A DNA stretch of 64,000 nucleotides. Origin: an archaeon. Lineage in GTDB: Archaea; Thermoproteota; Nitrososphaeria; Nitrososphaerales; Nitrosopumilaceae. Below, one piece after another: positions 1 to 64,000 of the stretch (positions within the stretch are counted from its first letter, which is position 1; each line of letters starts with the position of its first letter). Made by a program: the position numbers and the translations under genes. The DNA is taken from the NCBI GenBank assembly GCA_024276695.1, contig JAJRWR010000025.1, positions 1-64,000 of the forward strand, in the 5' to 3' direction. The notes below the pieces were generated by a model. That model saw only the letters and a list, made by a program, of their open reading frames with translations, was not told the DNA's origin and ran no database searches.

Positions 1-102
1 GATTCTTTGCATGGATCAAGTGCGGATTCCACAGAACAAGAATTAGATACGAAAGAAAGATTGAGAACTATCTTGGATTGGCAAACATTGCATGTGTCAT
101 GA
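1..102 (+). CDS. C-terminal end of an unidentified protein (partial)
   Basis: The first frame is open from base 1 to a TGA at 100-102 and gives 33 residues ending LRTILDWQTLHVS. The composition (acidic, helix-forming) looks coding and the stop lies 25 bases before the histidine kinase start on the same strand, so the two may share a transcript. There is too little sequence to assign a family; the start lies outside the window. Confidence 0.5.
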   Translation, partial: DSLHGSSADSTEQELDTKERLRTILDWQTLHVS

Positions 103-126
103 TGTATTGGAGAGTATTGGGATGAG

Positions 127-1542
127 TTGAATACATTTTTACTCATTTACCTAAAACCTACATTGAAATCAATTAACAGAAATGTTTGGTTCTTTGCAAT
201 CGCTCTATCGTTTTCCTTTCTGATCCCCTCTATTTTGGCAGCATATGATGACATGCATGGTGAAGATCTATTTCCTACATCTATTGCACTTGCATATCCT
301 ATATTATCATCAGTACAATTAATTCCGGCCATTGTTGGCATCATGTATCTTATCAAGAGATCATCCAATCTTTTCTGGTTGTTCATTTTAATTGGATTTA
401 TCTTGTTTAATGTTGCAGATACCTATTTCCTATTTGCTGAATTAGATGGAACATACTATGATGGCCATCTTGTAGATTTGATCTTTGTTTATGGTTTTAT
501 ATTCTTCATTTTCGCATTTTATCATCGTTCAAAATTCATATCTATACATAATTACAAAGATGACATTTTTTCTGAAAAAATTCAATTTGAAACAATAACC
601 AAATTCGGAATCCCACTTACAGTGGCAATACTATGCATAGTTATTTTGATTTCTCTTATTAATTCAACTTTTGAAACGGTTAATCAAGATATTTCCCCTA
701 ATTTCTTCTTTGCACTTGTAGCTATATTTGGTGTTGTTGCAGTAATTGTGATTACAATTAACAAAAATCTCTCACATCTAGTTAAAATGAGAACAAGTGA
801 ACTTACTGAACAGCGAGATAATCTTGAAAATCTTGTAGAAGAAAAAACCCAACAAGTACTAAAATCTGAACGACTATCTGCAATTGGAGAATTATCTGGA
901 AGACTTGCACATGACTTGAGAAATCCATTATCTGTAATGAAAATGTCTGTAGATTTGATTAAGCAAAGTCCTCAGGATTCAAAAATATCTGATCCCATTA
1001 TCACAAAACGTATTGATTTAATCGAAAAGAGTATTGATAGAATCTCCCATCAAGTTGATGATGTTTTAGGTTATGTTAGATTATCCCCACTAAATTTACA
1101 AAATGTTTCATTATACGATACTATTAAAAATTCTTTGAAGAAGGTAAATATTCCATCTGATATCAAAATAGTGGTTCCTCAAAACGATATTTGTGTTAAT
1201 TGTGATGCCATAAAACTTGATGCAGTGTTCATCAATCTAATTGTTAATTCAATTCAGGAATTAAATCAAGGAGGAAAAATTACCATTGAAATTTCTGAAA
1301 AAGATAATATGGTAATTTTGAAATTTATTGATTCAGGAGATGGAATTCCAGATGAAGATCTGTCCAAAGTATTTGAGCCTTTCTTTACTACTAAACAAAA
1401 GGGCACTGGACTAGGTCTGGCAAGCTGCAAAAATATTGTTGAGCAACATCAAGGAGAAATTAGTGTCACAAATAACCCTACAACTTTTATTATAATTCTA
1501 CCAAAAATATTATCTAGTAAGCCTAAAACAAAATCTAAATAA
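127..1542 (+). CDS. Membrane-bound sensor histidine kinase
   Basis: Two-component sensor of 471 residues. The N-terminal half (about residues 20-215) has about six hydrophobic helices, followed by a short coiled linker, a HisKA dimerisation domain with the H-box HDLRNPL (phospho-acceptor near His262) and a HATPase_c domain with N-box NLIVNSIQEL, G1 box DSGDGIPDE, F-box FEPFFTTK and G2 box GTGLGL. All catalytic boxes are present, so it should be an active kinase. The start is TTG at 127, because an in-frame TGA lies at 100-102 and GGGATGAG sits just upstream. No response regulator is adjacent in the window. The ligand sensed by the membrane part is unknown. Confidence 0.93.
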   Translation: MNTFLLIYLKPTLKSINRNVWFFAIALSFSFLIPSILAAYDDMHGEDLFPTSIALAYPILSSVQLIPAIVGIMYLIKRSSNLFWLFILIGFILFNVADTYFLFAELDGTYYDGHLVDLIFVYGFIFFIFAFYHRSKFISIHNYKDDIFSEKIQFETITKFGIPLTVAILCIVILISLINSTFETVNQDISPNFFFALVAIFGVVAVIVITINKNLSHLVKMRTSELTEQRDNLENLVEEKTQQVLKSERLSAIGELSGRLAHDLRNPLSVMKMSVDLIKQSPQDSKISDPIITKRIDLIEKSIDRISHQVDDVLGYVRLSPLNLQNVSLYDTIKNSLKKVNIPSDIKIVVPQNDICVNCDAIKLDAVFINLIVNSIQELNQGGKITIEISEKDNMVILKFIDSGDGIPDEDLSKVFEPFFTTKQKGTGLGLASCKNIVEQHQGEISVTNNPTTFIIILPKILSSKPKTKSK

Positions 1543-1545
1543 AAA

Positions 1546-2112
1546 TTACAGTTTTTTTAACAGAGTAAATCTGGGCTTTTCAGGTTCTATGTCTTCATGC
1601 ATATCTACATTACTAATGAATTTTACTTTATAGTCTAACCATCTTTTTTCCATATTACGAAATTTCCGAGTTTTATCAATCTGTTTTTCAGTTTCTTCAA
1701 ATTTTTCACAATTCATAATGTATTTTTCAGCAACTCTAAACATTTCTGAAATTCCTTTTTTCAATGTATCATCATCCAAATAATTCATTAATCCATGAGT
1801 AAACACAAAATCCACCGAAGCATCTTCAAACGGCAATTCAGTAATGGATCCTTTTTTAAAATTTGCTATTACTAGTTTTTCTTTTGCAATATCTAATGCA
1901 TGATCATTTAGATCAACGCCATGAATTTGAAATGTATCTGGAAATAGTCTTAAATCAATTCCTGTGCCACAACCAATCTCTAGAACACTTGTACATCGTA
2001 AAGAAGTGGCTAAATCTCTAACAAATTTAGAAAATTCTTCATTATACCTTACTTCATTCTCATCTGAATATTTATTCCAAAACCCTTCGTCGTAATTCAT
2101 AGAGCTTTTCAA
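1546..2112 (-). CDS. Class I SAM-dependent methyltransferase
   Basis: 188-residue Rossmann-fold methyltransferase. Motif I VLEIGCGTG lies near residue 45 and is followed by an acidic strand end (VDLND), and a post-I motif FEDASVDFVFTHGLMNYL resembles the small metabolite or sugar methyltransferases. The C-terminus is short and basic. It converges on the histidine kinase with only three bases between them. The substrate cannot be read from the sequence. The next gene upstream on the same strand encodes a small zinc-binding protein 26 bases away, possibly cotranscribed. Confidence 0.85.
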   Translation of the reverse strand: MKSSMNYDEGFWNKYSDENEVRYNEEFSKFVRDLATSLRCTSVLEIGCGTGIDLRLFPDTFQIHGVDLNDHALDIAKEKLVIANFKKGSITELPFEDASVDFVFTHGLMNYLDDDTLKKGISEMFRVAEKYIMNCEKFEETEKQIDKTRKFRNMEKRWLDYKVKFISNVDMHEDIEPEKPRFTLLKKL

Positions 2113-2138
2113 ACAAAGCTGTATTTGATATTAATTGT

Positions 2139-2300
2139 TTAGTGTTGGCATTTGCATGGGATGAGTTTTGTATCAAAAGTACAATCATGTGGGCCATCTG
2201 ATTTTCCTTGTGTGGGAATCTCCCTCATACAATCATCATGACGACCTTTTCTGCAAAACCAGCATATCTCTTGTGTATCACCAGTAGCACATGAATCCAT
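2139..2300 (-). CDS. Small cysteine-rich (zinc-binding) protein, 53 aa
   Basis: Translation of the minus strand gives 53 residues beginning MDSCATGDTQEICWFCRKGR and ending PCKCQH. It contains CxxC (CWFC), a Cys-Cys pair further on (HDDC, HDC) and a terminal PCKC, a spacing typical of the small zinc proteins that are common in this lineage. It is read in the same direction as, and between, the aminotransferase and the methyltransferase genes. GGATTAGAGG upstream of the ATG may serve as a ribosome binding site. No family was recognised. Confidence 0.6.
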   Translation of the reverse strand: MDSCATGDTQEICWFCRKGRHDDCMREIPTQGKSDGPHDCTFDTKLIPCKCQH

Positions 2301-2340
2301 AACCTCTAATCCTTCTTGTGGGTAAAAAACTTCATGGAAT

Positions 2341-3255
2341 TTAGATAAATGTCAACCATGACATGAATCTTTCATCTTTTCCCATGACTACGTCTGTAAA
2401 TGATTTTTGCAATACTTTGGTAATATTTCCCATCTTTCCATTTCCAATCTTTACTTTGTCTATCTGAGTGACAGATTTCACTTCAGCTGCAGTACCTGTC
2501 ATGAAAATCTCATCTGCATTATACAGATCATCTCGTTCTAGATTCCGCTCAATTACAAATCCACCATTTTCCTCAATTATTTGAATAATGCTGTCTCTAG
2601 TGATTCCTTCTAATCCCCCTGCTGAAAGTGGAGGAGTTTGAATAATGTCATCTTTAATGATGAAAATATTTTCAGCACTGCCTTCTGCAACTTTACCGTG
2701 ATAGTTCAACATGATTGCTTCGTCGTATCCATTTTCTAATGCTTCCATTCTTGCAAGAGCTGCATTTGCATAGTTTGATGCAGCTTTTGCTTGCATAGGT
2801 TGAGATCTTGAATCAATCTTTGTCCAACTTGACACTTTACATTTTGCTCCTGAAAATTTACCTGCTTTTGATTCCCCCATCTTCCATTCCCAACATGAAA
2901 TTGAAACATCTACTTTATTTGTAGTAGGAGTTAATCCCATAGTTCTGTATCCGTAATATGCTAATGGTCTAATGTAAGATTCTTTGAGTCCTCCTGCTTG
3001 AACAGTTTTTACAATTGCATCTGAAATTACTTTTTTTGAGAACCGCATTTTCATTGAATATAGTTTTGCAGATTTGAAAAATCTATCAACATGCTCTGGT
3101 AATCTGAAAATTGCCGATCCATTTGGGGTATCATAACATCTAATCCCCTCAAAAATTGATGTTGAATAATGTAAGGCATGAGTTAATACGTGAACTTTGG
3201 CATCTTTGAATGGGATTAGTTTTCCATTCATCCATATTTTACCGATCTCTTTCAT
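2341..3255 (-). CDS. ilvE: Branched-chain amino acid aminotransferase
   Basis: Class IV PLP aminotransferase that interconverts 2-oxo acids and Leu, Ile and Val. The start has IWMNGKLIPFKDAKVHVL, the usual N-terminal signature; the PLP lysine is in QAKAASNYAN, and LEGITRDSII and TGTAAEV bind the cofactor phosphate and substrate carboxylate. I place the start at the ATG at 3255 (MKEIGKIW), not the GTG at 3273, because a TATA box at 3278-3286 lies about 27 bases upstream, fitting a leaderless message. About 304 residues, usual for the family. Confidence 0.95.
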   Translation of the reverse strand: MKEIGKIWMNGKLIPFKDAKVHVLTHALHYSTSIFEGIRCYDTPNGSAIFRLPEHVDRFFKSAKLYSMKMRFSKKVISDAIVKTVQAGGLKESYIRPLAYYGYRTMGLTPTTNKVDVSISCWEWKMGESKAGKFSGAKCKVSSWTKIDSRSQPMQAKAASNYANAALARMEALENGYDEAIMLNYHGKVAEGSAENIFIIKDDIIQTPPLSAGGLEGITRDSIIQIIEENGGFVIERNLERDDLYNADEIFMTGTAAEVKSVTQIDKVKIGNGKMGNITKVLQKSFTDVVMGKDERFMSWLTFI

Positions 3256-3277
3256 AGGAGAGCAAAAAGACACTGCT

Positions 3278-3286
3278 AATTTAAAG
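3278..3286 (-). promoter_or_regulatory. TATA box of ilvE
   Basis: CTTTAAATT on the minus strand is centred about 27 bases upstream of the ilvE ATG. This is the spacing at which archaeal TFB/TBP promoters direct initiation at or just before the start codon, and it decides between the two candidate starts. Confidence 0.6.
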
Positions 3287-3351
3287 AATTATCTTTTGAA
3301 CTGATCTACAGATATCTTAAACTTCATATCAGATTAATCACTAATTCAAGT

Positions 3352-3558
3352 ATGGAGTGGACTTTGGGCTTTGTTGGAATCGTTTGTCTTGTTATAGGCT
3401 TGGTTGGTCAGGCATTTGAGATGAGAAAAATTCGTCTTACCACATACAAAGATGAGAATTTAGGCTCAATCAATATTTTCCTGAATAAGAAAAATTTCAA
3501 ATGGTATGCGTTGTTGGGTATTGGAATTATTTTTTGGTACGCAGCTGAGCGTATGTGA
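3352..3558 (+). CDS. Small two-helix membrane protein
   Basis: 68 residues with one hydrophobic helix at about 4-22 and a second at about 51-65, joined by a basic and polar loop (RKIRLTTYKDE). The layout resembles one repeat of small helical-hairpin membrane proteins. Divergently transcribed from ilvE with a short shared upstream region. No family recognised; function unknown. Confidence 0.7.
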   Translation: MEWTLGFVGIVCLVIGLVGQAFEMRKIRLTTYKDENLGSINIFLNKKNFKWYALLGIGIIFWYAAERM

Positions 3559-3607
3559 ACGAATCTATATAGATCAGGTCTAAATACTAGAAATTATAAC
3601 CTATAGT

Positions 3608-3700
3608 ATCGCGTGTTTTGGGTAACGCCGGACTAAGTCTAGATAACGGTCCAAGAACAAACCCATGATGGTGTTTACAGGAGAAATCCCGTAACACCAC
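3608..3700 (+). ncRNA. Candidate structured RNA
   Basis: This non-coding stretch is unusually rich in nested complementary segments. TGGGT (3619-3623) can pair with ACCCA (3661-3665), GGAC (3630-3633) with GTCC (3649-3652), and a hairpin at 3670-3698 has GGTG.TTAC pairing with GTAACACC, capped by GGA-GAAA-TCC with a GNRA tetraloop. A TATA-like TAAATACTA at 3581-3589 would place a start near 3610 on the plus strand. I could not match it to SRP RNA, RNase P, C/D box or a riboswitch class I know. The strand is inferred from the TATA box only. Confidence 0.4.
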
Positions 3701-3707
3701 TCTTACA

Positions 3708-5123
3708 TTAAATAAAATTAATTTTTGAAATTTCTTGATGTATTGCTTTGATAGCTTTTGTAATGTTGTTATCTGAATCTTCTACGACAATAATTATCCG
3801 TGAAGTCTCTTCTTGCGCATCCATATTCAATATGTTTAATCCCGATTCACCAATCTTTGCACTAGTTCTTGAAGCTACTTGCTGAACTCTCCACATCTCA
3901 TCTCCGATTAATGTAATTACTCCTCTGTTGTATGTGATGGTGGCAAGTGAATCAAATCCCAGTAGATATTTTTCATTTCTTTTAACATAATCCCCATCCA
4001 AAAATAATATTCTGGAAAACTCCAATCCGTCTTTTGTAAATGGTGATAGTATAATGAATTCACTATAATGTTTGTCTTTTTCTAAAGATGTTAATAATTT
4101 TTGAATTGCACTAGTTTCAATTCTAAAGATAGCACAGTTCTCTTTTCCTGTGACTATTTTTATTGGATGTCCTTTCTGATCTTCCAAATTTCTTTTGATA
4201 GTAGTTATTTTTATTGGATCTTTCATATTTGTAATTGTAATTGGTATGTCAACTCCATTTTCAACAATTTCTTTAATTGCAATTGGATCTAAAATTTTCA
4301 TTCCAAACATTCCAGCAAGCCTTGCTTCATTATATGATAATTGCATTACTTCTCTTAATTCCGAATCTACAATTTTTGGATCTGCAGAAACTACTGCACT
4401 GTCTTTTTCAAAATCTATACTAGTTTCATATTTTTTATGAAATAGTATGCCTAAATCTGCTGCAGTCCTATCTGAACCTCCACGCTCATATGTTGTAGTG
4501 ATATTATCAACTGTTTTTCCAATAAATCCGCCAATTGTTACCACTTCATTGTTCTCTACAAGATTTGCAGTCTTTTCCATTTTTTCCCTAGATTCTGCTG
4601 TAAGGAAATTTGTAAATTCAATATTATTATCGGTAATAATTGGCCAATCATCATATTCCACTGCTTCAGCTTTGATACCGTTACTTCTTAGGATATGATT
4701 CATCACATGTGACATCAAAATCTCACCTGAAAATGCTAATGCTTGAGATCTTGTCTCATTTGCAAATTCTTTATTTTGTAATGCTTCATCTAGTGCTTTT
4801 TGGGCTTTTCTTAAATGAACATCAATAGTTTCTTTGCAATTTTCCTTGTTTTTTTCATCAACCATCTCTAAAATTTTTTGGTATGTTGATTTTATAATAT
4901 CTAAAGAAGGCATAATCCCATTTTCTGCATTTCTACCCTGCTCTAAAATTATATCCGTAAGTGAGCGTTTTTTTTCATTGTACATTGTTAATGGAGCTGA
5001 AAAAACTGCAATGACTTTGGAGTCTGTTTTCAAATCACTGATACGTTGAATGATTTTTGGAATTGTCTCACCATTTAGACCTATTGCACTACCCCCAAAT
5101 TTAGTAACTATTAGATTAGTCAT
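3708..5123 (-). CDS. lysC: Aspartate kinase
   Basis: Phosphorylates aspartate in the first step toward threonine, methionine and lysine. The N-terminus has the VTKFGGSA nucleotide-binding motif, and RGGSDRTAAD lies in the kinase core. The C-terminal region (from about residue 320) contains paired ACT-like regulatory modules (GLNILNMDAQEE), so allosteric control by an amino acid is likely. 471 residues, typical of the archaeal monofunctional enzyme. It lies downstream of the glycosyltransferase gene with a 45-base gap on the same strand. Confidence 0.93.
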   Translation of the reverse strand: MTNLIVTKFGGSAIGLNGETIPKIIQRISDLKTDSKVIAVFSAPLTMYNEKKRSLTDIILEQGRNAENGIMPSLDIIKSTYQKILEMVDEKNKENCKETIDVHLRKAQKALDEALQNKEFANETRSQALAFSGEILMSHVMNHILRSNGIKAEAVEYDDWPIITDNNIEFTNFLTAESREKMEKTANLVENNEVVTIGGFIGKTVDNITTTYERGGSDRTAADLGILFHKKYETSIDFEKDSAVVSADPKIVDSELREVMQLSYNEARLAGMFGMKILDPIAIKEIVENGVDIPITITNMKDPIKITTIKRNLEDQKGHPIKIVTGKENCAIFRIETSAIQKLLTSLEKDKHYSEFIILSPFTKDGLEFSRILFLDGDYVKRNEKYLLGFDSLATITYNRGVITLIGDEMWRVQQVASRTSAKIGESGLNILNMDAQEETSRIIIVVEDSDNNITKAIKAIHQEISKINFI

Positions 5124-5168
5124 AGTACCTTATCAAAATCAAATTGCCATCTATTAAGCATTTGATTG

Positions 5169-6185
5169 CTAATCTATTATTTTTTGAATAATTTCTGATG
5201 CTACTTTTGCACCGTCTGTGTTAATTCGATTTCTTTTTGCTTCAAGTTTTTCTAAAATCAATTCATCCATTCTGTTAATATCTTTAAAATCAAATCCTTG
5301 CTCTCTTGCATTGTCTTCTTGCTCAAAATGCCCTTTAATTGGAATAAAAATTCCAGGTGTTCCGTATGCATTAGCCTCATCAATAGTTGATTTTCCAGCC
5401 AATGAAATGACAACATCAGCTGCAAAAATTAATTCATGTAAATTATCAACAAATCCTAAATTTCTAACATTCTTAAATTTTTTGTTTACTGCTGGCCCTG
5501 ACACTAGAATTACTTCGACATCTTGATTAATTTTTGAAATAGTATCTAATGCCTTCTCAATTAAAAATAACCCTGCATTAGTACCGCCTATGGAGATGAC
5601 TATGGTCTTTTTAGCAAAAGAAAATTTCTTTCTTAATTCTTCTCTGGTATAATTTGTTTGCCTGACTATGGGTCCAACTCTTTTAATGTTTTTCTCATCT
5701 TTTCCATTTTCTGGGAAAATAACAACATCACACTTTTTAATAATTTCTTGCATTGATTTGTTCATCTTTTTCTCTATAATAGATGCTATTCCTTTAGTGA
5801 AACGAGTCTCTAAAACATCTGTAACTAACACTGTTGGAATTTTCATCTTATGTGCAACAGTTAATGATGCAAAGTCCTCATCACTAATCACCAAATTTGG
5901 ATTCTCTTTTTTAATAATTTCTTGTGAAATGTTTTTACAATCTCTATAATATTGATAATAATTCCATAACCATTTTGCTGGATTCTTTAGAGTTCCATTT
6001 TCAATAATAAATGAAGGTGGACTGTATACATCTTGTACTTTGTAATCTAGTTTTTCTAGAATCTTTGCAGCACCGCTTCCCGTTACAAAATTAGTTGAAA
6101 TGTTTTTGAAATTATTCACAATTGCAATATCTCGAGTCACATGACCTAGTCCAATTGGACTAGAAAAAAAACTAAAAATGTTCAT
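5169..6185 (-). CDS. MurG-like GT-B glycosyltransferase
   Basis: 338 residues. The start FFSSPIGLGHVTRDIAI is the glycine-rich N-terminal loop of GT-B enzymes of the MurG/YjiC type, and the C-terminal SLAGKSTIDEANAYGTP and PIKGHFEQEDNA resemble the UDP-sugar binding motif of glycosyltransferase family 28. It probably transfers a sugar from a nucleotide donor to a lipid or surface acceptor; archaea lack murein, so MurG itself is not meant. The gene is followed by aspartate kinase and preceded by tRNA-Val on the other strand. Confidence 0.85.
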   Translation of the reverse strand: MNIFSFFSSPIGLGHVTRDIAIVNNFKNISTNFVTGSGAAKILEKLDYKVQDVYSPPSFIIENGTLKNPAKWLWNYYQYYRDCKNISQEIIKKENPNLVISDEDFASLTVAHKMKIPTVLVTDVLETRFTKGIASIIEKKMNKSMQEIIKKCDVVIFPENGKDEKNIKRVGPIVRQTNYTREELRKKFSFAKKTIVISIGGTNAGLFLIEKALDTISKINQDVEVILVSGPAVNKKFKNVRNLGFVDNLHELIFAADVVISLAGKSTIDEANAYGTPGIFIPIKGHFEQEDNAREQGFDFKDINRMDELILEKLEAKRNRINTDGAKVASEIIQKIID

Positions 6186-6264
6186 GGTTTTCTTGATTTT
6201 TTATCAAATTTCTAGATTTTCTCTTGTCTCAAAGTTTAAATGGATTTTAACAAGGTAGGTTTCT

Positions 6265-6339
6265 GGGCTCATAGTCCAGGTCGGTTATGACGTCGCCCTT
6301 ACACGGCGAAGATCCGGGGTTCAAATCCCCGTGGGCCCA
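6265..6339 (+). tRNA. tRNA-Val (anticodon TAC)
   Basis: Acceptor GGGCTCA pairs with TGGGCCC, followed by discriminator A. The anticodon loop CTTACAC carries TAC between TCGCC and GGCGA arms, and the T arm has GGTTCAAATCC. No intron and no encoded CCA. A TATA-like GTTTAAATGG at about 6232-6241 is at a suitable distance upstream. Confidence 0.96.
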
Positions 6340-6855
6340 TTCACCATTTTAAGACAAAATCTACTTCATTTTATGCGTAACACAATAACTTTTTCCAATT
6401 AAGGTTCAAGTATCTGAGGATTCAGAAATTAAAGATTGGGCTAAATTACCCAATCTCTGGACGATGGTAAACTAGTCGATAATTCTTTTTATGAATACCA
6501 TCCATTCTTTGAGAAATTTTATTTAAAAGAAAATAGTAGAAATTATCAGTAACAATCATCAGTACGATCTAAATACTATTTTTGAATACTAAATGTAATT
6601 GGAACTGTCACCAAATAACTAATCGTTGTTGGTCTTAAGATCCAATTTTTATTAATTCTCTAGTCATGCGTCTATTTTATCTTCAAGAAATGTTCAAGCT
6701 AGGATGGATTCTGTTTTAAGAGTTCTAACTAAAATAACAAGATCCTTTAACAGCCTGAAATTAAGACTAGTTATTTTTTCTATATTGATCTATAGATAAT
6801 TTATAGGAAATATTTTTTAATTATTTTATACATAGGCTTTTTTGGTGACTACAAA
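6340..6855. other. Intergenic region, no convincing gene
   Basis: About 515 AT-rich bases between tRNA-Val and a small gene cluster. The only ORF I noticed is 6704-6799 on the plus strand (31 residues, MDSVLRVLTKITRSFNSLKL then a hydrophobic segment), which resembles the first helix of a membrane signalling protein and could be a remnant. A TATA box TTTTATA at 6824-6830 belongs to the next gene, 28 bases before its ATG. Confidence 0.4.
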
Positions 6856-7002
6856 ATGTGGTTTGAGCAAAGAATCGAAAATATTCGAAGAATGGCGGAT
6901 CATTTTTTCTCAACATTTAGCATCTTCGAAAAGTATCTAAACAAGATACAAAATTCTGAGAAATATAAAACTCAGATAGGGGATGATGCCCATGCCAGAT
7001 GA
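6856..7002 (+). CDS. Small protein of unknown function, 48 aa
   Basis: An ATG at 6856 opens 48 residues beginning MWFEQRIENIRRMADHFFS and rich in Lys, Gln and aromatic residues, predicted helical. A TATA box 28 bases upstream fits a leaderless start. Its 3' end overlaps the next zinc-protein gene (start 6983) by 20 bases, which suggests one transcript and possibly coupled translation. No family recognised. Confidence 0.5.
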   Translation: MWFEQRIENIRRMADHFFSTFSIFEKYLNKIQNSEKYKTQIGDDAHAR

Positions 7003-7174
7003 ATCATGTAGACAATGTGGTGGGAAACTAAAGTTATACTTGAAATGTTCTCACTGTAACCAACCAATACAATTTACATGCAAAAAATGTGAAACCCCTA
7101 CAGACGTACGATTCCACAGTAAATGCATGTATCGGGATGATGTCCTATGTCATACAATAGCGGCACTAGTATGA
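6983..7174 (+). CDS. Small zinc-ribbon protein, 63 aa
   Basis: Three CxxC pairs (CRQC, CSHC, CKKC) plus a late HSKC suggest two zinc sites in a compact treble-clef or ribbon fold. ATG at 6983, with a second ATG two codons later (6989), so the exact start is open. It is similar in layout to the gene at 7260: CxxC, about nine residues, CxxC, then CxxC and a C-terminal H-x2-C, suggesting tandem duplication. No known function. Confidence 0.7.
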   Translation: MMPMPDESCRQCGGKLKLYLKCSHCNQPIQFTCKKCETPTDVRFHSKCMYRDDVLCHTIAALV

Positions 7175-7259
7175 CTCATTCCTACAATTCCATTTTGTGG
7201 GGGAATAATTTCCCCACATTTTCTATGAAATCTGTAATAGAAATTTTTGGTGATAAAAA

Positions 7260-7445
7260 ATGAACTCTGAAAACAAATCCTGCAAAATCTGTTCTTCCCA
7301 ATTAGACATAAAGAACAGATGTAAATTCTGTAATGAACCAACACGATTATTTTGTCATACCTGTAGCATAATGGCAGAGAAAACAATGCATCCTGCATGT
7401 ATGATGATTGATGTAATCAGAATGTTGGAGATTCATTCAGAATAA
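7260..7445 (+). CDS. Small zinc-ribbon protein, 61 aa, paralogue of the preceding gene
   Basis: CKIC, CKFC and CHTC pairs followed by HPAC repeat the cysteine layout of the 6983 gene (CRQC, CSHC, CKKC, HSKC), and both end in a short hydrophobic helix containing VL or IRML. ATG at 7260 follows GGTGATAAAAA. The pair appears to derive from duplication and then divergence. Role unknown; zinc binding is inferred from cysteine spacing. Confidence 0.7.
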   Translation: MNSENKSCKICSSQLDIKNRCKFCNEPTRLFCHTCSIMAEKTMHPACMMIDVIRMLEIHSE

Positions 7446-7455
7446 TTTTTTTCTT

Positions 7456-7659
7456 TCATCTTGATTCGATAAAAATAACATCTACAAGATCTTTGTTACT
7501 TCTTTTGGTTACTGTATCTCTATTTGCATTATGATAATTTTGTAAATGAGCCTTTCTAGTTTTGATTCCATATTCCCGACATAATCTACAAAAATATGTG
7601 ACTTGTCTTTGTGTTCTGGGTTTTGATTGATCTTCTTGTTGTAGAATTGCTGTTTGCAT
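7456..7659 (-). CDS. C2H2-type zinc-finger protein, 67 aa
   Basis: The segment FCRLCREYGIKTRKAHLQNY followed by His is a classical C-x2-C-x10-H-x4-H finger, set in a very basic chain (many Arg and Lys), so nucleic-acid binding is plausible. ATG at 7659. Its upstream region, shared with the divergent hsp20 gene, holds palindromic sites at 7691-7717, so the protein may be an autoregulator, but that is inference. Confidence 0.7.
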   Translation of the reverse strand: MQTAILQQEDQSKPRTQRQVTYFCRLCREYGIKTRKAHLQNYHNANRDTVTKRSNKDLVDVIFIESR

Positions 7660-7690
7660 GTGGATATCTTTTCATTTCAATTATTTTAAT

Positions 7691-7717
7691 ATTGTCATAT
7701 ATGTGACAATATTGTCA
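7691..7717. promoter_or_regulatory. Overlapping palindromes between a zinc-finger gene and hsp20
   Basis: ATTGTCA-TATATG-TGACAAT (7691-7710) has perfect seven-base arms, and TGACAATATTGTCA (7704-7717) is a perfect 14-base palindrome sharing the middle arm. Three half-sites of the form TGTCA/TGACA in 27 bases lie between two divergent start codons (7659 and 7786), 32 bases from one and 69 from the other, upstream of the hsp20 TATA box near 7741. This has the look of a dimeric repressor operator. Confidence 0.6.
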
Positions 7718-7785
7718 GTATTATAGAGTAAATGCAAAATCTTTATATTTTGTAACATCCATTACATTAATTCGGTGATTAAAAG

Positions 7786-8280
7786 ATGTTTGATGATCAA
7801 TTCGAAAAAACATTTCGAAGACTATCGAGTCCCTTTTTTTCAATGGGCGATATCTTTGATACTTCAAATGGAGAAAAAATCCAAACATATGGACCATACT
7901 ATTATGGATATCAAATGACCATAGGTCCTGATGGAAAACCCGTTGTAAGAGAATGGGGAAATACCAGATCAACTACAGCTATTAGTGATTCTAGCATACG
8001 AAATATCTATGTTGATGAAACAATAGATGAGAAAGGACAAGTTCTCAAATTAGTAGCTGAAATGCCAGGTATAGAAAAATCTGACATTCAAATAACTGTA
8101 GAGGACAATACAGTGTCAATCTCTGCTGAACACGGAGAAAGAAAGTATGGAACAGAAATTCCATTAAAATACAACATCGATGACAACTCTGCAAAAGCAA
8201 AATATACAAATGGCATATTGGAACTGAAATTCTCTCTTGTCGAAGAAAAACTAAAAGGCAAGTTAGTATCAGTTGAATAA
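7786..8280 (+). CDS. hsp20: Small heat-shock protein, Hsp20/alpha-crystallin family
   Basis: 164 residues. The C-terminal part is an alpha-crystallin domain: LVAEMPGIEKSDIQITVED matches the conserved strands, and NGILELKFS is the A-x-x-x-NGxL-type signature. The N-terminal arm (about 60 residues) is glycine and tyrosine rich, as in oligomerising archaeal Hsp20s. It is an ATP-independent holdase. The TATA-like CTTTATATTT at about 7741-7750 and the palindromes just upstream suggest stress-dependent control. Confidence 0.92.
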   Translation: MFDDQFEKTFRRLSSPFFSMGDIFDTSNGEKIQTYGPYYYGYQMTIGPDGKPVVREWGNTRSTTAISDSSIRNIYVDETIDEKGQVLKLVAEMPGIEKSDIQITVEDNTVSISAEHGERKYGTEIPLKYNIDDNSAKAKYTNGILELKFSLVEEKLKGKLVSVE

Positions 8281-8517
8281 TTTGTATGTACAAAAGATGG
8301 ATTGTAACGCTTTACTCAAATAATCGGCAAAGTCTTCTGTACAAAAAATTTATTTTTTTTACATTTGTAAACTATAATTATTAAGTATATGTCTACATCT
8401 TTTTCTAATATGATATTTTCTTACAATATTAAATCAAAAGAATACAATACATTGTTAAGCAAATTTTATTAATTTGAATTTGATTATAATTATGATTTTA
8501 TAATTTATGTGATAAAT

Positions 8518-9504
8518 ATGAGTCAAGAAATTACAGAACTAACAAATCAAGCAGAAGGATTTTCCACGATATTGCAAAATCTTTAGAAAGAAATATCTAA
8601 AATAATCGTAGGCCAAGATAAAATTATTGAGAAATTAATTGTTGCATTGTTGTCTAAAGGTCACGTTTTACTTGAAGGAGTACCAGGTTTAGCAAAGACG
8701 TTACTTGTTCAAACTTTATCTGATTGTATTGATTCAAAATTTGTAAGATTACAATTTACACCTGATCTGTTACCTGCAGACATTACAGGAACAAAAATCT
8801 ATGAGCATAACTCTACTTCATTTAAGACAATAAAGGGCCCAATCTTTTCTAATTTTGTACTTGCAGATGAAATTAATCGTGCACCTCCAAAGGTGCAATC
8901 AACATTACTTGAAGCAATGCAAGAAAATCAAGTAAGTATTCAAGGAGAAACACACCAATTAGAAAAACCATTTTTTGTAATGGCCACTCAAAATCCTGTT
9001 GAATCTGAGGGGACTTACAAACTGTCAGAGGCACAAATAGATCGTTTTATGTTCAAATTATTGATTTCATATCCAAACAAAAATCAAGAATCAGATATAA
9101 TTCAAAGATTCACTGAGGGTGTTTCACACAAAACAACAAAAATTCTCTCAGGTGGAAAACTATTAGAAATTCAAGATTTTGTCCCACAAATTTATGCTGA
9201 TGAAAAGATTCGAAATTATATTACAGAAATTGTTGATGCCACAAGATTTCCAGATAAATATGATCTTTTACTCTCTGATCAAATTGAATATGGTGCATCT
9301 CCTAGAGCATCAATTTGGTTAACTATATCTGCCAAAGCAAATGCACTTTTGCAAGGAAGAGGCTATGTAATTCCAAAAGATATACAAGATGTAGTTCATG
9401 ATGTTTTACGACATAGAATAATTTTAACATACGAAGCAGAGTCCGAAGCAATAACAACAGATGACATTATAAAAAAAATACTAGAAAAAATCAAAATTCC
9501 ATAA
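8518..9504 (+). pseudogene. MoxR-type AAA+ ATPase with in-frame TAG
   Basis: MoxR ATPases act as chaperones, usually with VWA partners. The frame opens at ATG 8518 (MSQEITELTNQAEG), meets TAG at 8584-8586 (codon 23), and then continues without another stop through IIVGQDKIIEKL, Walker A GVPGLAKT, Walker B LADEINRAP, sensor 1 ATQNPVE and the sensor 2 region GASPRAS to 9504. The part after TAG is complete for the AAA+ core; reinitiation at a TTG such as 8647 would drop the conserved VGQ segment. So the gene is either broken, read through, or miscalled at one base. It heads a four-gene operon. A TATA-like TTTATAATTT precedes the ATG. Confidence 0.85.
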
Positions 9505-9528
9505 ATACAAAACATTTTCTGACAAACC

Positions 9529-10401
9529 ATGTCTCAAACAAAAGAAATTCTAAAAAAAGTCAAAAAATTAGATATTAAAACAAAACAACTAGTTGATGGT
9601 ATAATTTCTGGTAACTATAATTCAATTTTCAAAGGCCAAGGAATTGAGTTCTCAGAGATTAGAGATTACCGCACAGGGGATGACATACGAACAATAGATT
9701 GGAAAGTAACTGCCAGATTCAATCATCCGTACATCAAAGAGTTCATTGAGGAAAGAGATCTGCAAGTTTATTTTATCTTGGATGTATCAGGTTCTGGAAG
9801 TTTTGGTACAAATATCTCAAAACAGGAAAAATCCCTTGAAATTATTGCCAGTTTAATGTTTGCAGCACTTCGAAACAATGATGGTATCGGGGTCTTTTTA
9901 ATTACAGATAATGTGGAAAAATACATTCCAGTAAGAAAGGGAAGAAAACACATCCTACAATTATTGAATATTATCACTACTTTTACGCCTAGTTCTACAA
10001 AAACCAACCTAAAACAACCTCTTGAGCAGATATCAAAAATCATCAAAAGAAAAAGTATTGTTTTTGTAATTTCTGATTTTATTGATAATAGTGAATACCT
10101 AAAACCTCTCAAAATACTACGAAAACGTCATGATGTAATTGCTCTACGAATTATTGATCCAAGAGAAAAAGAAATTCCTGATGTTGGGATGATAGAATTA
10201 GAAGATGACGAGACAGGTGAACAGATTCTTGTTGATACATCTGATGAAGAATTTAGAAATATGTATTCTAGATTAATTACTGAAAATGACTTGAAGTTTA
10301 TAACAAACATGATGAAAAACAAAGTTGATACAATTTCATTGTTAACTGATCAAAACTATTCTGTATCTTTGAAAAAATTCTTTAAAAAGAGGAATAAATA
10401 A
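9529..10401 (+). CDS. DUF58 domain protein of the MoxR/VWA operon
   Basis: 290 residues. The segment GQGIEFSEIRDYRTGDDIR is the DUF58 hallmark, and DWKVTARFNHPYIKEF follows; the second half is VWA-like, with ILDVSGSGSFG. Such proteins work with MoxR ATPases and VWA proteins, probably in assembly or activation of membrane or exported complexes. Intact, unlike its three neighbours. It starts 24 bases after the moxR frame and ends two bases before the next start. Confidence 0.9.
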   Translation: MSQTKEILKKVKKLDIKTKQLVDGIISGNYNSIFKGQGIEFSEIRDYRTGDDIRTIDWKVTARFNHPYIKEFIEERDLQVYFILDVSGSGSFGTNISKQEKSLEIIASLMFAALRNNDGIGVFLITDNVEKYIPVRKGRKHILQLLNIITTFTPSSTKTNLKQPLEQISKIIKRKSIVFVISDFIDNSEYLKPLKILRKRHDVIALRIIDPREKEIPDVGMIELEDDETGEQILVDTSDEEFRNMYSRLITENDLKFITNMMKNKVDTISLLTDQNYSVSLKKFFKKRNK

Positions 10402-10403
10402 AA

Positions 10404-11354
10404 ATGGCAGTATTTGATAATCAACTTATTTTAATTTTCCTTTTGTTTATGCCGATATTATTTTATTTATACAACAAGATTCTTTCAAAAAAGAAAAAAG
10501 CTGCAATACAATTCAGTAATTTATCTTACATCAAATCTGCAATAGGAAACAAAAAGAAAACCAAACGTGATTCTTTGTTGTTTTACATATAAATTGGAAT
10601 AATCGTATTAATGATAATTGGATTTGCAGATCCTCATATTCCACTAGAGCAAACAAAGGAAGGAGTCAATGTAGTTTTAGTCATTGACGTTTCTGGTAGT
10701 ATGCAGGCAGAAGACTATCCTCCTAATAGATTGGAATCTGCTAAAAGATCAGCTGAAATATTACTTGATTCCCTTCAACCAAAAGACAATGCAGGTATTG
10801 TAACTTTTGAAACAGGGGCTAGTACTGCAGCATATCTTAGTCCATACAAAGATAAAGTAATAGAAAAACTTGGAGATATTTTACCACGAGATGATAAGAC
10901 TGCAATTGGAGATGGATTGAGTCTTGGAATTGATATGGCAACATCTGTTCCAAACAAGCAAAAAGTAGTCATTTTACTCAGTGACGGTGTTAGTAATGCA
11001 GGTGTAATTACGCCTGGAGATGCAATTACATTTGCCAAATTAAATGATATTCAAGTATACACTATTGGATTAGGATCAGAAGACAAAGTAGTGTTGGGAT
11101 ATGACTTTTTTGGACGTGCCCAATATGCGGAACTTGATGAGGCAACACTCAAAGCAATTGCAGAGAATACTGGTGGTAAATACTTTAAATCAATAGATTC
11201 TCAGACTCTTGAAAATATCTACAAAAATATCAGTAATGACATTAAACGAGAACAAGAAGACACCAGCATAAAAGATTGGTTCTTTGCAACCTCACTTGGT
11301 TTGTTTTTGGTACAGATCTACATGAGATATGGTAAAGGAAGAATCATCCAATGA
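10404..11354 (+). pseudogene. VWA-domain membrane protein (BatA-like) with in-frame TAA
   Basis: The frame starts at ATG 10404 with a hydrophobic helix (LIFLLFMPILFYLY), runs to TAA at 10590-10592 (codon 63, inside the second membrane helix), and then stays open in the same frame through IGIIVLMIIGFADP, a MIDAS motif DVSGSMQ, LSDGVSNAG and a last membrane helix, ending 11354. Length and topology fit BatA-type proteins if the stop is ignored. An ATG at 10611 could restart translation but would miss the first helix. The end overlaps the next ATG by four bases. Confidence 0.85.
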
Positions 11355-12880
11355 ACAAACCACTCTTGTTTCTTTTCTTATTGGTTATACCATTTTCATT
11401 AGTATACGCTGAAAATCTTGTGATGTATGTTGATCAGTCTGAATATTATTTTAAAGTTGGAGAAAGTGCAGTAATACCTTTAGAAATTGAAAATGACTAT
11501 GGACGTAAAATATCTGGTATGTTGCAATATACCATTACCCAACAAGTAATGCAAGCAAATGCGCAAATTTCAAGTTCCAACACATAGATATCAACATTTG
11601 TTATTAATGATGGAGATCAAATAGTTTCATTAGATTTTGGAACTAGTAGTTCCCCTACTACACTTGTAGTAAATTTGAATTTCATTTACAATGATGGTAA
11701 CCAGATAAATGTATCACTTGATCCTATTACAATTTATTTTGTTTCAGATGAATCTCAAAAAGATAACCAACAAAACAGAATGCAAAGCTCATCTCAGCAA
11801 TCTTCTTCCCAGAATAATCCATCAAATCAACAACAATCTATCCAACAAAAATTAGACGAGATAATGAATCAACAATCCATTCAGTCACAAGACTTGCAAC
11901 AAAGACTTCAAAACAGTCAATTACCACAAGATAGTATTGCTCTGAAAAAAGAAATCCAACAACAATTACAAGAGGAAAATAATCTCAAACAAGAATTTGA
12001 AAAACAACTTGTAGCTAATGAAGATTTTCTAAAATCTCATCAACAACTTTTACAGCAAGGGTATGATACAACTAGTGCAAATCTAAATCCTAGTTCTACT
12101 TCAACAGGAGATTTTGAAGTAAATTATAAAAATGAGCAAGGCAAATGGGCTAAAATTAAGGGGGGTATGGTAAATGGCACATTAACTGATATACAAATAC
12201 AAACTCAGGAACAACAAGACAATTTATTATCAAAACTTAGAGAAGATTCCACTTTTCAAGAATATGAGCAACAACTGGTATTGGAAAAATTTGCAGAGCA
12301 AAATTTGGAAATTATTTTTGATAAAAATATGACATCTATTTCATTAGAATATCAAAATGAAGAATTTCAGATTGCAACAATAAATGCGGAATTTGATGTA
12401 GATGAATTAACTAAAATTTATCTTGAAAAACCTGAACATGATTATTCATATTTGCTTCCTCTTTTAGGAATATTATCAATAGTTGTTGCAGCATATTTTT
12501 TGTACAAAAAACTGAAAATAAAAAAGAAGACAACAGTGAAACCTACAATTTCAAAGAGTTTGACAAAAAAATTTGATCATATTTTGGCATCAAGTAATTT
12601 AATCCAAAAAGCAAAAGATGATTTTCAAGAAAAACAATACAAAGATGCCTATGGAAAAGTAAATCAAGCCATTCGACTCTTTTTGAGTTATGAATTAAAA
12701 TTGAATAAAGAAATTACTAATGAAGCCATTTTATTACATCTTGTCAATACCAAATATCCTGTAAATGACATTGAGCGTTGTTTCAGACTTTCAAGTTTGG
12801 TTGAATTTGCCAAACATAATCCTGATGAAAAAGAATTTGATGAGATGATTACTTTGGCAGAAAATCTAATTCATGCCTAA
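11351..12880 (+). pseudogene. BatD-like exported/membrane protein with in-frame TAG
   Basis: Starts at ATG 11351, overlapping the VWA gene by ATGA. A signal peptide (about residues 1-20) leads to a beta-rich domain; TAG at 11585-11587 (codon 79) interrupts it, and the same frame continues to 12880 with a Gln-rich coiled stretch (about residues 135-230), a membrane helix YLLPLLGILSIVVAAYFLY and a cytoplasmic helical tail that resembles TPR-like C-termini. This is the layout of oxygen-tolerance BatD proteins. It is the third member of this operon with one in-frame stop. Confidence 0.75.
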
Positions 12881-12952
12881 CTGCGTCGTTTGTATCCTTA
12901 ATTTAATAGGTTAATCCTCGTGTTCATCCACAAATGCTTCAAGCCTAAGACT

Positions 12953-12975
12953 CTTTTTCCAAAAATTGGAAAAAG
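12953..12975. promoter_or_regulatory. 23-base palindrome upstream of a DsbA-like gene
   Basis: CTTTTTCCAA-AAA-TTGGAAAAAG is a perfect inverted repeat with ten-base arms, ending 31 bases before the ATG at 13007. It lies just upstream of an AT-rich element (GTATAATG) near the expected TATA position, so an operator is more likely than a terminator for the operon ending at 12880, though the second cannot be excluded. Confidence 0.45.
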
Positions 12976-13006
12976 ACGTAAATGTATAATGAAAATACTG
13001 TAATTT

Positions 13007-13693
13007 ATGAAAAAACCTTTGATTATTGGAGGAATTGTTTCAGTAGTAATTGCAGTTATTGTAGCATCTGCATTGAATTTTGATTCTGCTGATACTGTAA
13101 TGGACAATACTGATCCTGATTCATTTATTTCACCACTGTCTTTTTCAAATCTTATTACTTCTGACACTCCTCTAAAAGGAGATCCTTCAGCCCCAATCAC
13201 ATTAATTGAATTTGGGGATTTTCAATGTCCAAATTGTGGACGATTTGCAAGAAATACTAGTCCACAAATTGAGGCATCTTATGTAGAATCAGGTCAAGTC
13301 AGTATAGCCTTTAAACACTTTCCAGTAGTTGGCCCTGATTCAAAACCTGCTGCTATGGCATCTCAATGTGCTAATGAGCAAGGAATGTTTTGGGAATTTC
13401 ACGATGAATTGTATAACAACCAAGGTAATGAAAACTCTGGATGGGTAAACAAAGATAATCTAAAACAAATTGCATTAAACATAGGATTAGATAAGCAAAG
13501 TTTTGATTCATGTCTTGATAGTAACAAATACGAATCATTAGTAGAAAATGATCTTAGTCTTGCAAAACAAATCAAATTTACAGGAACACCATCATTTCTA
13601 GTTCTCAAAAGTGATGGTTCCAAACCTGTAGCACTTACTGGTGCATATCCATATGCTACATTTCAAAAGATATTTGATGATAGTCTAAATTAA
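13007..13693 (+). CDS. Exported DsbA-like thiol:disulfide oxidoreductase
   Basis: 228 residues: an N-terminal membrane anchor or signal (IIGGIVSVVIAVIVASAL), a short linker and a DsbA/thioredoxin-4 fold. The redox motif is FGDFQCPNCGRFA (CxxC near residue 75), with KHFPVVG and the cis-Pro segment TGTPSFLVL. It probably forms or isomerises disulfides outside the membrane. The next gene, 10 bases downstream, encodes a membrane protein with a Gly-Gly-Cys-x2-Cys motif that could serve as its electron partner (inference). Confidence 0.9.
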   Translation: MKKPLIIGGIVSVVIAVIVASALNFDSADTVMDNTDPDSFISPLSFSNLITSDTPLKGDPSAPITLIEFGDFQCPNCGRFARNTSPQIEASYVESGQVSIAFKHFPVVGPDSKPAAMASQCANEQGMFWEFHDELYNNQGNENSGWVNKDNLKQIALNIGLDKQSFDSCLDSNKYESLVENDLSLAKQIKFTGTPSFLVLKSDGSKPVALTGAYPYATFQKIFDDSLN

Positions 13694-13703
13694 GTGAAAA
13701 TAA

Positions 13704-14189
13704 ATGGTATTATCTTCATTTAAACTAGTTTTTCATAATAAATTCTATATTTTTCTGGCATCAATAATTTTTACTTTATTTTGGATAACGTTTAATGTAT
13801 TAGGAGAATTATTGTTTTTTACTCCTGTCTTCGTTTTTTATCTCCCATCAGATGCAATTTTTGTTTTTGTGTTATCAAATGTAATTTCTGCGTTAATGGG
13901 AATTGTCCTAAGCATGAATGTCTATGTTTTAAAAAATACAAAGACAAAGATGAACAAGTCTTCTTTTGTGGGTACGACTGTTGGAATGACCGCAGGTGGA
14001 TGTGCTAGTTGCTCTACCGTAGGATTTGTACTTTTGACAAGCTTTGGTGCTGCAGGAGTTGCAGCATCCACCTTTCTTTCCGTATATCAAATTCCACTTT
14101 TGATAAGCTCAATTGGCTTATTATTATGGTCATATTATTCTATTCATAACAAATTGACAAAAAATTGCGTGTTAAGAGAAACGTCATAG
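13704..14189 (+). CDS. Four-helix membrane protein with GGCASCS motif
   Basis: 161 residues with hydrophobic helices at about 13-35, 38-70, 90-118 and 120-145. The motif MTAGGCASCSTVGF places two cysteines inside the membrane region, as in small redox membrane proteins. Immediately downstream of the DsbA-like gene, so a role in re-oxidising or reducing that protein is reasonable but unproven. No named family assigned. Confidence 0.7.
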   Translation: MVLSSFKLVFHNKFYIFLASIIFTLFWITFNVLGELLFFTPVFVFYLPSDAIFVFVLSNVISALMGIVLSMNVYVLKNTKTKMNKSSFVGTTVGMTAGGCASCSTVGFVLLTSFGAAGVAASTFLSVYQIPLLISSIGLLLWSYYSIHNKLTKNCVLRETS

Positions 14190-14228
14190 ATTAAACTTAT
14201 TGTTCATAATTTCTTTATTTTTTACCAT

Positions 14229-14371
14229 TTACATCTCATTATATTCTTCTGTAGAAACATACCACATTAGACATGCAAAATGTATTACTGCACTCATGAA
14301 ATTACTCCACCAATAATAAAATAGACTTTCTATCCAATGTCTTTTTTTGGTTGATTATCTATTACCGACAT
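14229..14371 (-). pseudogene. Small protein gene with a one-base frameshift at an A7 run
   Basis: From ATG 14371 the frame reads MSVIDNQPKKD and stops after 13 codons. Adding one A to the run at 14342-14348 (T7 on the plus strand) gives an open 47-residue frame with WIESLFYYWWSNFMSAVIH and CLMWYVSTEEYNEM, ending TAA at 14229. The aromatic-rich helix looks genuinely coding. I do not recognise a family. Either a recent deletion or a homopolymer error. Confidence 0.45.
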
Positions 14372-14421
14372 GGTATAATTACACAAATTATAAATAAAAA
14401 TGACAATTTGAATTTTCAAAC

Positions 14422-14754
14422 ATGGTTTTTAACAAAATAAATCATACTTTAACTATATTTGATCAACTAAAGATTATTAGCCATAAACTACTTGTCAAAA
14501 ACATGACTGAATTCTCGTTTGAAGAAAAAACCATTCTTGTTCAATATGGTATAAAAAAATATGAAAATGAAGAAACTGTGACTGAAAAACTAAAGACTAT
14601 TCTATCTGAAAAAGATATTCAAAGAAATATTGATACTTTAATTGGAACTCAACGAGTTAGAAGGATAGGATCTGAAATTCTTCAAAATAATGAAAGTCAT
14701 ACAGAGTTACCAGATCTTCCGGAAAATCTTAAATCTGTAATTGACAATCTTTAG
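14422..14754 (+). CDS. Hypothetical protein, 110 aa
   Basis: Basic N-terminus followed by a helical region (EFSFEEKTILVQYGIKKYEN) and a Pro-containing tail. No cysteine motif or membrane helix. ATG at 14422 with AAATTATAAATAAAA about 35 bases upstream as a possible TATA box. The reading frame composition looks coding, but no family was recognised. Confidence 0.6.
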   Translation: MVFNKINHTLTIFDQLKIISHKLLVKNMTEFSFEEKTILVQYGIKKYENEETVTEKLKTILSEKDIQRNIDTLIGTQRVRRIGSEILQNNESHTELPDLPENLKSVIDNL

Positions 14755-14834
14755 TTTAAAAATACTTGAAAATAAAATTATTTTATTCATGTCAAAATCT
14801 TCAAAATTGTATATTTGAATCAAGAAAGTCTAAT

Positions 14835-15716
14835 TTAAAATCCTCTGATCCCCTGTGGACGAACAATTTCTGGATGTTGTTTCATCCATTCAATTTTATC
14901 AAGCATTTCTTGTTTGTCTTGCGGGAAAGTACCCTTTACAGTATATGCATTTGAACCATGATTTACTCTAAAGATAATTTCTTCTTTGGTCTCAATTTGA
15001 TTAATCAAATCATGAAGTTCTTCCAATGATTCATCATCTGTGATCTTGATAAATTCGCCGTCATACTTGTCTATGAATTCCTGTTTAATTCCATTTTCTA
15101 AATATAGTGTCAATGCACCAACATAATGTGGAGAACATGCACTGATTACATCTGCAGTTCCTTTGATATGTTCCCTAGAATATATTCTTCCACCTAATCC
15201 TAGAATTACCATACATGACATTACATATCCTGCTTCTTTTGCTTTGTTTACTGATTTGATGATTGTTTTTGCAATAGCTCCCTTTGTTACTTTTTTTAGA
15301 ACAATATCAGAACCACTTTCAATTCCTAAATAGAACATGTCTAGTCCCGCTTCATTCATTTTCTTTAACTCTTCTGAAGTTTTCTTTAGAATATTCATAG
15401 GCATTGCATAACAAGAAATCCTTTCAATGTTTGCAAATTTTTCTCTAATGTATTTCACAATTTTAATCAAATATTCTGAATCAAGATTTAATGCGTCGCC
15501 ATCTGCAAGAAATACTCGTCTGATATCAGGCAAATAACCTGCCATCATATCAATCTCAGCTTTTATATCCTCCCATGACCTTTCAGAATATTCTTTTGAT
15601 CTATACATGTCACAAAACGAACATTCGTTAAATGAACAACCCAATGTAACTTGAAAAATTAATGATCTAGCTTCTGATGGTGGTCTATATAGTGGTGCAT
15701 CATAATTTAACATCAT
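14835..15716 (-). CDS. Radical SAM protein
   Basis: 293 residues. The cluster-binding motif is VTLGCSFNECSFCDMY, followed by the usual radical SAM barrel elements (DGDALNLD, CYAMPMNIL, YLGIESGSD). This variant of the cysteine motif (C-x4-C-x2-C) occurs in a subgroup of COG1032-type proteins of unknown substrate. Two ATGs at the start (15716 and 15713). It stands alone between a small unknown gene and a winged-helix regulator read the other way. Confidence 0.9.
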   Translation of the reverse strand: MMLNYDAPLYRPPSEARSLIFQVTLGCSFNECSFCDMYRSKEYSERSWEDIKAEIDMMAGYLPDIRRVFLADGDALNLDSEYLIKIVKYIREKFANIERISCYAMPMNILKKTSEELKKMNEAGLDMFYLGIESGSDIVLKKVTKGAIAKTIIKSVNKAKEAGYVMSCMVILGLGGRIYSREHIKGTADVISACSPHYVGALTLYLENGIKQEFIDKYDGEFIKITDDESLEELHDLINQIETKEEIIFRVNHGSNAYTVKGTFPQDKQEMLDKIEWMKQHPEIVRPQGIRGF

Positions 15717-15819
15717 TTTCTAATTCATTCAAATTTGCCTGATTATGTTTTTTATACTTTCTACTTTGTTTATTCCCCGAATACCTTTTAGTAGTAAATG
15801 ATAAGGAACTTCATAAATT

Positions 15820-16122
15820 ATGGCCAATGATCCTGATGCAAAAAGACTTCTTTGGTTTGTATTTGCAGGTTCACGAGGGGGATTAAACCGATTAAAAATA
15901 ATCTCAAAATTAAAGGAAAATCCATTTAATACTAATCAACTAGCAAAGGAATTAGGCCTTGATTACAAGGCTATTCAACATCACATTCGAGTATTAGAGA
16001 AAAATAACATGATAAGCAAAGTTGGAGAAAAATATGGTGTTAACTATTTTGTCTCTAACTTCCTTGAAGTGAATATGGAGACATTTGAAGAAATTGAAGC
16101 AAAATTGGATAAAAGTAAATAA
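15820..16122 (+). CDS. Winged-helix transcriptional regulator (ArsR-like)
   Basis: 100 residues. RLKIISKLKENPFNTNQLAK followed by ELGLDYKAIQHHIRVLEKNN is a clear winged helix-turn-helix, with the recognition helix DYKAIQHHIRVL. No metal-binding cysteines, so not a classical metal sensor. It is followed after 25 bases by a three-helix membrane protein, a pairing seen again at 47.9-48.8 kb in this window, which suggests that the membrane protein modulates the regulator. Confidence 0.9.
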   Translation: MANDPDAKRLLWFVFAGSRGGLNRLKIISKLKENPFNTNQLAKELGLDYKAIQHHIRVLEKNNMISKVGEKYGVNYFVSNFLEVNMETFEEIEAKLDKSK

Positions 16123-16147
16123 AAGCTCAAGAGGTGTTTTACACTAA

Positions 16148-16432
16148 ATGGAATCTACTTCTTTAGTATTGTCTATTGTTTCAATTGTAAATATGAGCAT
16201 ACTTGGAATTTTAATCGTTATGTTTGGAAAAATATACGCTAACACTAAAGCCCAACTTCCATTAGGCATGATAGTTGTTACTGGAATGTTATTCTTACAT
16301 AATGTCATTGGTGCTTTAGCTTATTTCTCAATGGATATGTATTTCTCCAATGATCTATTTCCATATATGCTGGGAGTAGGTATTGCAGAACTTGCAGGAT
16401 TGATAATATTATTAAAAATTACTTTGGATTAA
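16148..16432 (+). CDS. Three-helix membrane protein partnered with a winged-helix regulator
   Basis: 94 residues with helices at about 5-28, 38-60 and 68-90 and short charged loops. The architecture matches the small membrane proteins encoded next to ArsR-like regulators in other archaea (for example haloarchaeal DUF7521 genes; the analogy is mine). Same strand, 25 bases after the regulator. Likely membrane sensing or anchoring, function not proven. Confidence 0.7.
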   Translation: MESTSLVLSIVSIVNMSILGILIVMFGKIYANTKAQLPLGMIVVTGMLFLHNVIGALAYFSMDMYFSNDLFPYMLGVGIAELAGLIILLKITLD

Positions 16433-16467
16433 TCTTAGTTTATTTGTAACAAATGATCTTCTAAAAT

Positions 16468-16911
16468 GTGTTACAAGCATATCTAAAATTAAACAAAAAT
16501 GTTCTCATAGCATTTACAGCATCAATAATTATTTCAGCTATCATTGCACAAGTTTTATCTGATCAAGCTGATTATCTCAACACTACATATACAACAATTG
16601 TAGATTATGTGATTTATTTTTCAGTTTTTAGTAGTTTATTTTATTTTGATAATAGAAAAAAATATCGTCTAGAATCTGGCAAAACCGATACTGGAAAACT
16701 AAAACATGATTTAAAAAAATTAATTACATCACTTGGAATTGCTGAAATTGTTTATACTGTATCTAGATGGGCATTACAATACTATTTTTTGACTATTGAT
16801 TATGATCCATACTTGGCATCAATTGTATCTCAGGGGGTGTCTACAATTATTTACATGATAGTGCTAAATCTAAGTGTAAAGATAACAAGGTTGTATAAAG
16901 ATGGGAATTAG
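16468..16911 (+). CDS. Four-helix membrane protein of unknown function
   Basis: 147 residues starting at GTG 16468 (VLQAYLKLNKNVLIAF). Hydrophobic helices at about 12-30, 43-60, 85-105 and 118-138; a basic cytoplasmic loop (NRKKYRLESGKTDTGKLK) separates helices two and three. It overlaps the RNase H gene by 11 bases, so the two are probably cotranscribed. No family named with confidence. Confidence 0.75.
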   Translation: MLQAYLKLNKNVLIAFTASIIISAIIAQVLSDQADYLNTTYTTIVDYVIYFSVFSSLFYFDNRKKYRLESGKTDTGKLKHDLKKLITSLGIAEIVYTVSRWALQYYFLTIDYDPYLASIVSQGVSTIIYMIVLNLSVKITRLYKDGN

Positions 16912-17257
16912 TGTTTACGTTGATGGATCTGGTGGAACCAATAGTGGATATGGCTATTTTGTTAAAGAAACGGGAGAATCATTTTATGAAAAAAAACCTG
17001 AACTTACTAATAATCAGGCTGAATACCTTGCAATCATTTCTGCATTAAACAAATACATTGATTCAGATGATGATGTCACAATTTATAGTGATTCTAAAAA
17101 CACTGTAAACCAACTAAATCATAAATTTGCAATAAATAATGAGGAATTAAGAAATCTGGCTAGAGATGCATGGGAAATTATTGGGAAATTTTCTAATTTA
17201 TCAATAGTATGGATCCCTAGAAAAGAGAATTTGGCCGGAAAAATGTTGGGAAGCTAA
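16901..17257 (+). CDS. rnhA: RNase H type I-like protein
   Basis: 118 residues with VYVDGSGGTNSGYG (first catalytic Asp), NNQAEYLAIISAL (Glu) and TIYSDSKNTVNQL (second Asp), the RNase HI fold order. The C-terminal WIPRKENLAGKMLGS corresponds to the last catalytic region, but the usual final Asp position reads Gly-Ser, so I cannot confirm the fourth carboxylate. Probably cleaves RNA in RNA/DNA hybrids. Overlaps the preceding membrane protein gene by 11 bases. Confidence 0.85.
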   Translation: MGISVYVDGSGGTNSGYGYFVKETGESFYEKKPELTNNQAEYLAIISALNKYIDSDDDVTIYSDSKNTVNQLNHKFAINNEELRNLARDAWEIIGKFSNLSIVWIPRKENLAGKMLGS

Positions 17258-17320
17258 AAACCACAGATCAGAAATTTCCGAGAATAACTTTATTATACAA
17301 AATCTCAGATTCAACATAAC

Positions 17321-19417
17321 ATGACAGAATCTGTGATTTTATCTCCAAAATCAATCGCAGTAATTGGTGCATCTGACAAAAGAGGAAGTGTTGGAGCTAC
17401 CATCACATCTAACATTATGAATGGTTTCAAAGGAATAGTTTATCCAATTAGTCCATCTAGAGATACAGTCTTTTATAAAAAAGCATACAAAAGCGTTTTA
17501 GATGTTTCAAAATCAATTGATCTTGCAGTTATTGTTATCAAAAATACATTGGTAGCACATGTGTTAGAAGAATGTGGCAAGAAAAAAGTCAAAGGCGTTA
17601 TTATCATTACAGCAGGTTTCAAAGAAGTTGATGAAGAAGGTGCAAAACGTGAACAAGAAATTAAAGATATAGCTAAAAAATACAAAATCCAAATCATTGG
17701 ACCTAATTGTCTTGGCATCATGAATCTTGATCCAAAGACAATGATGAATTCTACATTTCTTAAAATTACACCAAAGTCTGGAAAAATTGCACTTGTATCC
17801 CAAAGTGGTGCAATATGTGCAGCACTAGTTGAAGATGCAAGTGCTCAAGGAATAGGTTTCTCGGCAGTTGTTAGTCTTGGAAATAAAGCTGTGATGAGCG
17901 AAGTTGATATTTTAAAAATTCTTGCAAATCATAAACAAACCAAAGTAATTGTAATGTATCTTGAAGATATGGGTAACGGCCAAGAATTCCTTAAAGTTTG
18001 TAAAAATATTACTAAAAAACTCAAAAAACCAGTGCTTGTTCTAAAATCTGGACGTAGTCCTGAAGGTGCAAAGGCTGCAATGTCTCATACCGGAGCCTTG
18101 ATGGGTTCTGATGAAATCTATGATGCCTTGTTAAAACAATCTGGTGCAATCAGAGTAGATACTATGGAAGAACTCTTTGATTATGCAACTGCATTTTCTA
18201 AACAACCACTTCCAACAGCAGGGGGTTTAGTTATTGTATCAAATGCAGGTGGACCTGCAATTATTTCTACTGATGCCTGCTCTAAATCAAAAATTAGAAT
18301 GGCCAAAATTGATAGTATTCGTCCAAAGATCGATGAAGTAATTCCTCCTTGGGGAAGCTCTGCAAATCCTGTTGATATTGTTGGTGATGCTGATTTTAAT
18401 AGATTTCATAATGTTTTAGATCGTGTACTCAAACATCCAAAGGTAGGATCTGTTATTACAATGTGTACTCCTTCTGGAACTCTGAATTATGATAAACTTG
18501 CAGAAGTTGTTGTTGAAATGTCCAGAAAATACAAAAAAACAATGCTTGCAAGTTTGATGGGATTAGATGAGGGAATTACAAATAGAGAAATTTTGGCAGA
18601 AGGAAATGTTCCTTATTACAACTACGCTGAAGGAGCAATTAGAACTTTAGCTGCAATGATAAAGTTTGCAATTTGGGTAAATACCGACGAAGGAAAAATT
18701 ACAAAATTCAAAGTAAACAAAGCAAAAGCCAAGAAAATTTTTGACAAGGTGAAAAAAGAGAAAAGACCTAATCTTTTGGAAGAAGAAGGACAAGAAGTTC
18801 TCAAAGCATATGGTTTACCATTACCTCAAAGTGCACTTGCTAAAAATGAAGCCGAGGCAATAAAGATTGCAAAAAAAATTGGTTATCCTGTTGTAATGAA
18901 AATTGCATCGCCACAAATTATTCACAAGTCTGATGCCGGTGGTGTTAAAGTAAACTTGACAAATGATACTGAAATCAAAGATGCTTTTAAAACAATTATC
19001 AAAAATGCTAAAAAATACAACAAGAAAGCCGAGATCAAAGGTGTTTTGATTGTTGAGATGGTAAAAGGTGGGAAAGAACTCATTATTGGTTCAAAACTAG
19101 AGCCTGGATTTGGCCCAGTAATTATGCTTGGAATGGGAGGAATCTATGTGGAGGTTCTCAAAGATGTGACCTTCAAGCTAGCACCCGTAACTGATCTAGA
19201 AGCTGATGACATGATTGCATCAATTAAAACTCAAAAATTACTCCAAGGAGTAAGAGGTGAAAAACCATCAGACATTGCAAAACTTTCTGAATGTATTCAA
19301 AGATTATCACAACTAGTTTCAGACTTTACAGAGATCAAAGAATTAGATATGAACCCTGTACTAGTTATGGAAAAAGGAAAAGGATGTCGTATCCTTGACG
19401 TTCGAATAGGTCTCTGA
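17321..19417 (+). CDS. ADP-forming acyl-CoA synthetase, probable 4-hydroxybutyrate-CoA ligase
   Basis: 698 residues in the NDP-forming acyl-CoA synthetase order: CoA-binding domain (SIAVIGASDKRGSVG), ligase-CoA domains with SGAICAALVED and the phosphohistidine region MSHTGALMGSDE, then an ATP-grasp domain (GYPVVMKIASPQIIHKSDAGG). Directly followed by 4-hydroxybutyryl-CoA dehydratase. In Nitrosopumilus maritimus the adjacent pair Nmar_0206/0207 carries out these two steps of the 3-hydroxypropionate/4-hydroxybutyrate cycle, and the ADP-forming ligase makes that cycle energy-efficient. TATA-like TTTATTATAC about 28 bases before ATG. Substrate assigned by context. Confidence 0.9.
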   Translation: MTESVILSPKSIAVIGASDKRGSVGATITSNIMNGFKGIVYPISPSRDTVFYKKAYKSVLDVSKSIDLAVIVIKNTLVAHVLEECGKKKVKGVIIITAGFKEVDEEGAKREQEIKDIAKKYKIQIIGPNCLGIMNLDPKTMMNSTFLKITPKSGKIALVSQSGAICAALVEDASAQGIGFSAVVSLGNKAVMSEVDILKILANHKQTKVIVMYLEDMGNGQEFLKVCKNITKKLKKPVLVLKSGRSPEGAKAAMSHTGALMGSDEIYDALLKQSGAIRVDTMEELFDYATAFSKQPLPTAGGLVIVSNAGGPAIISTDACSKSKIRMAKIDSIRPKIDEVIPPWGSSANPVDIVGDADFNRFHNVLDRVLKHPKVGSVITMCTPSGTLNYDKLAEVVVEMSRKYKKTMLASLMGLDEGITNREILAEGNVPYYNYAEGAIRTLAAMIKFAIWVNTDEGKITKFKVNKAKAKKIFDKVKKEKRPNLLEEEGQEVLKAYGLPLPQSALAKNEAEAIKIAKKIGYPVVMKIASPQIIHKSDAGGVKVNLTNDTEIKDAFKTIIKNAKKYNKKAEIKGVLIVEMVKGGKELIIGSKLEPGFGPVIMLGMGGIYVEVLKDVTFKLAPVTDLEADDMIASIKTQKLLQGVRGEKPSDIAKLSECIQRLSQLVSDFTEIKELDMNPVLVMEKGKGCRILDVRIGL

Positions 19418-19489
19418 AAATAATTTATTCCTAGAATTAGCTTAAACTAATTTAGAATATTTATACAACATTGAAATGAATATTGTTAC

Positions 19490-21016
19490 ATGGCTAATGT
19501 CTTAAAGACAATTAGAACAGGTGAGGATTACATTGAAAGTCTTAGAGGACGCGATCTTAAAATTTATCTCTTTGGAGAATTAGTAAAAGAACCAGTCGAT
19601 CATCCGATGATTCGACCATCAATTAATGCAGTGGCAGAAACTTATGATCTTGCTGTACGTGAAGAAGCACTAGCTTCTGCTGATTCATCGCTTACTGGAT
19701 TGAAAGTTAACAGATTTTTGCACATTGCAGAAAGTGCACAAGATTTAGTTATGCAAAATAAAATGCAAAGAACACTAGGACAAAACACTGGAACATGTTT
19801 CCAAAGATGCGTTGGAATGGATGCATTGAACTCTTTACATTCTACTACATTTGAAATAGATGAAAAACATGGAACAGATTATCATAAAAAATTCTTAGAA
19901 TTTGTAAAGACTATGCAAAAAGAAAATCTTGTAATTGGTGGTGCAATGACTGATCCTAAAGGTGACAGAAGCAAAGGACCTGCAGAACAAGAGGATCCAG
20001 ATTTGTTTACAAGAGTAGTGGACAGAGATGATAAAGGAGTCTATGTCTCTGGTGCTAAAGCACATCAAACTGGTTGTATCAATTCACACTGGATAATTTT
20101 GATGCCAACAGTTAGACTAACAGAAAATGACCGAGACTGGGCAATTGTTGGCGCAATTCCCGCAGATACAAAAGGAGTGACTTACATTTACGGCAGACAG
20201 TCTTGTGACACAAGAAGTATGGAAGAAGGTGACATTGATGATGGTAATGCAAAGTATGGTGGACAAGAAGCCTTGATGATTTTAGATAGAGTGTTTATTC
20301 CATGGGACAAAGTCTTCATGCATGGAGAATACGAATTTGCATCTATGCTGATAGAACGTTTTACTTGTTATCATAGACGTAGTTATGTATGCAAAACAGG
20401 CCTTGGTGATGTGTTAATTGGAGCAGCAGCTACAATTGCAGATTACAATGGTATTCCTAAAGTATCTCACATTAAAGACAAACTCATTGAGATGACTCAT
20501 CTTAATGAAACAATTTTTGCTGCTGGAATTGCATCTTCACACCAAGGACATAAGATGAAATCAGGAGTTTATCTAAATGAGGATATGCTTGCACAAGTTT
20601 GCAAACATAATGTTACTAGATTACCATATGAGATTGCTAGACTTGCACAAGACATTGCAGGTGGTCTTGTAGTTACATTGCCTTCTGAGAAAGATTTTAG
20701 ACATCCAGAAGCTGGACCTTTACTCAAAAAATATCTTGCAGGAAGAAAGGGAGCTGATGTAGAAAATAGAATGAGAATTTTACGATTAATTGAAAATATG
20801 ACTTTGGGTAGAAATGCAGTTGGTTATCTTACAGAATCTATGCATGGTGCAGGTTCACCACAGGCACAAAGAATTCAAATCCAAAGACAGATGCAAGTAG
20901 GTTACAAAAAGAACTTGGCAAAGAACTTGGCTGGAATTACAAATGATATTGAAGAACCAAAAGAATCATCTGAGTACTTTGAACGAGTTTTCAAAACAAA
21001 AGATTCTGTTTTATAA
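19490..21016 (+). CDS. abfD: 4-hydroxybutyryl-CoA dehydratase
   Basis: 508-residue FAD and [4Fe-4S] radical enzyme that dehydrates 4-hydroxybutyryl-CoA to crotonyl-CoA in carbon fixation. Visible cluster ligands: CFQRC near residues 103 and 107, and CYHRRSYVC with His and Cys near 295-301. QGHKMKSGVYLNEDM and DIAGGLVVTLPSEKDF are also characteristic. Full length for the family. TATA box ATTTATACA about 28 bases upstream of ATG 19490. Follows the CoA ligase by 72 bases, with its own promoter. Confidence 0.97.
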   Translation: MANVLKTIRTGEDYIESLRGRDLKIYLFGELVKEPVDHPMIRPSINAVAETYDLAVREEALASADSSLTGLKVNRFLHIAESAQDLVMQNKMQRTLGQNTGTCFQRCVGMDALNSLHSTTFEIDEKHGTDYHKKFLEFVKTMQKENLVIGGAMTDPKGDRSKGPAEQEDPDLFTRVVDRDDKGVYVSGAKAHQTGCINSHWIILMPTVRLTENDRDWAIVGAIPADTKGVTYIYGRQSCDTRSMEEGDIDDGNAKYGGQEALMILDRVFIPWDKVFMHGEYEFASMLIERFTCYHRRSYVCKTGLGDVLIGAAATIADYNGIPKVSHIKDKLIEMTHLNETIFAAGIASSHQGHKMKSGVYLNEDMLAQVCKHNVTRLPYEIARLAQDIAGGLVVTLPSEKDFRHPEAGPLLKKYLAGRKGADVENRMRILRLIENMTLGRNAVGYLTESMHGAGSPQAQRIQIQRQMQVGYKKNLAKNLAGITNDIEEPKESSEYFERVFKTKDSVL

Positions 21017-21140
21017 AATAACTAATTCTATTTTCTAGTTTACAAAATATTTTTCTGTATTAGATAAGTGATACTACTCTTGAAACTAATAATTTCTCAG
21101 GATCCTTTTTTAGTAAATTTGACCTAATTACGCTATCAAG

Positions 21141-21193
21141 CAAACAGGACGATCTATTACATTTGTCATATGTGTATAATGTGAACCTGTTTG
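21141..21193. repeat. Inverted repeat after abfD
   Basis: CAAACAGG (21141-21148) is perfectly complementary to CCTGTTTG (21186-21193), with a shorter inner pairing ACATT/AATGT in the loop. It sits in the 200-base gap between convergent abfD and the signal peptidase gene, so it may form a 3'-end RNA hairpin or terminator-like structure. Confidence 0.3.
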
Positions 21194-21217
21194 TCTGAAT
21201 ATTGGTAAAAATTACTA

Positions 21218-21976
21218 TTACTTCTTTGGGCTTTCTTTAGATTCTGATTCGTCATTTTCGATAGAATCCTCAATCCCTTCAAGTTTTTCATCAACCTCTG
21301 CTGTTTTTGTTATATTTTCTGGTTTTTCAGTGTCATCCAATTCATCCATGCCTTCTGATTTTTCAACATGCTCTGAATATTCTGAATCTTTTTCAATTTT
21401 ATCAATATCTGATAACGCTTCTATTGTATCTGGACTATCTGAATTTAGTGGATCTGTAAATGTAAGATCTTTTTCATTTTTCTTCTTTAAGACCTGTTTT
21501 ACAACCATGATTCCAATAACTGTTGCAATTATGACATAGTTGATTGGAGGCTTTAGTAATTGTGTAACATATCCAACTTGTGGAAGTGTATATGCCACTT
21601 TTCCTATGTATTCTTCTTCTGTAATTGGAAAGTCTGTTCCAGGAATTGATGCTGGGTTTGCATCTCCTCGGGTTCTAATTATTTTGGGATCTTCTTGAAT
21701 AATTGACGCAACTCTGTGCACAATCACTCTGTTATGATCTGATGGCCGATTAAACACAATGATGTCTCCTACTTCAATATCTTCAAAAGGTTCATGACCT
21801 TGAACAATCAAAACATCATAAACTTGTAAAACTGGAATCATACTTCCACTTGCAACAACATAGAATGGATTTTGAGTTCCAAATGCAACTTGTAGGCCTA
21901 TCCATATCACTAAAACTCCGACACCTACAATTATGATGTCTTTGATAACTCCTTTAGGAACTGATCTTTTTGCCAA
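21218..21976 (-). CDS. Signal peptidase I (archaeal/ER type)
   Basis: 252 residues. After an N-terminal membrane helix (IIIVGVGVLVIWIGLQVAF) comes VVASGSMIPVLQVYD with the nucleophilic Ser, and VIVHRVASI, where His replaces the bacterial catalytic Lys, the S26B (Sec11-like) signature; TRGDAN is the third conserved box. A second membrane helix is at about 145-160. The last 80 residues are a very acidic Glu/Asp/Ser tail not needed for catalysis and unusual in length. It removes signal peptides from exported proteins, many of which are encoded in this window. Confidence 0.93.
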   Translation of the reverse strand: MAKRSVPKGVIKDIIIVGVGVLVIWIGLQVAFGTQNPFYVVASGSMIPVLQVYDVLIVQGHEPFEDIEVGDIIVFNRPSDHNRVIVHRVASIIQEDPKIIRTRGDANPASIPGTDFPITEEEYIGKVAYTLPQVGYVTQLLKPPINYVIIATVIGIMVVKQVLKKKNEKDLTFTDPLNSDSPDTIEALSDIDKIEKDSEYSEHVEKSEGMDELDDTEKPENITKTAEVDEKLEGIEDSIENDESESKESPKK

Positions 21977-22020
21977 TTATGTTATCTGCCTATATCACCA
22001 TTGATTAAATTTACTAACTA

Positions 22021-22758
22021 TCAGATCTTGTTTCCACATTCTTCACAGAATTTGGAACCCTCTTTGTTTCCAAATCCACAGTTAGAGCATTTTCCTGGTT
22101 GAGATCTCTCTTGAGGATTTCCTAAAAGAACCACCTCCCCAATCTTTTTGATATTGTTCCAAGGCACACTTCCTTCTGTACCATCTTCTTTAGTAATTAC
22201 AAGAACCATAGATTGAGTAGAATCAATCCCAACTTGTTTTGCAATCCCAACCTTGTTTGCATTTTCATCAACTACTGTTTTTCCCTCAATTGAAGTAACT
22301 GAAGTTGTTGGACCTGATTTTGTAACAGTTTCTTGTGGAATTGTTGCAGGTTCTGCTATTTGTTGTGATGCAGTTTCTAATTGTACATTTTGAATTTGAG
22401 GTTCTAATGGTTTTGCACTTCCAACTTCCCCTGATTCGTCTTGTTTTTTGAAATCTCTGTATTCTGCAATTGAAGCATTACATGAATTACAAATGTATTG
22501 ACCTCGTTCTGCTAAAATTAAATTTTCTGCAACTTCTTCGTTAGGATTCTCAAATTCAATTTTTGGAGGACCTTCAAATTCTTTCTCACAAGTATTGCAA
22601 AAATGCTTAGTAATTTTTTCAGCATCTAATCTTCCAATTGGTGCCAAAAATAGATCAGGACCGCCCAGGTTACCTTTCATTTGTTGTTCATCCGTAACGG
22701 TAGCCATAACATAGCCTCCGGATCCTCGTAATTTTTTAAGTCTAAGTTCTGAACTCAT
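22021..22758 (-). CDS. Zinc-ribbon protein with PRC-barrel-like domain
   Basis: 245 residues: an N-terminal region, a CNTC...CNSC pair (about residues 55-90), a low-complexity Glu/Pro/Thr/Ser linker, a domain of short beta strands (GKTVVDENANKVGIAKQVG) resembling a PRC barrel, and a C-terminal zinc ribbon CSNCGFGN...CEECGNK. Likely a nucleic-acid or protein-binding adaptor; the function is unknown. Starts ATG 22758 and follows the signal peptidase gene's start by 44 bases on the same strand. Confidence 0.75.
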   Translation of the reverse strand: MSSELRLKKLRGSGGYVMATVTDEQQMKGNLGGPDLFLAPIGRLDAEKITKHFCNTCEKEFEGPPKIEFENPNEEVAENLILAERGQYICNSCNASIAEYRDFKKQDESGEVGSAKPLEPQIQNVQLETASQQIAEPATIPQETVTKSGPTTSVTSIEGKTVVDENANKVGIAKQVGIDSTQSMVLVITKEDGTEGSVPWNNIKKIGEVVLLGNPQERSQPGKCSNCGFGNKEGSKFCEECGNKI

Positions 22759-22873
22759 ATCTAAGATTTATCAAAACGTCATTTAAGTATATGGCAAAAT
22801 TTATTTTCCAACAAAAAATATGGTGTTAATTCTGGTGAACATTTTTAGGTACGTTGTATGAAAATATGTTACA

Positions 22874-23200
22874 ATGGCTGTAACACAAATTTCAGATGCA
22901 AAATCATGGGAAGTAGATGTGATAAATTCCGACATCCCTGTATTTGTAGACTTTTGGGCCGAATGGTGTGGCCCATGTAGAATGGTAGGTCCAGTAGTTG
23001 AAGAACTGGCAGCTGACTATGATGGCAAAGTAAAATTTGTCAAAGTTAACGTTGATGAGGTTAATGAATTGGCATCAAAATACAATGTCTTTAGTATTCC
23101 AACTTTAATCCTCTTAAACAAAGGCGAAATAGTTAGCCAGCAAGTAGGTGCAGCATCTAAAGAATCATACCAAGGTATGATTGATAGAGCACTCGAATAA
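22874..23200 (+). CDS. trxA: Thioredoxin
   Basis: 108 residues, the size of a classic thioredoxin. Active site FWAEWCGPCRMV near residues 30-35, cis-Pro in FSIPTLILL, and the final helix present. A cytoplasmic dithiol reductant. A second thioredoxin with an N-terminal extension is encoded at 35723-36124. Followed by a zinc-ribbon protein gene on the same strand. Confidence 0.96.
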   Translation: MAVTQISDAKSWEVDVINSDIPVFVDFWAEWCGPCRMVGPVVEELAADYDGKVKFVKVNVDEVNELASKYNVFSIPTLILLNKGEIVSQQVGAASKESYQGMIDRALE

Positions 23201-23268
23201 ATTCAAACACACGTTTTTTCTCTTTTTTGATCCTAAAGTAATTAATATTCCAAAAATCGAGTGAGATT

Positions 23269-23802
23269 ATGTCATTTGGTGAAGTAGATACACTAAACAT
23301 GCTCTTTGACAAACTACAAAGTTTGTTTGATGAATCTCAAGGATACTATGAATCATTTCTAGATACAAACAACATGTACAAGAAAGGTCAACTCAGTGAC
23401 AAAGAATTCTTCCAAAAATTAGGTGATTATACAGTTGCATATTCTGCATTAGAATTTTTAGCAATCAAAGTAATATTCGAATTAAAAAAATCAATAGGAA
23501 CTGGTTCTGGAAACACACAATCCCCTGGTTTGATGCCCGGAATGGGTCAACCTGGAATGATGGCAGGTGGAATGGGTCAACCTCCAAGATCTGGAACTGC
23601 AGAAAATCCCGTTGGTGGAAGTCCACCCGGAATCGTATCTGCACAAGAGGCATTTGGAGATGTTGGAACATTACCCTCTCCTGATCCTGCGTTACTACCA
23701 AGACAAACAATACAACCACAAGGTGGAAATGGATGTTCTTCATGTGGTGTAGCACTTAGGACTGGTGCAAAGTTTTGCACAAAGTGTGGCGCTAAAGCAT
23801 AA
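23269..23802 (+). CDS. Helical protein with C-terminal zinc ribbon
   Basis: 177 residues: an N-terminal helical region (about 1-80), a Gly/Met/Pro-rich flexible stretch (repeats of MGQPG and MAGGMGQP) and a C-terminal zinc ribbon CSSCGVALRTGAKFCTKCGA. The same ribbon type ends the neighbouring genes at 22021 and 23828, so these three may work together. Molecular role unknown. Confidence 0.75.
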   Translation: MSFGEVDTLNMLFDKLQSLFDESQGYYESFLDTNNMYKKGQLSDKEFFQKLGDYTVAYSALEFLAIKVIFELKKSIGTGSGNTQSPGLMPGMGQPGMMAGGMGQPPRSGTAENPVGGSPPGIVSAQEAFGDVGTLPSPDPALLPRQTIQPQGGNGCSSCGVALRTGAKFCTKCGAKA

Positions 23803-23827
23803 AATTAGTAATCAAAAAATTATTTTC

Positions 23828-24205
23828 TTATTCTTGTGTTGTACCGCATTCAGGACAAAATTTTGCTGTAGCTGAAAGAGTATTTCCACATTCAGAACAA
23901 AATTTCCCACTTGAAATTTGTTCGTTGTATGCATTTCCAATAAGAGATGAACTTCTCACTGCACCTGATGGAACATATGTCTCATCATCAATTAATACTG
24001 GTTCAAAGTCTTGCTCAACTAAATACGTCATCATTCTTGGAATTCCTTTCCCGTCATTTTTTGGATCTGGAACTGAATCCCCTAACCAAAATGCAAATCT
24101 CATTAGAGTCAATTCTGGAGTAGAGAATGCAAGTGTATGCTTTGACATGTAATCTTGTGCAGCTTTTTTGCCATCAAAAACTTCCATGACGATGCTATTT
24201 TCCAT
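23828..24205 (-). CDS. Small protein with C-terminal zinc ribbon
   Basis: 125 residues. The N-terminal 85 residues contain MRFAFWLGDSVPDPKNDG and an alpha/beta pattern I do not recognise; the C-terminus is a zinc ribbon CSECGNTLSATAKFCPECGT. Converges on the 23269 gene with 25 bases between. ATG at 24205. tRNA-Ala lies just upstream on the same strand. Confidence 0.75.
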   Translation of the reverse strand: MENSIVMEVFDGKKAAQDYMSKHTLAFSTPELTLMRFAFWLGDSVPDPKNDGKGIPRMMTYLVEQDFEPVLIDDETYVPSGAVRSSSLIGNAYNEQISSGKFCSECGNTLSATAKFCPECGTTQE

Positions 24206-24230
24206 TTATGTATAATAGTTTCTGGGGGAG

Positions 24231-24302
24231 TGGACCGGGAGGGAATCGCACCCTCGACATCCTCGTTGCGAACGAGGCATTATACTCCTAAACCACCGGC
24301 CC
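24231..24302 (-). tRNA. tRNA-Ala (anticodon CGC)
   Basis: On the minus strand GGGCCGG pairs with CCGGTCC, with discriminator A. The anticodon loop TTCGCAA (CGC) lies between CCTCG and CGAGG, and the T arm reads GGGTGCGATTCCCTC. 72 bases, no intron, no encoded CCA. Confidence 0.95.
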
Positions 24303-24377
24303 TCAGAATATCTCTTTGAGTTCTTCTTTTATTCATTTTCTCAACGCATAATAGCCTGAATTACACTAAATATTCAG

Positions 24378-25781
24378 ATGACGTATGATACTGTAATTGT
24401 TGATTCACATGTTATCCTTCCTCAAGGAATGGTTGACAAAAATATCGTTATTGATGAGGGAAAACTTGTTGGATTTACTACTGATATTCCTACATGTGAT
24501 CAAAAAATCAATGGTGCAGGTCTAGTTTCTATTCCAGGACCAATTGATACTCATGTTCACTATGGTGTCTATTCTCCAATCAATGAAGCCGCTAAAACTG
24601 AATCTCATGCTGCAGCAGTAGGTGGAATAACCACAATGATGCGGATGCTTAGACTGGGTGATCCTTTTTCCAGTTCTTTACAATCCCAACTCGACTCTGC
24701 ATCTGAAAATCATTATGTTGATTATACAATACATGCATCTATTTTTACACCACAACAAATCAACGAGATGAATCTTTGCGTTGAAAAAGGAATCACATCT
24801 TTTAAAATCTACATGAATCTTGGTGGTGAAGTTGGACATGTATACATGGATATGCCCCCGAATTCATCAAACCTTGTTGCAGCTCAAGTAGATGTAACTG
24901 ATGAACTTGTTGAACAAACAGTAAAGACCGCCTCTGAGCTTGGTTGTCCTGTTTTGGTTCATGCAGAAGACTATGAGTCATGTGGATGTGGAATTAAAAC
25001 TGCAAAAGAAAAACACCAAGATGGATTATCTGTATGGTCTTCTAGTCGTTCTCCAGAGTTTGAAGCTAAAGCAATCAAAACAATATCAAAATTTGGTCGA
25101 AGTTATGACTGTGTAATTTACTTTGTTCATATTGGTTCTGAACGTGCACTAAAACAAATTGAAGAAGAGAAAAAACTTGGAACGAAGATCTTTGTAGAAA
25201 CCTGTCCTCACTATCTTACACTCTCTTATGAGAAGCAATCTGGATATCTAGCAAAAGTCATGCCTCCAATTAGAACAGAGAATGACCGTAAGGCTGTTTG
25301 GAGTGCATTATCTAAGAACCGAATTGATACAATCGGAACTGATCATGTTGCAAATCAGCTCAAACTCAAATTAGATGGTGATGATGTTTGGAGTGCTCTT
25401 GCAGGATTCCCTGGAATTGGCACAGTGATTCCTATTTTACTCAATGATGGAGTCAATCAAAAGAAGATTTCATTAGAACAGTTTGTGCGATTTACCAGCC
25501 AAAACGCTGCTCAAATCTTTGGAATGTATCCACAAAAAGGTACACTTGAAAAAAATTCTGATGCAGATATTGTTATGTTAGATTTGAAGAAAGAAAAAAC
25601 AGTAACTTCTGATCTTTTTGGCGGATTCTCTGATTATATAGTATATGAAGGAAGAAATCTAACAGGATGGCCTGTAAAAACAATTGTTAGAGGAGAACTG
25701 GTATCTGAGAACTTTGAAGTAATTGGAAAACTTGGTCATGGTAAACTAGTTGATAGAAAAATTAACTTGTTTTCAAAATAA
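24378..25781 (+). CDS. Cyclic amidohydrolase (dihydroorotase/dihydropyrimidinase-like)
   Basis: 467 residues. Metal ligands in IDTHVHYG, the bridging lysine candidate in SFKIYMN, HAEDYE, ETCPHYLTLS and the catalytic Asp region IGTDHVANQL are all present and in the usual order for the hydantoinase/dihydroorotase superfamily. A pyrimidine biosynthetic role (dihydroorotase) is the most likely housekeeping function, but the sequence does not rule out dihydropyrimidinase or allantoinase. The ATG at 24378 is 75 bases from tRNA-Ala. Confidence 0.88.
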   Translation: MTYDTVIVDSHVILPQGMVDKNIVIDEGKLVGFTTDIPTCDQKINGAGLVSIPGPIDTHVHYGVYSPINEAAKTESHAAAVGGITTMMRMLRLGDPFSSSLQSQLDSASENHYVDYTIHASIFTPQQINEMNLCVEKGITSFKIYMNLGGEVGHVYMDMPPNSSNLVAAQVDVTDELVEQTVKTASELGCPVLVHAEDYESCGCGIKTAKEKHQDGLSVWSSSRSPEFEAKAIKTISKFGRSYDCVIYFVHIGSERALKQIEEEKKLGTKIFVETCPHYLTLSYEKQSGYLAKVMPPIRTENDRKAVWSALSKNRIDTIGTDHVANQLKLKLDGDDVWSALAGFPGIGTVIPILLNDGVNQKKISLEQFVRFTSQNAAQIFGMYPQKGTLEKNSDADIVMLDLKKEKTVTSDLFGGFSDYIVYEGRNLTGWPVKTIVRGELVSENFEVIGKLGHGKLVDRKINLFSK

Positions 25782-25842
25782 TTTCTTAATAAATTTGGTT
25801 TTTTACGATTGCTTTTTAAGAGAAAAATATTAATTATTTTTA

Positions 25843-26760
25843 TTGTATTTTCAATTTCTTTTTCTTTTTGTGATGATTCTCACCGTTACTATTAGCCCTG
25901 CATTTTTTGAAACATCTTTTGCTCAAGAAATGTCTCCACATCAACAGTGGAAAAAATTTGCAGATCTTGACATGTTAACTTGCAAATCTGGACAATTATT
26001 ATTACAAAAAAGTAATGGAAATCCTACATGTGTGATGCCATCAACATATTTGAAATTAGTTAATAGAGGATATGGAAATCATAACCAATCTCTAATGGAA
26101 CAACATCCTGAAATGATGAATAATTTGAAAAATGCTATGACATCAGATCTGAATATGATGTTTCATTGGTATGAAATGATGCAAAATGATTCTAACATGG
26201 TAAATCAAACAGTATCTGATTGGATATCCCAAATCAAAGATAATCCTGAATTACTGAAAAATATGTTGAGTCCCATGACTAGTGATCCTGAATTACGTCA
26301 AAAGATGATTAAAGTCATGAAAAACCACTCTCAAATGGAGACCTTACTAAAACAGAATTCAAAATGGATGTACTCAATTCATAATTCAATGATGGGTTCT
26401 GAAATGGAACAAGGAATGTATTATGTTAAATGTGCTTGGTGCCTCGATTATGCAAAATATTCTACACATTCAATGAATTCTCATGAAATTGGTTCATATT
26501 ATATGGAATTTTCAAATTCTGATAAAATGATGGATATGATGCATCATATGTGGATTAATCCTAAAATGGTTCAAGACATGCATATAATGATGCTTGAAGA
26601 TCCTTCTCATATGGCAATGATATCAAACCAAATGATGGAACCCATGCTTAATGCAGTAATGGATGATGAATATTTACGAGAACAAATGATAGAGTTGATG
26701 TTAGAACATGAAGATTTTATGAATTCAATAAGACATGAAAATCCAAAAGCAGAACCCTGA
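25843..26760 (+). CDS. Exported methionine-rich protein with thaumarchaeal Cys motif
   Basis: 305 residues. A signal peptide (about residues 1-27, ending SFA-QE) is followed by a short domain LTCKSGQLLLQKSNGNPTC also seen in the exported proteins ending at 45915 and starting at 50013. The remainder is exceptionally rich in Met and His (MMDMMHHMW, MHIMML, NQMMEPML), which resembles extracellular copper-binding proteins; this is inference, supported by the copper dependence of ammonia oxidisers. The start is TTG 25843, or the ATG at 25873 inside the signal peptide. Confidence 0.75.
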   Translation: MYFQFLFLFVMILTVTISPAFFETSFAQEMSPHQQWKKFADLDMLTCKSGQLLLQKSNGNPTCVMPSTYLKLVNRGYGNHNQSLMEQHPEMMNNLKNAMTSDLNMMFHWYEMMQNDSNMVNQTVSDWISQIKDNPELLKNMLSPMTSDPELRQKMIKVMKNHSQMETLLKQNSKWMYSIHNSMMGSEMEQGMYYVKCAWCLDYAKYSTHSMNSHEIGSYYMEFSNSDKMMDMMHHMWINPKMVQDMHIMMLEDPSHMAMISNQMMEPMLNAVMDDEYLREQMIELMLEHEDFMNSIRHENPKAEP

Positions 26761-26793
26761 TCTTTAAAATTAATGGACTAGATAGTGTTTTAA

Positions 26794-27459
26794 TTGATAA
26801 AAATTAAAATCGAAAAAAAATATCATAAAACAATTAATGATTTGATCATTTATCTAAAAAATTCAAAATTTCTAACTGATAATCGTGTAGAATCTGCATT
26901 AAGAAATATTCCAAGACATGAATTTGTTCCAGAATCAGAATTAGATTGTGCCTATAACAACGAACCTCTTCCAATCATGAAAAAGCAAACCATTTCTCAA
27001 CCTGGGGTTGTAACAAGAATGACCGAATGGTTAGATGTTAAAGATGGACAAAAAATTCTAGAAATTGGTACTGGTTCTGGTTGGCAAAGTGCAATTCTTT
27101 CTTACTTAGTAGGAAAAGGCAATGTGTATTCTGTTGAGCGACATCCAGAATTGGTAAAATTTGCACAAGAAAACCTGAAAAAATTAGACATTGATAATGT
27201 TCATGTAGTTTTAAGTGATGGCACTCTCGGATATCCAAAGGAATCGCCATATGATAGAATCATAATTACTGCTGCATGTACTAAAATTCCTACACCCTTA
27301 CTTGATCAACTAAGTGAAAATGGTCTCATAATTGCACCCGTAGGTACATCTTCACAATCATTAGTTTTGTTAAAAAAGACTCAGAAAGGCATGATTGAAA
27401 TAAAAAATCAATCAAAATATGTTTTTGTCCCTCTAGTCGGAAAATTTAGTAAAAAATAG
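26794..27459 (+). CDS. pcm: Protein-L-isoaspartate O-methyltransferase
   Basis: 221 residues. The family box IPRHEFVPESELDCAYNNEP and the SAM motif ILEIGTGSGWQSAIL are typical of PCMT, which repairs isoaspartyl residues in ageing proteins. Starts at TTG 26794 (no in-frame ATG upstream of the conserved N-terminus). Converges on rpiA with only four bases between stops. Confidence 0.93.
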   Translation: MIKIKIEKKYHKTINDLIIYLKNSKFLTDNRVESALRNIPRHEFVPESELDCAYNNEPLPIMKKQTISQPGVVTRMTEWLDVKDGQKILEIGTGSGWQSAILSYLVGKGNVYSVERHPELVKFAQENLKKLDIDNVHVVLSDGTLGYPKESPYDRIIITAACTKIPTPLLDQLSENGLIIAPVGTSSQSLVLLKKTQKGMIEIKNQSKYVFVPLVGKFSKK

Positions 27460-27463
27460 CATT

Positions 27464-28137
27464 TTAAAGAATATTGAATTTTCCATTATTCTGAGCTTTG
27501 TAAATTACATCTGGTTTTCTCAAGAATATCCCTGATTCTAAAACACCTGCGGTCTGTTTAATTTTTTGAGTTAATACTCTGGGATTTTTTATTGTTCCAA
27601 AATCACAATCTAAAATTATATTTCCATTTTCTGTAAAAAATGGATACCCTCTATCAAGTGTTCTAATCTTTGCTTTCCCCCCCATCCTTGTGATTGAATT
27701 AGTAACTGAATTTCTTGCAAGTGGATGAATTTCTACTGGAATTGTTCTTGTGAAATTTTTTACAAACTTTGTCTTGTCTGCCATAATTACAATTTTTTTG
27801 CAAGACTAAACAAAATATTTTCTCGTAATAAAGCTCCGCCGCCCCCTTTGATCACATATTTTCGTGAATCAATTTGGTCTGCACCATCAAATATTACATC
27901 AATATGTTCTACTTGATCAGCCTCTACTATTGGAATACCACCTTTTTCTGCAATTAATTTAATTTGTAGTGATGTTGGAACTCCTCTAATATTGTAGTCT
28001 TTTAATTTAATTAATTTTGCAAGTGATTTCACAAGAACAGTTGCTACTCGTCCACTACCTAATCCTATAACATAATCATCTTTAACAAATTTTAATGCAT
28101 CACTTGATAATGCCTTAATGGCATCATCATATGTCAA
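27464..28137 (-). pseudogene. rpiA: Ribose-5-phosphate isomerase A, split by a one-base deletion
   Basis: The first part (28137 to 27787) has GLGSGRVATV, FDGADQID and KGGGGALLRENI and stops after SLAKKL. The second part (27784 to 27464, MADKTKFVKNFTRTIP onward) completes the enzyme in another frame. Adding one A to the A7 run (T7 at 27793-27799) restores LAKKIVIMADKTKF and a normal enzyme of about 225 residues. RpiA is central to pentose synthesis and there is no other copy in the window, so a homopolymer error is more likely than loss. The start is TTG, immediately after the upstream stop. Confidence 0.85.
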
Positions 28138-29088
28138 TTATTCTACCTCTGCTTGATCAAGTTTTGATAGAACTTTCATGATATCGCCTTTGATTTTGTC
28201 TAAATCATCTGTATCATCATCAAAGTCATCATCTAATGTGACTGATTTTTCCTTGATTGGTTCTGGAAGTATTTTATGTTCAGTAATCTTGGCAACTTCT
28301 TTGTTTAAGTCTGGTTTAGTCTCTATTGTAGTTGGTTTTGGAACTACTGATTGGATAATCTCAATTTTGTCCTCGACTTTTGGTTTTGGTTGAATGATCT
28401 CTTTAGCAATCTCTTCTTTTGGTTTGATTACTTCTGTTGGAACTATTCTTGGTTGTGGCATTGGTTTTACAACTTGCTTTGTTTCTTCAAATAATGGGAA
28501 TTTTGGCTCTCTTCTTGAAATATTTGTAAGAGTTGTTAATTCAAATGATTGTCTTGATTTTGTTGGAGGAATTTCAATTGGCTCCATTTTACTTTCTTTT
28601 GGTTTGTCAAAGTTGAATACATTTGATATTTTCTGCTTTGTTTCTTGTTTTACTTCAGGAACTTTTACCTTTTGTGTTTCAACCTTAGTACTTACCATCT
28701 TTGATGATAATTCATACAATCTATCATCTAGTTTTGATAGTTTTTGATCCATCAATGTAATCAAGCCATCTCCAACTGGACCCAAATCTGGATGGTTACT
28801 TGCTTGTTCAAGTTTTTCTAGTTTAGCTAATACAATTCCTAACTGATGTTGATATTTTAGTAATAACTTGTCTTTTTGAATTTTAGAAAATTTTGAATCT
28901 GCTTGATATAATCTTGAAATAGTTTTAGTTAGAATATCTTTTTCAATTTTCAATGAACTGATCTGACTTTTAATGTGAGAACTGGCGCCAAGACTGAGTA
29001 ATTGATTTTTGTCTCTTGGCATTTTACGAACAGCGGCAGCTGTTGCAACACCTGCTAATGAACTAAGAATAAGAACAATCTCTTGCAT
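28138..29088 (-). CDS. Coiled-coil protein of unknown function
   Basis: 316 residues. An N-terminal hydrophobic segment (IVLILSSLAGVATAAAV) may anchor it in the membrane; a helical coiled-coil region spans about 40-140, a Pro/Lys/Glu-rich disordered linker fills 140-285, and an acidic C-terminus (DDDFDDDTDDLDKIKGD) ends in a short helix. Its ATG directly follows the L37e stop and its stop directly precedes rpiA, so it belongs to the lsm-rpl37e-rpiA transcript. No family recognised. Confidence 0.75.
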   Translation of the reverse strand: MQEIVLILSSLAGVATAAAVRKMPRDKNQLLSLGASSHIKSQISSLKIEKDILTKTISRLYQADSKFSKIQKDKLLLKYQHQLGIVLAKLEKLEQASNHPDLGPVGDGLITLMDQKLSKLDDRLYELSSKMVSTKVETQKVKVPEVKQETKQKISNVFNFDKPKESKMEPIEIPPTKSRQSFELTTLTNISRREPKFPLFEETKQVVKPMPQPRIVPTEVIKPKEEIAKEIIQPKPKVEDKIEIIQSVVPKPTTIETKPDLNKEVAKITEHKILPEPIKEKSVTLDDDFDDDTDDLDKIKGDIMKVLSKLDQAEVE

Positions 29089-29256
29089 CTATGTATACCA
29101 TTTAATCCAAGAATATTTTCTGCGTTTAGCCTCTGGGAATCCACAACTTGCGCATTGGTGATGACGTTTATGAAGTGAGTTCTTACCACATCTTCTACAT
29201 CTGATGTGAACTTTCTTCTTTGTAAAACTACCCATAGAAGTTGTGCCTTTAGTCAT
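29089..29256 (-). CDS. rpl37e: Ribosomal protein L37e
   Basis: 55 residues starting [17 protein letters not shown], with a zinc ribbon [10 protein letters not shown]...CASCGF and the basic end [12 protein letters not shown]. This is the normal archaeal L37e, which binds 23S rRNA. It sits 10 bases after the Sm-like gene, the usual archaeal arrangement. Confidence 0.95.
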
Positions 29257-29266
29257 CGCAATTCAC

Positions 29267-29506
29267 CTAATTCTGTGCTGGTGGAGGGGATATCATTACT
29301 ACATTGTCTCCTCTAACCACAATGCTTCCGAGGCTCTTAGAATCGCCTTCAGCAGGAATTTCCTCTGAAGAATCGAGTAGCAGGTTCATGTGTTGGTCAA
29401 AACCTAAAAGATTACCTCTAATGGTCTTGTTTCCTTTGAGTTTTATCAATACGACTTGATTGATACTCTCATCCAATACTTTTACTGCCATATCAACGGA
29501 CATCAA
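29267..29506 (-). CDS. lsm: Sm-like archaeal protein
   Basis: 79 residues with both Sm motifs: [20 protein letters not shown] followed by MNLLLD (Sm1) and [10 protein letters not shown] (Sm2). It forms a heptameric RNA-binding ring. Adjacent to rpl37e, as in most archaea. The start may be the first ATG at 29506 or the internal Met of MAVKVLDE. Confidence 0.95.
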
Positions 29507-29561
29507 TAATCACTTATTGACATGGATATCGAGGCGTTATATTAAATTTCCATTGGTGAAA

Positions 29562-30284
29562 CTATGAGCTATGCTCAGTAAGGCAAGTTTGACACTTTTT
29601 TCCCAGATTTTTGATGATTTCAGCTAAAATTGCTTGTCCCTCTTTCTTTGTAGCTTTTCTTGGATCACCCCAAATTCCATTTTTAGTAGCTTTAGGAAAT
29701 GATTGATTTGCTAGTTTTTCAATTTTTGCAATTTCCTGTTTTCTCATTCCTTCTGTAACTAGACCTTTTTTTGCCAAACTCATTTTGACATTTTTTGAGA
29801 TTGTAAGCATTAGTGAGGTTTCTACAAATCCTGCATGATCAAACTCTCTTTTCATAAAATGCCAGTATGATAATGGAAATACTTGTAGTTTGTTTTTTGA
29901 TATTTTTCTGAGTTTAACATCTAGATTCTGTATTGGTTTTAGATTTCCATGATGACCATTAATTATGAAAACTGTCTTGATGTTGTTTGATAAGAGTGAA
30001 GTACACAAATCAGTTAGAATCGCTTGTAAAGTTGATTCTCTAATACTTAGATTGAAAAAAGGTGCATGCTCATATGAAACTCCATAATTTAGCGTAGGTA
30101 ACAGAAGATAACCATTTTTTTCAGAAATTCTTTTTGCAATTTCAGTTACAATGTCTGAATCAGTTGATATGGGTAAATGTGATCCATGTTGCTCAATTGA
30201 GCCTACAGGAATTACTGCAATTTGTTTTTTCATTGATATTGATCTTCTAAGAATTGGATCAAACTGAGTTTTGATTTCTATCAT
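29562..30284 (-). CDS. Creatininase-family amidohydrolase (ArfB/FAPy deformylase-like)
   Basis: 240 residues. The metal-binding signature is VIPVGSIEQHGSHLPISTD near the N-terminus, and INGHHGN is the second conserved box. In archaea such proteins include the formamidopyrimidine deformylase of riboflavin/F420 biosynthesis (ArfB), which fits an organism that uses F420; creatininase itself is unlikely. Directly downstream of purU with nine bases between, so the two are probably cotranscribed, and both reactions release formate. Confidence 0.8.
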   Translation of the reverse strand: MIEIKTQFDPILRRSISMKKQIAVIPVGSIEQHGSHLPISTDSDIVTEIAKRISEKNGYLLLPTLNYGVSYEHAPFFNLSIRESTLQAILTDLCTSLLSNNIKTVFIINGHHGNLKPIQNLDVKLRKISKNKLQVFPLSYWHFMKREFDHAGFVETSLMLTISKNVKMSLAKKGLVTEGMRKQEIAKIEKLANQSFPKATKNGIWGDPRKATKKEGQAILAEIIKNLGKKCQTCLTEHSS

Positions 30285-30293
30285 TTAATTCAC

Positions 30294-31157
30294 TTATTTG
30301 ATGTGAACTTTTCTCCAACGAACATCAAGTTTGTTTTCTAAATGCATCTTCATTGCTTTGAGTAACGTATCTGCTTCTAGTTTTTGTCCCTTCGTCTTTA
30401 TTTTCTCTAACGTATCATTTGGATCTACTTTAAATGAATCTTGGAAAATAATTGGACCTTGATCCAAGTTCTCCGTTACATAATGAGATGTAACACCAAC
30501 AATCTTTGTACCTCGTTCATATGCTTGTGCATAAGCCAAAGCTCCTGGAAATGCAGGAAGTAATGATGGATGAATATTAATTATTCTGTTTGGATATCTC
30601 CAAACAAAGTTGGGACTAAGAATTCTCATGTATCTTGCAAGTGATATTAAATCAATGTTGTATTGTTTACAAATTTGGATGATTTTCTCCTCTGCCTTAC
30701 TCTGAACTTTATCTTCTATTGAAACAAAAGGAATTTTTGCTTTCTTTGCTAGATATTCTAATGTTTTTTCAGTACCAATGATTACTGAAACTTTTCCTTT
30801 TAGTGATTTTACATTAGCAAGAATTGTTTCAAGACAAAGTGGTTCTTTAGTTACTAGAACTGCAATATTTTTCTGTGAATTTGTTTCATGATGAGTGCTT
30901 ACATCCATTTTTTCTTTTTTAGATAGACTTTGAATATCTGAATCAAACTTTTTGATATCAACTGCTTTTGAAAAAGAAACTTCTAGGTACATGCCGAAAA
31001 GACCTTTGATCACATTTTGGTTTACTTTCTCAATGTTTCCACCTTTAGAGAATGCAAAATTTGTAAATGTAGCTACGATTCCCTCTCTATCTTTACCTAC
31101 CACTGTGATGCCTACTACTGTCTTTTTCATGACTTTGTTTGCTGAAGATTTTCTCAT
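30294..31157 (-). CDS. purU: Formyltetrahydrofolate deformylase
   Basis: 287 residues: an N-terminal ACT domain (VVGKDREGIVATFTNFAFSK) and a formyltransferase-fold domain with INIHPSLLPAFPGALAYAQA and GVTSHYVTENLDQGPII, the PurU order. It hydrolyses 10-formyl-THF to formate and THF. The start could be ATG 31157 or 31130 (MKKTVVGITVVG), the latter matching the family's usual N-terminus better. tRNA-Leu lies 28 bases upstream on the same strand. Confidence 0.88.
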   Translation of the reverse strand: MRKSSANKVMKKTVVGITVVGKDREGIVATFTNFAFSKGGNIEKVNQNVIKGLFGMYLEVSFSKAVDIKKFDSDIQSLSKKEKMDVSTHHETNSQKNIAVLVTKEPLCLETILANVKSLKGKVSVIIGTEKTLEYLAKKAKIPFVSIEDKVQSKAEEKIIQICKQYNIDLISLARYMRILSPNFVWRYPNRIINIHPSLLPAFPGALAYAQAYERGTKIVGVTSHYVTENLDQGPIIFQDSFKVDPNDTLEKIKTKGQKLEADTLLKAMKMHLENKLDVRWRKVHIK

Positions 31158-31185
31158 TATTAATCATTCACAGAAATCAAAATGG

Positions 31186-31270
31186 TGCGGGAGGTGGGAT
31201 TTGAACCCACGAAATCCTAAGATATAGGGTCCTAAGCCCTACGCCTTTGACCAGGCTGGGCGACTCCCGC
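31186..31270 (-). tRNA. tRNA-Leu (anticodon TAG)
   Basis: On the minus strand GCGGGAG pairs with CTCCCGC. The anticodon loop CTTAGGA (TAG) lies between TAGGG and CCCTA; there is a long variable arm as expected for Leu and a T arm GGGTTCAAATCCCA. The discriminator A is followed by genomic CCA at 31183-31185, so CCA is encoded here, unlike the other tRNAs in the window. Confidence 0.96.
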
Positions 31271-31317
31271 AACGAATTTGCCATTAAACACAAATTTATC
31301 TATTATTGCACAGTAAC

Positions 31318-32667
31318 GTGGCGAAATTTTTCGGAACAAATGGAATTCGTGGAGTCTTTGCTGAAGATTTCTCATTAGAATTCATTCATGATATGACTCT
31401 TGCAATTGGAACATACTTTGGAAAAGGACCTGTACTGATAGGATATGATGGACGAGAATCTAGTCCTGTTATCTGTAAAGTTGTAAGTTCTGCTCTAAAT
31501 TCAATAGGAATTGATTGTAATGTTGCAGGAATTGTACCTACTCCCTGTCTTGAATATGCAGTAAAGAGTTTGGGATATTCTGGAGGACTAATGATTACAG
31601 CATCACATAATCCACCACAATACAATGGAATCAAACCATGTGCTAAAGATGGAGTAGAGATTTCACGAGAAGAAGAATTAATCGTTGAGGATATCTATTT
31701 GCAAAAAAGCTGGCTAAAAAAACCTGATTCATGGGGAACAACTAAAAATGAAAATAGAACAATTGAAACATATCTTAAGGGAATTATTTCACATATTGAT
31801 TCTAAACTGATAGAATCCAAACATTTCAAAGTGGTTTTAGATTTAGGTAATGGTGCACAAGCAGTTTCTGCACCTAACTTTTGTGAAATACTCGGCTGTC
31901 AAACATTTCTTGTAAATCCAAACATAGACGGTACATTCCCAGGACGTGGTTCAGAACCAACTCCACAAAACCTTGTAGAACTTTCAAAAACCGTACGAGA
32001 AAATAATGCAGATGTAGGAATTGCATTTGATGGTGATGGAGACAGAAGCATTTTCTGTGATAACAATGGAGATATTTTAACTGGAGACAAGTCTGCACTA
32101 GTACTTACACAACATATTCTAAAGAAAAATCCAAACTCTCTAGTCATAACTTGCTTGAATTCTGGATCAAACATTGAAGTTTTAGCTGAGAAATCTAATT
32201 CCAAGGTTATTAGAACTAAAGTAGGAAGTGTTGAAGTTTCAAGAAAGATGGTTTCAACTGATGCACTAATTGGATTTGAAGAGAATGGAGGTTACATGTA
32301 TGGAAAACATAATCAAGTTAGGGATGGCTGTATGACTTTGGCACTAATGCTGGATTTGTTGGCAATATCTGGAAAGTCTCTTGCTGAAGAGATTACTAGA
32401 TTACCTCCTTCGTTTACTACCAAAGACAAAGTTTCATGTTATGCTGATAAAGTTCCAAAACTGATTTCTTCTCTAAAAGAAGAATTTCCAAACTCTGATA
32501 TCTCTGATGGCATCAAAATTACAATTGATCCCAAAAACTGGGTAATGATTAGACCAAGTGGAACTGAACCCATTGTTAGAGTTTATGCCGAATCTGAAAG
32601 TCAGGAGAAATTAGATACTTTGATGTCTGAATATCTTGAAAAAGTCAACTCGATTATTTCCCGATAA
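31318..32667 (+). CDS. glmM: Phosphoglucosamine mutase (phosphohexomutase family)
   Basis: About 449 residues. AKFFGTNGIRG at the N-terminus, the catalytic phosphoserine loop TASHNPPQYNGIK, the metal loop FDGDGDRS, the sugar loop GFEENGGYMY and the phosphate loop RPSGTEPIVRVYAE are all intact. It interconverts glucosamine-6-P and glucosamine-1-P for UDP-GlcNAc synthesis; related mannose mutases are hard to separate by sequence. I prefer GTG 31318 over TTG 31306 because the TATA-like AATTTATC near 31288 is at leaderless distance. Confidence 0.9.
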   Translation: MAKFFGTNGIRGVFAEDFSLEFIHDMTLAIGTYFGKGPVLIGYDGRESSPVICKVVSSALNSIGIDCNVAGIVPTPCLEYAVKSLGYSGGLMITASHNPPQYNGIKPCAKDGVEISREEELIVEDIYLQKSWLKKPDSWGTTKNENRTIETYLKGIISHIDSKLIESKHFKVVLDLGNGAQAVSAPNFCEILGCQTFLVNPNIDGTFPGRGSEPTPQNLVELSKTVRENNADVGIAFDGDGDRSIFCDNNGDILTGDKSALVLTQHILKKNPNSLVITCLNSGSNIEVLAEKSNSKVIRTKVGSVEVSRKMVSTDALIGFEENGGYMYGKHNQVRDGCMTLALMLDLLAISGKSLAEEITRLPPSFTTKDKVSCYADKVPKLISSLKEEFPNSDISDGIKITIDPKNWVMIRPSGTEPIVRVYAESESQEKLDTLMSEYLEKVNSIISR

Positions 32668-32729
32668 CACTTTTAAAACCAAACTCAACGAAAGATAGAA
32701 TGGAGAATGAACCCCTAGGGTGACGAAGT

Positions 32730-33116
32730 ATGGGAAAATCATATTATGTTAAATTTGAGACGCCAGAAGACCTCGTGAATCCAATCTTAGAAGCTGTCAG
32801 AGTATCATCTACCAGCGGTAAAGTCAAGAAAGGAACCAACGAAGCAACCAAGGCAATTGAACGTGGTACTAGTAAACTAATTGTAATAGCTGAAGATGTT
32901 GAACCACCAGAGGTAGTAGCCCATCTTCCAATTCTATGTGAAGAACAAGGTGCAGCGTACGCATTCGTTCCAAGCAAAGAGGAATTAGGCAAATCATTAG
33001 GTATTGATATTACTTCTGCCGCTGCAGCAATTTTGGATGCAGGTGATGCACAACACATTGTAGATCAAGTTGTATCATCTATTGCTAAAATTAAAGGCGG
33101 TAAGACCGAAGAATGA
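32730..33116 (+). CDS. rpl7ae: Ribosomal protein L7Ae
   Basis: 128 residues. [20 protein letters not shown] followed by [13 protein letters not shown] is the L7Ae signature. It binds kink-turns in rRNA, C/D and H/ACA RNAs and RNase P. First gene of a ribosomal operon; its stop overlaps the next ATG by four bases. Confidence 0.97.
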
Positions 33117-33325
33117 GTCAAAACGCTGAAGAAGTAGTTCAATCTGAAATTATTCAAATTGTTGGTAGAACCGGTATAGCTGGTGAAGTGATTCAAGTTA
33201 GAGTTAAAGTTCTTACAGGTAAGGATAAGGGAAGAATTCTTACAAGAAATGTCAAAGGTTCTGTTAGATCAGGAGAAATTCTTATGCTAAGAGAAACTGA
33301 AAGAGAAGCAAAGAAAATCAAATAG
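33113..33325 (+). CDS. rps28e: Ribosomal protein S28e
   Basis: 70 residues. [19 protein letters not shown] and the end [15 protein letters not shown] are the S28e pattern. Overlaps rpl7ae by ATGA, suggesting translational coupling. Confidence 0.97.
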
Positions 33326-33333
33326 GTGTTTAG

Positions 33334-33534
33334 ATGAGTCTTTTAGTTAAACCATGTAATTTTTGTGACAGACCTGTAGCAAAAGGATCTGGTACTATGC
33401 TTGCTAAAAATGATGGAACTGTACTATGGTTCTGTTCTGCAAAATGCAAAAAGAATGCACTAGTCCTAAAACGTGATCCAAGAAAATTAAAGTGGACCAA
33501 AAAATACGTCAAAGGCGGAATTAGAAAGAAATAG
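33334..33534 (+). CDS. rpl24e: Ribosomal protein L24e
   Basis: 66 residues with a TRASH-type zinc site, CNFCDRPVAKGSG...WFCSAKCKKNAL, and the basic tail. Sits eight bases after S28e. Normal length. Confidence 0.96.
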   Translation: MSLLVKPCNFCDRPVAKGSGTMLAKNDGTVLWFCSAKCKKNALVLKRDPRKLKWTKKYVKGGIRKK

Positions 33535-33536
33535 AA

Positions 33537-33938
33537 TTGACCGAACACTCATTATTCATTGTAAAGCCAGATGCAGTAGCTAGAAATCTAGTTGGTGAAG
33601 TTGTATCAAGATTTGAAAGAAAAGGATTCAAACTTTTGAAACTAAAGATGTTTACATTTACTCAAGCACAAGCAGAAAATTTTTACGGCGTACACAAAGA
33701 CAAACCATTCTTTGGTGAATTAACATCATTTATCACATCAGGACCTGTAGTAGCTGCTATTATTGAAGGAAATAATGCAATTGCAACAACAAGAATAATG
33801 ATTGGTGCAACACAATCATTTGAAGCAGATCCTGGCTCTATTAGGGGTGATTTTGGATTAGGATTTAGTGAAAATATTATTCATGCATCAGATTCACAAG
33901 AAAGTTTTGATCACGAATCGAGGGTAGCATTTGAGTGA
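33537..33938 (+). CDS. ndk: Nucleoside diphosphate kinase
   Basis: 133 residues. SLFIVKPDAVARNLVGEVV begins the fold, and the active-site histidine is in ENIIHASDSQESF (usual NxIHgSDs motif). It balances NTP pools. TTG start two bases after rpl24e. Compared with bacterial Ndk the region between strands is complete. Member of the L7Ae-S28e-L24e-ndk-infB operon common in archaea. Confidence 0.95.
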   Translation: MTEHSLFIVKPDAVARNLVGEVVSRFERKGFKLLKLKMFTFTQAQAENFYGVHKDKPFFGELTSFITSGPVVAAIIEGNNAIATTRIMIGATQSFEADPGSIRGDFGLGFSENIIHASDSQESFDHESRVAFE

Positions 33939-33944
33939 TCTGAT

Positions 33945-35726
33945 TTGCAAATTCGTCAGCCCATAGTGGCAGTTCTTGGTCACGTAGACTCTGGAAAAAC
34001 ATCTCTTTTAGATAGAATTCGTGGAACTGGTGTTCAAGGTAGAGAGGCTGGTGGAATTACACAACATATTGGTGCAAGTTTTCTCCCAACTGAAACAATC
34101 AAGGAAATGTGTGGCATATTATACAAAAAACTTGAACAATCAGAAAATAAAGTTCCTGGACTTTTAGTAATTGATACACCTGGACACGAAGTTTTCACAA
34201 ATCTTCGTTCTAGAGGCGGTTCTGCAGCTGACATTGCAATATTGGTAGTTGATGTTAATCGTGGATTCCAACCACAAACAAATGAAAGTTTGAAAATTTT
34301 ACAAAGCAGAAAAGTTCCATTTGTTGTTGCACTAAACAAATGTGATCAAATTTCTGGATGGAGAAAGTCTGAAACTCAATTCATTTCACAGGCAATCAAA
34401 GAACAAGATGCATCAATTCAAACCGATTTAGATCAAAAAATCTATGATGTTGTTGGAACATTATCTATTCTAGGATACAAATCAGAAGCGTTTTACCGTG
34501 TTGAGGACTTTAAATCAGAAATCGCTATAGTTCCTATTTCTGCACGTTCTGGCGTCGGAATTCCTGAACTACTCAGCGTTTTAGTTGGATTGACTCAACA
34601 ATATCTTCAAAAAAGACTAGATCAGGAAGAAAAAGAACCACGTGGTATTGTACTTGAAGTAAAAGACGAAGTAGGACTAGGGCAAACTGCAAATATTATT
34701 CTCATTGATGGTACGATCAAAAAAGAAAACAGCATTGTTGTTGCAAAACGTGATGCAGTCATTGTTACAAAACCAAAAGCATTGCTTTTACCAAAACCCC
34801 TTGATGAAATGCGTGATCCTAGAGATAAATTCAAGCCAGTTCCTCAAGTAGAGGCAGCTGCGGGTTTGAAAATCGCATCACCTGATCTTGAAGGTGTTCT
34901 TCCAGGAAGTACTCTATACGTTGCAGAAAACGATGAGGAGATTGAAAAATACATCAAACTCATCGAGTCTGAAATGAAATCTGTGTTTATTGACACTGAA
35001 ACTAATGGAATTATTCTAAAATGTGATACTATAGGCTCACTTGAGGCCATAGTTGAGATGCTTAAACGTTCTCAAGTACCTGTTGCAAAAGCAGACATTG
35101 GTCCTGTCACCCGACGAGATGTAATTGAGGCAAAAGCTATCAAAGAAAAAGATAGACATCTTGGAATTATTTTGGCATTTAATGTCAAATTGTTACCTGA
35201 TGCAAAAGAAGAATCCGAAACAAGTCATATCAAACTATTTGAGGACAAAGTAATCTACAGCTTGATTGATAACTATAACGCTTGGGTGGAAGAAGATTCT
35301 GCGAATGAAGAAGATGCAATGTTTGCAGAACTGACACCGATTTCAAAATTCTCATTTATGAAAGGAATGGTATTCCGTAACAACAATCCTGCTGTCTTTG
35401 GTGTACGTGTAGATGTTGGAACTCTAAAACACAAAATTCCATTTATGAACATGGCCGGAAGAAAAGTAGGATATATCCATCAACTACAGCTTGACAAAAA
35501 AACTGTATCTACTGCAAAGACTGGTGACGAAGTTGCATGCTCTGTTAAAGATGTCACAATTGGAAGACAAATCTTTGAAGAAGAAGTATACTATACGTTT
35601 CCACCATCACATGAAGCAAAACAAATTCTAAAAAAATTTATGCACAAGCTTAGTCCTGAAGAACAAGAAGTTTTCAATGATATAGTTAGAATTCAAAGAG
35701 AAATAGAACCTGTATACGCTTACTAG
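33945..35726 (+). CDS. infB: Translation initiation factor aIF5B
   Basis: 593 residues. GTPase motifs: GHVDSGKTSL (G1), DTPGHEVF (G3), NKCD (G4); then the beta-barrel domains and a C-terminal helix (EEQEVFNDIVRIQREIEPVY). It promotes ribosomal subunit joining. TTG start at 33945, six bases after ndk. Length normal for archaeal aIF5B. Its end overlaps the convergent thioredoxin gene by four bases. Confidence 0.97.
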   Translation: MQIRQPIVAVLGHVDSGKTSLLDRIRGTGVQGREAGGITQHIGASFLPTETIKEMCGILYKKLEQSENKVPGLLVIDTPGHEVFTNLRSRGGSAADIAILVVDVNRGFQPQTNESLKILQSRKVPFVVALNKCDQISGWRKSETQFISQAIKEQDASIQTDLDQKIYDVVGTLSILGYKSEAFYRVEDFKSEIAIVPISARSGVGIPELLSVLVGLTQQYLQKRLDQEEKEPRGIVLEVKDEVGLGQTANIILIDGTIKKENSIVVAKRDAVIVTKPKALLLPKPLDEMRDPRDKFKPVPQVEAAAGLKIASPDLEGVLPGSTLYVAENDEEIEKYIKLIESEMKSVFIDTETNGIILKCDTIGSLEAIVEMLKRSQVPVAKADIGPVTRRDVIEAKAIKEKDRHLGIILAFNVKLLPDAKEESETSHIKLFEDKVIYSLIDNYNAWVEEDSANEEDAMFAELTPISKFSFMKGMVFRNNNPAVFGVRVDVGTLKHKIPFMNMAGRKVGYIHQLQLDKKTVSTAKTGDEVACSVKDVTIGRQIFEEEVYYTFPPSHEAKQILKKFMHKLSPEEQEVFNDIVRIQREIEPVYAY

Positions 35727-36124
35727 CTTGAATGCTTTTTACAAATCATATGAATTCCAGGAGCCCCTACTGCCCCCATCATCTTGTCAACTATCCGTCC
35801 TGACTTGAACATGATAAATGTTGGAATTGATTGCACTGAAAATTTCATTGATATGTTTTGGTTTTGATCAACATTGACCCTTGCAAATTTCACATTTGGA
35901 TATTTCTTTGATAGGCTCTCAAATATGGGATGCATGGATTTACATGGTCCACACCATTCTGCCCAAAAGTCTACCAATGTTGGATTTTCAGCAGATATTG
36001 TCTGATCAAAATTAGACTCGTTCAAATCTATTATTCCAGGCTCAATTTTGGGCTCACTTTGTGGTTTGAGCATCTCTTCCATCTTTCGTTGCATAATCTT
36101 TGCAATTTCTGGGTCTTCAGACAA
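35723..36124 (-). CDS. Thioredoxin with N-terminal extension
   Basis: 133 residues. The thioredoxin domain begins near residue 30 (IDLNESNFDQTI); the active site is FWAEWCGPCKSM and the cis-Pro is in VQSIPTFIMF. The extra N-terminal 30 residues are charged (RKMEEMLKPQSEPK) without a signal peptide, so it is cytoplasmic. It lies 31 bases downstream of a zinc-ribbon gene on the same strand. The second thioredoxin in the window. Confidence 0.93.
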   Translation of the reverse strand: MSEDPEIAKIMQRKMEEMLKPQSEPKIEPGIIDLNESNFDQTISAENPTLVDFWAEWCGPCKSMHPIFESLSKKYPNVKFARVNVDQNQNISMKFSVQSIPTFIMFKSGRIVDKMMGAVGAPGIHMICKKHSS

Positions 36125-36155
36125 TGCTTTTGGAAGTTAGGTTCTACTAAAAAAT

Positions 36156-36317
36156 CTATGTTGATTGTTGCTGTTCATCAATAGATTTCACCGGAATTGA
36201 TTCAAATCTTCGTGACTTGCAAATAGGACACTGATCAATGTATTTTGTAAAACTTACAGAGGTATATGCAATTCCACAATTACCACAAATTCTAAGATTT
36301 CTACTTAATTTTCCCAT
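36156..36317 (-). CDS. Small zinc-ribbon protein, 53 aa
   Basis: Minus-strand ATG at 36317 opens 53 residues: MGKLSRNLRICGNCGIAYTS, then a CPIC pair and a polar tail ending in DEQQQST. CGNC...CPIC forms one zinc-ribbon site, rubredoxin-like. It precedes the thioredoxin gene by 31 bases, which may point to a redox or zinc-related partner role (inference). Confidence 0.75.
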   Translation of the reverse strand: MGKLSRNLRICGNCGIAYTSVSFTKYIDQCPICKSRRFESIPVKSIDEQQQST

Positions 36318-36365
36318 TTAATGTTCTGATATGGTATTATGATTAAAACTTAACTTTACAATCAA

Positions 36366-37586
36366 TTACCAAAATTGCCACCATGGCTTTTCTTTTACTA
36401 TGGTCTTACCAATAATTTCACAAACTTTGCCAACTAATTTTGTTCCTTCACCACATTGACCATATTCTATTTCATCAAAAATTGTACATACATCTCCAAT
36501 CAATCTTGTTCCTTCACCACATTGACCAAAGTCAGGCTCTTTCATTCCAGGTTCATCTAATCCTACTGCTTCAAAAATTGTTATTTTAGGATATGTTTCA
36601 TCAAACCACTTTTTGTATGTTGTTTCTTTGTTGTATCTGTCTACATAGTATTGTGGATCTAAATTAGGATCAACAAATGGTGCCAATACTTTTGGTTCAT
36701 CTAATCCTACTGCTTGATAAATGGAGTCATATTCTTCAAAGTTCTCATCAAACCACTTTTTGTAATTTGCCTCATTGTTGTACCTATCAACATAACTTTG
36801 TGGGTCTTTTGTTTCATCTACAAATGATGCAATTTCTAATTGATTATTTTCTACAACTGGTTTATCTTCACATTTACCATTTATCGACTCCATTCCTTGA
36901 AAACACACAATTTCCTTAGGCTCTGGCTCAACATAGGCCTGTTTTACTGTAATTGTAATTTCTTTTCTATCTTCTTGACTTCCATTCTTAACTATGATAT
37001 CAAAATTATAGTACACATCTTGAATATTTCCATGTGATTTTGATGGAGTCCAAATAAATTTCCCTGTATTGGGATCTATAGCAGCTCCTGTAGGTTCATT
37101 ATCTAAACTAAAAATTACATCTTTAACTGAACTATCTGTAAGAGTAGCTGTAAATGTTATAGTTTTTTCAACTTCAACTATTTTATCTGGAATTGGTTTT
37201 AATGCCAAAACAAATGGTGACACTTCAAAAACTTTGTCGCCGTCAAACTCTAAAAGTAATGACGTCCCATTTTCAATTTTATTTATAAAACTTGTTGCAT
37301 TATAAGTTCCAACAAATGTGAAAATACTTTTTACTGATTGTGGGATTGTTTCAAATTCTCCTTCTGGATCAGAAAAACCTCCAAGCAATTTTGCTTTCCC
37401 ATTAGGATCTTTTACTACGACATTTACTAAGACACTACCGTTACTTTCTGAACCTGTAAATGATATCTTTTCATCAACAGTATAGAAGCTTTTTCCAAGA
37501 TAAAACTCTTCAACTTCTGCATTTGCAGGAATTACCATCATTGTAAAAAGAAAAAACATTACAATTCCTGCTAGTTTTCTTCTCAC
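36366..37586 (-). CDS. Exported protein with Ig-like domain and tandem repeats
   Basis: 406 residues. Signal peptide MRRKLAGIVMFFLFTMMVIP with the cut near ANAE, a beta-rich N-terminal domain, a cadherin/He-PIG-like domain (FSLDNEPTGAAIDPNTGKF, about 140-215), then two copies of a YVDRYN...YKKWFDE...AVGLDEP module (about 35 residues each) and two copies of a QCGEGT-(RK)-L-(IV)-G-(DK)-VC module. It ends EKPWWQFW. Probably a surface protein; function unknown. Confidence 0.8.
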   Translation of the reverse strand: MRRKLAGIVMFFLFTMMVIPANAEVEEFYLGKSFYTVDEKISFTGSESNGSVLVNVVVKDPNGKAKLLGGFSDPEGEFETIPQSVKSIFTFVGTYNATSFINKIENGTSLLLEFDGDKVFEVSPFVLALKPIPDKIVEVEKTITFTATLTDSSVKDVIFSLDNEPTGAAIDPNTGKFIWTPSKSHGNIQDVYYNFDIIVKNGSQEDRKEITITVKQAYVEPEPKEIVCFQGMESINGKCEDKPVVENNQLEIASFVDETKDPQSYVDRYNNEANYKKWFDENFEEYDSIYQAVGLDEPKVLAPFVDPNLDPQYYVDRYNKETTYKKWFDETYPKITIFEAVGLDEPGMKEPDFGQCGEGTRLIGDVCTIFDEIEYGQCGEGTKLVGKVCEIIGKTIVKEKPWWQFW

Positions 37587-37664
37587 AATACTGATTCTAT
37601 CTAATGACTTTTAAAAAACACGTATAATTTCTTCTATTGATTTACAAAAAATTATTCACAAATT

Positions 37665-38081
37665 TTACAAATCAAGTAAAAATCGCATGTAAACACCATC
37701 ATCTTCCTTAATCACCATGTCATAAAATGTAGGGGCTTTAATTTCCACCTTGAAATTATGTTTTTTTACATCTAATGGTTCTCCATATGCTATAGCATTA
37801 ATTTTATATCCGTTATTTTCTTTGATGTCAAACTCTACTCTTTTAATTGCAAATCCCTCGGTAATCAGAATGAATGGGATTTCTTCTAGCCAGCTAAACA
37901 AAAGATAACGAATATCTTTTCCCTTGGCAGAAAATTCTTTTTGGTCTTTCTCTTCTACTTTATCCTGATCTAATGTCAAATTGATTTCTGCATCAGCTGC
38001 TACTGCAAATGCTTCTTTGAGATCCTTTGCCGTGACTTCAATTATTGCATCAGTTGCATGATCTAAAAACTTGTAACTCAA
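37665..38081 (-). CDS. Archease
   Basis: 138 residues. YKFLDHATDAIIEVTAKDLK is the archease N-terminus with the metal-binding Asp and His, and the C-terminal MVIKEDDGVYMRFLLDL is the conserved end. Archease activates the RtcB tRNA ligase in tRNA splicing and repair. Normal length. No rtcB in the window. Confidence 0.92.
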   Translation of the reverse strand: MSYKFLDHATDAIIEVTAKDLKEAFAVAADAEINLTLDQDKVEEKDQKEFSAKGKDIRYLLFSWLEEIPFILITEGFAIKRVEFDIKENNGYKINAIAYGEPLDVKKHNFKVEIKAPTFYDMVIKEDDGVYMRFLLDL

Positions 38082-38122
38082 TTGAAAATTTGTAATCTTT
38101 CTGATTATTAATTTAGGTGATT

Positions 38123-38488
38123 CTACTCTGCTTTTTCATCCAGTTGTATGATGCCAAACATGTTTCCTTCAGTGTCTGTGCATTGTGCAAACCATCCGAC
38201 TTTTGAAATCGCCATTTTAGGAATAATCAAATGTCCTCCATTTTCAGTGATTTTCTTTGAAAACTTATCAATTGATGAAACATTGATCGTATTTGTCATT
38301 CCTATTTGTCCTGGTATTCTCTTTGACATTCCTCCATCAATTCCTGGTTGTTCTGTTCCAGTTTTTGCTATCCAGTATTCCATTGGTCCATCCCATTTCT
38401 CAAATTTCCAATCAAAGACATCACTGTAGAATTTTTGTGCCCTTTTTGGATCATCCACTGGAATATCAAAATGTGAGATTCTTGGCAA
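38123..38488 (-). CDS. VOC (glyoxalase/bleomycin-resistance) family protein
   Basis: 121 residues. SHFDIPVDDPKRAQKFYSDV opens a beta-alpha-beta-beta-beta module and CTDTEGNMFGIIQLDE closes the second, the typical VOC pair. A metal-binding His is present at the start (ISHFDIP) and the late Glu position is not clear. Substrate unknown. Divergently arranged with the downstream dehydrogenase gene. Confidence 0.85.
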   Translation of the reverse strand: MPRISHFDIPVDDPKRAQKFYSDVFDWKFEKWDGPMEYWIAKTGTEQPGIDGGMSKRIPGQIGMTNTINVSSIDKFSKKITENGGHLIIPKMAISKVGWFAQCTDTEGNMFGIIQLDEKAE

Positions 38489-38581
38489 TACACTTTTTCA
38501 CCAAATTGAATTATTTAACACTGAGCTTTATACTTGAAAAATTTCACTATTTTAAAATTAGAATACAACATTATTTTTTTC

Positions 38582-39511
38582 ATGAAAGCCGCATACTTTG
38601 ATGGAAAAAATATGAGACTAGATAATAACTACCATGATCCAAAGCCTGGAGAGGTTTTGGTTAGAGTAAATTTGACTGGAATTTGTGGAACTGACTTGGA
38701 AATTTTAGATGGCTACATGGCATATGATGGAATTTTGGGTCATGAGTTTGTAGGAACTGTGGAAAGGTCTGAAAATCCTGACTTGATTGGAAAGAGAGTT
38801 GTAGGTGAAATAAATGTTGGATGTGGAAATTGCAAGTCTTGTGAAAAAAGAATGGATAGACACTGTCCTAATAGAACTGTTCTTGGAATTTTAAAACGTG
38901 ATGGTGCATTTGCAGAATTTCTCTCATTACCAGAAAAAAATCTATATGTTATACCTGATAGTATTACTGATGAGCAAGCAGTATTTGTTGAACCACTAAC
39001 TGCTGCATTTGAGATTAAAGAGCAAGTGACATTGCAACCTTCATGGAGTGTTGCAGTAGTTGGAGATGGACGATTAGCTCAGTTAATCATTCAAGTTCTA
39101 AAACTAACATGTCCAAATATTACATGTTTTGGAAGACACAAGAGTAAACTTAAGAGTTTGATAAACATTGGAGTTAAAATAAAAATTGGTATTGAAAAAT
39201 CTGATGAACAATTTTTTGATTTAGTAGTTGAAGCTACTGGGAGCAATTCTGGATTTGCAGACACTATGAAGTTGATAAAACCTCGTGGAACTGTAATCCT
39301 AAAATCAACTATTGCGTCAAGGGAGAATCTTGATTTGACTCCAACCGTGGTAAATGAAATCACTTTGATTGGTTCTAGATGTGGGTTATTCAAACCTGCA
39401 ATAGATGCACTTGCAACTGGTACGGTTTCAATCGATTCTATGATTGACTCTACTTTCCCTTTAGAGAAATTCCAAGAAGCTATACAGCATGCAAAAAACC
39501 TGACACTCTGA
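38582..39511 (+). CDS. Zinc-dependent alcohol dehydrogenase-like (MDR) oxidoreductase
   Basis: About 309 residues. Catalytic zinc ligands in GICGTDLEIL and GHEFVGTV, and the structural-zinc cysteines in CGNCKSCEKRMDRHC; a Rossmann segment VAVVGDGRLAQLI binds NAD(P). The usual motif GxGxxG is GDGRLA here. I place the start at ATG 38582 (MKAAYFDG), as in the family; the TATA-like TTTTAAAATTA near 38552-38562 fits a leaderless start. Substrate not determined. Confidence 0.88.
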   Translation: MKAAYFDGKNMRLDNNYHDPKPGEVLVRVNLTGICGTDLEILDGYMAYDGILGHEFVGTVERSENPDLIGKRVVGEINVGCGNCKSCEKRMDRHCPNRTVLGILKRDGAFAEFLSLPEKNLYVIPDSITDEQAVFVEPLTAAFEIKEQVTLQPSWSVAVVGDGRLAQLIIQVLKLTCPNITCFGRHKSKLKSLINIGVKIKIGIEKSDEQFFDLVVEATGSNSGFADTMKLIKPRGTVILKSTIASRENLDLTPTVVNEITLIGSRCGLFKPAIDALATGTVSIDSMIDSTFPLEKFQEAIQHAKNLTL

Positions 39512-39609
39512 AAGTTTTTCTCAAGCCCTAATTTTTGCAAAAAATATGACTAGCTTGTCGCAGTTTTTACTAGTAAGGTAATTTAGTAAGATTTCATTGC
39601 CAGAAGCAA

Positions 39610-40143
39610 ATGGAACCATTTGATTCTTTTCTAGTGTGGATTGCAGATTTTCTCGGAGATCATCTTTACGAAGGAATATTCCTAGCAGCACTGCTTGAGA
39701 CTATAGTTCCACCTATTCCTACTCTTGCAATATTTCCAACTGCAGGGTTTCTAGCATCTCAGCAAGGCGTAACTTTACTTGGATTAATCCCGATGATTAT
39801 TCTTGGCGCAATTGGTGCTACAATTGGAACATCAGCAATCTACCTGATTGCATTAAAACTTGGACGAACTGTACTACTTCGTTATCTAAAATATGTCAAG
39901 ATATCTGAAAAAAAATTAATTCGAGTTGAAGCTTGGTTTGAAAAATATGGGGACAAGGCAGTATTTCTTGGAAGAATGGTTCCAGTAATGAGAGAAATGA
40001 TTTCAGTACCTGCTGGATTATTAAAAATGAGAATTCCAAAATTTGTGTTGTATACATTTGCAGGTTCTTGTGTTTGGTCTACTGGAACAATTTTATCTGG
40101 ATATTATTTTGGTACTGCAATTGGTCTTAGCCCTGTGCAATAG
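39610..40143 (+). CDS. DedA-family membrane protein
   Basis: 177 residues. LLETIVPPIPTLAIFPTAGF is the DedA reentrant motif, and GRMVPVMREMISVPAGLLKM is the second, with the conserved Arg. Four to five membrane segments. DedA/SNARE-associated proteins move phospholipids or lipid carriers across the membrane. The N-terminus is acidic and short; ATG 39610. Confidence 0.9.
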   Translation: MEPFDSFLVWIADFLGDHLYEGIFLAALLETIVPPIPTLAIFPTAGFLASQQGVTLLGLIPMIILGAIGATIGTSAIYLIALKLGRTVLLRYLKYVKISEKKLIRVEAWFEKYGDKAVFLGRMVPVMREMISVPAGLLKMRIPKFVLYTFAGSCVWSTGTILSGYYFGTAIGLSPVQ

Positions 40144-40250
40144 CACCATTGCCTTAAATATTGAAATACTATTCTGATAATTATGTCTTAATTGTTTGGA
40201 TGTATCTGGAATTCTTCAATACTCCCCTAATAATCAAAAGATTCCTGTTT

Positions 40251-41036
40251 CTAAAAATTACCTAATGTCTTTTGTTTTTTCTCTTCCCAAATCAATTCCC
40301 GCATCCCAAGATTTATTCTCAAAGAGTTTGCAGTTGCAGGACCAAATCCTTCAAAGTGATTGTTGGCCATTACCATTGCTAATGGAATATCTTTGATTTG
40401 TTGTAGTTTTTTTGACCAGTTTGCAATTTGCTTCTCTTTATTTTTTATAATTTTACCAAACTCTGAAATGGAACGATCTCCAATCAATCTGATGTACAAA
40501 TAGTCTGTTGTAATTGGCATTGGATTATTTACTCCCGCAACTTCATTCCATACAAGACAGTGTTTGTTTTGTTTCAAATATGTGATTGCATCTTCAGAAA
40601 ACCATGATTCATGTTTACCTTCAATAGGATATGTAAAATCATCTGGAAGTAAATCAAAAAGTTCACCTAATCTTGGTCTTGCCTCTTCAAATGACAATGA
40701 TGGTGGTAGCTGTAAAACTAGTGATGAAACCTTATCGTGAATAGGAGAAAGAGAAGATAAAAATGAAAAAACTTCTGAATTTACTCTATCTAATCTCTTT
40801 TCATGCGTAATAATTGATGGAAACTTTGCTGTAAATCTAAAATGTCTTGGGGTATCCGTATTCCACCTCTTTACAATCTCTTGATCTGGAATTTTATAAA
40901 ATGTAGAATTTATTTCAGTAATCTCAAAAAGCTGAGAATAATATTTTAGCCATTCTGAACTCTTTAGATTTTTAGGATAAAATGTTCCAGACCATCCTTG
41001 ATAGCTCCAACCGGTACATCCGATCTTAATGTTCAT
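40251..41036 (-). CDS. DUF72 family protein
   Basis: About 261 residues. The N-terminus MNIKIGCTGWSYQGWSGTFY is the DUF72 hallmark (TIM-barrel like), followed by FEITEINSTFYKIP, HESW and VWNEVAG. Start chosen at ATG 41036 (not the longer frame to 41132) because of the family start and the TATA-like TTTTAAAAT near 41058-41066. The biochemical function of DUF72 is not established. Confidence 0.9.
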   Translation of the reverse strand: MNIKIGCTGWSYQGWSGTFYPKNLKSSEWLKYYSQLFEITEINSTFYKIPDQEIVKRWNTDTPRHFRFTAKFPSIITHEKRLDRVNSEVFSFLSSLSPIHDKVSSLVLQLPPSLSFEEARPRLGELFDLLPDDFTYPIEGKHESWFSEDAITYLKQNKHCLVWNEVAGVNNPMPITTDYLYIRLIGDRSISEFGKIIKNKEKQIANWSKKLQQIKDIPLAMVMANNHFEGFGPATANSLRINLGMRELIWEEKKQKTLGNF

Positions 41037-41273
41037 GACATGGCAATATTTGATCCATTTTAAAAATTTGAAAGCTGACCGGTGCGGATTAACCTTTACA
41101 CAGCCCTGCTGTATGCTCAGACCGGTAAACAATCACCAGCATTCAGACAATAGGAAATTGTGTCAGCTTTCTACAGCAATATACGCAGTTATCAGATAAA
41201 AAGAAGATCCAAATTATTAATAAAAGAAGAACAATTTTTGTTTTTTTACAGATAGTTAAACAATGACTATGAA
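41037..41273. other. Intergenic region with GC-rich self-complementary block
   Basis: Upstream of DUF72 and downstream of UDG. Between about 41075 and 41130 the sequence is richer in G and C than its surroundings and contains ACCGGT twice, able to pair with each other around a CAGCCCTGCTG hairpin; further on, GACAAT and ATTGTGTC form another small hairpin. It could be a small RNA or a folded 5' leader; there is no protein-coding frame of note. Confidence 0.3.
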
Positions 41274-41945
41274 TTACTTTGTCAGTTTCTTGGCTTTTGC
41301 AAACACTGCAGACCATTGACTCCAGGTTAACCTCCCTGTTTGCGTGTTTTGTTTTGATGGGTGGTATGATGTGAGAATTTTGAATCCGTCATATGTGAAT
41401 AGTTTGTTATGCCCAAACTTTTCTGATTTTACACCATACAGTTTGCATGTAGCATCATATGCTATTTTTCCAAGACAAAGAATTGTTGTAATATTTTTTA
41501 GAATTTCTTTTTCCTGTTCCAAATATTCAAAACATGTATCCATCTCTTCTTTTGTTGGTTTGTTTTGAGGTGGTGCACATCTAACTGCTGCAGTAATGTA
41601 TGCGTTGTGCAAAACCAATCCATCATCTTTCATTTGGCTGGTTGGAATTGATGCAAATCCATGCTTGTACATTACTTTGGCTACCCAGTCTCTTGATGAA
41701 TCACCTGTAAACATTCTGCCTGTTCTATTTCCGCCATGAGCAGCAGGAGCTAATCCGACAATGAGTAACTTAGCACCGACATCACCAAATCCTGAAAGTG
41801 GTTTACCATAATATTTTTCTTCTTTGAATCGTCTTACCTTGTTTTTTGCAACATCTCTGATGTACACTGATAATCTGGGACACTTTTTACAGCTTGCAAT
41901 ACTTTTGTTTAATGACTGAATTGTCTTCAATTGTGATTTTGTCAT
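41274..41945 (-). CDS. udg: Uracil-DNA glycosylase, family 5 (UDGb)
   Basis: 223 residues. CKKCPRLSVYIRD carries Fe-S cluster cysteines, and LLIVGLAPAAHGGNRTGRM is the family-5 active-site motif (Ala-containing GLAPAAHGG); ILTSYHPSKQNTQTGRLT is motif 2. It removes uracil and related lesions from DNA. Adjacent to a damaged nitroreductase gene on the same strand. Confidence 0.94.
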   Translation of the reverse strand: MTKSQLKTIQSLNKSIASCKKCPRLSVYIRDVAKNKVRRFKEEKYYGKPLSGFGDVGAKLLIVGLAPAAHGGNRTGRMFTGDSSRDWVAKVMYKHGFASIPTSQMKDDGLVLHNAYITAAVRCAPPQNKPTKEEMDTCFEYLEQEKEILKNITTILCLGKIAYDATCKLYGVKSEKFGHNKLFTYDGFKILTSYHPSKQNTQTGRLTWSQWSAVFAKAKKLTK

Positions 41946-41967
41946 TGTTTATTCTAAATTATTGTTC

Positions 41968-42418
41968 TCATGGAAATTTGTCAGTGAACACTACTTTGTC
42001 TAATGGAAGTTGTCCTCCTCGCGGCATTGCAGGTTTTGTTTGCTTTCCAACTGCCATCAACATTGATATCACATAGTCTTTTGGTAGATTGATAATTTCT
42101 GCTACTTTATCAGGATCAAAACCTATCATTGGATTTGAATCATACCCCATTGATTTTGCAGCAAGCATTATTGTTTGAGCTGCAATTCCACAAGACCTCA
42201 TTGCCTCATCTCTTTGCAATTCTTCTTTGCCTTCATAGAATGATCCCATTGCTGATACCAGAAACTCTTGAGCATCCTTTGGTGTATTTTTCCAATATTG
42301 AACAGGATTATCTTTCCATGATTTCAAATCAGCACAAATCACCAATATCTGTTAGTTTATGATTTGCGTCATAGTTCTTTACAGAACGACGCTCTTTGAT
42401 GGCCTCAAATGTATCCAC
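41968..42418 (-). pseudogene. Nitroreductase family gene with internal deletion and frameshift
   Basis: From a GTG at 42418 the minus strand reads VDTFEAIKERRSVKNYDANH and a few more residues, the classic N-terminal box of nitroreductases, then stops. In another frame, from 42345, it resumes VICADLKSWKDNP and runs to the family C-terminus (ending KVVFTDKFP). The FMN-binding core that should lie between (LSPTSFNIQNWRF-type segment, roughly 45-50 residues) is missing. So this is a deletion pseudogene, not a single-base error. Confidence 0.75.
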
Positions 42419-42462
42419 AATATTTCTGCCTTTGGCTTTGTATTTAATTTTACAAAATTGAA

Positions 42463-42570
42463 TCAATCTAATGAATAATCTTCAATAAAATATGATTCTA
42501 TGTTGCCATAACTGTTTTGATAATGTACAACTATTCCATGGTCTAGTTTTGTTCTTCCTACATATTTCAT
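42463..42570 (-). CDS. Possible small protein, 35 aa
   Basis: Minus-strand ATG at 42570 opens MKYVGRTKLDHGIVVHYQNS and 15 more residues. Composition is coding-like, with no homology recognised. It precedes the nitroreductase remnant by about 45 bases, so it may be either a small gene or a chance ORF. Confidence 0.3.
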   Translation of the reverse strand: MKYVGRTKLDHGIVVHYQNSYGNIESYFIEDYSLD

Positions 42571-42730
42571 GATTTGTATTGTATTTTTTTTACTTAACAA
42601 GATGCGTGTTCAAATGTTACATCTGTTCTGGGTTGATTCCAATCTCTTTATCCATGTTTATTCTATGATTCTAGAATGCGATGAATTATCAGTAACTCTT
42701 TTAACAAATGAGCCAAAACTGTTGATCATT

Positions 42731-44572
42731 TTGGGCACAAAAATCAGTACGCTGTTCTTATTTGCAACTTTAGTGTTGGGAATGGCAGCTTACCCTGGAA
42801 CTAGTTTCAATTCTGTCACATTTGTTGATTCAATTAACTCTCCATTAGTACTGGCATTTGCTCAAACTGATGATGATACGGAAGACGAAATTGATAATGA
42901 TGAAGACATTAAGATACAAGGAACAATTGTTGCAGTTAATGATGATGGTAGCTTTGATTTAGAAACATCCGATGGAATTGAAACAATACTTACTGATGAT
43001 GATACAATAATTGATGATGGTTTAGAATTAAGTGATATAGTCGGTCTTGTAGTCGACATTGATGTAATTGATATTGATGGCAGTTTACTTGCAACAGAGA
43101 TAGAATTTGATGATGGGGCTGATGAAGAACTAGATGAGATAGAAGAAGAAATTGAAATTGAAGTAGAAATTGAAGATGGAGTTGCAAAAATTAAGGTTGA
43201 GATTAATGATGAAGAATTAAAATTTGAAATGGAGTGGGTTGATGAGCAAACTACCATTGATGAAATTGCTTTACAAACCGATTTGACAATAGAGTAAATT
43301 TTTAGTGTAATCTCGTTTGAAGTAGAATCCGAAGACGATGATAACGAAAATGAATCTAAACAATCTAAAAAAGATAAGAAACTAGCCAAAGCCCAAGAGA
43401 AAAAAGACGAAAAAATAGCAAAAGCCCAGGATAAACGAGATAAGAAAATTGCAGAAGCTGAAGAAAAACATGACAAGAAAATAGCAAAAGCTGAGAAAAA
43501 ATATGCTGAAAAACTTGCAAAAGCTGCAGACAAATTAGCCAAAGCCCAAACAAGATTAACTGAAAAACTAGCAGAACTAGAAACAAAACTAACTGAAAAA
43601 GCACAACTTTCTGAAGAGAGAGCAAACAAAATACTAGAAAAAATAGCAAGAGAGACTCAAAAATATGACGACAGAGTACAAAAATTACTAGATAAATACC
43701 AAAGTGGAAAATACTTTGGTGATATTAAAAATACCGATAAAATAACTAAATCCTTTACCCTTGCCTTTGATGGAACTGTAGCAGAAATTAGTGATAAATC
43801 AACTACTGAGACACTGACAGGAGAATTGTTTTTGGAGAACCAATTAACTGGAAGTCATTCAAAGAAATTCCGTGTAACTGTAGGTACAATATTTGTAGCT
43901 GAAGGTTCTGATAATGCCGAAGTTTATGATGTGATATTTGGACAAGCAAGACTAACATCATCAGGACAAGGTGGTGAGAAAGATTCTATGATAATTATTG
44001 CTCAAACATCTGATGGCGTGGATGTCAGAACTTTGAAACTAAGTATTGATTTATCTGGAGAATTCACTTCAGAAACTGATTCAGCTGAGATTGAGATTTT
44101 ATTCCCACGAAGTAAAATTGCAAGTCTATGGTTTCTAAGTGCTACTGGAACTTTGGGATTGACTGAATCTGGAGAATCAACTGATGACACAGAAAATATT
44201 CCTAGTGACATATCTGAGACAGAAACTGGTGATGCCAAAGATGATCTAGAAATTGATATTCCTTCTGATGATATTCCTATAACTACCACACTAACAATTT
44301 CAATTCCATCTGATGTATATTTTTCAGGTGATGAGATTATAATTTCAGGAACTGTTACAGATGTTTTTGAGGGAACACCTGTGATTCTTCAAACAGTTAC
44401 AGGTTCTGATAGGGTGGACATTGCACAAATTGATGTAAACTCTGATGACACATTCACACATGCCATCTTAGCTGATGGACCGCTATGGGTAAGTGATACA
44501 TATACCGTAAAGGCATTTTATGGTGTAAATAATTCCGTAGAAACAACCTTTGAATTTACAGCATCTTCCTAG
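42731..44572 (+). pseudogene. Large exported coiled-coil protein with in-frame TAA
   Basis: A signal peptide (GTKISTLFLFATLVLGMAA, from TTG 42731) leads to an acidic domain of DUF5666 type (IQGTIVAVNDDGSFDLETSD). TAA at 43295-43297 interrupts, but the frame continues open to 44572: a Lys/Ala coiled coil (repeats of KIAKAE, about residues 210-320) and two beta-rich domains (the last Ig-like, TTTLTISIPSDVYFSGD). A TATA-like CTTTTAACAAAT about 27 bases before supports the TTG start. Either a cell-surface protein with readthrough, a pseudogene or a base error. Confidence 0.7.
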
Positions 44573-44665
44573 GCGTGAATTGGCCTCAAAACCCAATTTT
44601 GTCTAATAATGGTTGCTATGATCTGATCCGTTATTCTTTATATGTAGAAAATCAGAAATTTTGTA

Positions 44666-45915
44666 ATGAAAAGTACACAACTTCTAAGTGTTGTTTTTTC
44701 ACTGATTATGTTTACTGGTGTAACTGCCGGTAGCGCAGCATTTGCGCAATCAGATGATGACAATTACAACCTTGATGACAGATTAGAGAATTTCTGTAGT
44801 ATGAGTATGAAGAAAAACGTCAATTCTATGCAGATCATCCAAGACTAGAACAATTCTCAGAGAGAATTGCAAACTATTGTGATTTATCTGAAGATGAAAG
44901 AGAAATTGCAATTGATGACTTTGTTGCAGACCATAGAGAAGAATTTAGAGTATCTCATGAAGGTGATATAAAAGACAAACTAACTCGTTATTGTGAAATG
45001 TCAGATGTTGACAAGAAAACATTCATCGCAGAACATGACAAAACAAAAGAACATGTCGAGAAGATGAACGAATATTGTTCATTAGATGAAGACGGTAGAA
45101 TGAATTTCATTGCAGAACACAGAGACAAGTTCAGAGTCAACATGAAAGACAAAATGATGGACAAACCACGTTTGAACTATGATAGACTATGTGCTTTATC
45201 TGAATCAGACAGAGCATTAGAAATTGATGATTCTGAAAAACTTGATAGAATCTCTGACTGGTGTGAAATGACATCTGAGGAAAGAAAGGAATACAAGATA
45301 AAGTACAAAGACGCTATGATGGACAGACCTCATGATTTTGATAGAATGTCTGATGTGGCAAAGGATAGAATGTCTAATATCGCAAAAGACAAACTAGCAA
45401 GTAAAATGAAAATCTCTGACATGTCTGACCGCCTACGTGCAATGATCACTGACAAACGTGACATTTCTGATGAGAGACGAGACGAAATCAAGATGAAATT
45501 CAAAGAAAAGCATGGTGATCTGACTGATAAAGCAAAGTCAGAACTCAAAATGAAGTTCAAAAATCACATGGCTACTATGAAAATTACCATGTCCGAAGAA
45601 CGTAGATCTCTAATTCATGACAGACTAGCAGAGATGAAGGCTTTCAAGGCAGATCTACGTGAGCGAGCATCTGGAATGACTGACGAGGAAAAACAGAACC
45701 TTAGAGAAGACTTTATCGCACATGCAAAAGACATGCGATTGGCATGGATTACTCCGCGCACTCAAATTACTGCCGGCGTTGATGCCGAAGATGTTGAATG
45801 TCGTAAAGGGTTCAGTCTTGTAATGAAAGCATCAAACGGTGTTCCAATGTGTCTCAAAGCAGATACTGCACTGAAGATGATAGATAGAGGGATCGTTATA
45901 GTTCCTACCAACTAA
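44666..45915 (+). pseudogene. Exported helical repeat protein with one-base frameshift
   Basis: The start encodes a signal peptide (MKSTQLLSVVFSLIMFTGVTAG, cut near AFA-QS). The frame is lost at about 44806; restoring one base there (CSMS-D-EEKRQFYADHP) joins it to the remaining frame ending 45915. The protein has six C-x-(LM)-(ST/D)-type repeats (CSMS, CDLS, CEMS, CSLD, CALS, CEMT) spaced mostly 30-40 residues apart, a basic helical region and the Cys motif VECRKGFSLVMKASNGVPMC. TATA box TTTATATG about 26 bases upstream. Confidence 0.75.
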
Positions 45916-45935
45916 TTTTTTTTATTTTTTATTTT
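45916..45935 (+). terminator. Poly-T tract after an exported-protein gene
   Basis: Immediately after the stop codon the sequence has two runs of six to eight T with one A between, and more T beyond. Archaeal RNA polymerase terminates at such T-runs. No hairpin precedes it. Confidence 0.4.
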
Positions 45936-46182
45936 AATGATCGAATCTCAACAGATTTGAACATGTAAATTATTAGAAACAATACCTAAAGTATTCAGCT
46001 AAGTTTGTTAAACATACTCAAGCACAAAATTCTAAGATTAGTGTTTAGTTTTTCTAATTCTTATTTTTGAACTATAATTTAACATAGGAAATATTGACTT
46101 TTTCTTTTAATGAGTGACTATTTCAAGTATTGAGTTACAGAAAAAATGATTTTAGTTCATATGTTTATCTAATAATCAAAAT

Positions 46183-47655
46183 TTAAGAAATTATAACAAT
46201 CCCTGAATTGTTAGGTATAATTTTGATCATTGAATGATTATCATATAATCCATGTTTTATTTCCAAATTGTTTTGTGTCTGACCATTAACTGTAACAACA
46301 GGAGTTTCAGGAAGTAAGTCAGTTGAAACATAGATGATTATTCGATATGTGCTATCAAAAGAAAATTGCATTGTTTTTGTTTCTTCGTTATAGATAAAAT
46401 TTGAAATTATTGCTGGACTGCGAAAGTCTACTATCCACTTGTTAGAATCATTTTCCTTTATCCATATTGGCTGAATAAGTTCTCTAACTCCTTTTGTAGG
46501 ATCATACACTTTGTACTCTTTTGCGTCATTGATTTCTCTTTCAAGTCCTCTAAAACAAAAATCCTTACCTTCATCATCCTGTATTAATTCACATAGTTTG
46601 CCTCCTTCATCCAAATCATGATCCGTATAGAATGCAATACTTAGACCGAGATTGTCACTACATGTTTGATAATCAAATATACGTAATTCAGATTTTAGAC
46701 AAATATTTGAAATATCTTTTTCAATGGATGTAGATGTAATTAATTTTCTATCCGTATATCCCATCATTACTCCCCCAACACAAATGGTTCCCTGATAAAA
46801 TGACATCTCATCACATGAGTTGATTGCAGGTTCTAACTTGTATTCAAAATAATGAATCAAACCATGACCTAATCCATGTACACATTTTGTATAATTTGGG
46901 CTTCCTATGAATACATTACAAACTGTTTTGTATGAAGAAATATCTTCATTGTTTTCTCGTAATTCATGAAAGAATGCCGCCATTGTTCCGTGATAGAAAC
47001 CTCCTCTGCAAATAGAGCCATCAATTCCATTTAATGTTTCAAAAATATCCCCGTTTTCATTAAATGAAGCACTTCCAATTTCATGAGATATGAAATGACA
47101 ATCATCTATTGCTCCTAGTTTTGTTAAAATTAAAGCAAGTTCAAGGACATCAGAATTATCGACAGTTTGATTAACAGTTTCTTCAAAAAACTTAGAGTAA
47201 CACAATAGTTTGGGAGTTCCAGCATCCATTAATGCACAATTTCCAATTTTTTGCATATTTTGAACTGTTAATTTTTCTGTAGCAAGTACTGGGACTGGAT
47301 CATTTGGATCTAAAATTCCATCATTATCATCATCGTTATCTTGGTTTGCACCTATTCCATCAAAATCAAAATCTGACCACTCCTCTGAATCATTATCAAA
47401 AGAATCTATCACATCTATCACACCATCATTATCATCATCTGAATCACAGGGATTCCCTAATGAATCACCATCAAAATCAGATTGATCGGAGTTGCTAATT
47501 TTTGGACAATTATCCACATTGTCTATAATACTGTCTTGATCACTATCAACTGCAGTTATTTTTACATCAGATTGTAATCCAAAAAATAATAAAATTCCCA
47601 AGACTGCAAATGCACCTAAAACCAAGATCCATCTTTTATCAAATTTGTTTTGCAA
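46183..47655 (-). CDS. Membrane-anchored protein with type-3 thrombospondin repeats and a His/Cys domain
   Basis: 490 residues. N-terminal anchor (WILVLGAFAVLGILLFFGL), then calcium-binding repeats (DSDQDSIIDNVDNCP, DFDGDSLGNPCDSDDDNDG, DFDFDGIGANQDNDDDNDG, about 37-110), then a domain of about 300 residues with regularly placed Cys and His: CHFISHEIG, CRGGFYHGTMAAFFHE, CVHGLGHGLIHYFE, CVGGVMMGY. The C-terminus is beta-rich. The His/Cys pattern suggests metal or heme binding, but no family was recognised. Starts TTG 47655 with a TATA-like GTATATC upstream. Confidence 0.75.
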   Translation of the reverse strand: MQNKFDKRWILVLGAFAVLGILLFFGLQSDVKITAVDSDQDSIIDNVDNCPKISNSDQSDFDGDSLGNPCDSDDDNDGVIDVIDSFDNDSEEWSDFDFDGIGANQDNDDDNDGILDPNDPVPVLATEKLTVQNMQKIGNCALMDAGTPKLLCYSKFFEETVNQTVDNSDVLELALILTKLGAIDDCHFISHEIGSASFNENGDIFETLNGIDGSICRGGFYHGTMAAFFHELRENNEDISSYKTVCNVFIGSPNYTKCVHGLGHGLIHYFEYKLEPAINSCDEMSFYQGTICVGGVMMGYTDRKLITSTSIEKDISNICLKSELRIFDYQTCSDNLGLSIAFYTDHDLDEGGKLCELIQDDEGKDFCFRGLEREINDAKEYKVYDPTKGVRELIQPIWIKENDSNKWIVDFRSPAIISNFIYNEETKTMQFSFDSTYRIIIYVSTDLLPETPVVTVNGQTQNNLEIKHGLYDNHSMIKIIPNNSGIVIIS

Positions 47656-47689
47656 CTAATTTTTTTGGTACTTTTTGATATACTTTCCT

Positions 47690-47710
47690 TATGATACAAG
47701 ATTGAATTTG
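47690..47710 (+). promoter_or_regulatory. Regulon motif copy 1 (TATGATACAAG)
   Basis: TATGATACAAG, then ATTGAATTTG. It lies 35 bases before the start of the 46183-47655 gene (opposite strand) and about 190 bases before the regulator at 47899. One of five near-identical copies in 3.5 kb. Confidence 0.55.
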
Positions 47711-47803
47711 AGGTAGGAAGGATGAAAATATCCATATCGGACGTATCCAAAAATACAATATTTCCTAACCCTCTCTACCTTAGAGAATCTAGTTAAAACA
47801 TTG

Positions 47804-47824
47804 TATGATACAAGTCTCGATCTA
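47804..47824 (+). promoter_or_regulatory. Regulon motif copy 2 (TATGATACAAG)
   Basis: TATGATACAAG, then TCTCGATCTA. It lies 75 bases upstream of the regulator ATG at 47899, consistent with autoregulation by that winged-helix protein. Confidence 0.55.
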
Positions 47825-47898
47825 GGAAAAGAAGTTTTAGCAAAGAACTGTAATAATTTGTAGAATAGGTTAAATCAGTGATTTTGGTAACTATAATC

Positions 47899-48411
47899 AT
47901 GAGTGAGGTTTTAGAATCGCCCAAGGTAAGAATTTTGGATTTTGTTATGAATAATCCTAGCTCTCATCTCAGAAAAATTAAAAATAATCTAGGGGTTTCC
48001 ATGGTAACTGTACAATATTATCTTGCCATGCTTGAAAGCGAAGGGAAAATCAAGTCAGTCAAGACAAAATTTTACAAAAATTATTACCACATTAACGAGT
48101 CTGATGATAAAATCCTCTCAGTGTTAAATTTAGATTCTCCACGTAACATTGTCATGTATTTGATTCAGCATGAACCTGCCACACATCAAGAAATATCAAA
48201 GGGAATTGGTTTGTCATCATCTACAATTAATTGGCATATGAAGAGACTAATAGAATTACAAATTGTAGATACAGAGTATTCTGGAAAATATACAGTCTAT
48301 CGTCTTAATGACAGAGACAATGTAATGAATAATCTTAAAAAATGTAAATCAACAACATGGAGTTCCATGGTAAACAACATGGCAGACGTATTTTCAGCAT
48401 TTAATGAATAA
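47899..48411 (+). CDS. Two-domain winged-helix transcriptional regulator
   Basis: 170 residues. Two winged-helix domains in tandem: LESPKVRILDFVMNNPSSHL then KIKNNLGVSMVTVQYYLAML (first), and TINWHMKRLIELQIVDTEYS (second recognition helix). I place the start at ATG 47899, not GTG 47878, because the TATA-like GGTTAAATC near 47869 is 27 bases upstream. The motif copies at 47690 and 47804 lie in its upstream region. The following gene is a three-helix membrane protein. Probably the local regulator of the exported-protein cluster (inference). Confidence 0.85.
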   Translation: MSEVLESPKVRILDFVMNNPSSHLRKIKNNLGVSMVTVQYYLAMLESEGKIKSVKTKFYKNYYHINESDDKILSVLNLDSPRNIVMYLIQHEPATHQEISKGIGLSSSTINWHMKRLIELQIVDTEYSGKYTVYRLNDRDNVMNNLKKCKSTTWSSMVNNMADVFSAFNE

Positions 48412-48430
48412 AAAATAGGTATTACATAGA

Positions 48431-48808
48431 ATGTTAAATTCACAATTATCTGCCCTATCAAAGATTTCATTACAACTTGATTATCTCAACCCGTTTGATG
48501 ATCCACTAGATGTTGTAACACAAGACGACATTATTTCAGGTTCAGTTGCAATAGCTATCGCAGGTTTTTCGATAGTTCTAACTATAATGGCAATAACTGC
48601 TTACAGAAAGACAGGGATTTCACAACTCAAGTATATCGCAATGGCATTTTCATTATTTACAATATATTTAGGAATTGAAGCATTGCAAGAACTGTTACCA
48701 CTTAATGACGACTCTTTTGATTTGTTTTTATCAGCAATCATGCTCGGTATTTTGATTAGTTTCTTTTTAGGAGTTATGAGAAAAAAGAAAAATCATATAG
48801 AAACATAG
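48431..48808 (+). CDS. Three-helix membrane protein partnered with the regulator
   Basis: 125 residues with an N-terminal polar segment (about 1-35), then helices at about 38-58, 66-88 and 96-116 and a basic end (MRKKKNHIET). It starts 19 bases after the regulator stop, same strand, mirroring the regulator/membrane pair at 15.8-16.4 kb. Possible signal-sensing partner. No named family. Confidence 0.75.
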   Translation: MLNSQLSALSKISLQLDYLNPFDDPLDVVTQDDIISGSVAIAIAGFSIVLTIMAITAYRKTGISQLKYIAMAFSLFTIYLGIEALQELLPLNDDSFDLFLSAIMLGILISFFLGVMRKKKNHIET

Positions 48809-48811
48809 TCA

Positions 48812-49003
48812 TTATTTTAATTTGATTTTTGGGCTTGATCTGAGTGCAATGTTACAGCAAGGACATCTAAAATTATCTGTTTTCAAATAAGTACAACAGC
48901 ATGAACACCATTTGAAACCATTTTCATAACTTAGTTTGTTGGAGTATCCATCAAGTTTAAAATTACTGCATTTGTTATTACACATAAATGCCAATCTTTT
49001 CAA
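48812..49003 (-). CDS. Cys-rich zinc-ribbon protein (CPCC-type)
   Basis: 63 residues. CNNKCSNF, CSCCCTYL and CPCCNIALRSSPK form two CxxC-type sites. It shares the layout C...KxC..C...CPCC...LR..PK with the protein at 62634-62858, so they are members of one small family. ATG at 49003. The third motif copy lies 25 bases upstream. It converges on the membrane protein gene with three bases between stops. Confidence 0.75.
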   Translation of the reverse strand: MKRLAFMCNNKCSNFKLDGYSNKLSYENGFKWCSCCCTYLKTDNFRCPCCNIALRSSPKIKLK

Positions 49004-49027
49004 TTAAACATGATATATTTAGAATTT

Positions 49028-49048
49028 TATGATACAAGATTGAATTTG
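49028..49048 (+). promoter_or_regulatory. Regulon motif copy 3 (TATGATACAAG)
   Basis: TATGATACAAG, then ATTGAATTTG, identical to copy 1 over 21 bases. It lies 25 bases upstream of the zinc-ribbon gene that starts at 49003 and runs the other way. Confidence 0.55.
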
Positions 49049-49083
49049 TGTTATTAAAAAGAAACGCCTAATAATTTTATCTC

Positions 49084-50013
49084 TTAAAAGATACTGCCCC
49101 AACCACGTGCAATTAATTTCTCAACAGAATCAAAAGTCACACATGCAGCTGATCTGTCAGAGTTTTTCATTAAGAGTTCAAATCCTTGACGACAAATAAC
49201 ATCAGGTAACTTTACACCCTGTTCTATCTGGGCTTTTGGAGATACTCCTTTTTTGACATCACGTTCATTTGAAATAAGAAAAGTTATTGTTTCCAAAACA
49301 GGTTTTTCAGATTCAGAAATCAAATATATTCCTCGGATTCCAATGGTCACCTCAACAGGATTATCAGATTCTAAGGATTTTATGTTTAGTTCTTGGTGAC
49401 CATCGACTGAATGAACATTTTCACGGAATAGTATTTCTTCGTTGTCTTGAGTCATTCTAATGTCATAGTTGAAGTGAACTAGAATAGCATTTTTTTCATC
49501 AGTGAATCTTAGTTCTATTTCAAGTGGATTTCCAGCTTTAATAAAATCAGTACTAATGGTACCAATTACTGAACCTGATTCAGAAAGTGCCATTTGCTCA
49601 ATTTCATGTAATGCAAGTGATTGTTGAAGAAGAGGTTTTGCAATTATTACTCCCTCCATCCATGGATGAAGAGTGCAATAGTATGGAAATGCACCTGATT
49701 CATCAAAACTAAAAGCAAAGACTTCTCCTGATTGCAGTACATCGCTATAGATAATTCCATCTGGACCCTCTTCAGGAGAGCCACTTGTAACAGTATGAGG
49801 TGCAGAGTCATTGTTTATCCATTCAACTACATCAGTCACATTAACAAAAATTGGATTTGGAATGTAACACAAATCTCTTATTTCACATCCCAAAACAGAT
49901 GTTCCTTGTGGGATACTAATCTTAATTGATTCTTCTGCTGCAATAGAATCCTTCATTGTAGAAAATAAAATTATGCCAACAATTACAAAAATTACAACAA
50001 ATCTTAATTCCAT
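49084..50013 (-). CDS. Exported cupredoxin-like protein with C-terminal Cys motif
   Basis: 309 residues. A signal peptide (VVIFVIVGIILFSTMKDSIA) is followed by a plastocyanin-type copper domain: APHTVTSGS (His), SFDESGAFPYYC (Cys), TLHPWMEGV (His and Met), all four type-1 copper ligands in order. A beta-rich region follows and then VICRQGFELLMKNSDRSAAC, the Cys motif shared with the exported proteins at 25843 and 44666. A copper protein fits ammonia-oxidiser electron transport. The upstream gap holds motif copy 4. Confidence 0.88.
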   Translation of the reverse strand: MELRFVVIFVIVGIILFSTMKDSIAAEESIKISIPQGTSVLGCEIRDLCYIPNPIFVNVTDVVEWINNDSAPHTVTSGSPEEGPDGIIYSDVLQSGEVFAFSFDESGAFPYYCTLHPWMEGVIIAKPLLQQSLALHEIEQMALSESGSVIGTISTDFIKAGNPLEIELRFTDEKNAILVHFNYDIRMTQDNEEILFRENVHSVDGHQELNIKSLESDNPVEVTIGIRGIYLISESEKPVLETITFLISNERDVKKGVSPKAQIEQGVKLPDVICRQGFELLMKNSDRSAACVTFDSVEKLIARGWGSIF

Positions 50014-50120
50014 ATTTAGTAAAATAATTTTGCAATGAAATTAACCTTGGTTTGATTTTTCAAACAATTAGACTAATTTTTAACTTACAAAATGAATTTT
50101 TAAAAAATAAATGAAATTTT

Positions 50121-50141
50121 TATGATACAAGCTTCGATTTG
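50121..50141 (+). promoter_or_regulatory. Regulon motif copy 4 (TATGATACAAG)
   Basis: TATGATACAAG, then CTTCGATTTG, between the divergent cupredoxin gene (start 50013) and the exported coiled-coil gene (start 50229). 88 bases upstream of the latter. Confidence 0.55.
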
Positions 50142-50228
50142 ATTTGTTCAGAATTAGTTTTATTGTGGATTAAGGTTGCTATTTTGTTCTGATTAATTAC
50201 TAAATAAAAAAATGAGAAATCATGTTTA

Positions 50229-50861
50229 ATGACTAGAAATAAATCAAAACATGCAATCTATAGTATGATATTTGGAATCATGTTGTTATCAACTGTTTCA
50301 GTAAATGGATCTGTTCAAGCATTTGCACAGACAAATTCAGATAATGGATTTACAGTAAGAAGCCCTGAACAAATTAACAAAGATCCTGTAGCAAAATCAA
50401 TACTTGAAAAAATAAAACAGATGAAAAAGAGAATGACTGAAATCAAAGATGAAAAGAAAAAACAGCAAGAACATCAAAAATTTATTGATCAACAAAGAAT
50501 CATTGCAAAGCAAGAACTAAACAAAGAACTTGATAGGATGAATAACAAAAACAAGGATCATACACCAAAATCTTCCTTTACAAGTTTTGTATCCTCAAAA
50601 CCTGCTGATACACAGAAGGTATACTGGGATATGTTCAACTTCCAACAACAAAAGGTATCCGAGGCACGAAAAGCAATGAAAACAGTTCTAGATAATGGCG
50701 GTTCACTCCAAGAAGCAAGAGAGGCATATCACAATGCAGGTGCTATCAAAAGAGTGCAACTAATTGACATTACAAAAGACCTCAACATCAAACATGGATT
50801 AGCAGACAACACAGTTCAATCTACCTTTGACAAGAATGGAAAACTGCCAAGGTATGATTAA
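50229..50861 (+). CDS. Exported coiled-coil protein, paralogue A
   Basis: 210 residues. Signal peptide (about 1-38, ending QAFA-QT), a charged coiled coil (about 60-115), then a conserved C-terminal domain: HTPKSSFTSFVSSKP...VYWDMFNFQQ...LDITKDLNIKHGLADN-type segment (IDITKDLNIKHGLADN) and the end FDKNGKLPRYD. The C-terminal domain is shared with the 51240 gene, in the same order. No known family. Motif copy 4 is upstream. Confidence 0.75.
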   Translation: MTRNKSKHAIYSMIFGIMLLSTVSVNGSVQAFAQTNSDNGFTVRSPEQINKDPVAKSILEKIKQMKKRMTEIKDEKKKQQEHQKFIDQQRIIAKQELNKELDRMNNKNKDHTPKSSFTSFVSSKPADTQKVYWDMFNFQQQKVSEARKAMKTVLDNGGSLQEAREAYHNAGAIKRVQLIDITKDLNIKHGLADNTVQSTFDKNGKLPRYD

Positions 50862-50878
50862 CTAATCTCTTTTTTTAA
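50862..50878 (+). terminator. T-rich tract after paralogue A
   Basis: CTAATCTCTTTTTTTAA follows the stop codon directly; a T7 run is consistent with archaeal termination. Confidence 0.35.
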
Positions 50879-50936
50879 TAAATACTCAATTAAACTCTAA
50901 AAATTTTGTGTATTAAAAAAATATAATCATTTTTTA

Positions 50937-51074
50937 TTAAAGACGATCTAATCCTTTTGCCTTTCTCCATTGTTTCTCCATTTGTTGCTTACAAGATTCG
51001 TGACATCTTTTTCCATTAATTTCTGCAAGTCCATCAGAAATATTCATTTCATTTTTACAAATACTACAAATCAA
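50937..51074 (-). CDS. Small LIM-like zinc-finger protein, 45 aa
   Basis: Minus strand from TTG 51074: after the start residue ICSICKNEMNISDG, then NGKRCHESCKQQMEKQW and a basic end. CSIC plus CHESC makes one complete zinc site. GGAGATT lies eight bases before the TTG as a ribosome binding site, which supports this unusual start. Divergent from paralogue B with motif copy 5 between. Confidence 0.65.
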   Translation of the reverse strand: MICSICKNEMNISDGLAEINGKRCHESCKQQMEKQWRKAKGLDRL

Positions 51075-51144
51075 TTGTTAATCTCCATTTTTTACTCATC
51101 ACTTCAACTGATCAATTTACTTTTGATTTATGACTAATATATCA

Positions 51145-51165
51145 TATGATACAACTATCGATCCG
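51145..51165 (+). promoter_or_regulatory. Regulon motif copy 5 (TATGATACAAC)
   Basis: TATGATACAAC, then TATCGATCCG; it differs from the others at the last base of the core. 75 bases upstream of the paralogue B ATG, the same distance as copy 2 from the regulator. Confidence 0.5.
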
Positions 51166-51239
51166 ACTCTACAAATTTCAAATGTATTGATCATTTTTTT
51201 GAATATTGAAGATTAACTCTGTTTTTTGTAAACGATTTC

Positions 51240-52133
51240 ATGTTAAAAATAATATCTACAATATTACTCTCGTGTCTAATGGGGGCTTTACTTGTCAATC
51301 CAGTATGGGCTGAAGAAGATTTTACATTTTCAATCAACGCTCCATCTAAATTTGAGGTAAGTCAATTCCCAGTCATACATGGCAAAACAATTACTTTGAA
51401 TAATAATCCCGTTTCAGATGTAAAAATTCAAGTTAATTTCCCCTCAGGGGCTATAACAACTTTGACTAATTCTACAGGTCAGTTTTCAGTTACGTCCCCA
51501 GTATCTGCAGATATTGGAGAATATACCATTACAGTTTATGCAAAAAAAGATAACAAAGTTGCAAATACTCAGATTACATATCAAGTAACAGAGAATAAAC
51601 TAACAATAGTAAAAGAAACACCAAACTCATTAGAAGAAACTTTGAAAACTGACAAGAATATAGAATTAGATCCATTTTCAAAGATGATCAAACAGCTTGA
51701 AGAGGAAAAATTACAAGTAGAGACAAGAAAAATACTTGTAAAAGAACAACAACAAGTTGAGGAACAAAGATTACTGGCAGAAGCAGATCTACAAAAGGAC
51801 TTGAAAGAGGCTGAAAAAAGAAATGAATTCTACAGTCCAAGAAATGCATTTTATAGATTCATACAAGATGTGGACAGTTCAGTTAGAGGAATATTTTGGC
51901 AACAGTTCTTGTTTACAGAAAAAATAACAAAACAGGCACTTGAAGCCAAAGAAAATGCATTAGAGGAAGGGAAATCAACATTTGAGGCAACAAAAATATT
52001 CCAAAAAGAGGCAGCAGTAACACAAAAAGAAGTCATGGACTTTAACAAGAATTTGAATGTGAATTATGGGAATGCAACATCTGACATTCAAGAACAGTTT
52101 GATGAGAACGGCAAACTCCCAAGAGAAGAATAA
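51240..52133 (+). CDS. Exported protein with carboxypeptidase-regulatory-like domain, paralogue B
   Basis: 297 residues. Signal peptide (MLKIISTILLSCLMGALLVN, cut near VWA-EE), a beta-sandwich like those of carboxypeptidase-regulatory or Ig folds (PVSDVKIQVNFPSGAITTL, about 30-115), a coiled coil (about 150-195) and the same C-terminal domain as paralogue A: FYSPRNAFYRFI, IFWQQFLF, NKNLNVNYGNATSD and FDENGKLPREE. So B is A plus an extra domain. Motif copy 5 is upstream. Confidence 0.78.
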   Translation: MLKIISTILLSCLMGALLVNPVWAEEDFTFSINAPSKFEVSQFPVIHGKTITLNNNPVSDVKIQVNFPSGAITTLTNSTGQFSVTSPVSADIGEYTITVYAKKDNKVANTQITYQVTENKLTIVKETPNSLEETLKTDKNIELDPFSKMIKQLEEEKLQVETRKILVKEQQQVEEQRLLAEADLQKDLKEAEKRNEFYSPRNAFYRFIQDVDSSVRGIFWQQFLFTEKITKQALEAKENALEEGKSTFEATKIFQKEAAVTQKEVMDFNKNLNVNYGNATSDIQEQFDENGKLPREE

Positions 52134-52334
52134 GATATGTTATCTTCTTATTTCAATAACTACTGAGCCATTTTTGAATATTTTGAGTAATTCGCAAATT
52201 TCAAATTTACTAGATATGATACTGAATAGCTGACTAGAGGTCAAATCAAATCAATCCTTTAAGGTCGAAAAAACTGCATAGTTACAGAAATATCTAAATC
52301 ATAATCCTTTCACATATGACCATTGCAGTTATGA

Positions 52335-52584
52335 GATTCTAAATTCTAGGGATTAATCGAGTTTATTCTAAACAAAAATGAAAAGGTAACTGCAGAAGCT
52401 GCTGCTATGGTATACTTCGAGGAAATATCAAAATAGAAACTAGGATGTGAGAGAGCGGATTCCTAAAATCACTAAAGCCGAAACTCTAGGAGGAGAGTCA
52501 TTTTTTGTAAACGAGTTTATCGCACAGGAGAACAACTGCAAGCTAAGACTGATAGGAAATGTACTTGGAGACATTGAAATTTAG
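52335..52584 (+). pseudogene. Remnant of an AIM24-family gene
   Basis: Read across frames, the plus strand encodes pieces of one protein in order: YEILNS, LIEFILNKNEKVTAEAAAMV (family motif), IKIETRM, ESGFLKSLKPKL and GGESFFVNEFIAQENN...GDIEI. The frames are separated by at least three shifts and an in-frame TGA at 52448-52450. The C-terminal half is missing. AIM24/TIGR00266 proteins have a double beta-barrel of unknown role in archaea. A true decayed gene with several lesions. A weak copy of the 47-51 kb motif (TATGATACTG) lies at 52215. Confidence 0.65.
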
Positions 52585-52613
52585 AAAAATGAAAAAATCC
52601 AGCAATTCTTTGT

Positions 52614-52796
52614 CTAGGTTGCTGGAATTTGGACTGGGACTTTCCTTTTCACATATTTTGCTAATGTTCCTGGAGAATACTCTATCCCGTGTTCATTGTT
52701 CATATGATCCCAATACTCAAAGATCACTTTTTCAACACTTCCTGTTGTGACAAATTCACAATCAAAACCACATTCATCACATCTAACAGTTACCAC
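52614..52796 (-). CDS. DUF1059-like small protein
   Basis: 60 residues starting MVTVRCDECGFDCEFVTTGS, with EYWDHMNNEHGIEYS, which matches the DUF1059 layout (C-x2-C, C, H-x4-H-type). ATG at 52796. Probably zinc-binding. Converges on the AIM24 remnant, which it may have invaded at the 3' end. Confidence 0.7.
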   Translation of the reverse strand: MVTVRCDECGFDCEFVTTGSVEKVIFEYWDHMNNEHGIEYSPGTLAKYVKRKVPVQIPAT

Positions 52797-52911
52797 AGAA
52801 AATATTCTACACCGAATAATAAAAGCAGATTTGTATAGGATGTGAATATTTGTTCAATTTTTTGCTGAATACTGTATGAACTTAAGATGACTAGAATTTA
52901 GATATTTGAAA

Positions 52912-53016
52912 ACAGATAGTAATCAAAACCAAGTAGTTATCCATTGACAACACTATGTTATGGTTCCAACATCAACCCTGATTTCTTGATGTTTTTTCTA
53001 GTTGATTACTATCTGT
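52912..53016. repeat. 105-base element with perfect 15-base terminal inverted repeats
   Basis: ACAGATAGTAATCAA at 52912-52926 and its exact reverse complement TTGATTACTATCTGT at 53002-53016 bound a 75-base interior. Within it AACATCAA and TTGATGTT form an eight-base hairpin. No ORF. The arrangement fits a small MITE-like insertion or a long RNA hairpin. The flanks do not show a clear target-site duplication. It lies in the otherwise empty gap 52797-53179. Confidence 0.55.
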
Positions 53017-53179
53017 AAGGAATTGGTAATTGTGAAATAAAAGTAACCGTGTGATGATCATGAAAATTTGTTTATTTTACTGATGAATTTTGTATAAATT
53101 TTGGTCATGTCATAGTTCTAAAACTCAATGTTGACAATTTGATGATAGTTTTTATCATTTGATCTCTAATCAAAAAAAC

Positions 53180-53539
53180 ATGTCTGATGAATTACGTCAA
53201 AAATGTGAATTGATATTAAAAGAACCTGAAATTCGCTTTGCCGGGTTTTTGGACATGATGGGCAATCTTATTGTTGGTTCTTTTTCAGATGGGATAAAAC
53301 CTCTAAAAAATGAAGAAGAACGAAAAAAAATGTTCATTGAAGCAGTATTGAGAATTAGAACTAGACAAGATTTCGATGAACGTCTTGGACCTGTAGAATA
53401 TGCTGCTGCAAGACGAAAGAATGTGGTCACTTTTACTTTTTTGTATGGTGATAATGTTCTTTTTGTTTCTGCAGAGCCCAATGTGGATATTGATAAAACT
53501 GCAAAGAAAATTATGAGTCTAAATCCTGTTTCTTCCTAG
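53180..53539 (+). CDS. DUF6659-like protein
   Basis: About 119 residues from ATG 53180 (MSDELRQKCELILKEPEIRF). An alpha/beta sequence with GFLDMMGNLIVGSF, ERLGPVEYAAARRKNVVTFT and a C-terminal helix resembles roadblock-like Thaumarchaeota-specific DUF6659; the assignment is from memory of that family's features. Start chosen over TTG 53159 because TTTTTATCATT near 53150 is at leaderless distance. Function unknown. Confidence 0.7.
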   Translation: MSDELRQKCELILKEPEIRFAGFLDMMGNLIVGSFSDGIKPLKNEEERKKMFIEAVLRIRTRQDFDERLGPVEYAAARRKNVVTFTFLYGDNVLFVSAEPNVDIDKTAKKIMSLNPVSS

Positions 53540-53586
53540 TTTTACATTATCTAGAAATTCTTCTATGTCTATAGACTGAGAATTTT

Positions 53587-53673
53587 TTATATTCTCCATA
53601 ATATGCTCATGGTTCCATAAAATACAATAACTGCAATAATAATCACTATAACTCCCTTTGTTGCATCCTTCAT
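53587..53673 (-). CDS. One-helix micropeptide, 28 aa
   Basis: ATG at 53673 opens MKDATKGVIVIIIAVIVFYG and eight more residues: a charged start, one membrane helix and a basic end. The next one-helix micropeptide (57485-57589) has the same style. Short for confident prediction, but composition is clearly membrane-protein like. Confidence 0.45.
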   Translation of the reverse strand: MKDATKGVIVIIIAVIVFYGTMSILWRI

Positions 53674-53713
53674 AATTAAAAATCACAAATCATAAACTTA
53701 AGCTTGTTGTAAA

Positions 53714-53902
53714 TTACCACTTGTGTTTGCCCACAAAACACTGCTTGCAGATTTTACTTCCTATTCTGGTCTTCAAGAATGTGATTTGTTTATCAGACAA
53801 TCCTCCATGTTGGATTAGATTGAGCAATTCTTCATCTTTTATGGTTTCAAAGATTTCTTTACAATTACACTCCGAACACTGACAATCAATATTTGAACCC
53901 AA
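53714..53902 (-). CDS. Cys-rich protein, 62 aa
   Basis: Begins MGSNIDCQCSECNCKEIFET: CQC, CSEC, CNC and a late CKQCF give six cysteines, enough for two metal sites. A leucine-rich helix lies between. No family recognised. One of a row of small zinc-type genes between 52.6 and 54.3 kb, all on the minus strand. Confidence 0.65.
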   Translation of the reverse strand: MGSNIDCQCSECNCKEIFETIKDEELLNLIQHGGLSDKQITFLKTRIGSKICKQCFVGKHKW

Positions 53903-53935
53903 TACGGTAATAGTTCAAAACAATCTTAAAAATAA

Positions 53936-54099
53936 TTAATTTTCACTATTCAAATCAGGGTATTCATATTTTGCCAAATCTCCATCTTTAACCAACAACT
54001 GTTACATGTGGTTGGCATATCCTTGATTTCCTCATGTGAGATGGAATGATTTTGGTCACAAATCTTACAGGTAAAATATTCTGTAATCAACTCTGACAT
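53936..54099 (-). pseudogene. Small zinc-ribbon gene with one-base frameshift
   Basis: ATG at 54099: MSELITEYFTCKICDQNHSI, then CNSC, and the frame runs to TGA at 53950. In the other frame the same region continues VKDGDLAKYEYPDLNSEN to TAA at 53936, which is more protein-like than the tail in the first frame. Adding one base near 53994-53999 gives CNSC-LVKDGDLAKYEYPD. Two CxxC pairs form a zinc ribbon. Confidence 0.5.
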
Positions 54100-54147
54100 G
54101 CGTAAATTTTAAGATTATAGCATTAAAGCATCACTACACAATACCAT

Positions 54148-54333
54148 CTAGATCCCAAATGATCTGGATTTTTTTTCACATTTTGGACAATTCAGTCCTC
54201 TTGTCTCAAGACCGCATTTTTTACAATACACATCGATTCCTGCCACCTCTCGTGGGCTAGTCCTTGATATTTTTACAATCAGAATTAATACAATCAAAAT
54301 CCCTATTGCAATTCCAATGTATGCAAGTACCAT
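54148..54333 (-). CDS. Membrane-anchored zinc-ribbon protein, 61 aa
   Basis: An N-terminal membrane helix (VLAYIGIAIGILIVLILIV) followed by YCKKCGLETRGLNCPKC, a zinc ribbon exposed to the cytoplasm, and a basic tail. ATG at 54333. No known function. Confidence 0.7.
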   Translation of the reverse strand: MVLAYIGIAIGILIVLILIVKISRTSPREVAGIDVYCKKCGLETRGLNCPKCEKKSRSFGI

Positions 54334-54368
54334 ACATACAGTAGTGATTCATATCATAAAAATCAATT

Positions 54369-54587
54369 TTATACTGTCAAAACATACTGGTTTGCCAAAA
54401 TTTTCTTAATATCTTCCAAGTATTGCCGTTTTGTGCTGCCAACAAATCTCCATCGTGACTCCATTTCATCTTCTAAAATTTCATAAACCAAATCAATTTC
54501 TTTATCTGCATCAAGTTCTCTTTTTACAACAATCATTAGTTCCTGTAATCGCAGTTTTTTTCTCCACGTGTGAACACAATCTATCAT
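54369..54587 (-). CDS. Hypothetical protein, 72 aa
   Basis: MIDCVHTWRKKLRLQELMIV with an acidic middle (EIDLVYEILEDEMESRW) and a helix-rich end. No cysteine pair and no membrane helix. Reading frame composition looks coding. Same strand as its neighbours. No family recognised. Confidence 0.55.
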   Translation of the reverse strand: MIDCVHTWRKKLRLQELMIVVKRELDADKEIDLVYEILEDEMESRWRFVGSTKRQYLEDIKKILANQYVLTV

Positions 54588-54646
54588 AATCTTTCTTTGA
54601 ATTATACCCTAAAAGGATCACTATACATTGAAACTATCTTACATGT

Positions 54647-55366
54647 TCAGACAGAAATATCTTTTCCAGGAACTAACTTGTTTATTTTTGGAATGTCGTG
54701 AATTTCTAGTATTTCTAAATATTTTATCTGCTCTGAAACTAATTCTGAATTACCAAATGAAATTAAAATTCTATCGTTATGTCTTATTTCATATAGATTG
54801 ATGTTTGAATTAGATCTCCCATTTACTAAAAATGTCATAGAATTATCTTTATCAGTACAGTATTGACTTGCACCTGATTCATAGTTTAATCCAATACAGT
54901 CTGATGTTATCTTTAGTCCAAATGATGCAAACAACATATCCAATGGAACATCAGTTGCATGCTTGTGAATTAGATACGGATTATCATTTTCAAAATGAAT
55001 GTATTTGCTTTGAATCTGAAACTGTGGATGCGAAAAATCTATCTTATCTCCGTTCACAAAGACTACTAATGCTGCATGTGCATGTTCACTTCCAAACTGT
55101 CCAACCCCATAGTGCTTTGCCATCTTCTCTTCCAGTGTTTTAAATGCAGTATTATCAAGAATCTGTGAATCAATCTCACTCTGATTTAGAAAATAATACG
55201 AAAATATTCCTGCAGTCACTAGCATAAAGGCTATTCCAAATATGACAAGTGATCTACCTTTTGATTTTGATTCTATTTCAGGTTCAAAATATGCAAAATT
55301 GCTCTCCTCCATTCTTCCTGAAAGGCTAAAATCAGAATCCTCTTTAGGCAAAACCTTCTCGGTCAA
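54647..55366 (-). CDS. Single-helix anchored protein with His-rich extracellular domain
   Basis: 239 residues. A cytoplasmic N-terminus, a membrane helix (LVIFGIAFMLVTAGIFSYYF, about 37-57) and an outer domain with GSEHAHAALVVFVNGD, YIHFENDN, LIHKHATDVPLDMLF. The His pairs HAH and HKH may bind metal. Two Cys in SDCIGLNYESGASQYC could form a disulfide. A conserved-looking protein, but I know no function. Confidence 0.7.
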   Translation of the reverse strand: MTEKVLPKEDSDFSLSGRMEESNFAYFEPEIESKSKGRSLVIFGIAFMLVTAGIFSYYFLNQSEIDSQILDNTAFKTLEEKMAKHYGVGQFGSEHAHAALVVFVNGDKIDFSHPQFQIQSKYIHFENDNPYLIHKHATDVPLDMLFASFGLKITSDCIGLNYESGASQYCTDKDNSMTFLVNGRSNSNINLYEIRHNDRILISFGNSELVSEQIKYLEILEIHDIPKINKLVPGKDISV

Positions 55367-55414
55367 ACAGTATTCTTTATTGTTTTATCGTATAAATTTC
55401 CATGTCTAGAATTT

Positions 55415-56404
55415 CTATCTATATTCCCCACCACAATCACCAATAACATCAAAGAGGTCATTGGCTTTTACAGTGACATTATTAATTGATGAAATATCAT
55501 GTGAATCCAATTTTACATTAAACATTTGAGAATTATTCTCTCTGTGTTCAGCAATACCAAGTCTTGCACCAATAATTACTCCAGCAACTTGTGGTCTGTC
55601 CAATACGAATCGTGTTGCAACATTAGCAATACTGCAGTGGTGTTTTTGTGCTATATCGTTTAGTACAGATAATAATTCCTGGAATAACTGCCATCCGCCC
55701 CATAAATCTATCATGTTTTTGTATTTTTGAAGACTAGATGTAGTAAGATCACCTCTGTGTGGCTCATCAACACCCAGGTATTTCTCAGAGAAAAATCCCC
55801 CAAGTAAGGTTCCATAAGATAGAATCTTCATTTCATGTTTTATAAAAAATGGTGCCATCAATTTATCTGGTCTTTGATCCAAAATAGAATACTGAACTTG
55901 GTTTGATACTAGATCATATCCATGTTCTTTCATGATTTTCACTCTTTCTGTATCAAAATTGGTTAACCCGATGTGTTTAATTTTATTCTCGCTTTGTAAT
56001 TTTGATAAATTGTTTAGTGCATCAAGATAACTTGCATCATTGTAATCCCACCAGTGAAATTGGAGCAAATCAATACAGTCTGTATCCATTTTTCGCAATG
56101 ACTGATCGATATAGTGAGTTACTATACTATTACTCATTGGACCTGTATTCGGAACAAATTTTGTTAGTGCTTGAAATTTTCCCACACTACCTGTTTTTCT
56201 TCTAAACTCACCAATCAAGGACTCTGCAGGACCGTAAATGTCTGCCAAATCCCACGTTGTAAATCCTGAACTCTGATATTTTTCCATATCATTAACTGCA
56301 GATTCTGAATCAATCTGGCCATGACCTCCAGCAACTTGCCACATCCCGTTAAGAATTCTACAAATCTCCAAATCTTTACCGAGAACAGTCTTCTCAATTG
56401 ACAT
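55415..56404 (-). CDS. Aldo/keto reductase
   Basis: About 329 residues. The catalytic tetrad is visible: Asp and Tyr in WDLADIYGPAESLIGE, Lys in QALTKFVPN, His in LLQFHWWDY; VIIGARLG near the end binds NADPH. I place the start at ATG 56404 (MSIEKTVLGKDLEI); the longer frame to 56512 would overlap the divergent HD gene. Physiological substrate not evident. Confidence 0.9.
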   Translation of the reverse strand: MSIEKTVLGKDLEICRILNGMWQVAGGHGQIDSESAVNDMEKYQSSGFTTWDLADIYGPAESLIGEFRRKTGSVGKFQALTKFVPNTGPMSNSIVTHYIDQSLRKMDTDCIDLLQFHWWDYNDASYLDALNNLSKLQSENKIKHIGLTNFDTERVKIMKEHGYDLVSNQVQYSILDQRPDKLMAPFFIKHEMKILSYGTLLGGFFSEKYLGVDEPHRGDLTTSSLQKYKNMIDLWGGWQLFQELLSVLNDIAQKHHCSIANVATRFVLDRPQVAGVIIGARLGIAEHRENNSQMFNVKLDSHDISSINNVTVKANDLFDVIGDCGGEYR

Positions 56405-56478
56405 GTTAGAATACAATTTTTCTTTGGAATATAGTTTACTTGGATAATATTGAGTGATACATTCACAGTTGTAGGATT

Positions 56479-57036
56479 TTGGATCTAGTAAAAAGTGCTG
56501 AATTATTTGCAAAAAACAAGCATGCTGGACAGTTCAGACCAGATGGCACCACACCCTATTCAAAACATCTTGATGATGTCGTAAACAGACTCAAAAGTTT
56601 GGGTGTAATTGATGAGCAGATATTTTGTGCAGGGTGGCTCCATGATACAATAGAGAAAACTGAAACTACTTTTGATGATTTGTATGAACAGTTTGAAAGT
56701 GAAATTGCAGTACTGGTTTCTTCTTTATCAAAAGACATGACATTGACTAGAAAAAGGAGAGAGAAAGCATATGTAGTTCAACTCAAAGAATCATCATTTA
56801 GTGCAAAACTAATCAAGCTCTGTGATATTTCTGCAAATTTGAGTTCTCTAAAAAACTATGAAGCATCAAAATCAAAGAAACTACGACTGATAAAACAACA
56901 AAGATACTATCTCAGTATTATCAAAAATGATCTCATAGGAAATCCAAACTATCCCTATGTACAGTCACTTATAGAAAGTGCCAATGTAATTTTTGTAAAG
57001 TTTGGCCAGAGACCAATATCAATCCAATCAAAATAA
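56479..57036 (+). CDS. HD-domain hydrolase (RelA/SpoT hydrolase-like)
   Basis: 185 residues from TTG 56479. FAKNKHAGQFRPDGTTPYSK followed by H, and AGWLHDTIEKTETT, are the His/HD metal-binding motifs of the (p)ppGpp hydrolase/MESH1 type; KLCDISANLSSL is the third. No synthetase domain, so a hydrolase only. Substrate in archaea uncertain. Confidence 0.85.
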   Translation: MDLVKSAELFAKNKHAGQFRPDGTTPYSKHLDDVVNRLKSLGVIDEQIFCAGWLHDTIEKTETTFDDLYEQFESEIAVLVSSLSKDMTLTRKRREKAYVVQLKESSFSAKLIKLCDISANLSSLKNYEASKSKKLRLIKQQRYYLSIIKNDLIGNPNYPYVQSLIESANVIFVKFGQRPISIQSK

Positions 57037-57089
57037 TTAGTCTCAAATCATTTCAATAATCTTAAATTCACAAATTTCATACAAAATAT

Positions 57090-57431
57090 ATGACTGAAAG
57101 CAATAATTTTGAAATTCTAGATAAACTAAACAACAAATATTTCACAGAACTAGAGACTTCAGTTCCACACATACAACAAACATTATTCGATTTACAAAAT
57201 GAATGCTACAAGTCATGGAGAAATACAATCACTGCAAATACTTCACTTTACAAAGAATTCCTATCCAATTCTGGATATGGGTTTCCTAAAAGTGCACAAG
57301 ATATTGTAGAATCCCTAAGTGCAGAGGCACTCAAATATAGATCCATATGCAATAAACTTGCTATCTCTAACATTGAATCAGTAAAGAACACTGCAAAAAC
57401 ATGTAATGATAACGCTGATGTATTTATATAA
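57090..57431 (+). CDS. Helical protein, phasin-like
   Basis: 113 residues, nearly all helical and amphipathic: LDKLNNKYFTELETSVPHIQ and NECYKSWRNTITANTSLY. This resembles phasins, which coat polyhydroxyalkanoate granules, and Thaumarchaeota have PHA synthase genes; but the match is one of style, not of a diagnostic motif. ATG at 57090. Confidence 0.55.
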   Translation: MTESNNFEILDKLNNKYFTELETSVPHIQQTLFDLQNECYKSWRNTITANTSLYKEFLSNSGYGFPKSAQDIVESLSAEALKYRSICNKLAISNIESVKNTAKTCNDNADVFI

Positions 57432-57484
57432 TTAAACAGAAAGATAATGCACTATTGGCTATCAACGTTATCTCCAAAAAGAAA

Positions 57485-57589
57485 TTAATCTAATATTACA
57501 ACAGCAATAATTGCTATTACACCTATAATCATAGCAAAAATTGCTTGCTTACTTTTTTTGCTCCATCCTTTTTTTATGGTTACTTTCAT
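57485..57589 (-). CDS. One-helix micropeptide, 34 aa
   Basis: ATG at 57589: MKVTIKKGWSKKSKQAIFAM then a hydrophobic run to VVILD. A strongly basic N-terminus and one membrane helix. Similar in design to 53587-53673. Function unknown. Confidence 0.45.
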   Translation of the reverse strand: MKVTIKKGWSKKSKQAIFAMIIGVIAIIAVVILD

Positions 57590-57680
57590 GATATATTCTT
57601 CAAATTTTTTGTATTCATTTATGCCTATTGCTAGTTATCACAGAAATATCTAAATCACTACTCTTCAACATCTAATTATC

Positions 57681-58964
57681 TTGGAACTGCCACGTGGAAT
57701 GAAAGACTTTGAAGGTGAAGAAAACGCAAACATTGAACACATTAGGAATCATTTCAAGAAACTGTCAAATTTGTATGGATTTTCATTTATGGATCCATCT
57801 CCAATTGAATTATTATCAACTTTAGAGACAAAGTCTGGTCCTGGAATTCGTGATGAGATTTACTATTTCAAAGATAAAGGAGATAGAGAAGTAGCATTAC
57901 GTTTTGATTTTACAATGGGACTAACAAGATATGTCTCCTCACAAAAATCTATGAAACTACCTGCAAAAATTTCTGCATTTGGTGGGGTATTCCGATATGA
58001 TGAGCCACAAAAGGGGAGATATCGATATTTTCACCAATGGGATATTGAAGTTTATGGTAAAGCTAGCCTAGAATCAGAAGCCGAAATCATAGAAATAACA
58101 TCCAGATTATTTGATTCCTTGTTACTCAAAGACATTACAATTGATGTCAATCACCGAAATCTTGTAGAATCTTACATCAACAAAGTCTTTGATTCTAAAG
58201 AACCAAAACTAGTTACAGATATTTTGCGTGCAGTGGATAAAATTGCAAAAAAATCTAAAGAGCAAATCTTAACCGAATTTCAAGAAAAGGGATATGAAAC
58301 AGAAAAGTTAGAAAAAATTCTAGAATTCTCACAAATCAAAGGAACAATTTCTGAAGTGGAAAAAATATTTGACACAACGCAACTAGAATCTTGGGATGAA
58401 CTAAAAGCACTAGTTGATTCACTAGAGAATAGAGGAGTTTCAAATGTTAGAATTAATTTCGGTATTGTTAGAGGGCTAGACTATTATTCAGGAATTGTCT
58501 TTGAAGTATTTGATAAAAATTCAAAACTTGGTGCATTAGCTGGTGGAGGTAGATACGATACACTGCCCAGAGCATTCAACAGAGAAGATATTGGTGCAAC
58601 AGGAGTTGCCGGCGGTGTTGAAAGAATCATTCTAACTATGCAAGAGCAAAAAATAATTGCAGAAACTAAACAAAACAGAGTTGCAGTACTATACATCAAT
58701 GAAGAAATGCAAAAAGTAGCTCATTCAATTACATCATTGCTTAGACTAAATAATATTCCAACTGATATTGATTTGGCAGGACGTAACATGAAAAAACAAA
58801 TGGATATTGCAACAAATGCAACATTTGCAATCATTGTTGGTCCACAATAACTAGAAAATGGAAATGTGGTTCTCAAAGACATGATAAATGGAACTGAAGG
58901 AATCATCTCCCTAGAAAAACTAACTGAAGATCCAAAATCTATTCTTAATTTAGAAAAGCTCTAG
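57681..58964 (+). pseudogene. hisS: Histidyl-tRNA synthetase with in-frame TAA near the end
   Basis: Class II synthetase. TTG start MELPRGMKDFEGEE, motif 2 FGGVFRYDEPQKGRYRYFHQ, the histidine motif RGLDYYSGIVFEV and motif 3 AGGGRYD are intact. TAA at 58848-58850 follows NATFAIIVGPQ; the same frame then continues LENGNVVLKDMINGTEGI to TAG at 58962-58964, completing the anticodon-binding domain (37 more residues). hisS is essential, so this is likely a base error, an extremely recent mutation or real readthrough. The restored gene overlaps the convergent aIF6 gene by 20 bases. Confidence 0.9.
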
Positions 58965-59610
58965 TTAACATCATTATTTCTGGACCACTAGTCAAAGAAC
59001 CTACAACTACACAGTGGTCATTGACCAATATGCCTGATGATACATATGGAATACCATTGTTGATTGAACTCTGCTCAATTTTTACGCCTAATACATTAGC
59101 TATGGTCTTCATGTCTTCTTCATCTGCTTCTGGATGAATAGCAGCCCCTGAATTATTTGCAATAAGAACAACTCCTGTTTGGTTAAACCCTGCAATTTTT
59201 TTCTGAATTACTTCGACTCCCAGAACATCTGAAATTGTTTGACAGTCTTGTTTTGATAACCATGGAGATACAACTGCCCCTTTATCATTTGCACAGATTA
59301 CATTTCCTAGTGCATTAAATTTAGTATCTAAAACTTCAACTTCTAAATCAGTTTCTGCTTTTAGATAATCATATTCATTTTGGTAAGCAGTATTTGGAAG
59401 TAAAAATCCTTTATTATTCATAACTGACAATGCCCCAATCAATCTGGTATTTGCAATTGCTGTATGATGAACTTCAATATTTAGATATTCTGCAAGTTTA
59501 TCAGCTTTGGTTTGAGCAAATCCCATTGGGACTAGTCCAATACTATCGTTGACAGTAATGTAAACTCCAAGGTTTGGTCCCCGATACACATCATACTTGA
59601 TAATATCCAT
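58945..59610 (-). CDS. eif6: Translation initiation factor aIF6
   Basis: 221 residues of the five-fold quasi-symmetric IF6 fold; PNLGVYITVNDSIGLVPMGF, NTRLIGALSVMNNKGFLLPN and KIAGFNQTGVVLIANNSGAA are repeats of its characteristic modules. It prevents premature subunit joining. ATG 59610. Its upstream region includes a palindrome shared with the first ferredoxin gene. Confidence 0.95.
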   Translation of the reverse strand: MDIIKYDVYRGPNLGVYITVNDSIGLVPMGFAQTKADKLAEYLNIEVHHTAIANTRLIGALSVMNNKGFLLPNTAYQNEYDYLKAETDLEVEVLDTKFNALGNVICANDKGAVVSPWLSKQDCQTISDVLGVEVIQKKIAGFNQTGVVLIANNSGAAIHPEADEEDMKTIANVLGVKIEQSSINNGIPYVSSGILVNDHCVVVGSLTSGPEIMMLTRAFLN

Positions 59611-59644
59611 ATCCAGAGAATTGATCTTTGATCGTTATGAACGT

Positions 59645-59659
59645 AAGGAAATTTTCCTT
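59645..59659. promoter_or_regulatory. Palindrome between aIF6 and ferredoxin
   Basis: AAGGAAA-T-TTTCCTT has perfect seven-base arms, located between divergent starts at 59610 and 59739. The position 50-60 bases before the ferredoxin TATA box allows a regulatory role. Confidence 0.35.
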
Positions 59660-59702
59660 CCTAACTGATCGACTATCTACTTATCTATTCATTATACATC
59701 TA

Positions 59703-59719
59703 TCTAGCTTTAAATAATA
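59703..59719 (+). promoter_or_regulatory. Promoter of the first ferredoxin gene
   Basis: TCTAGCTTTAAATAATA contains a TATA box (TTTAAATA at 59709-59716) centred about 26 bases before ATG 59739. The same 17 bases occur upstream of the second ferredoxin gene. Confidence 0.65.
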
Positions 59720-59720
59720 A

Positions 59721-60248
<528 letters not shown>

Positions 60249-60318
60249 TTGTAAGTGTCTTAAACCTAGAAATTTTTGATTTTTATATTATTTTTTAATT
60301 TAGTCCCAACTAATTTTC

Positions 60319-60335
60319 TCTAGCTTTAAATAATA
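60319..60335 (+). promoter_or_regulatory. Promoter of the second ferredoxin gene
   Basis: TCTAGCTTTAAATAATA, identical to 59703-59719, with its TATA box centred about 26 bases before ATG 60354. Duplicated with the gene. Confidence 0.65.
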
Positions 60336-60353
60336 TTCTACAAATATGGTATT

Positions 60354-60902
60354 ATGGTAGATCTACAAATTCCTGAAGACTTTTGTCATAATGACGTAAA
60401 GCCAAAAGGAAAAACAAGTCATGCCGATGGTGAAAATCTACATTTTATCTGGGGTGACGGAAGATCCGATGGTGCAGCATTTTCAAACGACGATGTAAAA
60501 GCAGCCTATGAAGCAAGAGGAGAAGAACAAGTTCCTCTAGGAATTCATGGTACTACAGTTGCAGTCGATTGGGATTCTTGTGTTGCAGCCGGTTCATGCA
60601 TGAGTGTATGTCCTGTTCAAACCTTCCAATGGTACAGAACCGAAAAAGATATTCCTGCGGCATCTTGCTTGGGTGAAACTTTTGAAGGTACTGGTAAAAC
60701 AGAACAAGATGAAAGATTAGATTATACAGACAAATCACAACCAATCAGAGAACATGATTGTACGATTTGTATGGCATGTCAAGAAATCTGTCCTGAAGGA
60801 GCTATTCGAATTGAAGCATCAAACCTAGAATGGCACGAGAAGGCAGCAGGAACATATGTTAAAATGCCATCAAGTGGTGGCGGACCTCACGCACACGATT
60901 AA
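60354..60902 (+). CDS. Di-cluster ferredoxin, paralogue
   Basis: 182 residues. Fe-S sites CVAAGSCMSVCPVQTFQWY and CTICMACQEICPEGAIRIEA. About the same N-terminal extension as the first ferredoxin, and a longer C-terminus with a His-containing end (GGGPHAHD). Stretches such as EEQVPLG and [11 protein letters not shown] are almost identical in both, so a tandem duplication is clear. Confidence 0.93.
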   Translation: MVDLQIPEDFCHNDVKPKGKTSHADGENLHFIWGDGRSDGAAFSNDDVKAAYEARGEEQVPLGIHGTTVAVDWDSCVAAGSCMSVCPVQTFQWYRTEKDIPAASCLGETFEGTGKTEQDERLDYTDKSQPIREHDCTICMACQEICPEGAIRIEASNLEWHEKAAGTYVKMPSSGGGPHAHD

Positions 60903-60975
60903 AGAAAATTTTTCTTTTTTCTTATTTTTCTATTTTACATCAACAGATTTTAACCGCTTCTCTCCAAGATTTTTT

Positions 60976-61059
60976 GCAGAGGTCGCCTAGCTCGGTAGGG
61001 CGCGGGCCTTGAGAGCCTGTGTGCGCAAGCATACGGGGGTTCAAATCCCTCTCTCTGCG
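60976..61059 (+). tRNA. tRNA-Ser (anticodon TGA)
   Basis: GCAGAGG pairs with TCTCTGC, with discriminator G typical of archaeal tRNA-Ser. The anticodon loop CTTGAGA (TGA) is in CGGGC/GCCTG arms; there is a long variable arm (TGTGTGCGCAAGCATACG) and a T arm with GGTTCAAATCC. No encoded CCA. A recombinase gene begins 71 bases downstream, so this is a likely integration site. Confidence 0.96.
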
Positions 61060-61129
61060 TTTCTCTTGTTAATGATAACCCGCAATGAACAAAATTTGTT
61101 GCTTAAATTAAATTCAGGATTATGATATC

Positions 61130-62393
61130 ATGATAAAAGTAGATATTCATAATGCAAAAAAGAGAACTGAACGTGCCAAAATAACTCTTTACAAAAAGTT
61201 CTCAGATGATAATGCCAAAATTGTTTGCAGGTTTATGGATAGATTACGACTAGATAACAAGTCATATGGCAGAATTGCAAACTATGCTGAATGTATTGGA
61301 AGAATTTTAGAAATTAACGATAAAAAAAATATCAAAGAATGGACTAGAGAAGAAATTGAATCCATACATAGAACAATAGCGGATTCTGATTATGAAAACT
61401 CTGTCAAAAAAAAAATACTCTCACAGGATTAAAGCGAATATATCATTTTGCAGTTCATGGTGAAATAGCTGACAAAGCAAAGGGAAAAGAGTATAATCCA
61501 TTGGTGGCATGGATTACTCCTGATTCATTTAAAGACAAATATCAGAAAATACAATCAAAAGATCTTCTTACTGATGATGATATACTACAGTTAATTCAGG
61601 CAGCAAAAAGGATGGGTGGAAAATATGTGAAACGAAACATTGCAATCATTTTTGTTTTGTTAGAGGGTGCATATCGTCCAGGCGAGCTTCTTGACATCAT
61701 AATAAGTGGTATAGAATTTGAAAAAGACTTTGTACGGATTCACACAACAGGAAAAACAGGACCAAAATCATTGACACTTGTTGCAAGTTTTGAGCCCATC
61801 AAGGAATGGCTTGCAGAACACCCGTATAGTGATGATCCTATGCATTTCTGTTTTATCATGATAATGTAAATGGTTTGATACCCTATCATAGATTCTCAGA
61901 ATTAATAAAAAATACTAGACATATTTCTGGAATCAAAAAAAGAATATGGCCATACCTGTTTAGACACACTTCTCTTACTGAATACAGCAAAAAATTAGGT
62001 AACGTTGCCAAAATTTATGGTAACTGGTCTAGGGACTCTAATATGTTGGCAGTTTATGAACATCTGGCAAATTCTGACCAGGAAGATGCAATTCTAAAAC
62101 TGCATGGTCTCAAAAAAGATGATACCAACAATTCTATCTTGTTCTCAAAATCATGTCCTAATTGTCATATTCAAAACAGTAGTGACAAGTATCATTGTAC
62201 AAGTTGCGGAAAAGAACTCTCAAAAGAACTTGTAAAACTCAAGGAAGGTAAGCGAGAGATGAACAGAAAATCAAAAATCCCTGACTTTGAAAACAAGATC
62301 TCAAAGAAGATAGAGAATCTAAAGTCATTATTTTTAGAACAACAAAAACTCATTTCTAAACTAATAGATGCAAAAACAAAAATCATACAATAA
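61130..62393 (+). pseudogene. Tyrosine recombinase/integrase with zinc finger, two frameshifts
   Basis: Three frames tile one protein: 61130-61432 (N-terminal core-binding domain, NAKIVCRFMDRLRL), 61433-about 61840 (start of catalytic domain, EGAYRPGELLDI with the first Arg and TTGKTGPKSL with Lys), and about 61845-62393 (LFRHTSLTEYS with the second Arg, GNWSRDSNMLAVYEH with the Tyr, then a zinc finger CPNC...CTSC and a coiled coil). The first break is at the A10 run at 61406-61415 (one A missing) and the second near 61840 (one base missing). All catalytic residues remain. Located 71 bases after tRNA-Ser. Confidence 0.85.
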
Positions 62394-62443
62394 AAAAATA
62401 TTGTTTTGTTCTAAACTTATTCTCAAATTCTTGAATTCACACT

Positions 62444-62551
62444 CTATCTTTTGTTTCTAAATATCTTCTTTATTGTTTTTAGTTCTTTTTGAATTTTTTT
62501 AGAATTTTCGTTAATTTGTTTCTCAAGATTCATAATTCTTGTTTGACTCAT
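62444..62551 (-). CDS. Small coiled-coil protein, 35 aa
   Basis: ATG at 62551: MSQTRIMNLEKQINENSKKI and a basic end. A single predicted coiled coil. Convergent with the recombinase gene. Possibly a small accessory gene of the integrated element; no family. Confidence 0.4.
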   Translation of the reverse strand: MSQTRIMNLEKQINENSKKIQKELKTIKKIFRNKR

Positions 62552-62633
62552 ATGATATTATATTGAAATACATTAAAGCATCATTTACATGAGAGAAAAT
62601 AAACTCGTAGACATCTAATGTAAGGATTATTTC

Positions 62634-62858
62634 TTAGATTCTTTTTACTTGTTGTAATATCATTAATTTTTGCCTGGTCTGTGTGCCTTTGGGTTTTGTT
62701 CTCAAAACATAACTACAACAAGGACAATTCTTGCCATCCCAGTTTATGAAAATATCACAAACAGTACATCTCTTTTGTCCTTTGCCATATCTACTGTTTT
62801 GCCCAAATGGCTTACTTGCCTTGTATCTAGTGCATATTCCCTTCATCTCTGGAGTCAC
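62634..62858 (-). CDS. CPCC-type zinc-ribbon protein
   Basis: 74 residues from GTG 62858 or ATG 62846 (MKGICTRYKASKPFGQNSRY). CTVC and CPCC pairs in RCTVCDIFINWDGKNCPCCS followed by VLRTKPKG; this repeats the layout of the 48812-49003 protein. Possible DNA-binding accessory protein. Function unknown. Confidence 0.75.
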   Translation of the reverse strand: MTPEMKGICTRYKASKPFGQNSRYGKGQKRCTVCDIFINWDGKNCPCCSYVLRTKPKGTQTRQKLMILQQVKRI

Positions 62859-62874
62859 ATATTACAAAAATCGA

Positions 62875-62976
62875 GTGAACATACATTCAGAGTTTTTAGA
62901 TGAACTACAATGGAAGAAAGGTGAGAAACTGTACATATCAATTAGAAATCATAAGTTAGTTATTGAAAAAGTGTGA
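62875..62976 (+). CDS. AbrB/SpoVT-like short protein
   Basis: 33 residues from GTG 62875: NIHSEFLDELQWKKGEKLYI followed by SIRNHKLVIEKV. This is the second half of the AbrB swapped-hairpin fold (LGWKKGD-x-L-x-I pattern). The first strands may be absent, or be encoded with an unusual start further upstream in the same open frame. Divergent from the zinc-ribbon gene. AbrB proteins are antitoxins or regulators. Confidence 0.4.
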   Translation: MNIHSEFLDELQWKKGEKLYISIRNHKLVIEKV

Positions 62977-63107
62977 ATTATTTCATTTATGTCACTAAAT
63001 CATTTTATTATGTTTGATATTCACTATTTTTGAAATGGTCTGCAAGACTCCAGAGATGATGACGAGGAAGAAAAAAAGAAGAATTAGAATCTCCAGCATT
63101 TCTAAAT

Positions 63108-63401
63108 ATGATACAACAAACCATAGTTCGTATATTTAATATCGACAAAACATTGGCCAATACTGCAATAGAAGAAGCACAGATACATTCCAATAATGAA
63201 AAATCTGAAGAAAAAATCACCAAAGCATTAGAAGAAATGCAAAAAGCTAAAGAAGAGCTAGAGAAAAAACGTCCTGATAACGTCATTAGCAAATACAAAA
63301 ATGCTTGGCAGCATGCACAACAGGCAATGAAGCACAACTTTGATGAAGACGAGGATGACGAAAACGAAGAAGACGATGAAGATAACAATGAAGAAGACTA
63401 G
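63108..63401 (+). CDS. Acidic helical protein, 97 aa
   Basis: MIQQTIVRIFNIDKTLANTA opens a helical region with LEEMQKAKEELEKK and KNAWQHAQQAMK, ending in a tail of almost only Asp and Glu (about 20 residues). Related sequences in this lineage, as far as I know, have a signal peptide; here none is present, so the N-terminus may be lost. Function unknown. Confidence 0.6.
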   Translation: MIQQTIVRIFNIDKTLANTAIEEAQIHSNNEKSEEKITKALEEMQKAKEELEKKRPDNVISKYKNAWQHAQQAMKHNFDEDEDDENEEDDEDNNEED

Positions 63402-64000
63402 TATTGGTTTGATATTAATAACATAAAACCAGGCCTTAAATTCAATCAGTATGCATTACTAAATAACATTTGAGGGAATTTTAGAATCAAACCATTAAAA
63501 AATCTTAAATCCTTTCAGATTTGTGCATAAATGATTAAAAGCAATTTTTCAAGTTATTAATTTAGATCACTCTTTATTTAGAGTTAAGAATTGAAAATAA
63601 TTTCAGATACATTTGCAGTGTAGGACTAGCTATGTCAGATAAGTTACTATTGTGTTCTAATGTCTCAAGTATCATTTTCTCAGAATTTTCAATTTTGAGA
63701 AGACTAATGAATTGCACGATTAACTTTCTCAAAGTCATACAAATTTGAACCTAAGAAAACTTTTTCAAGCTGTAATTCTATTAAGAAAAATAGAGAAGAA
63801 ATTAGCATGAAAACCCAAAAAAATAGTGGGTTTCGCAAGCTGGAGCAGGCGGACTCCTTTAGACCGTATTATTCTTCAAAATTGATATTTTTGATTTGAT
63901 ACAGATTTTAGAAAGATATGACCAAATACTTTCAGAAGAGAAATGGTGATGAGTCATCCTGTGACATACACAAAAAACATCACCTATGAAACCCAAAATT
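63402..64000. other. Mostly non-coding region with one possible broken gene
   Basis: About 600 AT-rich bases. On the minus strand, ATG 63808 opens MLISSLFFLIELQLEKVFLG and runs about 34 residues; after a frame change the segment KIENSEKMILETLEHNSNLS continues to a stop at 63574, so 63574-63808 may be a damaged small gene. Further on, AAACCCA (63811-63817) pairs with TGGGTTT (63827-63833), and 63828-63866 is a GC-rich block with a GGAG/CTCC hairpin. No tRNA or ORF found in the last 130 bases. Confidence 0.3.

Follow-up and report, generated by a model that had tools for sequence, protein, structure and literature searches.

Two neighbouring genes of an ammonia-oxidising marine archaeon, which we have designated A and B, encode exported proteins that share a real, so far undescribed and mostly helical domain, restricted to the Nitrosopumilaceae among the genomes sampled. 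They were found in a 64,000-nucleotide stretch of DNA (the window), where they lie in a local regulatory island that is the most informative part of the analysis. It is about as likely as not that A and B, exported by the Sec route, serve as structural or binding modules at the archaeal cell surface and are co-expressed under an autoregulated switch; this reading draws on homology, distribution, export signals, architectures, the conserved motif and the co-occurrence with the regulator R. The source genome is 1.56 Mb in size and its nearest named relatives are Nitrosopumilus. Few cells in the ocean are more abundant than the Nitrosopumilaceae, whose exported proteins are poorly known. The coordinates of the genes, domains and putative regulatory sites are given in Table 1.

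Table 1. Genes, domains and putative regulatory sites of the island encoding A and B; positions are those of the window.
Feature	Coordinates	Strand	Remarks
T	46183..47655	-	Exported, 490 aa; thrombospondin-3-like repeat and Cys/His-rich region; divergent from R
Second R/T intergenic site	47690..47711	+	Precedes the T start by 35 nt (T on the other strand); motif count, relatives' promoters, matrix
Putative operator upstream of R	47804..47825	+	In the divergent R/T intergenic region; motif count, relatives' promoters, matrix
Regulator R	47878..48411	+	Two winged helix-turn-helix domains; Pfam HTH_24, HTH_HVO_0163_N
Membrane protein M	48431..48808	+	125 aa; begins 19 nt past the end of R; DUF7521 match weak and under cut-off
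Small zinc-ribbon-like protein	48812..49003	-	Conserved in the island
Zinc-ribbon site	49028..49049	+	25 nt before the minus-strand ORF 48812-49003, which it probably serves; motif count, matrix
Putative operator upstream of A, TATGATACAAGCTTCGATTTGA	50121..50142	+	Motif count, relatives' promoters, matrix
Gene A	50229..50861	+	210 aa, basic; signal peptide and domain; ORF intact, signal segment; orthologues 71-86% identity
Domain in A (residues 47-208)	50367..50852	+	Profile match; all-helical in AlphaFold
Putative operator upstream of B, TATGATACAACTATCGATCCGA	51145..51166	+	Lowest matrix score of the five
Gene B	51240..52133	+	297 aa; ORF intact; signal peptide, Ig-like domain, shared domain (neutral to acidic); orthologues 61-82% identity
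Ig-like beta-sandwich of B (~residues 28-117)	51321..51590	+	Weak Pfam matches, AlphaFold, Foldseek
Domain in B (residues 140-295)	51657..52124	+	Profile match; AlphaFold helices

A single BLASTP comparison of A and B showed 47 of 167 residues to be identical (28%, 91.7 bits, E=8e-27), and the alignment was collinear over approximately 165 residues. Together with profile matches across the Nitrosopumilaceae, this rules out a chance resemblance and supports the original prediction that the two proteins are paralogous; every conserved block that it named was present in the alignment. It had placed the shared region at about 100 residues aligned in order. The order held, but the length did not, as the similarity opens at a DP-x2-K helix some 60 residues further upstream and the domain is approximately 162 aa long. 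In both proteins the only hydrophobic stretch is a signal segment at the N-terminus, which agreed with their predicted export. In a tree of the domain family A grouped with short forms, adjoining a clade of proteins that also contain the WING-49 domain, and B grouped with other Ig-type proteins. As these clades are separate and supported, A and B are members of two old subfamilies, and a recent tandem duplication giving rise to both is ruled out. The two domains also differ in charge, that of A being basic (+6 to +12 in 6/6 orthologues) and that of B neutral to acidic (0 to -6 in 10/10).

Searches of Pfam and NCBIfam with A and B revealed no family at cut-off over the shared domain, and among 21 diverse members no two matched the same Pfam family. 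PHROG yielded nothing for the domain of A or B and one weak match to another member. A profile search of PDB sequences with the domain matched no chain (best E=0.053), and a search of PDB folds with the model of A, a model of moderate confidence, returned none at 0.001 (best E=1.7). These searches rule out a known domain and bear out the statement that it matches nothing known; no well-characterised family was found. A search of the available literature found no description of the domain or of WING-49. AlphaFold placed only helices over the domain in both proteins, at residues 53-107, 113-122, 126-155, 160-171 and 175-188 of A and at residues 145-197, 200-209, 213-242, 247-258 and 262-276 of B, the first helix being 53-55 residues long. 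These models were built on 11 sequences and their confidence is modest (mean pLDDT 69-70, pTM 0.33-0.41), so that a new fold is a possibility suggested by the models and no firm fold is claimed. Seven residues (R, L, F, A, Q, F, G) were invariant in the 21 diverse members. His, Cys, Asp, Glu and Ser are absent from this set, so no catalytic or metal-binding set is evident.

The domain is widespread within the family Nitrosopumilaceae. With the domain of B alone as the query, 108 of 151 Nitrosopumilaceae genomes, representing 15 of 22 genera, gave a match. A profile of 21 members was also run against a sample of 398 genomes of the phylum, from the list of which 63 Nitrosopumilaceae and 335 other genomes were counted; it matched 53/63 of the former, with several copies per genome, and 0/335 of the latter, one stop-interrupted fragment (E=2e-4) excepted. 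Within this phylum sample, and with that fragment apart, the taxonomic range is therefore Nitrosopumilaceae only. No relative was present in 50,697 phage records or among the close matches in viral contigs, and a virus- or phage-borne domain was rejected on these collections. Stop-interrupted copies of the domain at G149:C44:16389-16538 and G041:C106:7351-7770 are probable pseudogenes.

A survey of 102 distinct sequences showed that the domain, originally described as C-terminal, is a mobile module. It occurs in short proteins made of a signal and the domain, like A (stand-alone forms, 22/102), and following an Ig domain, like B. It was also found ahead of a tail with CxxC, ahead of WING-49 (confirmed in L043 and L046), and inside proteins of 800-1200 aa with Ig-type domains (Ig/Big/MG2). 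A divergent Ig-containing subfamily of approximately 300-400 aa was present in most sampled Nitrosopumilaceae genomes, the source genome included (G000:C38:52040-52444). Two tandem members of the WING-49-type architecture class were observed at L114 5812-9161 (G468). With several copies in most sampled Nitrosopumilaceae, at least five architectures and a near-universal divergent subfamily, the domain merits naming and structure determination.

B had been predicted to contain an additional Ig-like domain. The predicted fold of its N-terminal half does match Ig-type sandwiches, with 55 PDB matches at E<=0.001 when the AlphaFold model was searched with Foldseek, including CARDB, PKD and macroglobulin domains; no sequence profile exceeded its curated cut-off, however, the CarboxypepD_reg/Big_1 matches scoring 20.5 bits vs 32.3.

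The gene order T, R, M, zinc ribbon, A, B was retained in L003-L006 and L116-L118, with single genes missing in some. Comparison with orthologues indicated that the ATG at 47899 is the more likely start of R. T is kept beside the regulator, and its Cys/His-rich region (CRGGFYHG, CVHGLGHG) had no Pfam match. A variable slot in the island is occupied here by a cupredoxin with a C-terminal WING-49 domain (49,084-50,013, minus strand) and in other Nitrosopumilus genomes by a WING-49/MG2 surface protein. A helical Asp/Lys-rich protein with a weak DUF3106 match, its C-terminus WING-49-like by eye, is encoded at 44,998-45,915 on the plus strand. The small zinc-finger gene reported between A and B exists as a minus-strand ORF of 45 aa with CxxC..HxxxC (50,937-51,074), but it is not conserved: among the loci compared it was seen in the source genome only. 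As L002, L004 and L006 have no such ORF between A and B, the zinc finger is ruled out as a part of the A/B unit.

Analysis of the sequence upstream of A and B confirmed the motif reported there and extended it to approximately 22 bp. The core, TATGATACAA, has seven copies in the window against 0.49 expected, five of them between 47,690 bp and 51,154 bp; of its 21 copies in the genome these five are packed into the 3.5 kb of the island, and they alone have the extended form close to TGATACAANNNTNRATYYGA, with its longer tail. This confinement of the tail to the island rules out a general promoter element, and the copies at 12,062 bp and 63,107 bp were treated as chance occurrences because the tail is missing. 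The extended motif was retained in the orthologous promoters of A, R and T and more loosely in that of B. When the window was scored with a matrix trained only on the relatives' A, R and T sites, the top five places went to the five island sites, and four exceeded all of 15 null maxima; the B site, at 13.4, fell below the best of these (16.2) and is therefore not significant alone. The region between the divergent T and R genes holds two sites, an arrangement that would suit autoregulation. As in a regulon, a shared site was found upstream of island genes and conserved between species, the B site being the weaker one. The shared regulation is well supported, and the conserved operator defines a regulon open to testing, something seldom available in these archaea.

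Close, full-length orthologues of B (E below 1e-100) were present in 11 of 95 genomes of the genus and close orthologues of R (E below 1e-80) in 12. R was present in all 11 genomes bearing B and lay no more than 3.3 kb from it in 10, so that the suspected linkage of the domain genes with the regulator was supported, as it was by the retained gene order. The probability of this co-occurrence by chance is approximately 1.5e-13 if kinship is ignored, a value that is too small as the genomes are related. In G143 (L002), A and B lacked an adjacent R, which was on another contig. Outside this clade the domain genes were scattered and without R. From this linkage and co-occurrence, R would be the protein that binds the ~22-bp motif.

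Taken together, A and B may sit at the Nitrosopumilus cell surface or in its pseudo-periplasm, each built on one lineage-specific helical module. In the module, a compact helical bundle with an aromatic core would follow a long N-terminal helix and end in FDxxGK, often continued by LPR; its most likely use would be in non-enzymatic binding or packing. The partner domains Ig/Big/MG2 and WING-49 are typical of extracellular proteins. A structural or binding role is favoured by these partners, by the helical build and by the lack of invariant catalytic or metal residues, the structural role being argued from the absence of catalytic signatures. B would present its Ig-like domain on the helical module, and A would be a stand-alone basic version. 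The basic charge of the A domain, with that of B neutral to acidic, suggests that A may dock on acidic partners, either B or an acidic S-layer; PMC6790972, citing Li et al. 2018, reports that the S-layer of these archaea is strongly acidic. In this clade the pair would be expressed together with T, the surface protein encoded divergently from R, as part of an accessory island under the double winged-helix R. R would act through the conserved ~22-bp operator that precedes R/T, A and B, and may be informed by M as a sensor. A more far-reaching version, which we regard as rather unlikely, is that the domain adopts a new fold and serves as a Nitrosopumilaceae-specific building block of the envelope, that basic A and acidic B assemble together or with the S-layer, and that R, M, T, A and B form a switch that remodels the surface in some Nitrosopumilus lineages.

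It is unlikely that the domain is instead a pseudo-periplasmic holdase-type chaperone resembling Spy, CpxP or Skp and induced by envelope stress, with R and M as the stress switch. An all-helical, exported domain whose first helix is long and which is basic in A, under its own regulator and with an adjacent membrane protein, would fit such a chaperone, as would the frequency of the stand-alone short forms. However, nothing resembling Spy, CpxP or Skp in sequence or fold was found: neither the Pfam search of A, B and the 21 diverse members nor the PDB-fold search revealed a Spy/CpxP family profile or cradle fold, and the fusions to Ig repeats and WING-49 in proteins of 430-1200 aa are easier to reconcile with display or assembly than with a chaperone in solution.

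A role for the domain in adhesion or particle contact, under selection within an accessory and habitat-linked island, also appears improbable. The Ig fusions, the many paralogues, the presence of the domain in multi-repeat Ig proteins and the accessory nature of the A/B island (11/95 genomes) are in keeping with this, but the domain has no carbohydrate- or surface-binding signature. Moreover, the existence of a near-universal subfamily makes contact with specific surfaces unlikely as a general role of the domain.

The proteins had further been said to end in NGKLPR. A GKLPR-like end is indeed common, being found in 17/20 short, 22/23 CxxC and 15/27 Ig-type members, but it is not family-wide, as 0/28 members of the other three classes had it; common yet not universal, it is no sorting tag. 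The motif stood at the extreme C-terminus in 15/20 short and 12/27 Ig-type members, but a C-terminal sorting or anchoring signal FDxNGKLPR, read by a surface-processing enzyme, is highly unlikely and largely ruled out by the motif's position, since approximately 74-111 residues follow the domain in 23/23 CxxC-tail members, the motif is missing from the WING-49 and long Ig members (approximately 110-460 residues after the domain) and from the near-universal subfamily, and neither a hydrophobic helix nor a basic tail follows it.

Comparison of the structural or binding modules proposed here with known systems shows partial likenesses. Small, exported, helical and regulator-linked proteins include, by analogy, those of the Spy/CpxP type, to which the present domain showed no match in sequence or fold. 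CarboxypepD_reg, Big_1 and MG2 (PF13620, PF02369, PF01835) account for the N-terminal half of B and for the repeats of the long members; they are beta-sandwiches, and the shared helical domain is not covered by them. R resembles archaeal helix-turn-helix regulators of the HVO_0163_N type with a DUF7521-like membrane neighbour, its HTH_HVO_0163_N match being over the cut-off whereas the DUF7521 match of M is below it; to our knowledge, no operator with exported target genes like these has been described for this family. WING-49 (NCBIfam NF058652) is a 49-residue model of other sequence, with no similarity to the present domain; it likewise forms a small part of proteins exported by this archaeon, the cupredoxin of the variable slot carrying it, and in L043 and L046 it is fused to the present domain itself.
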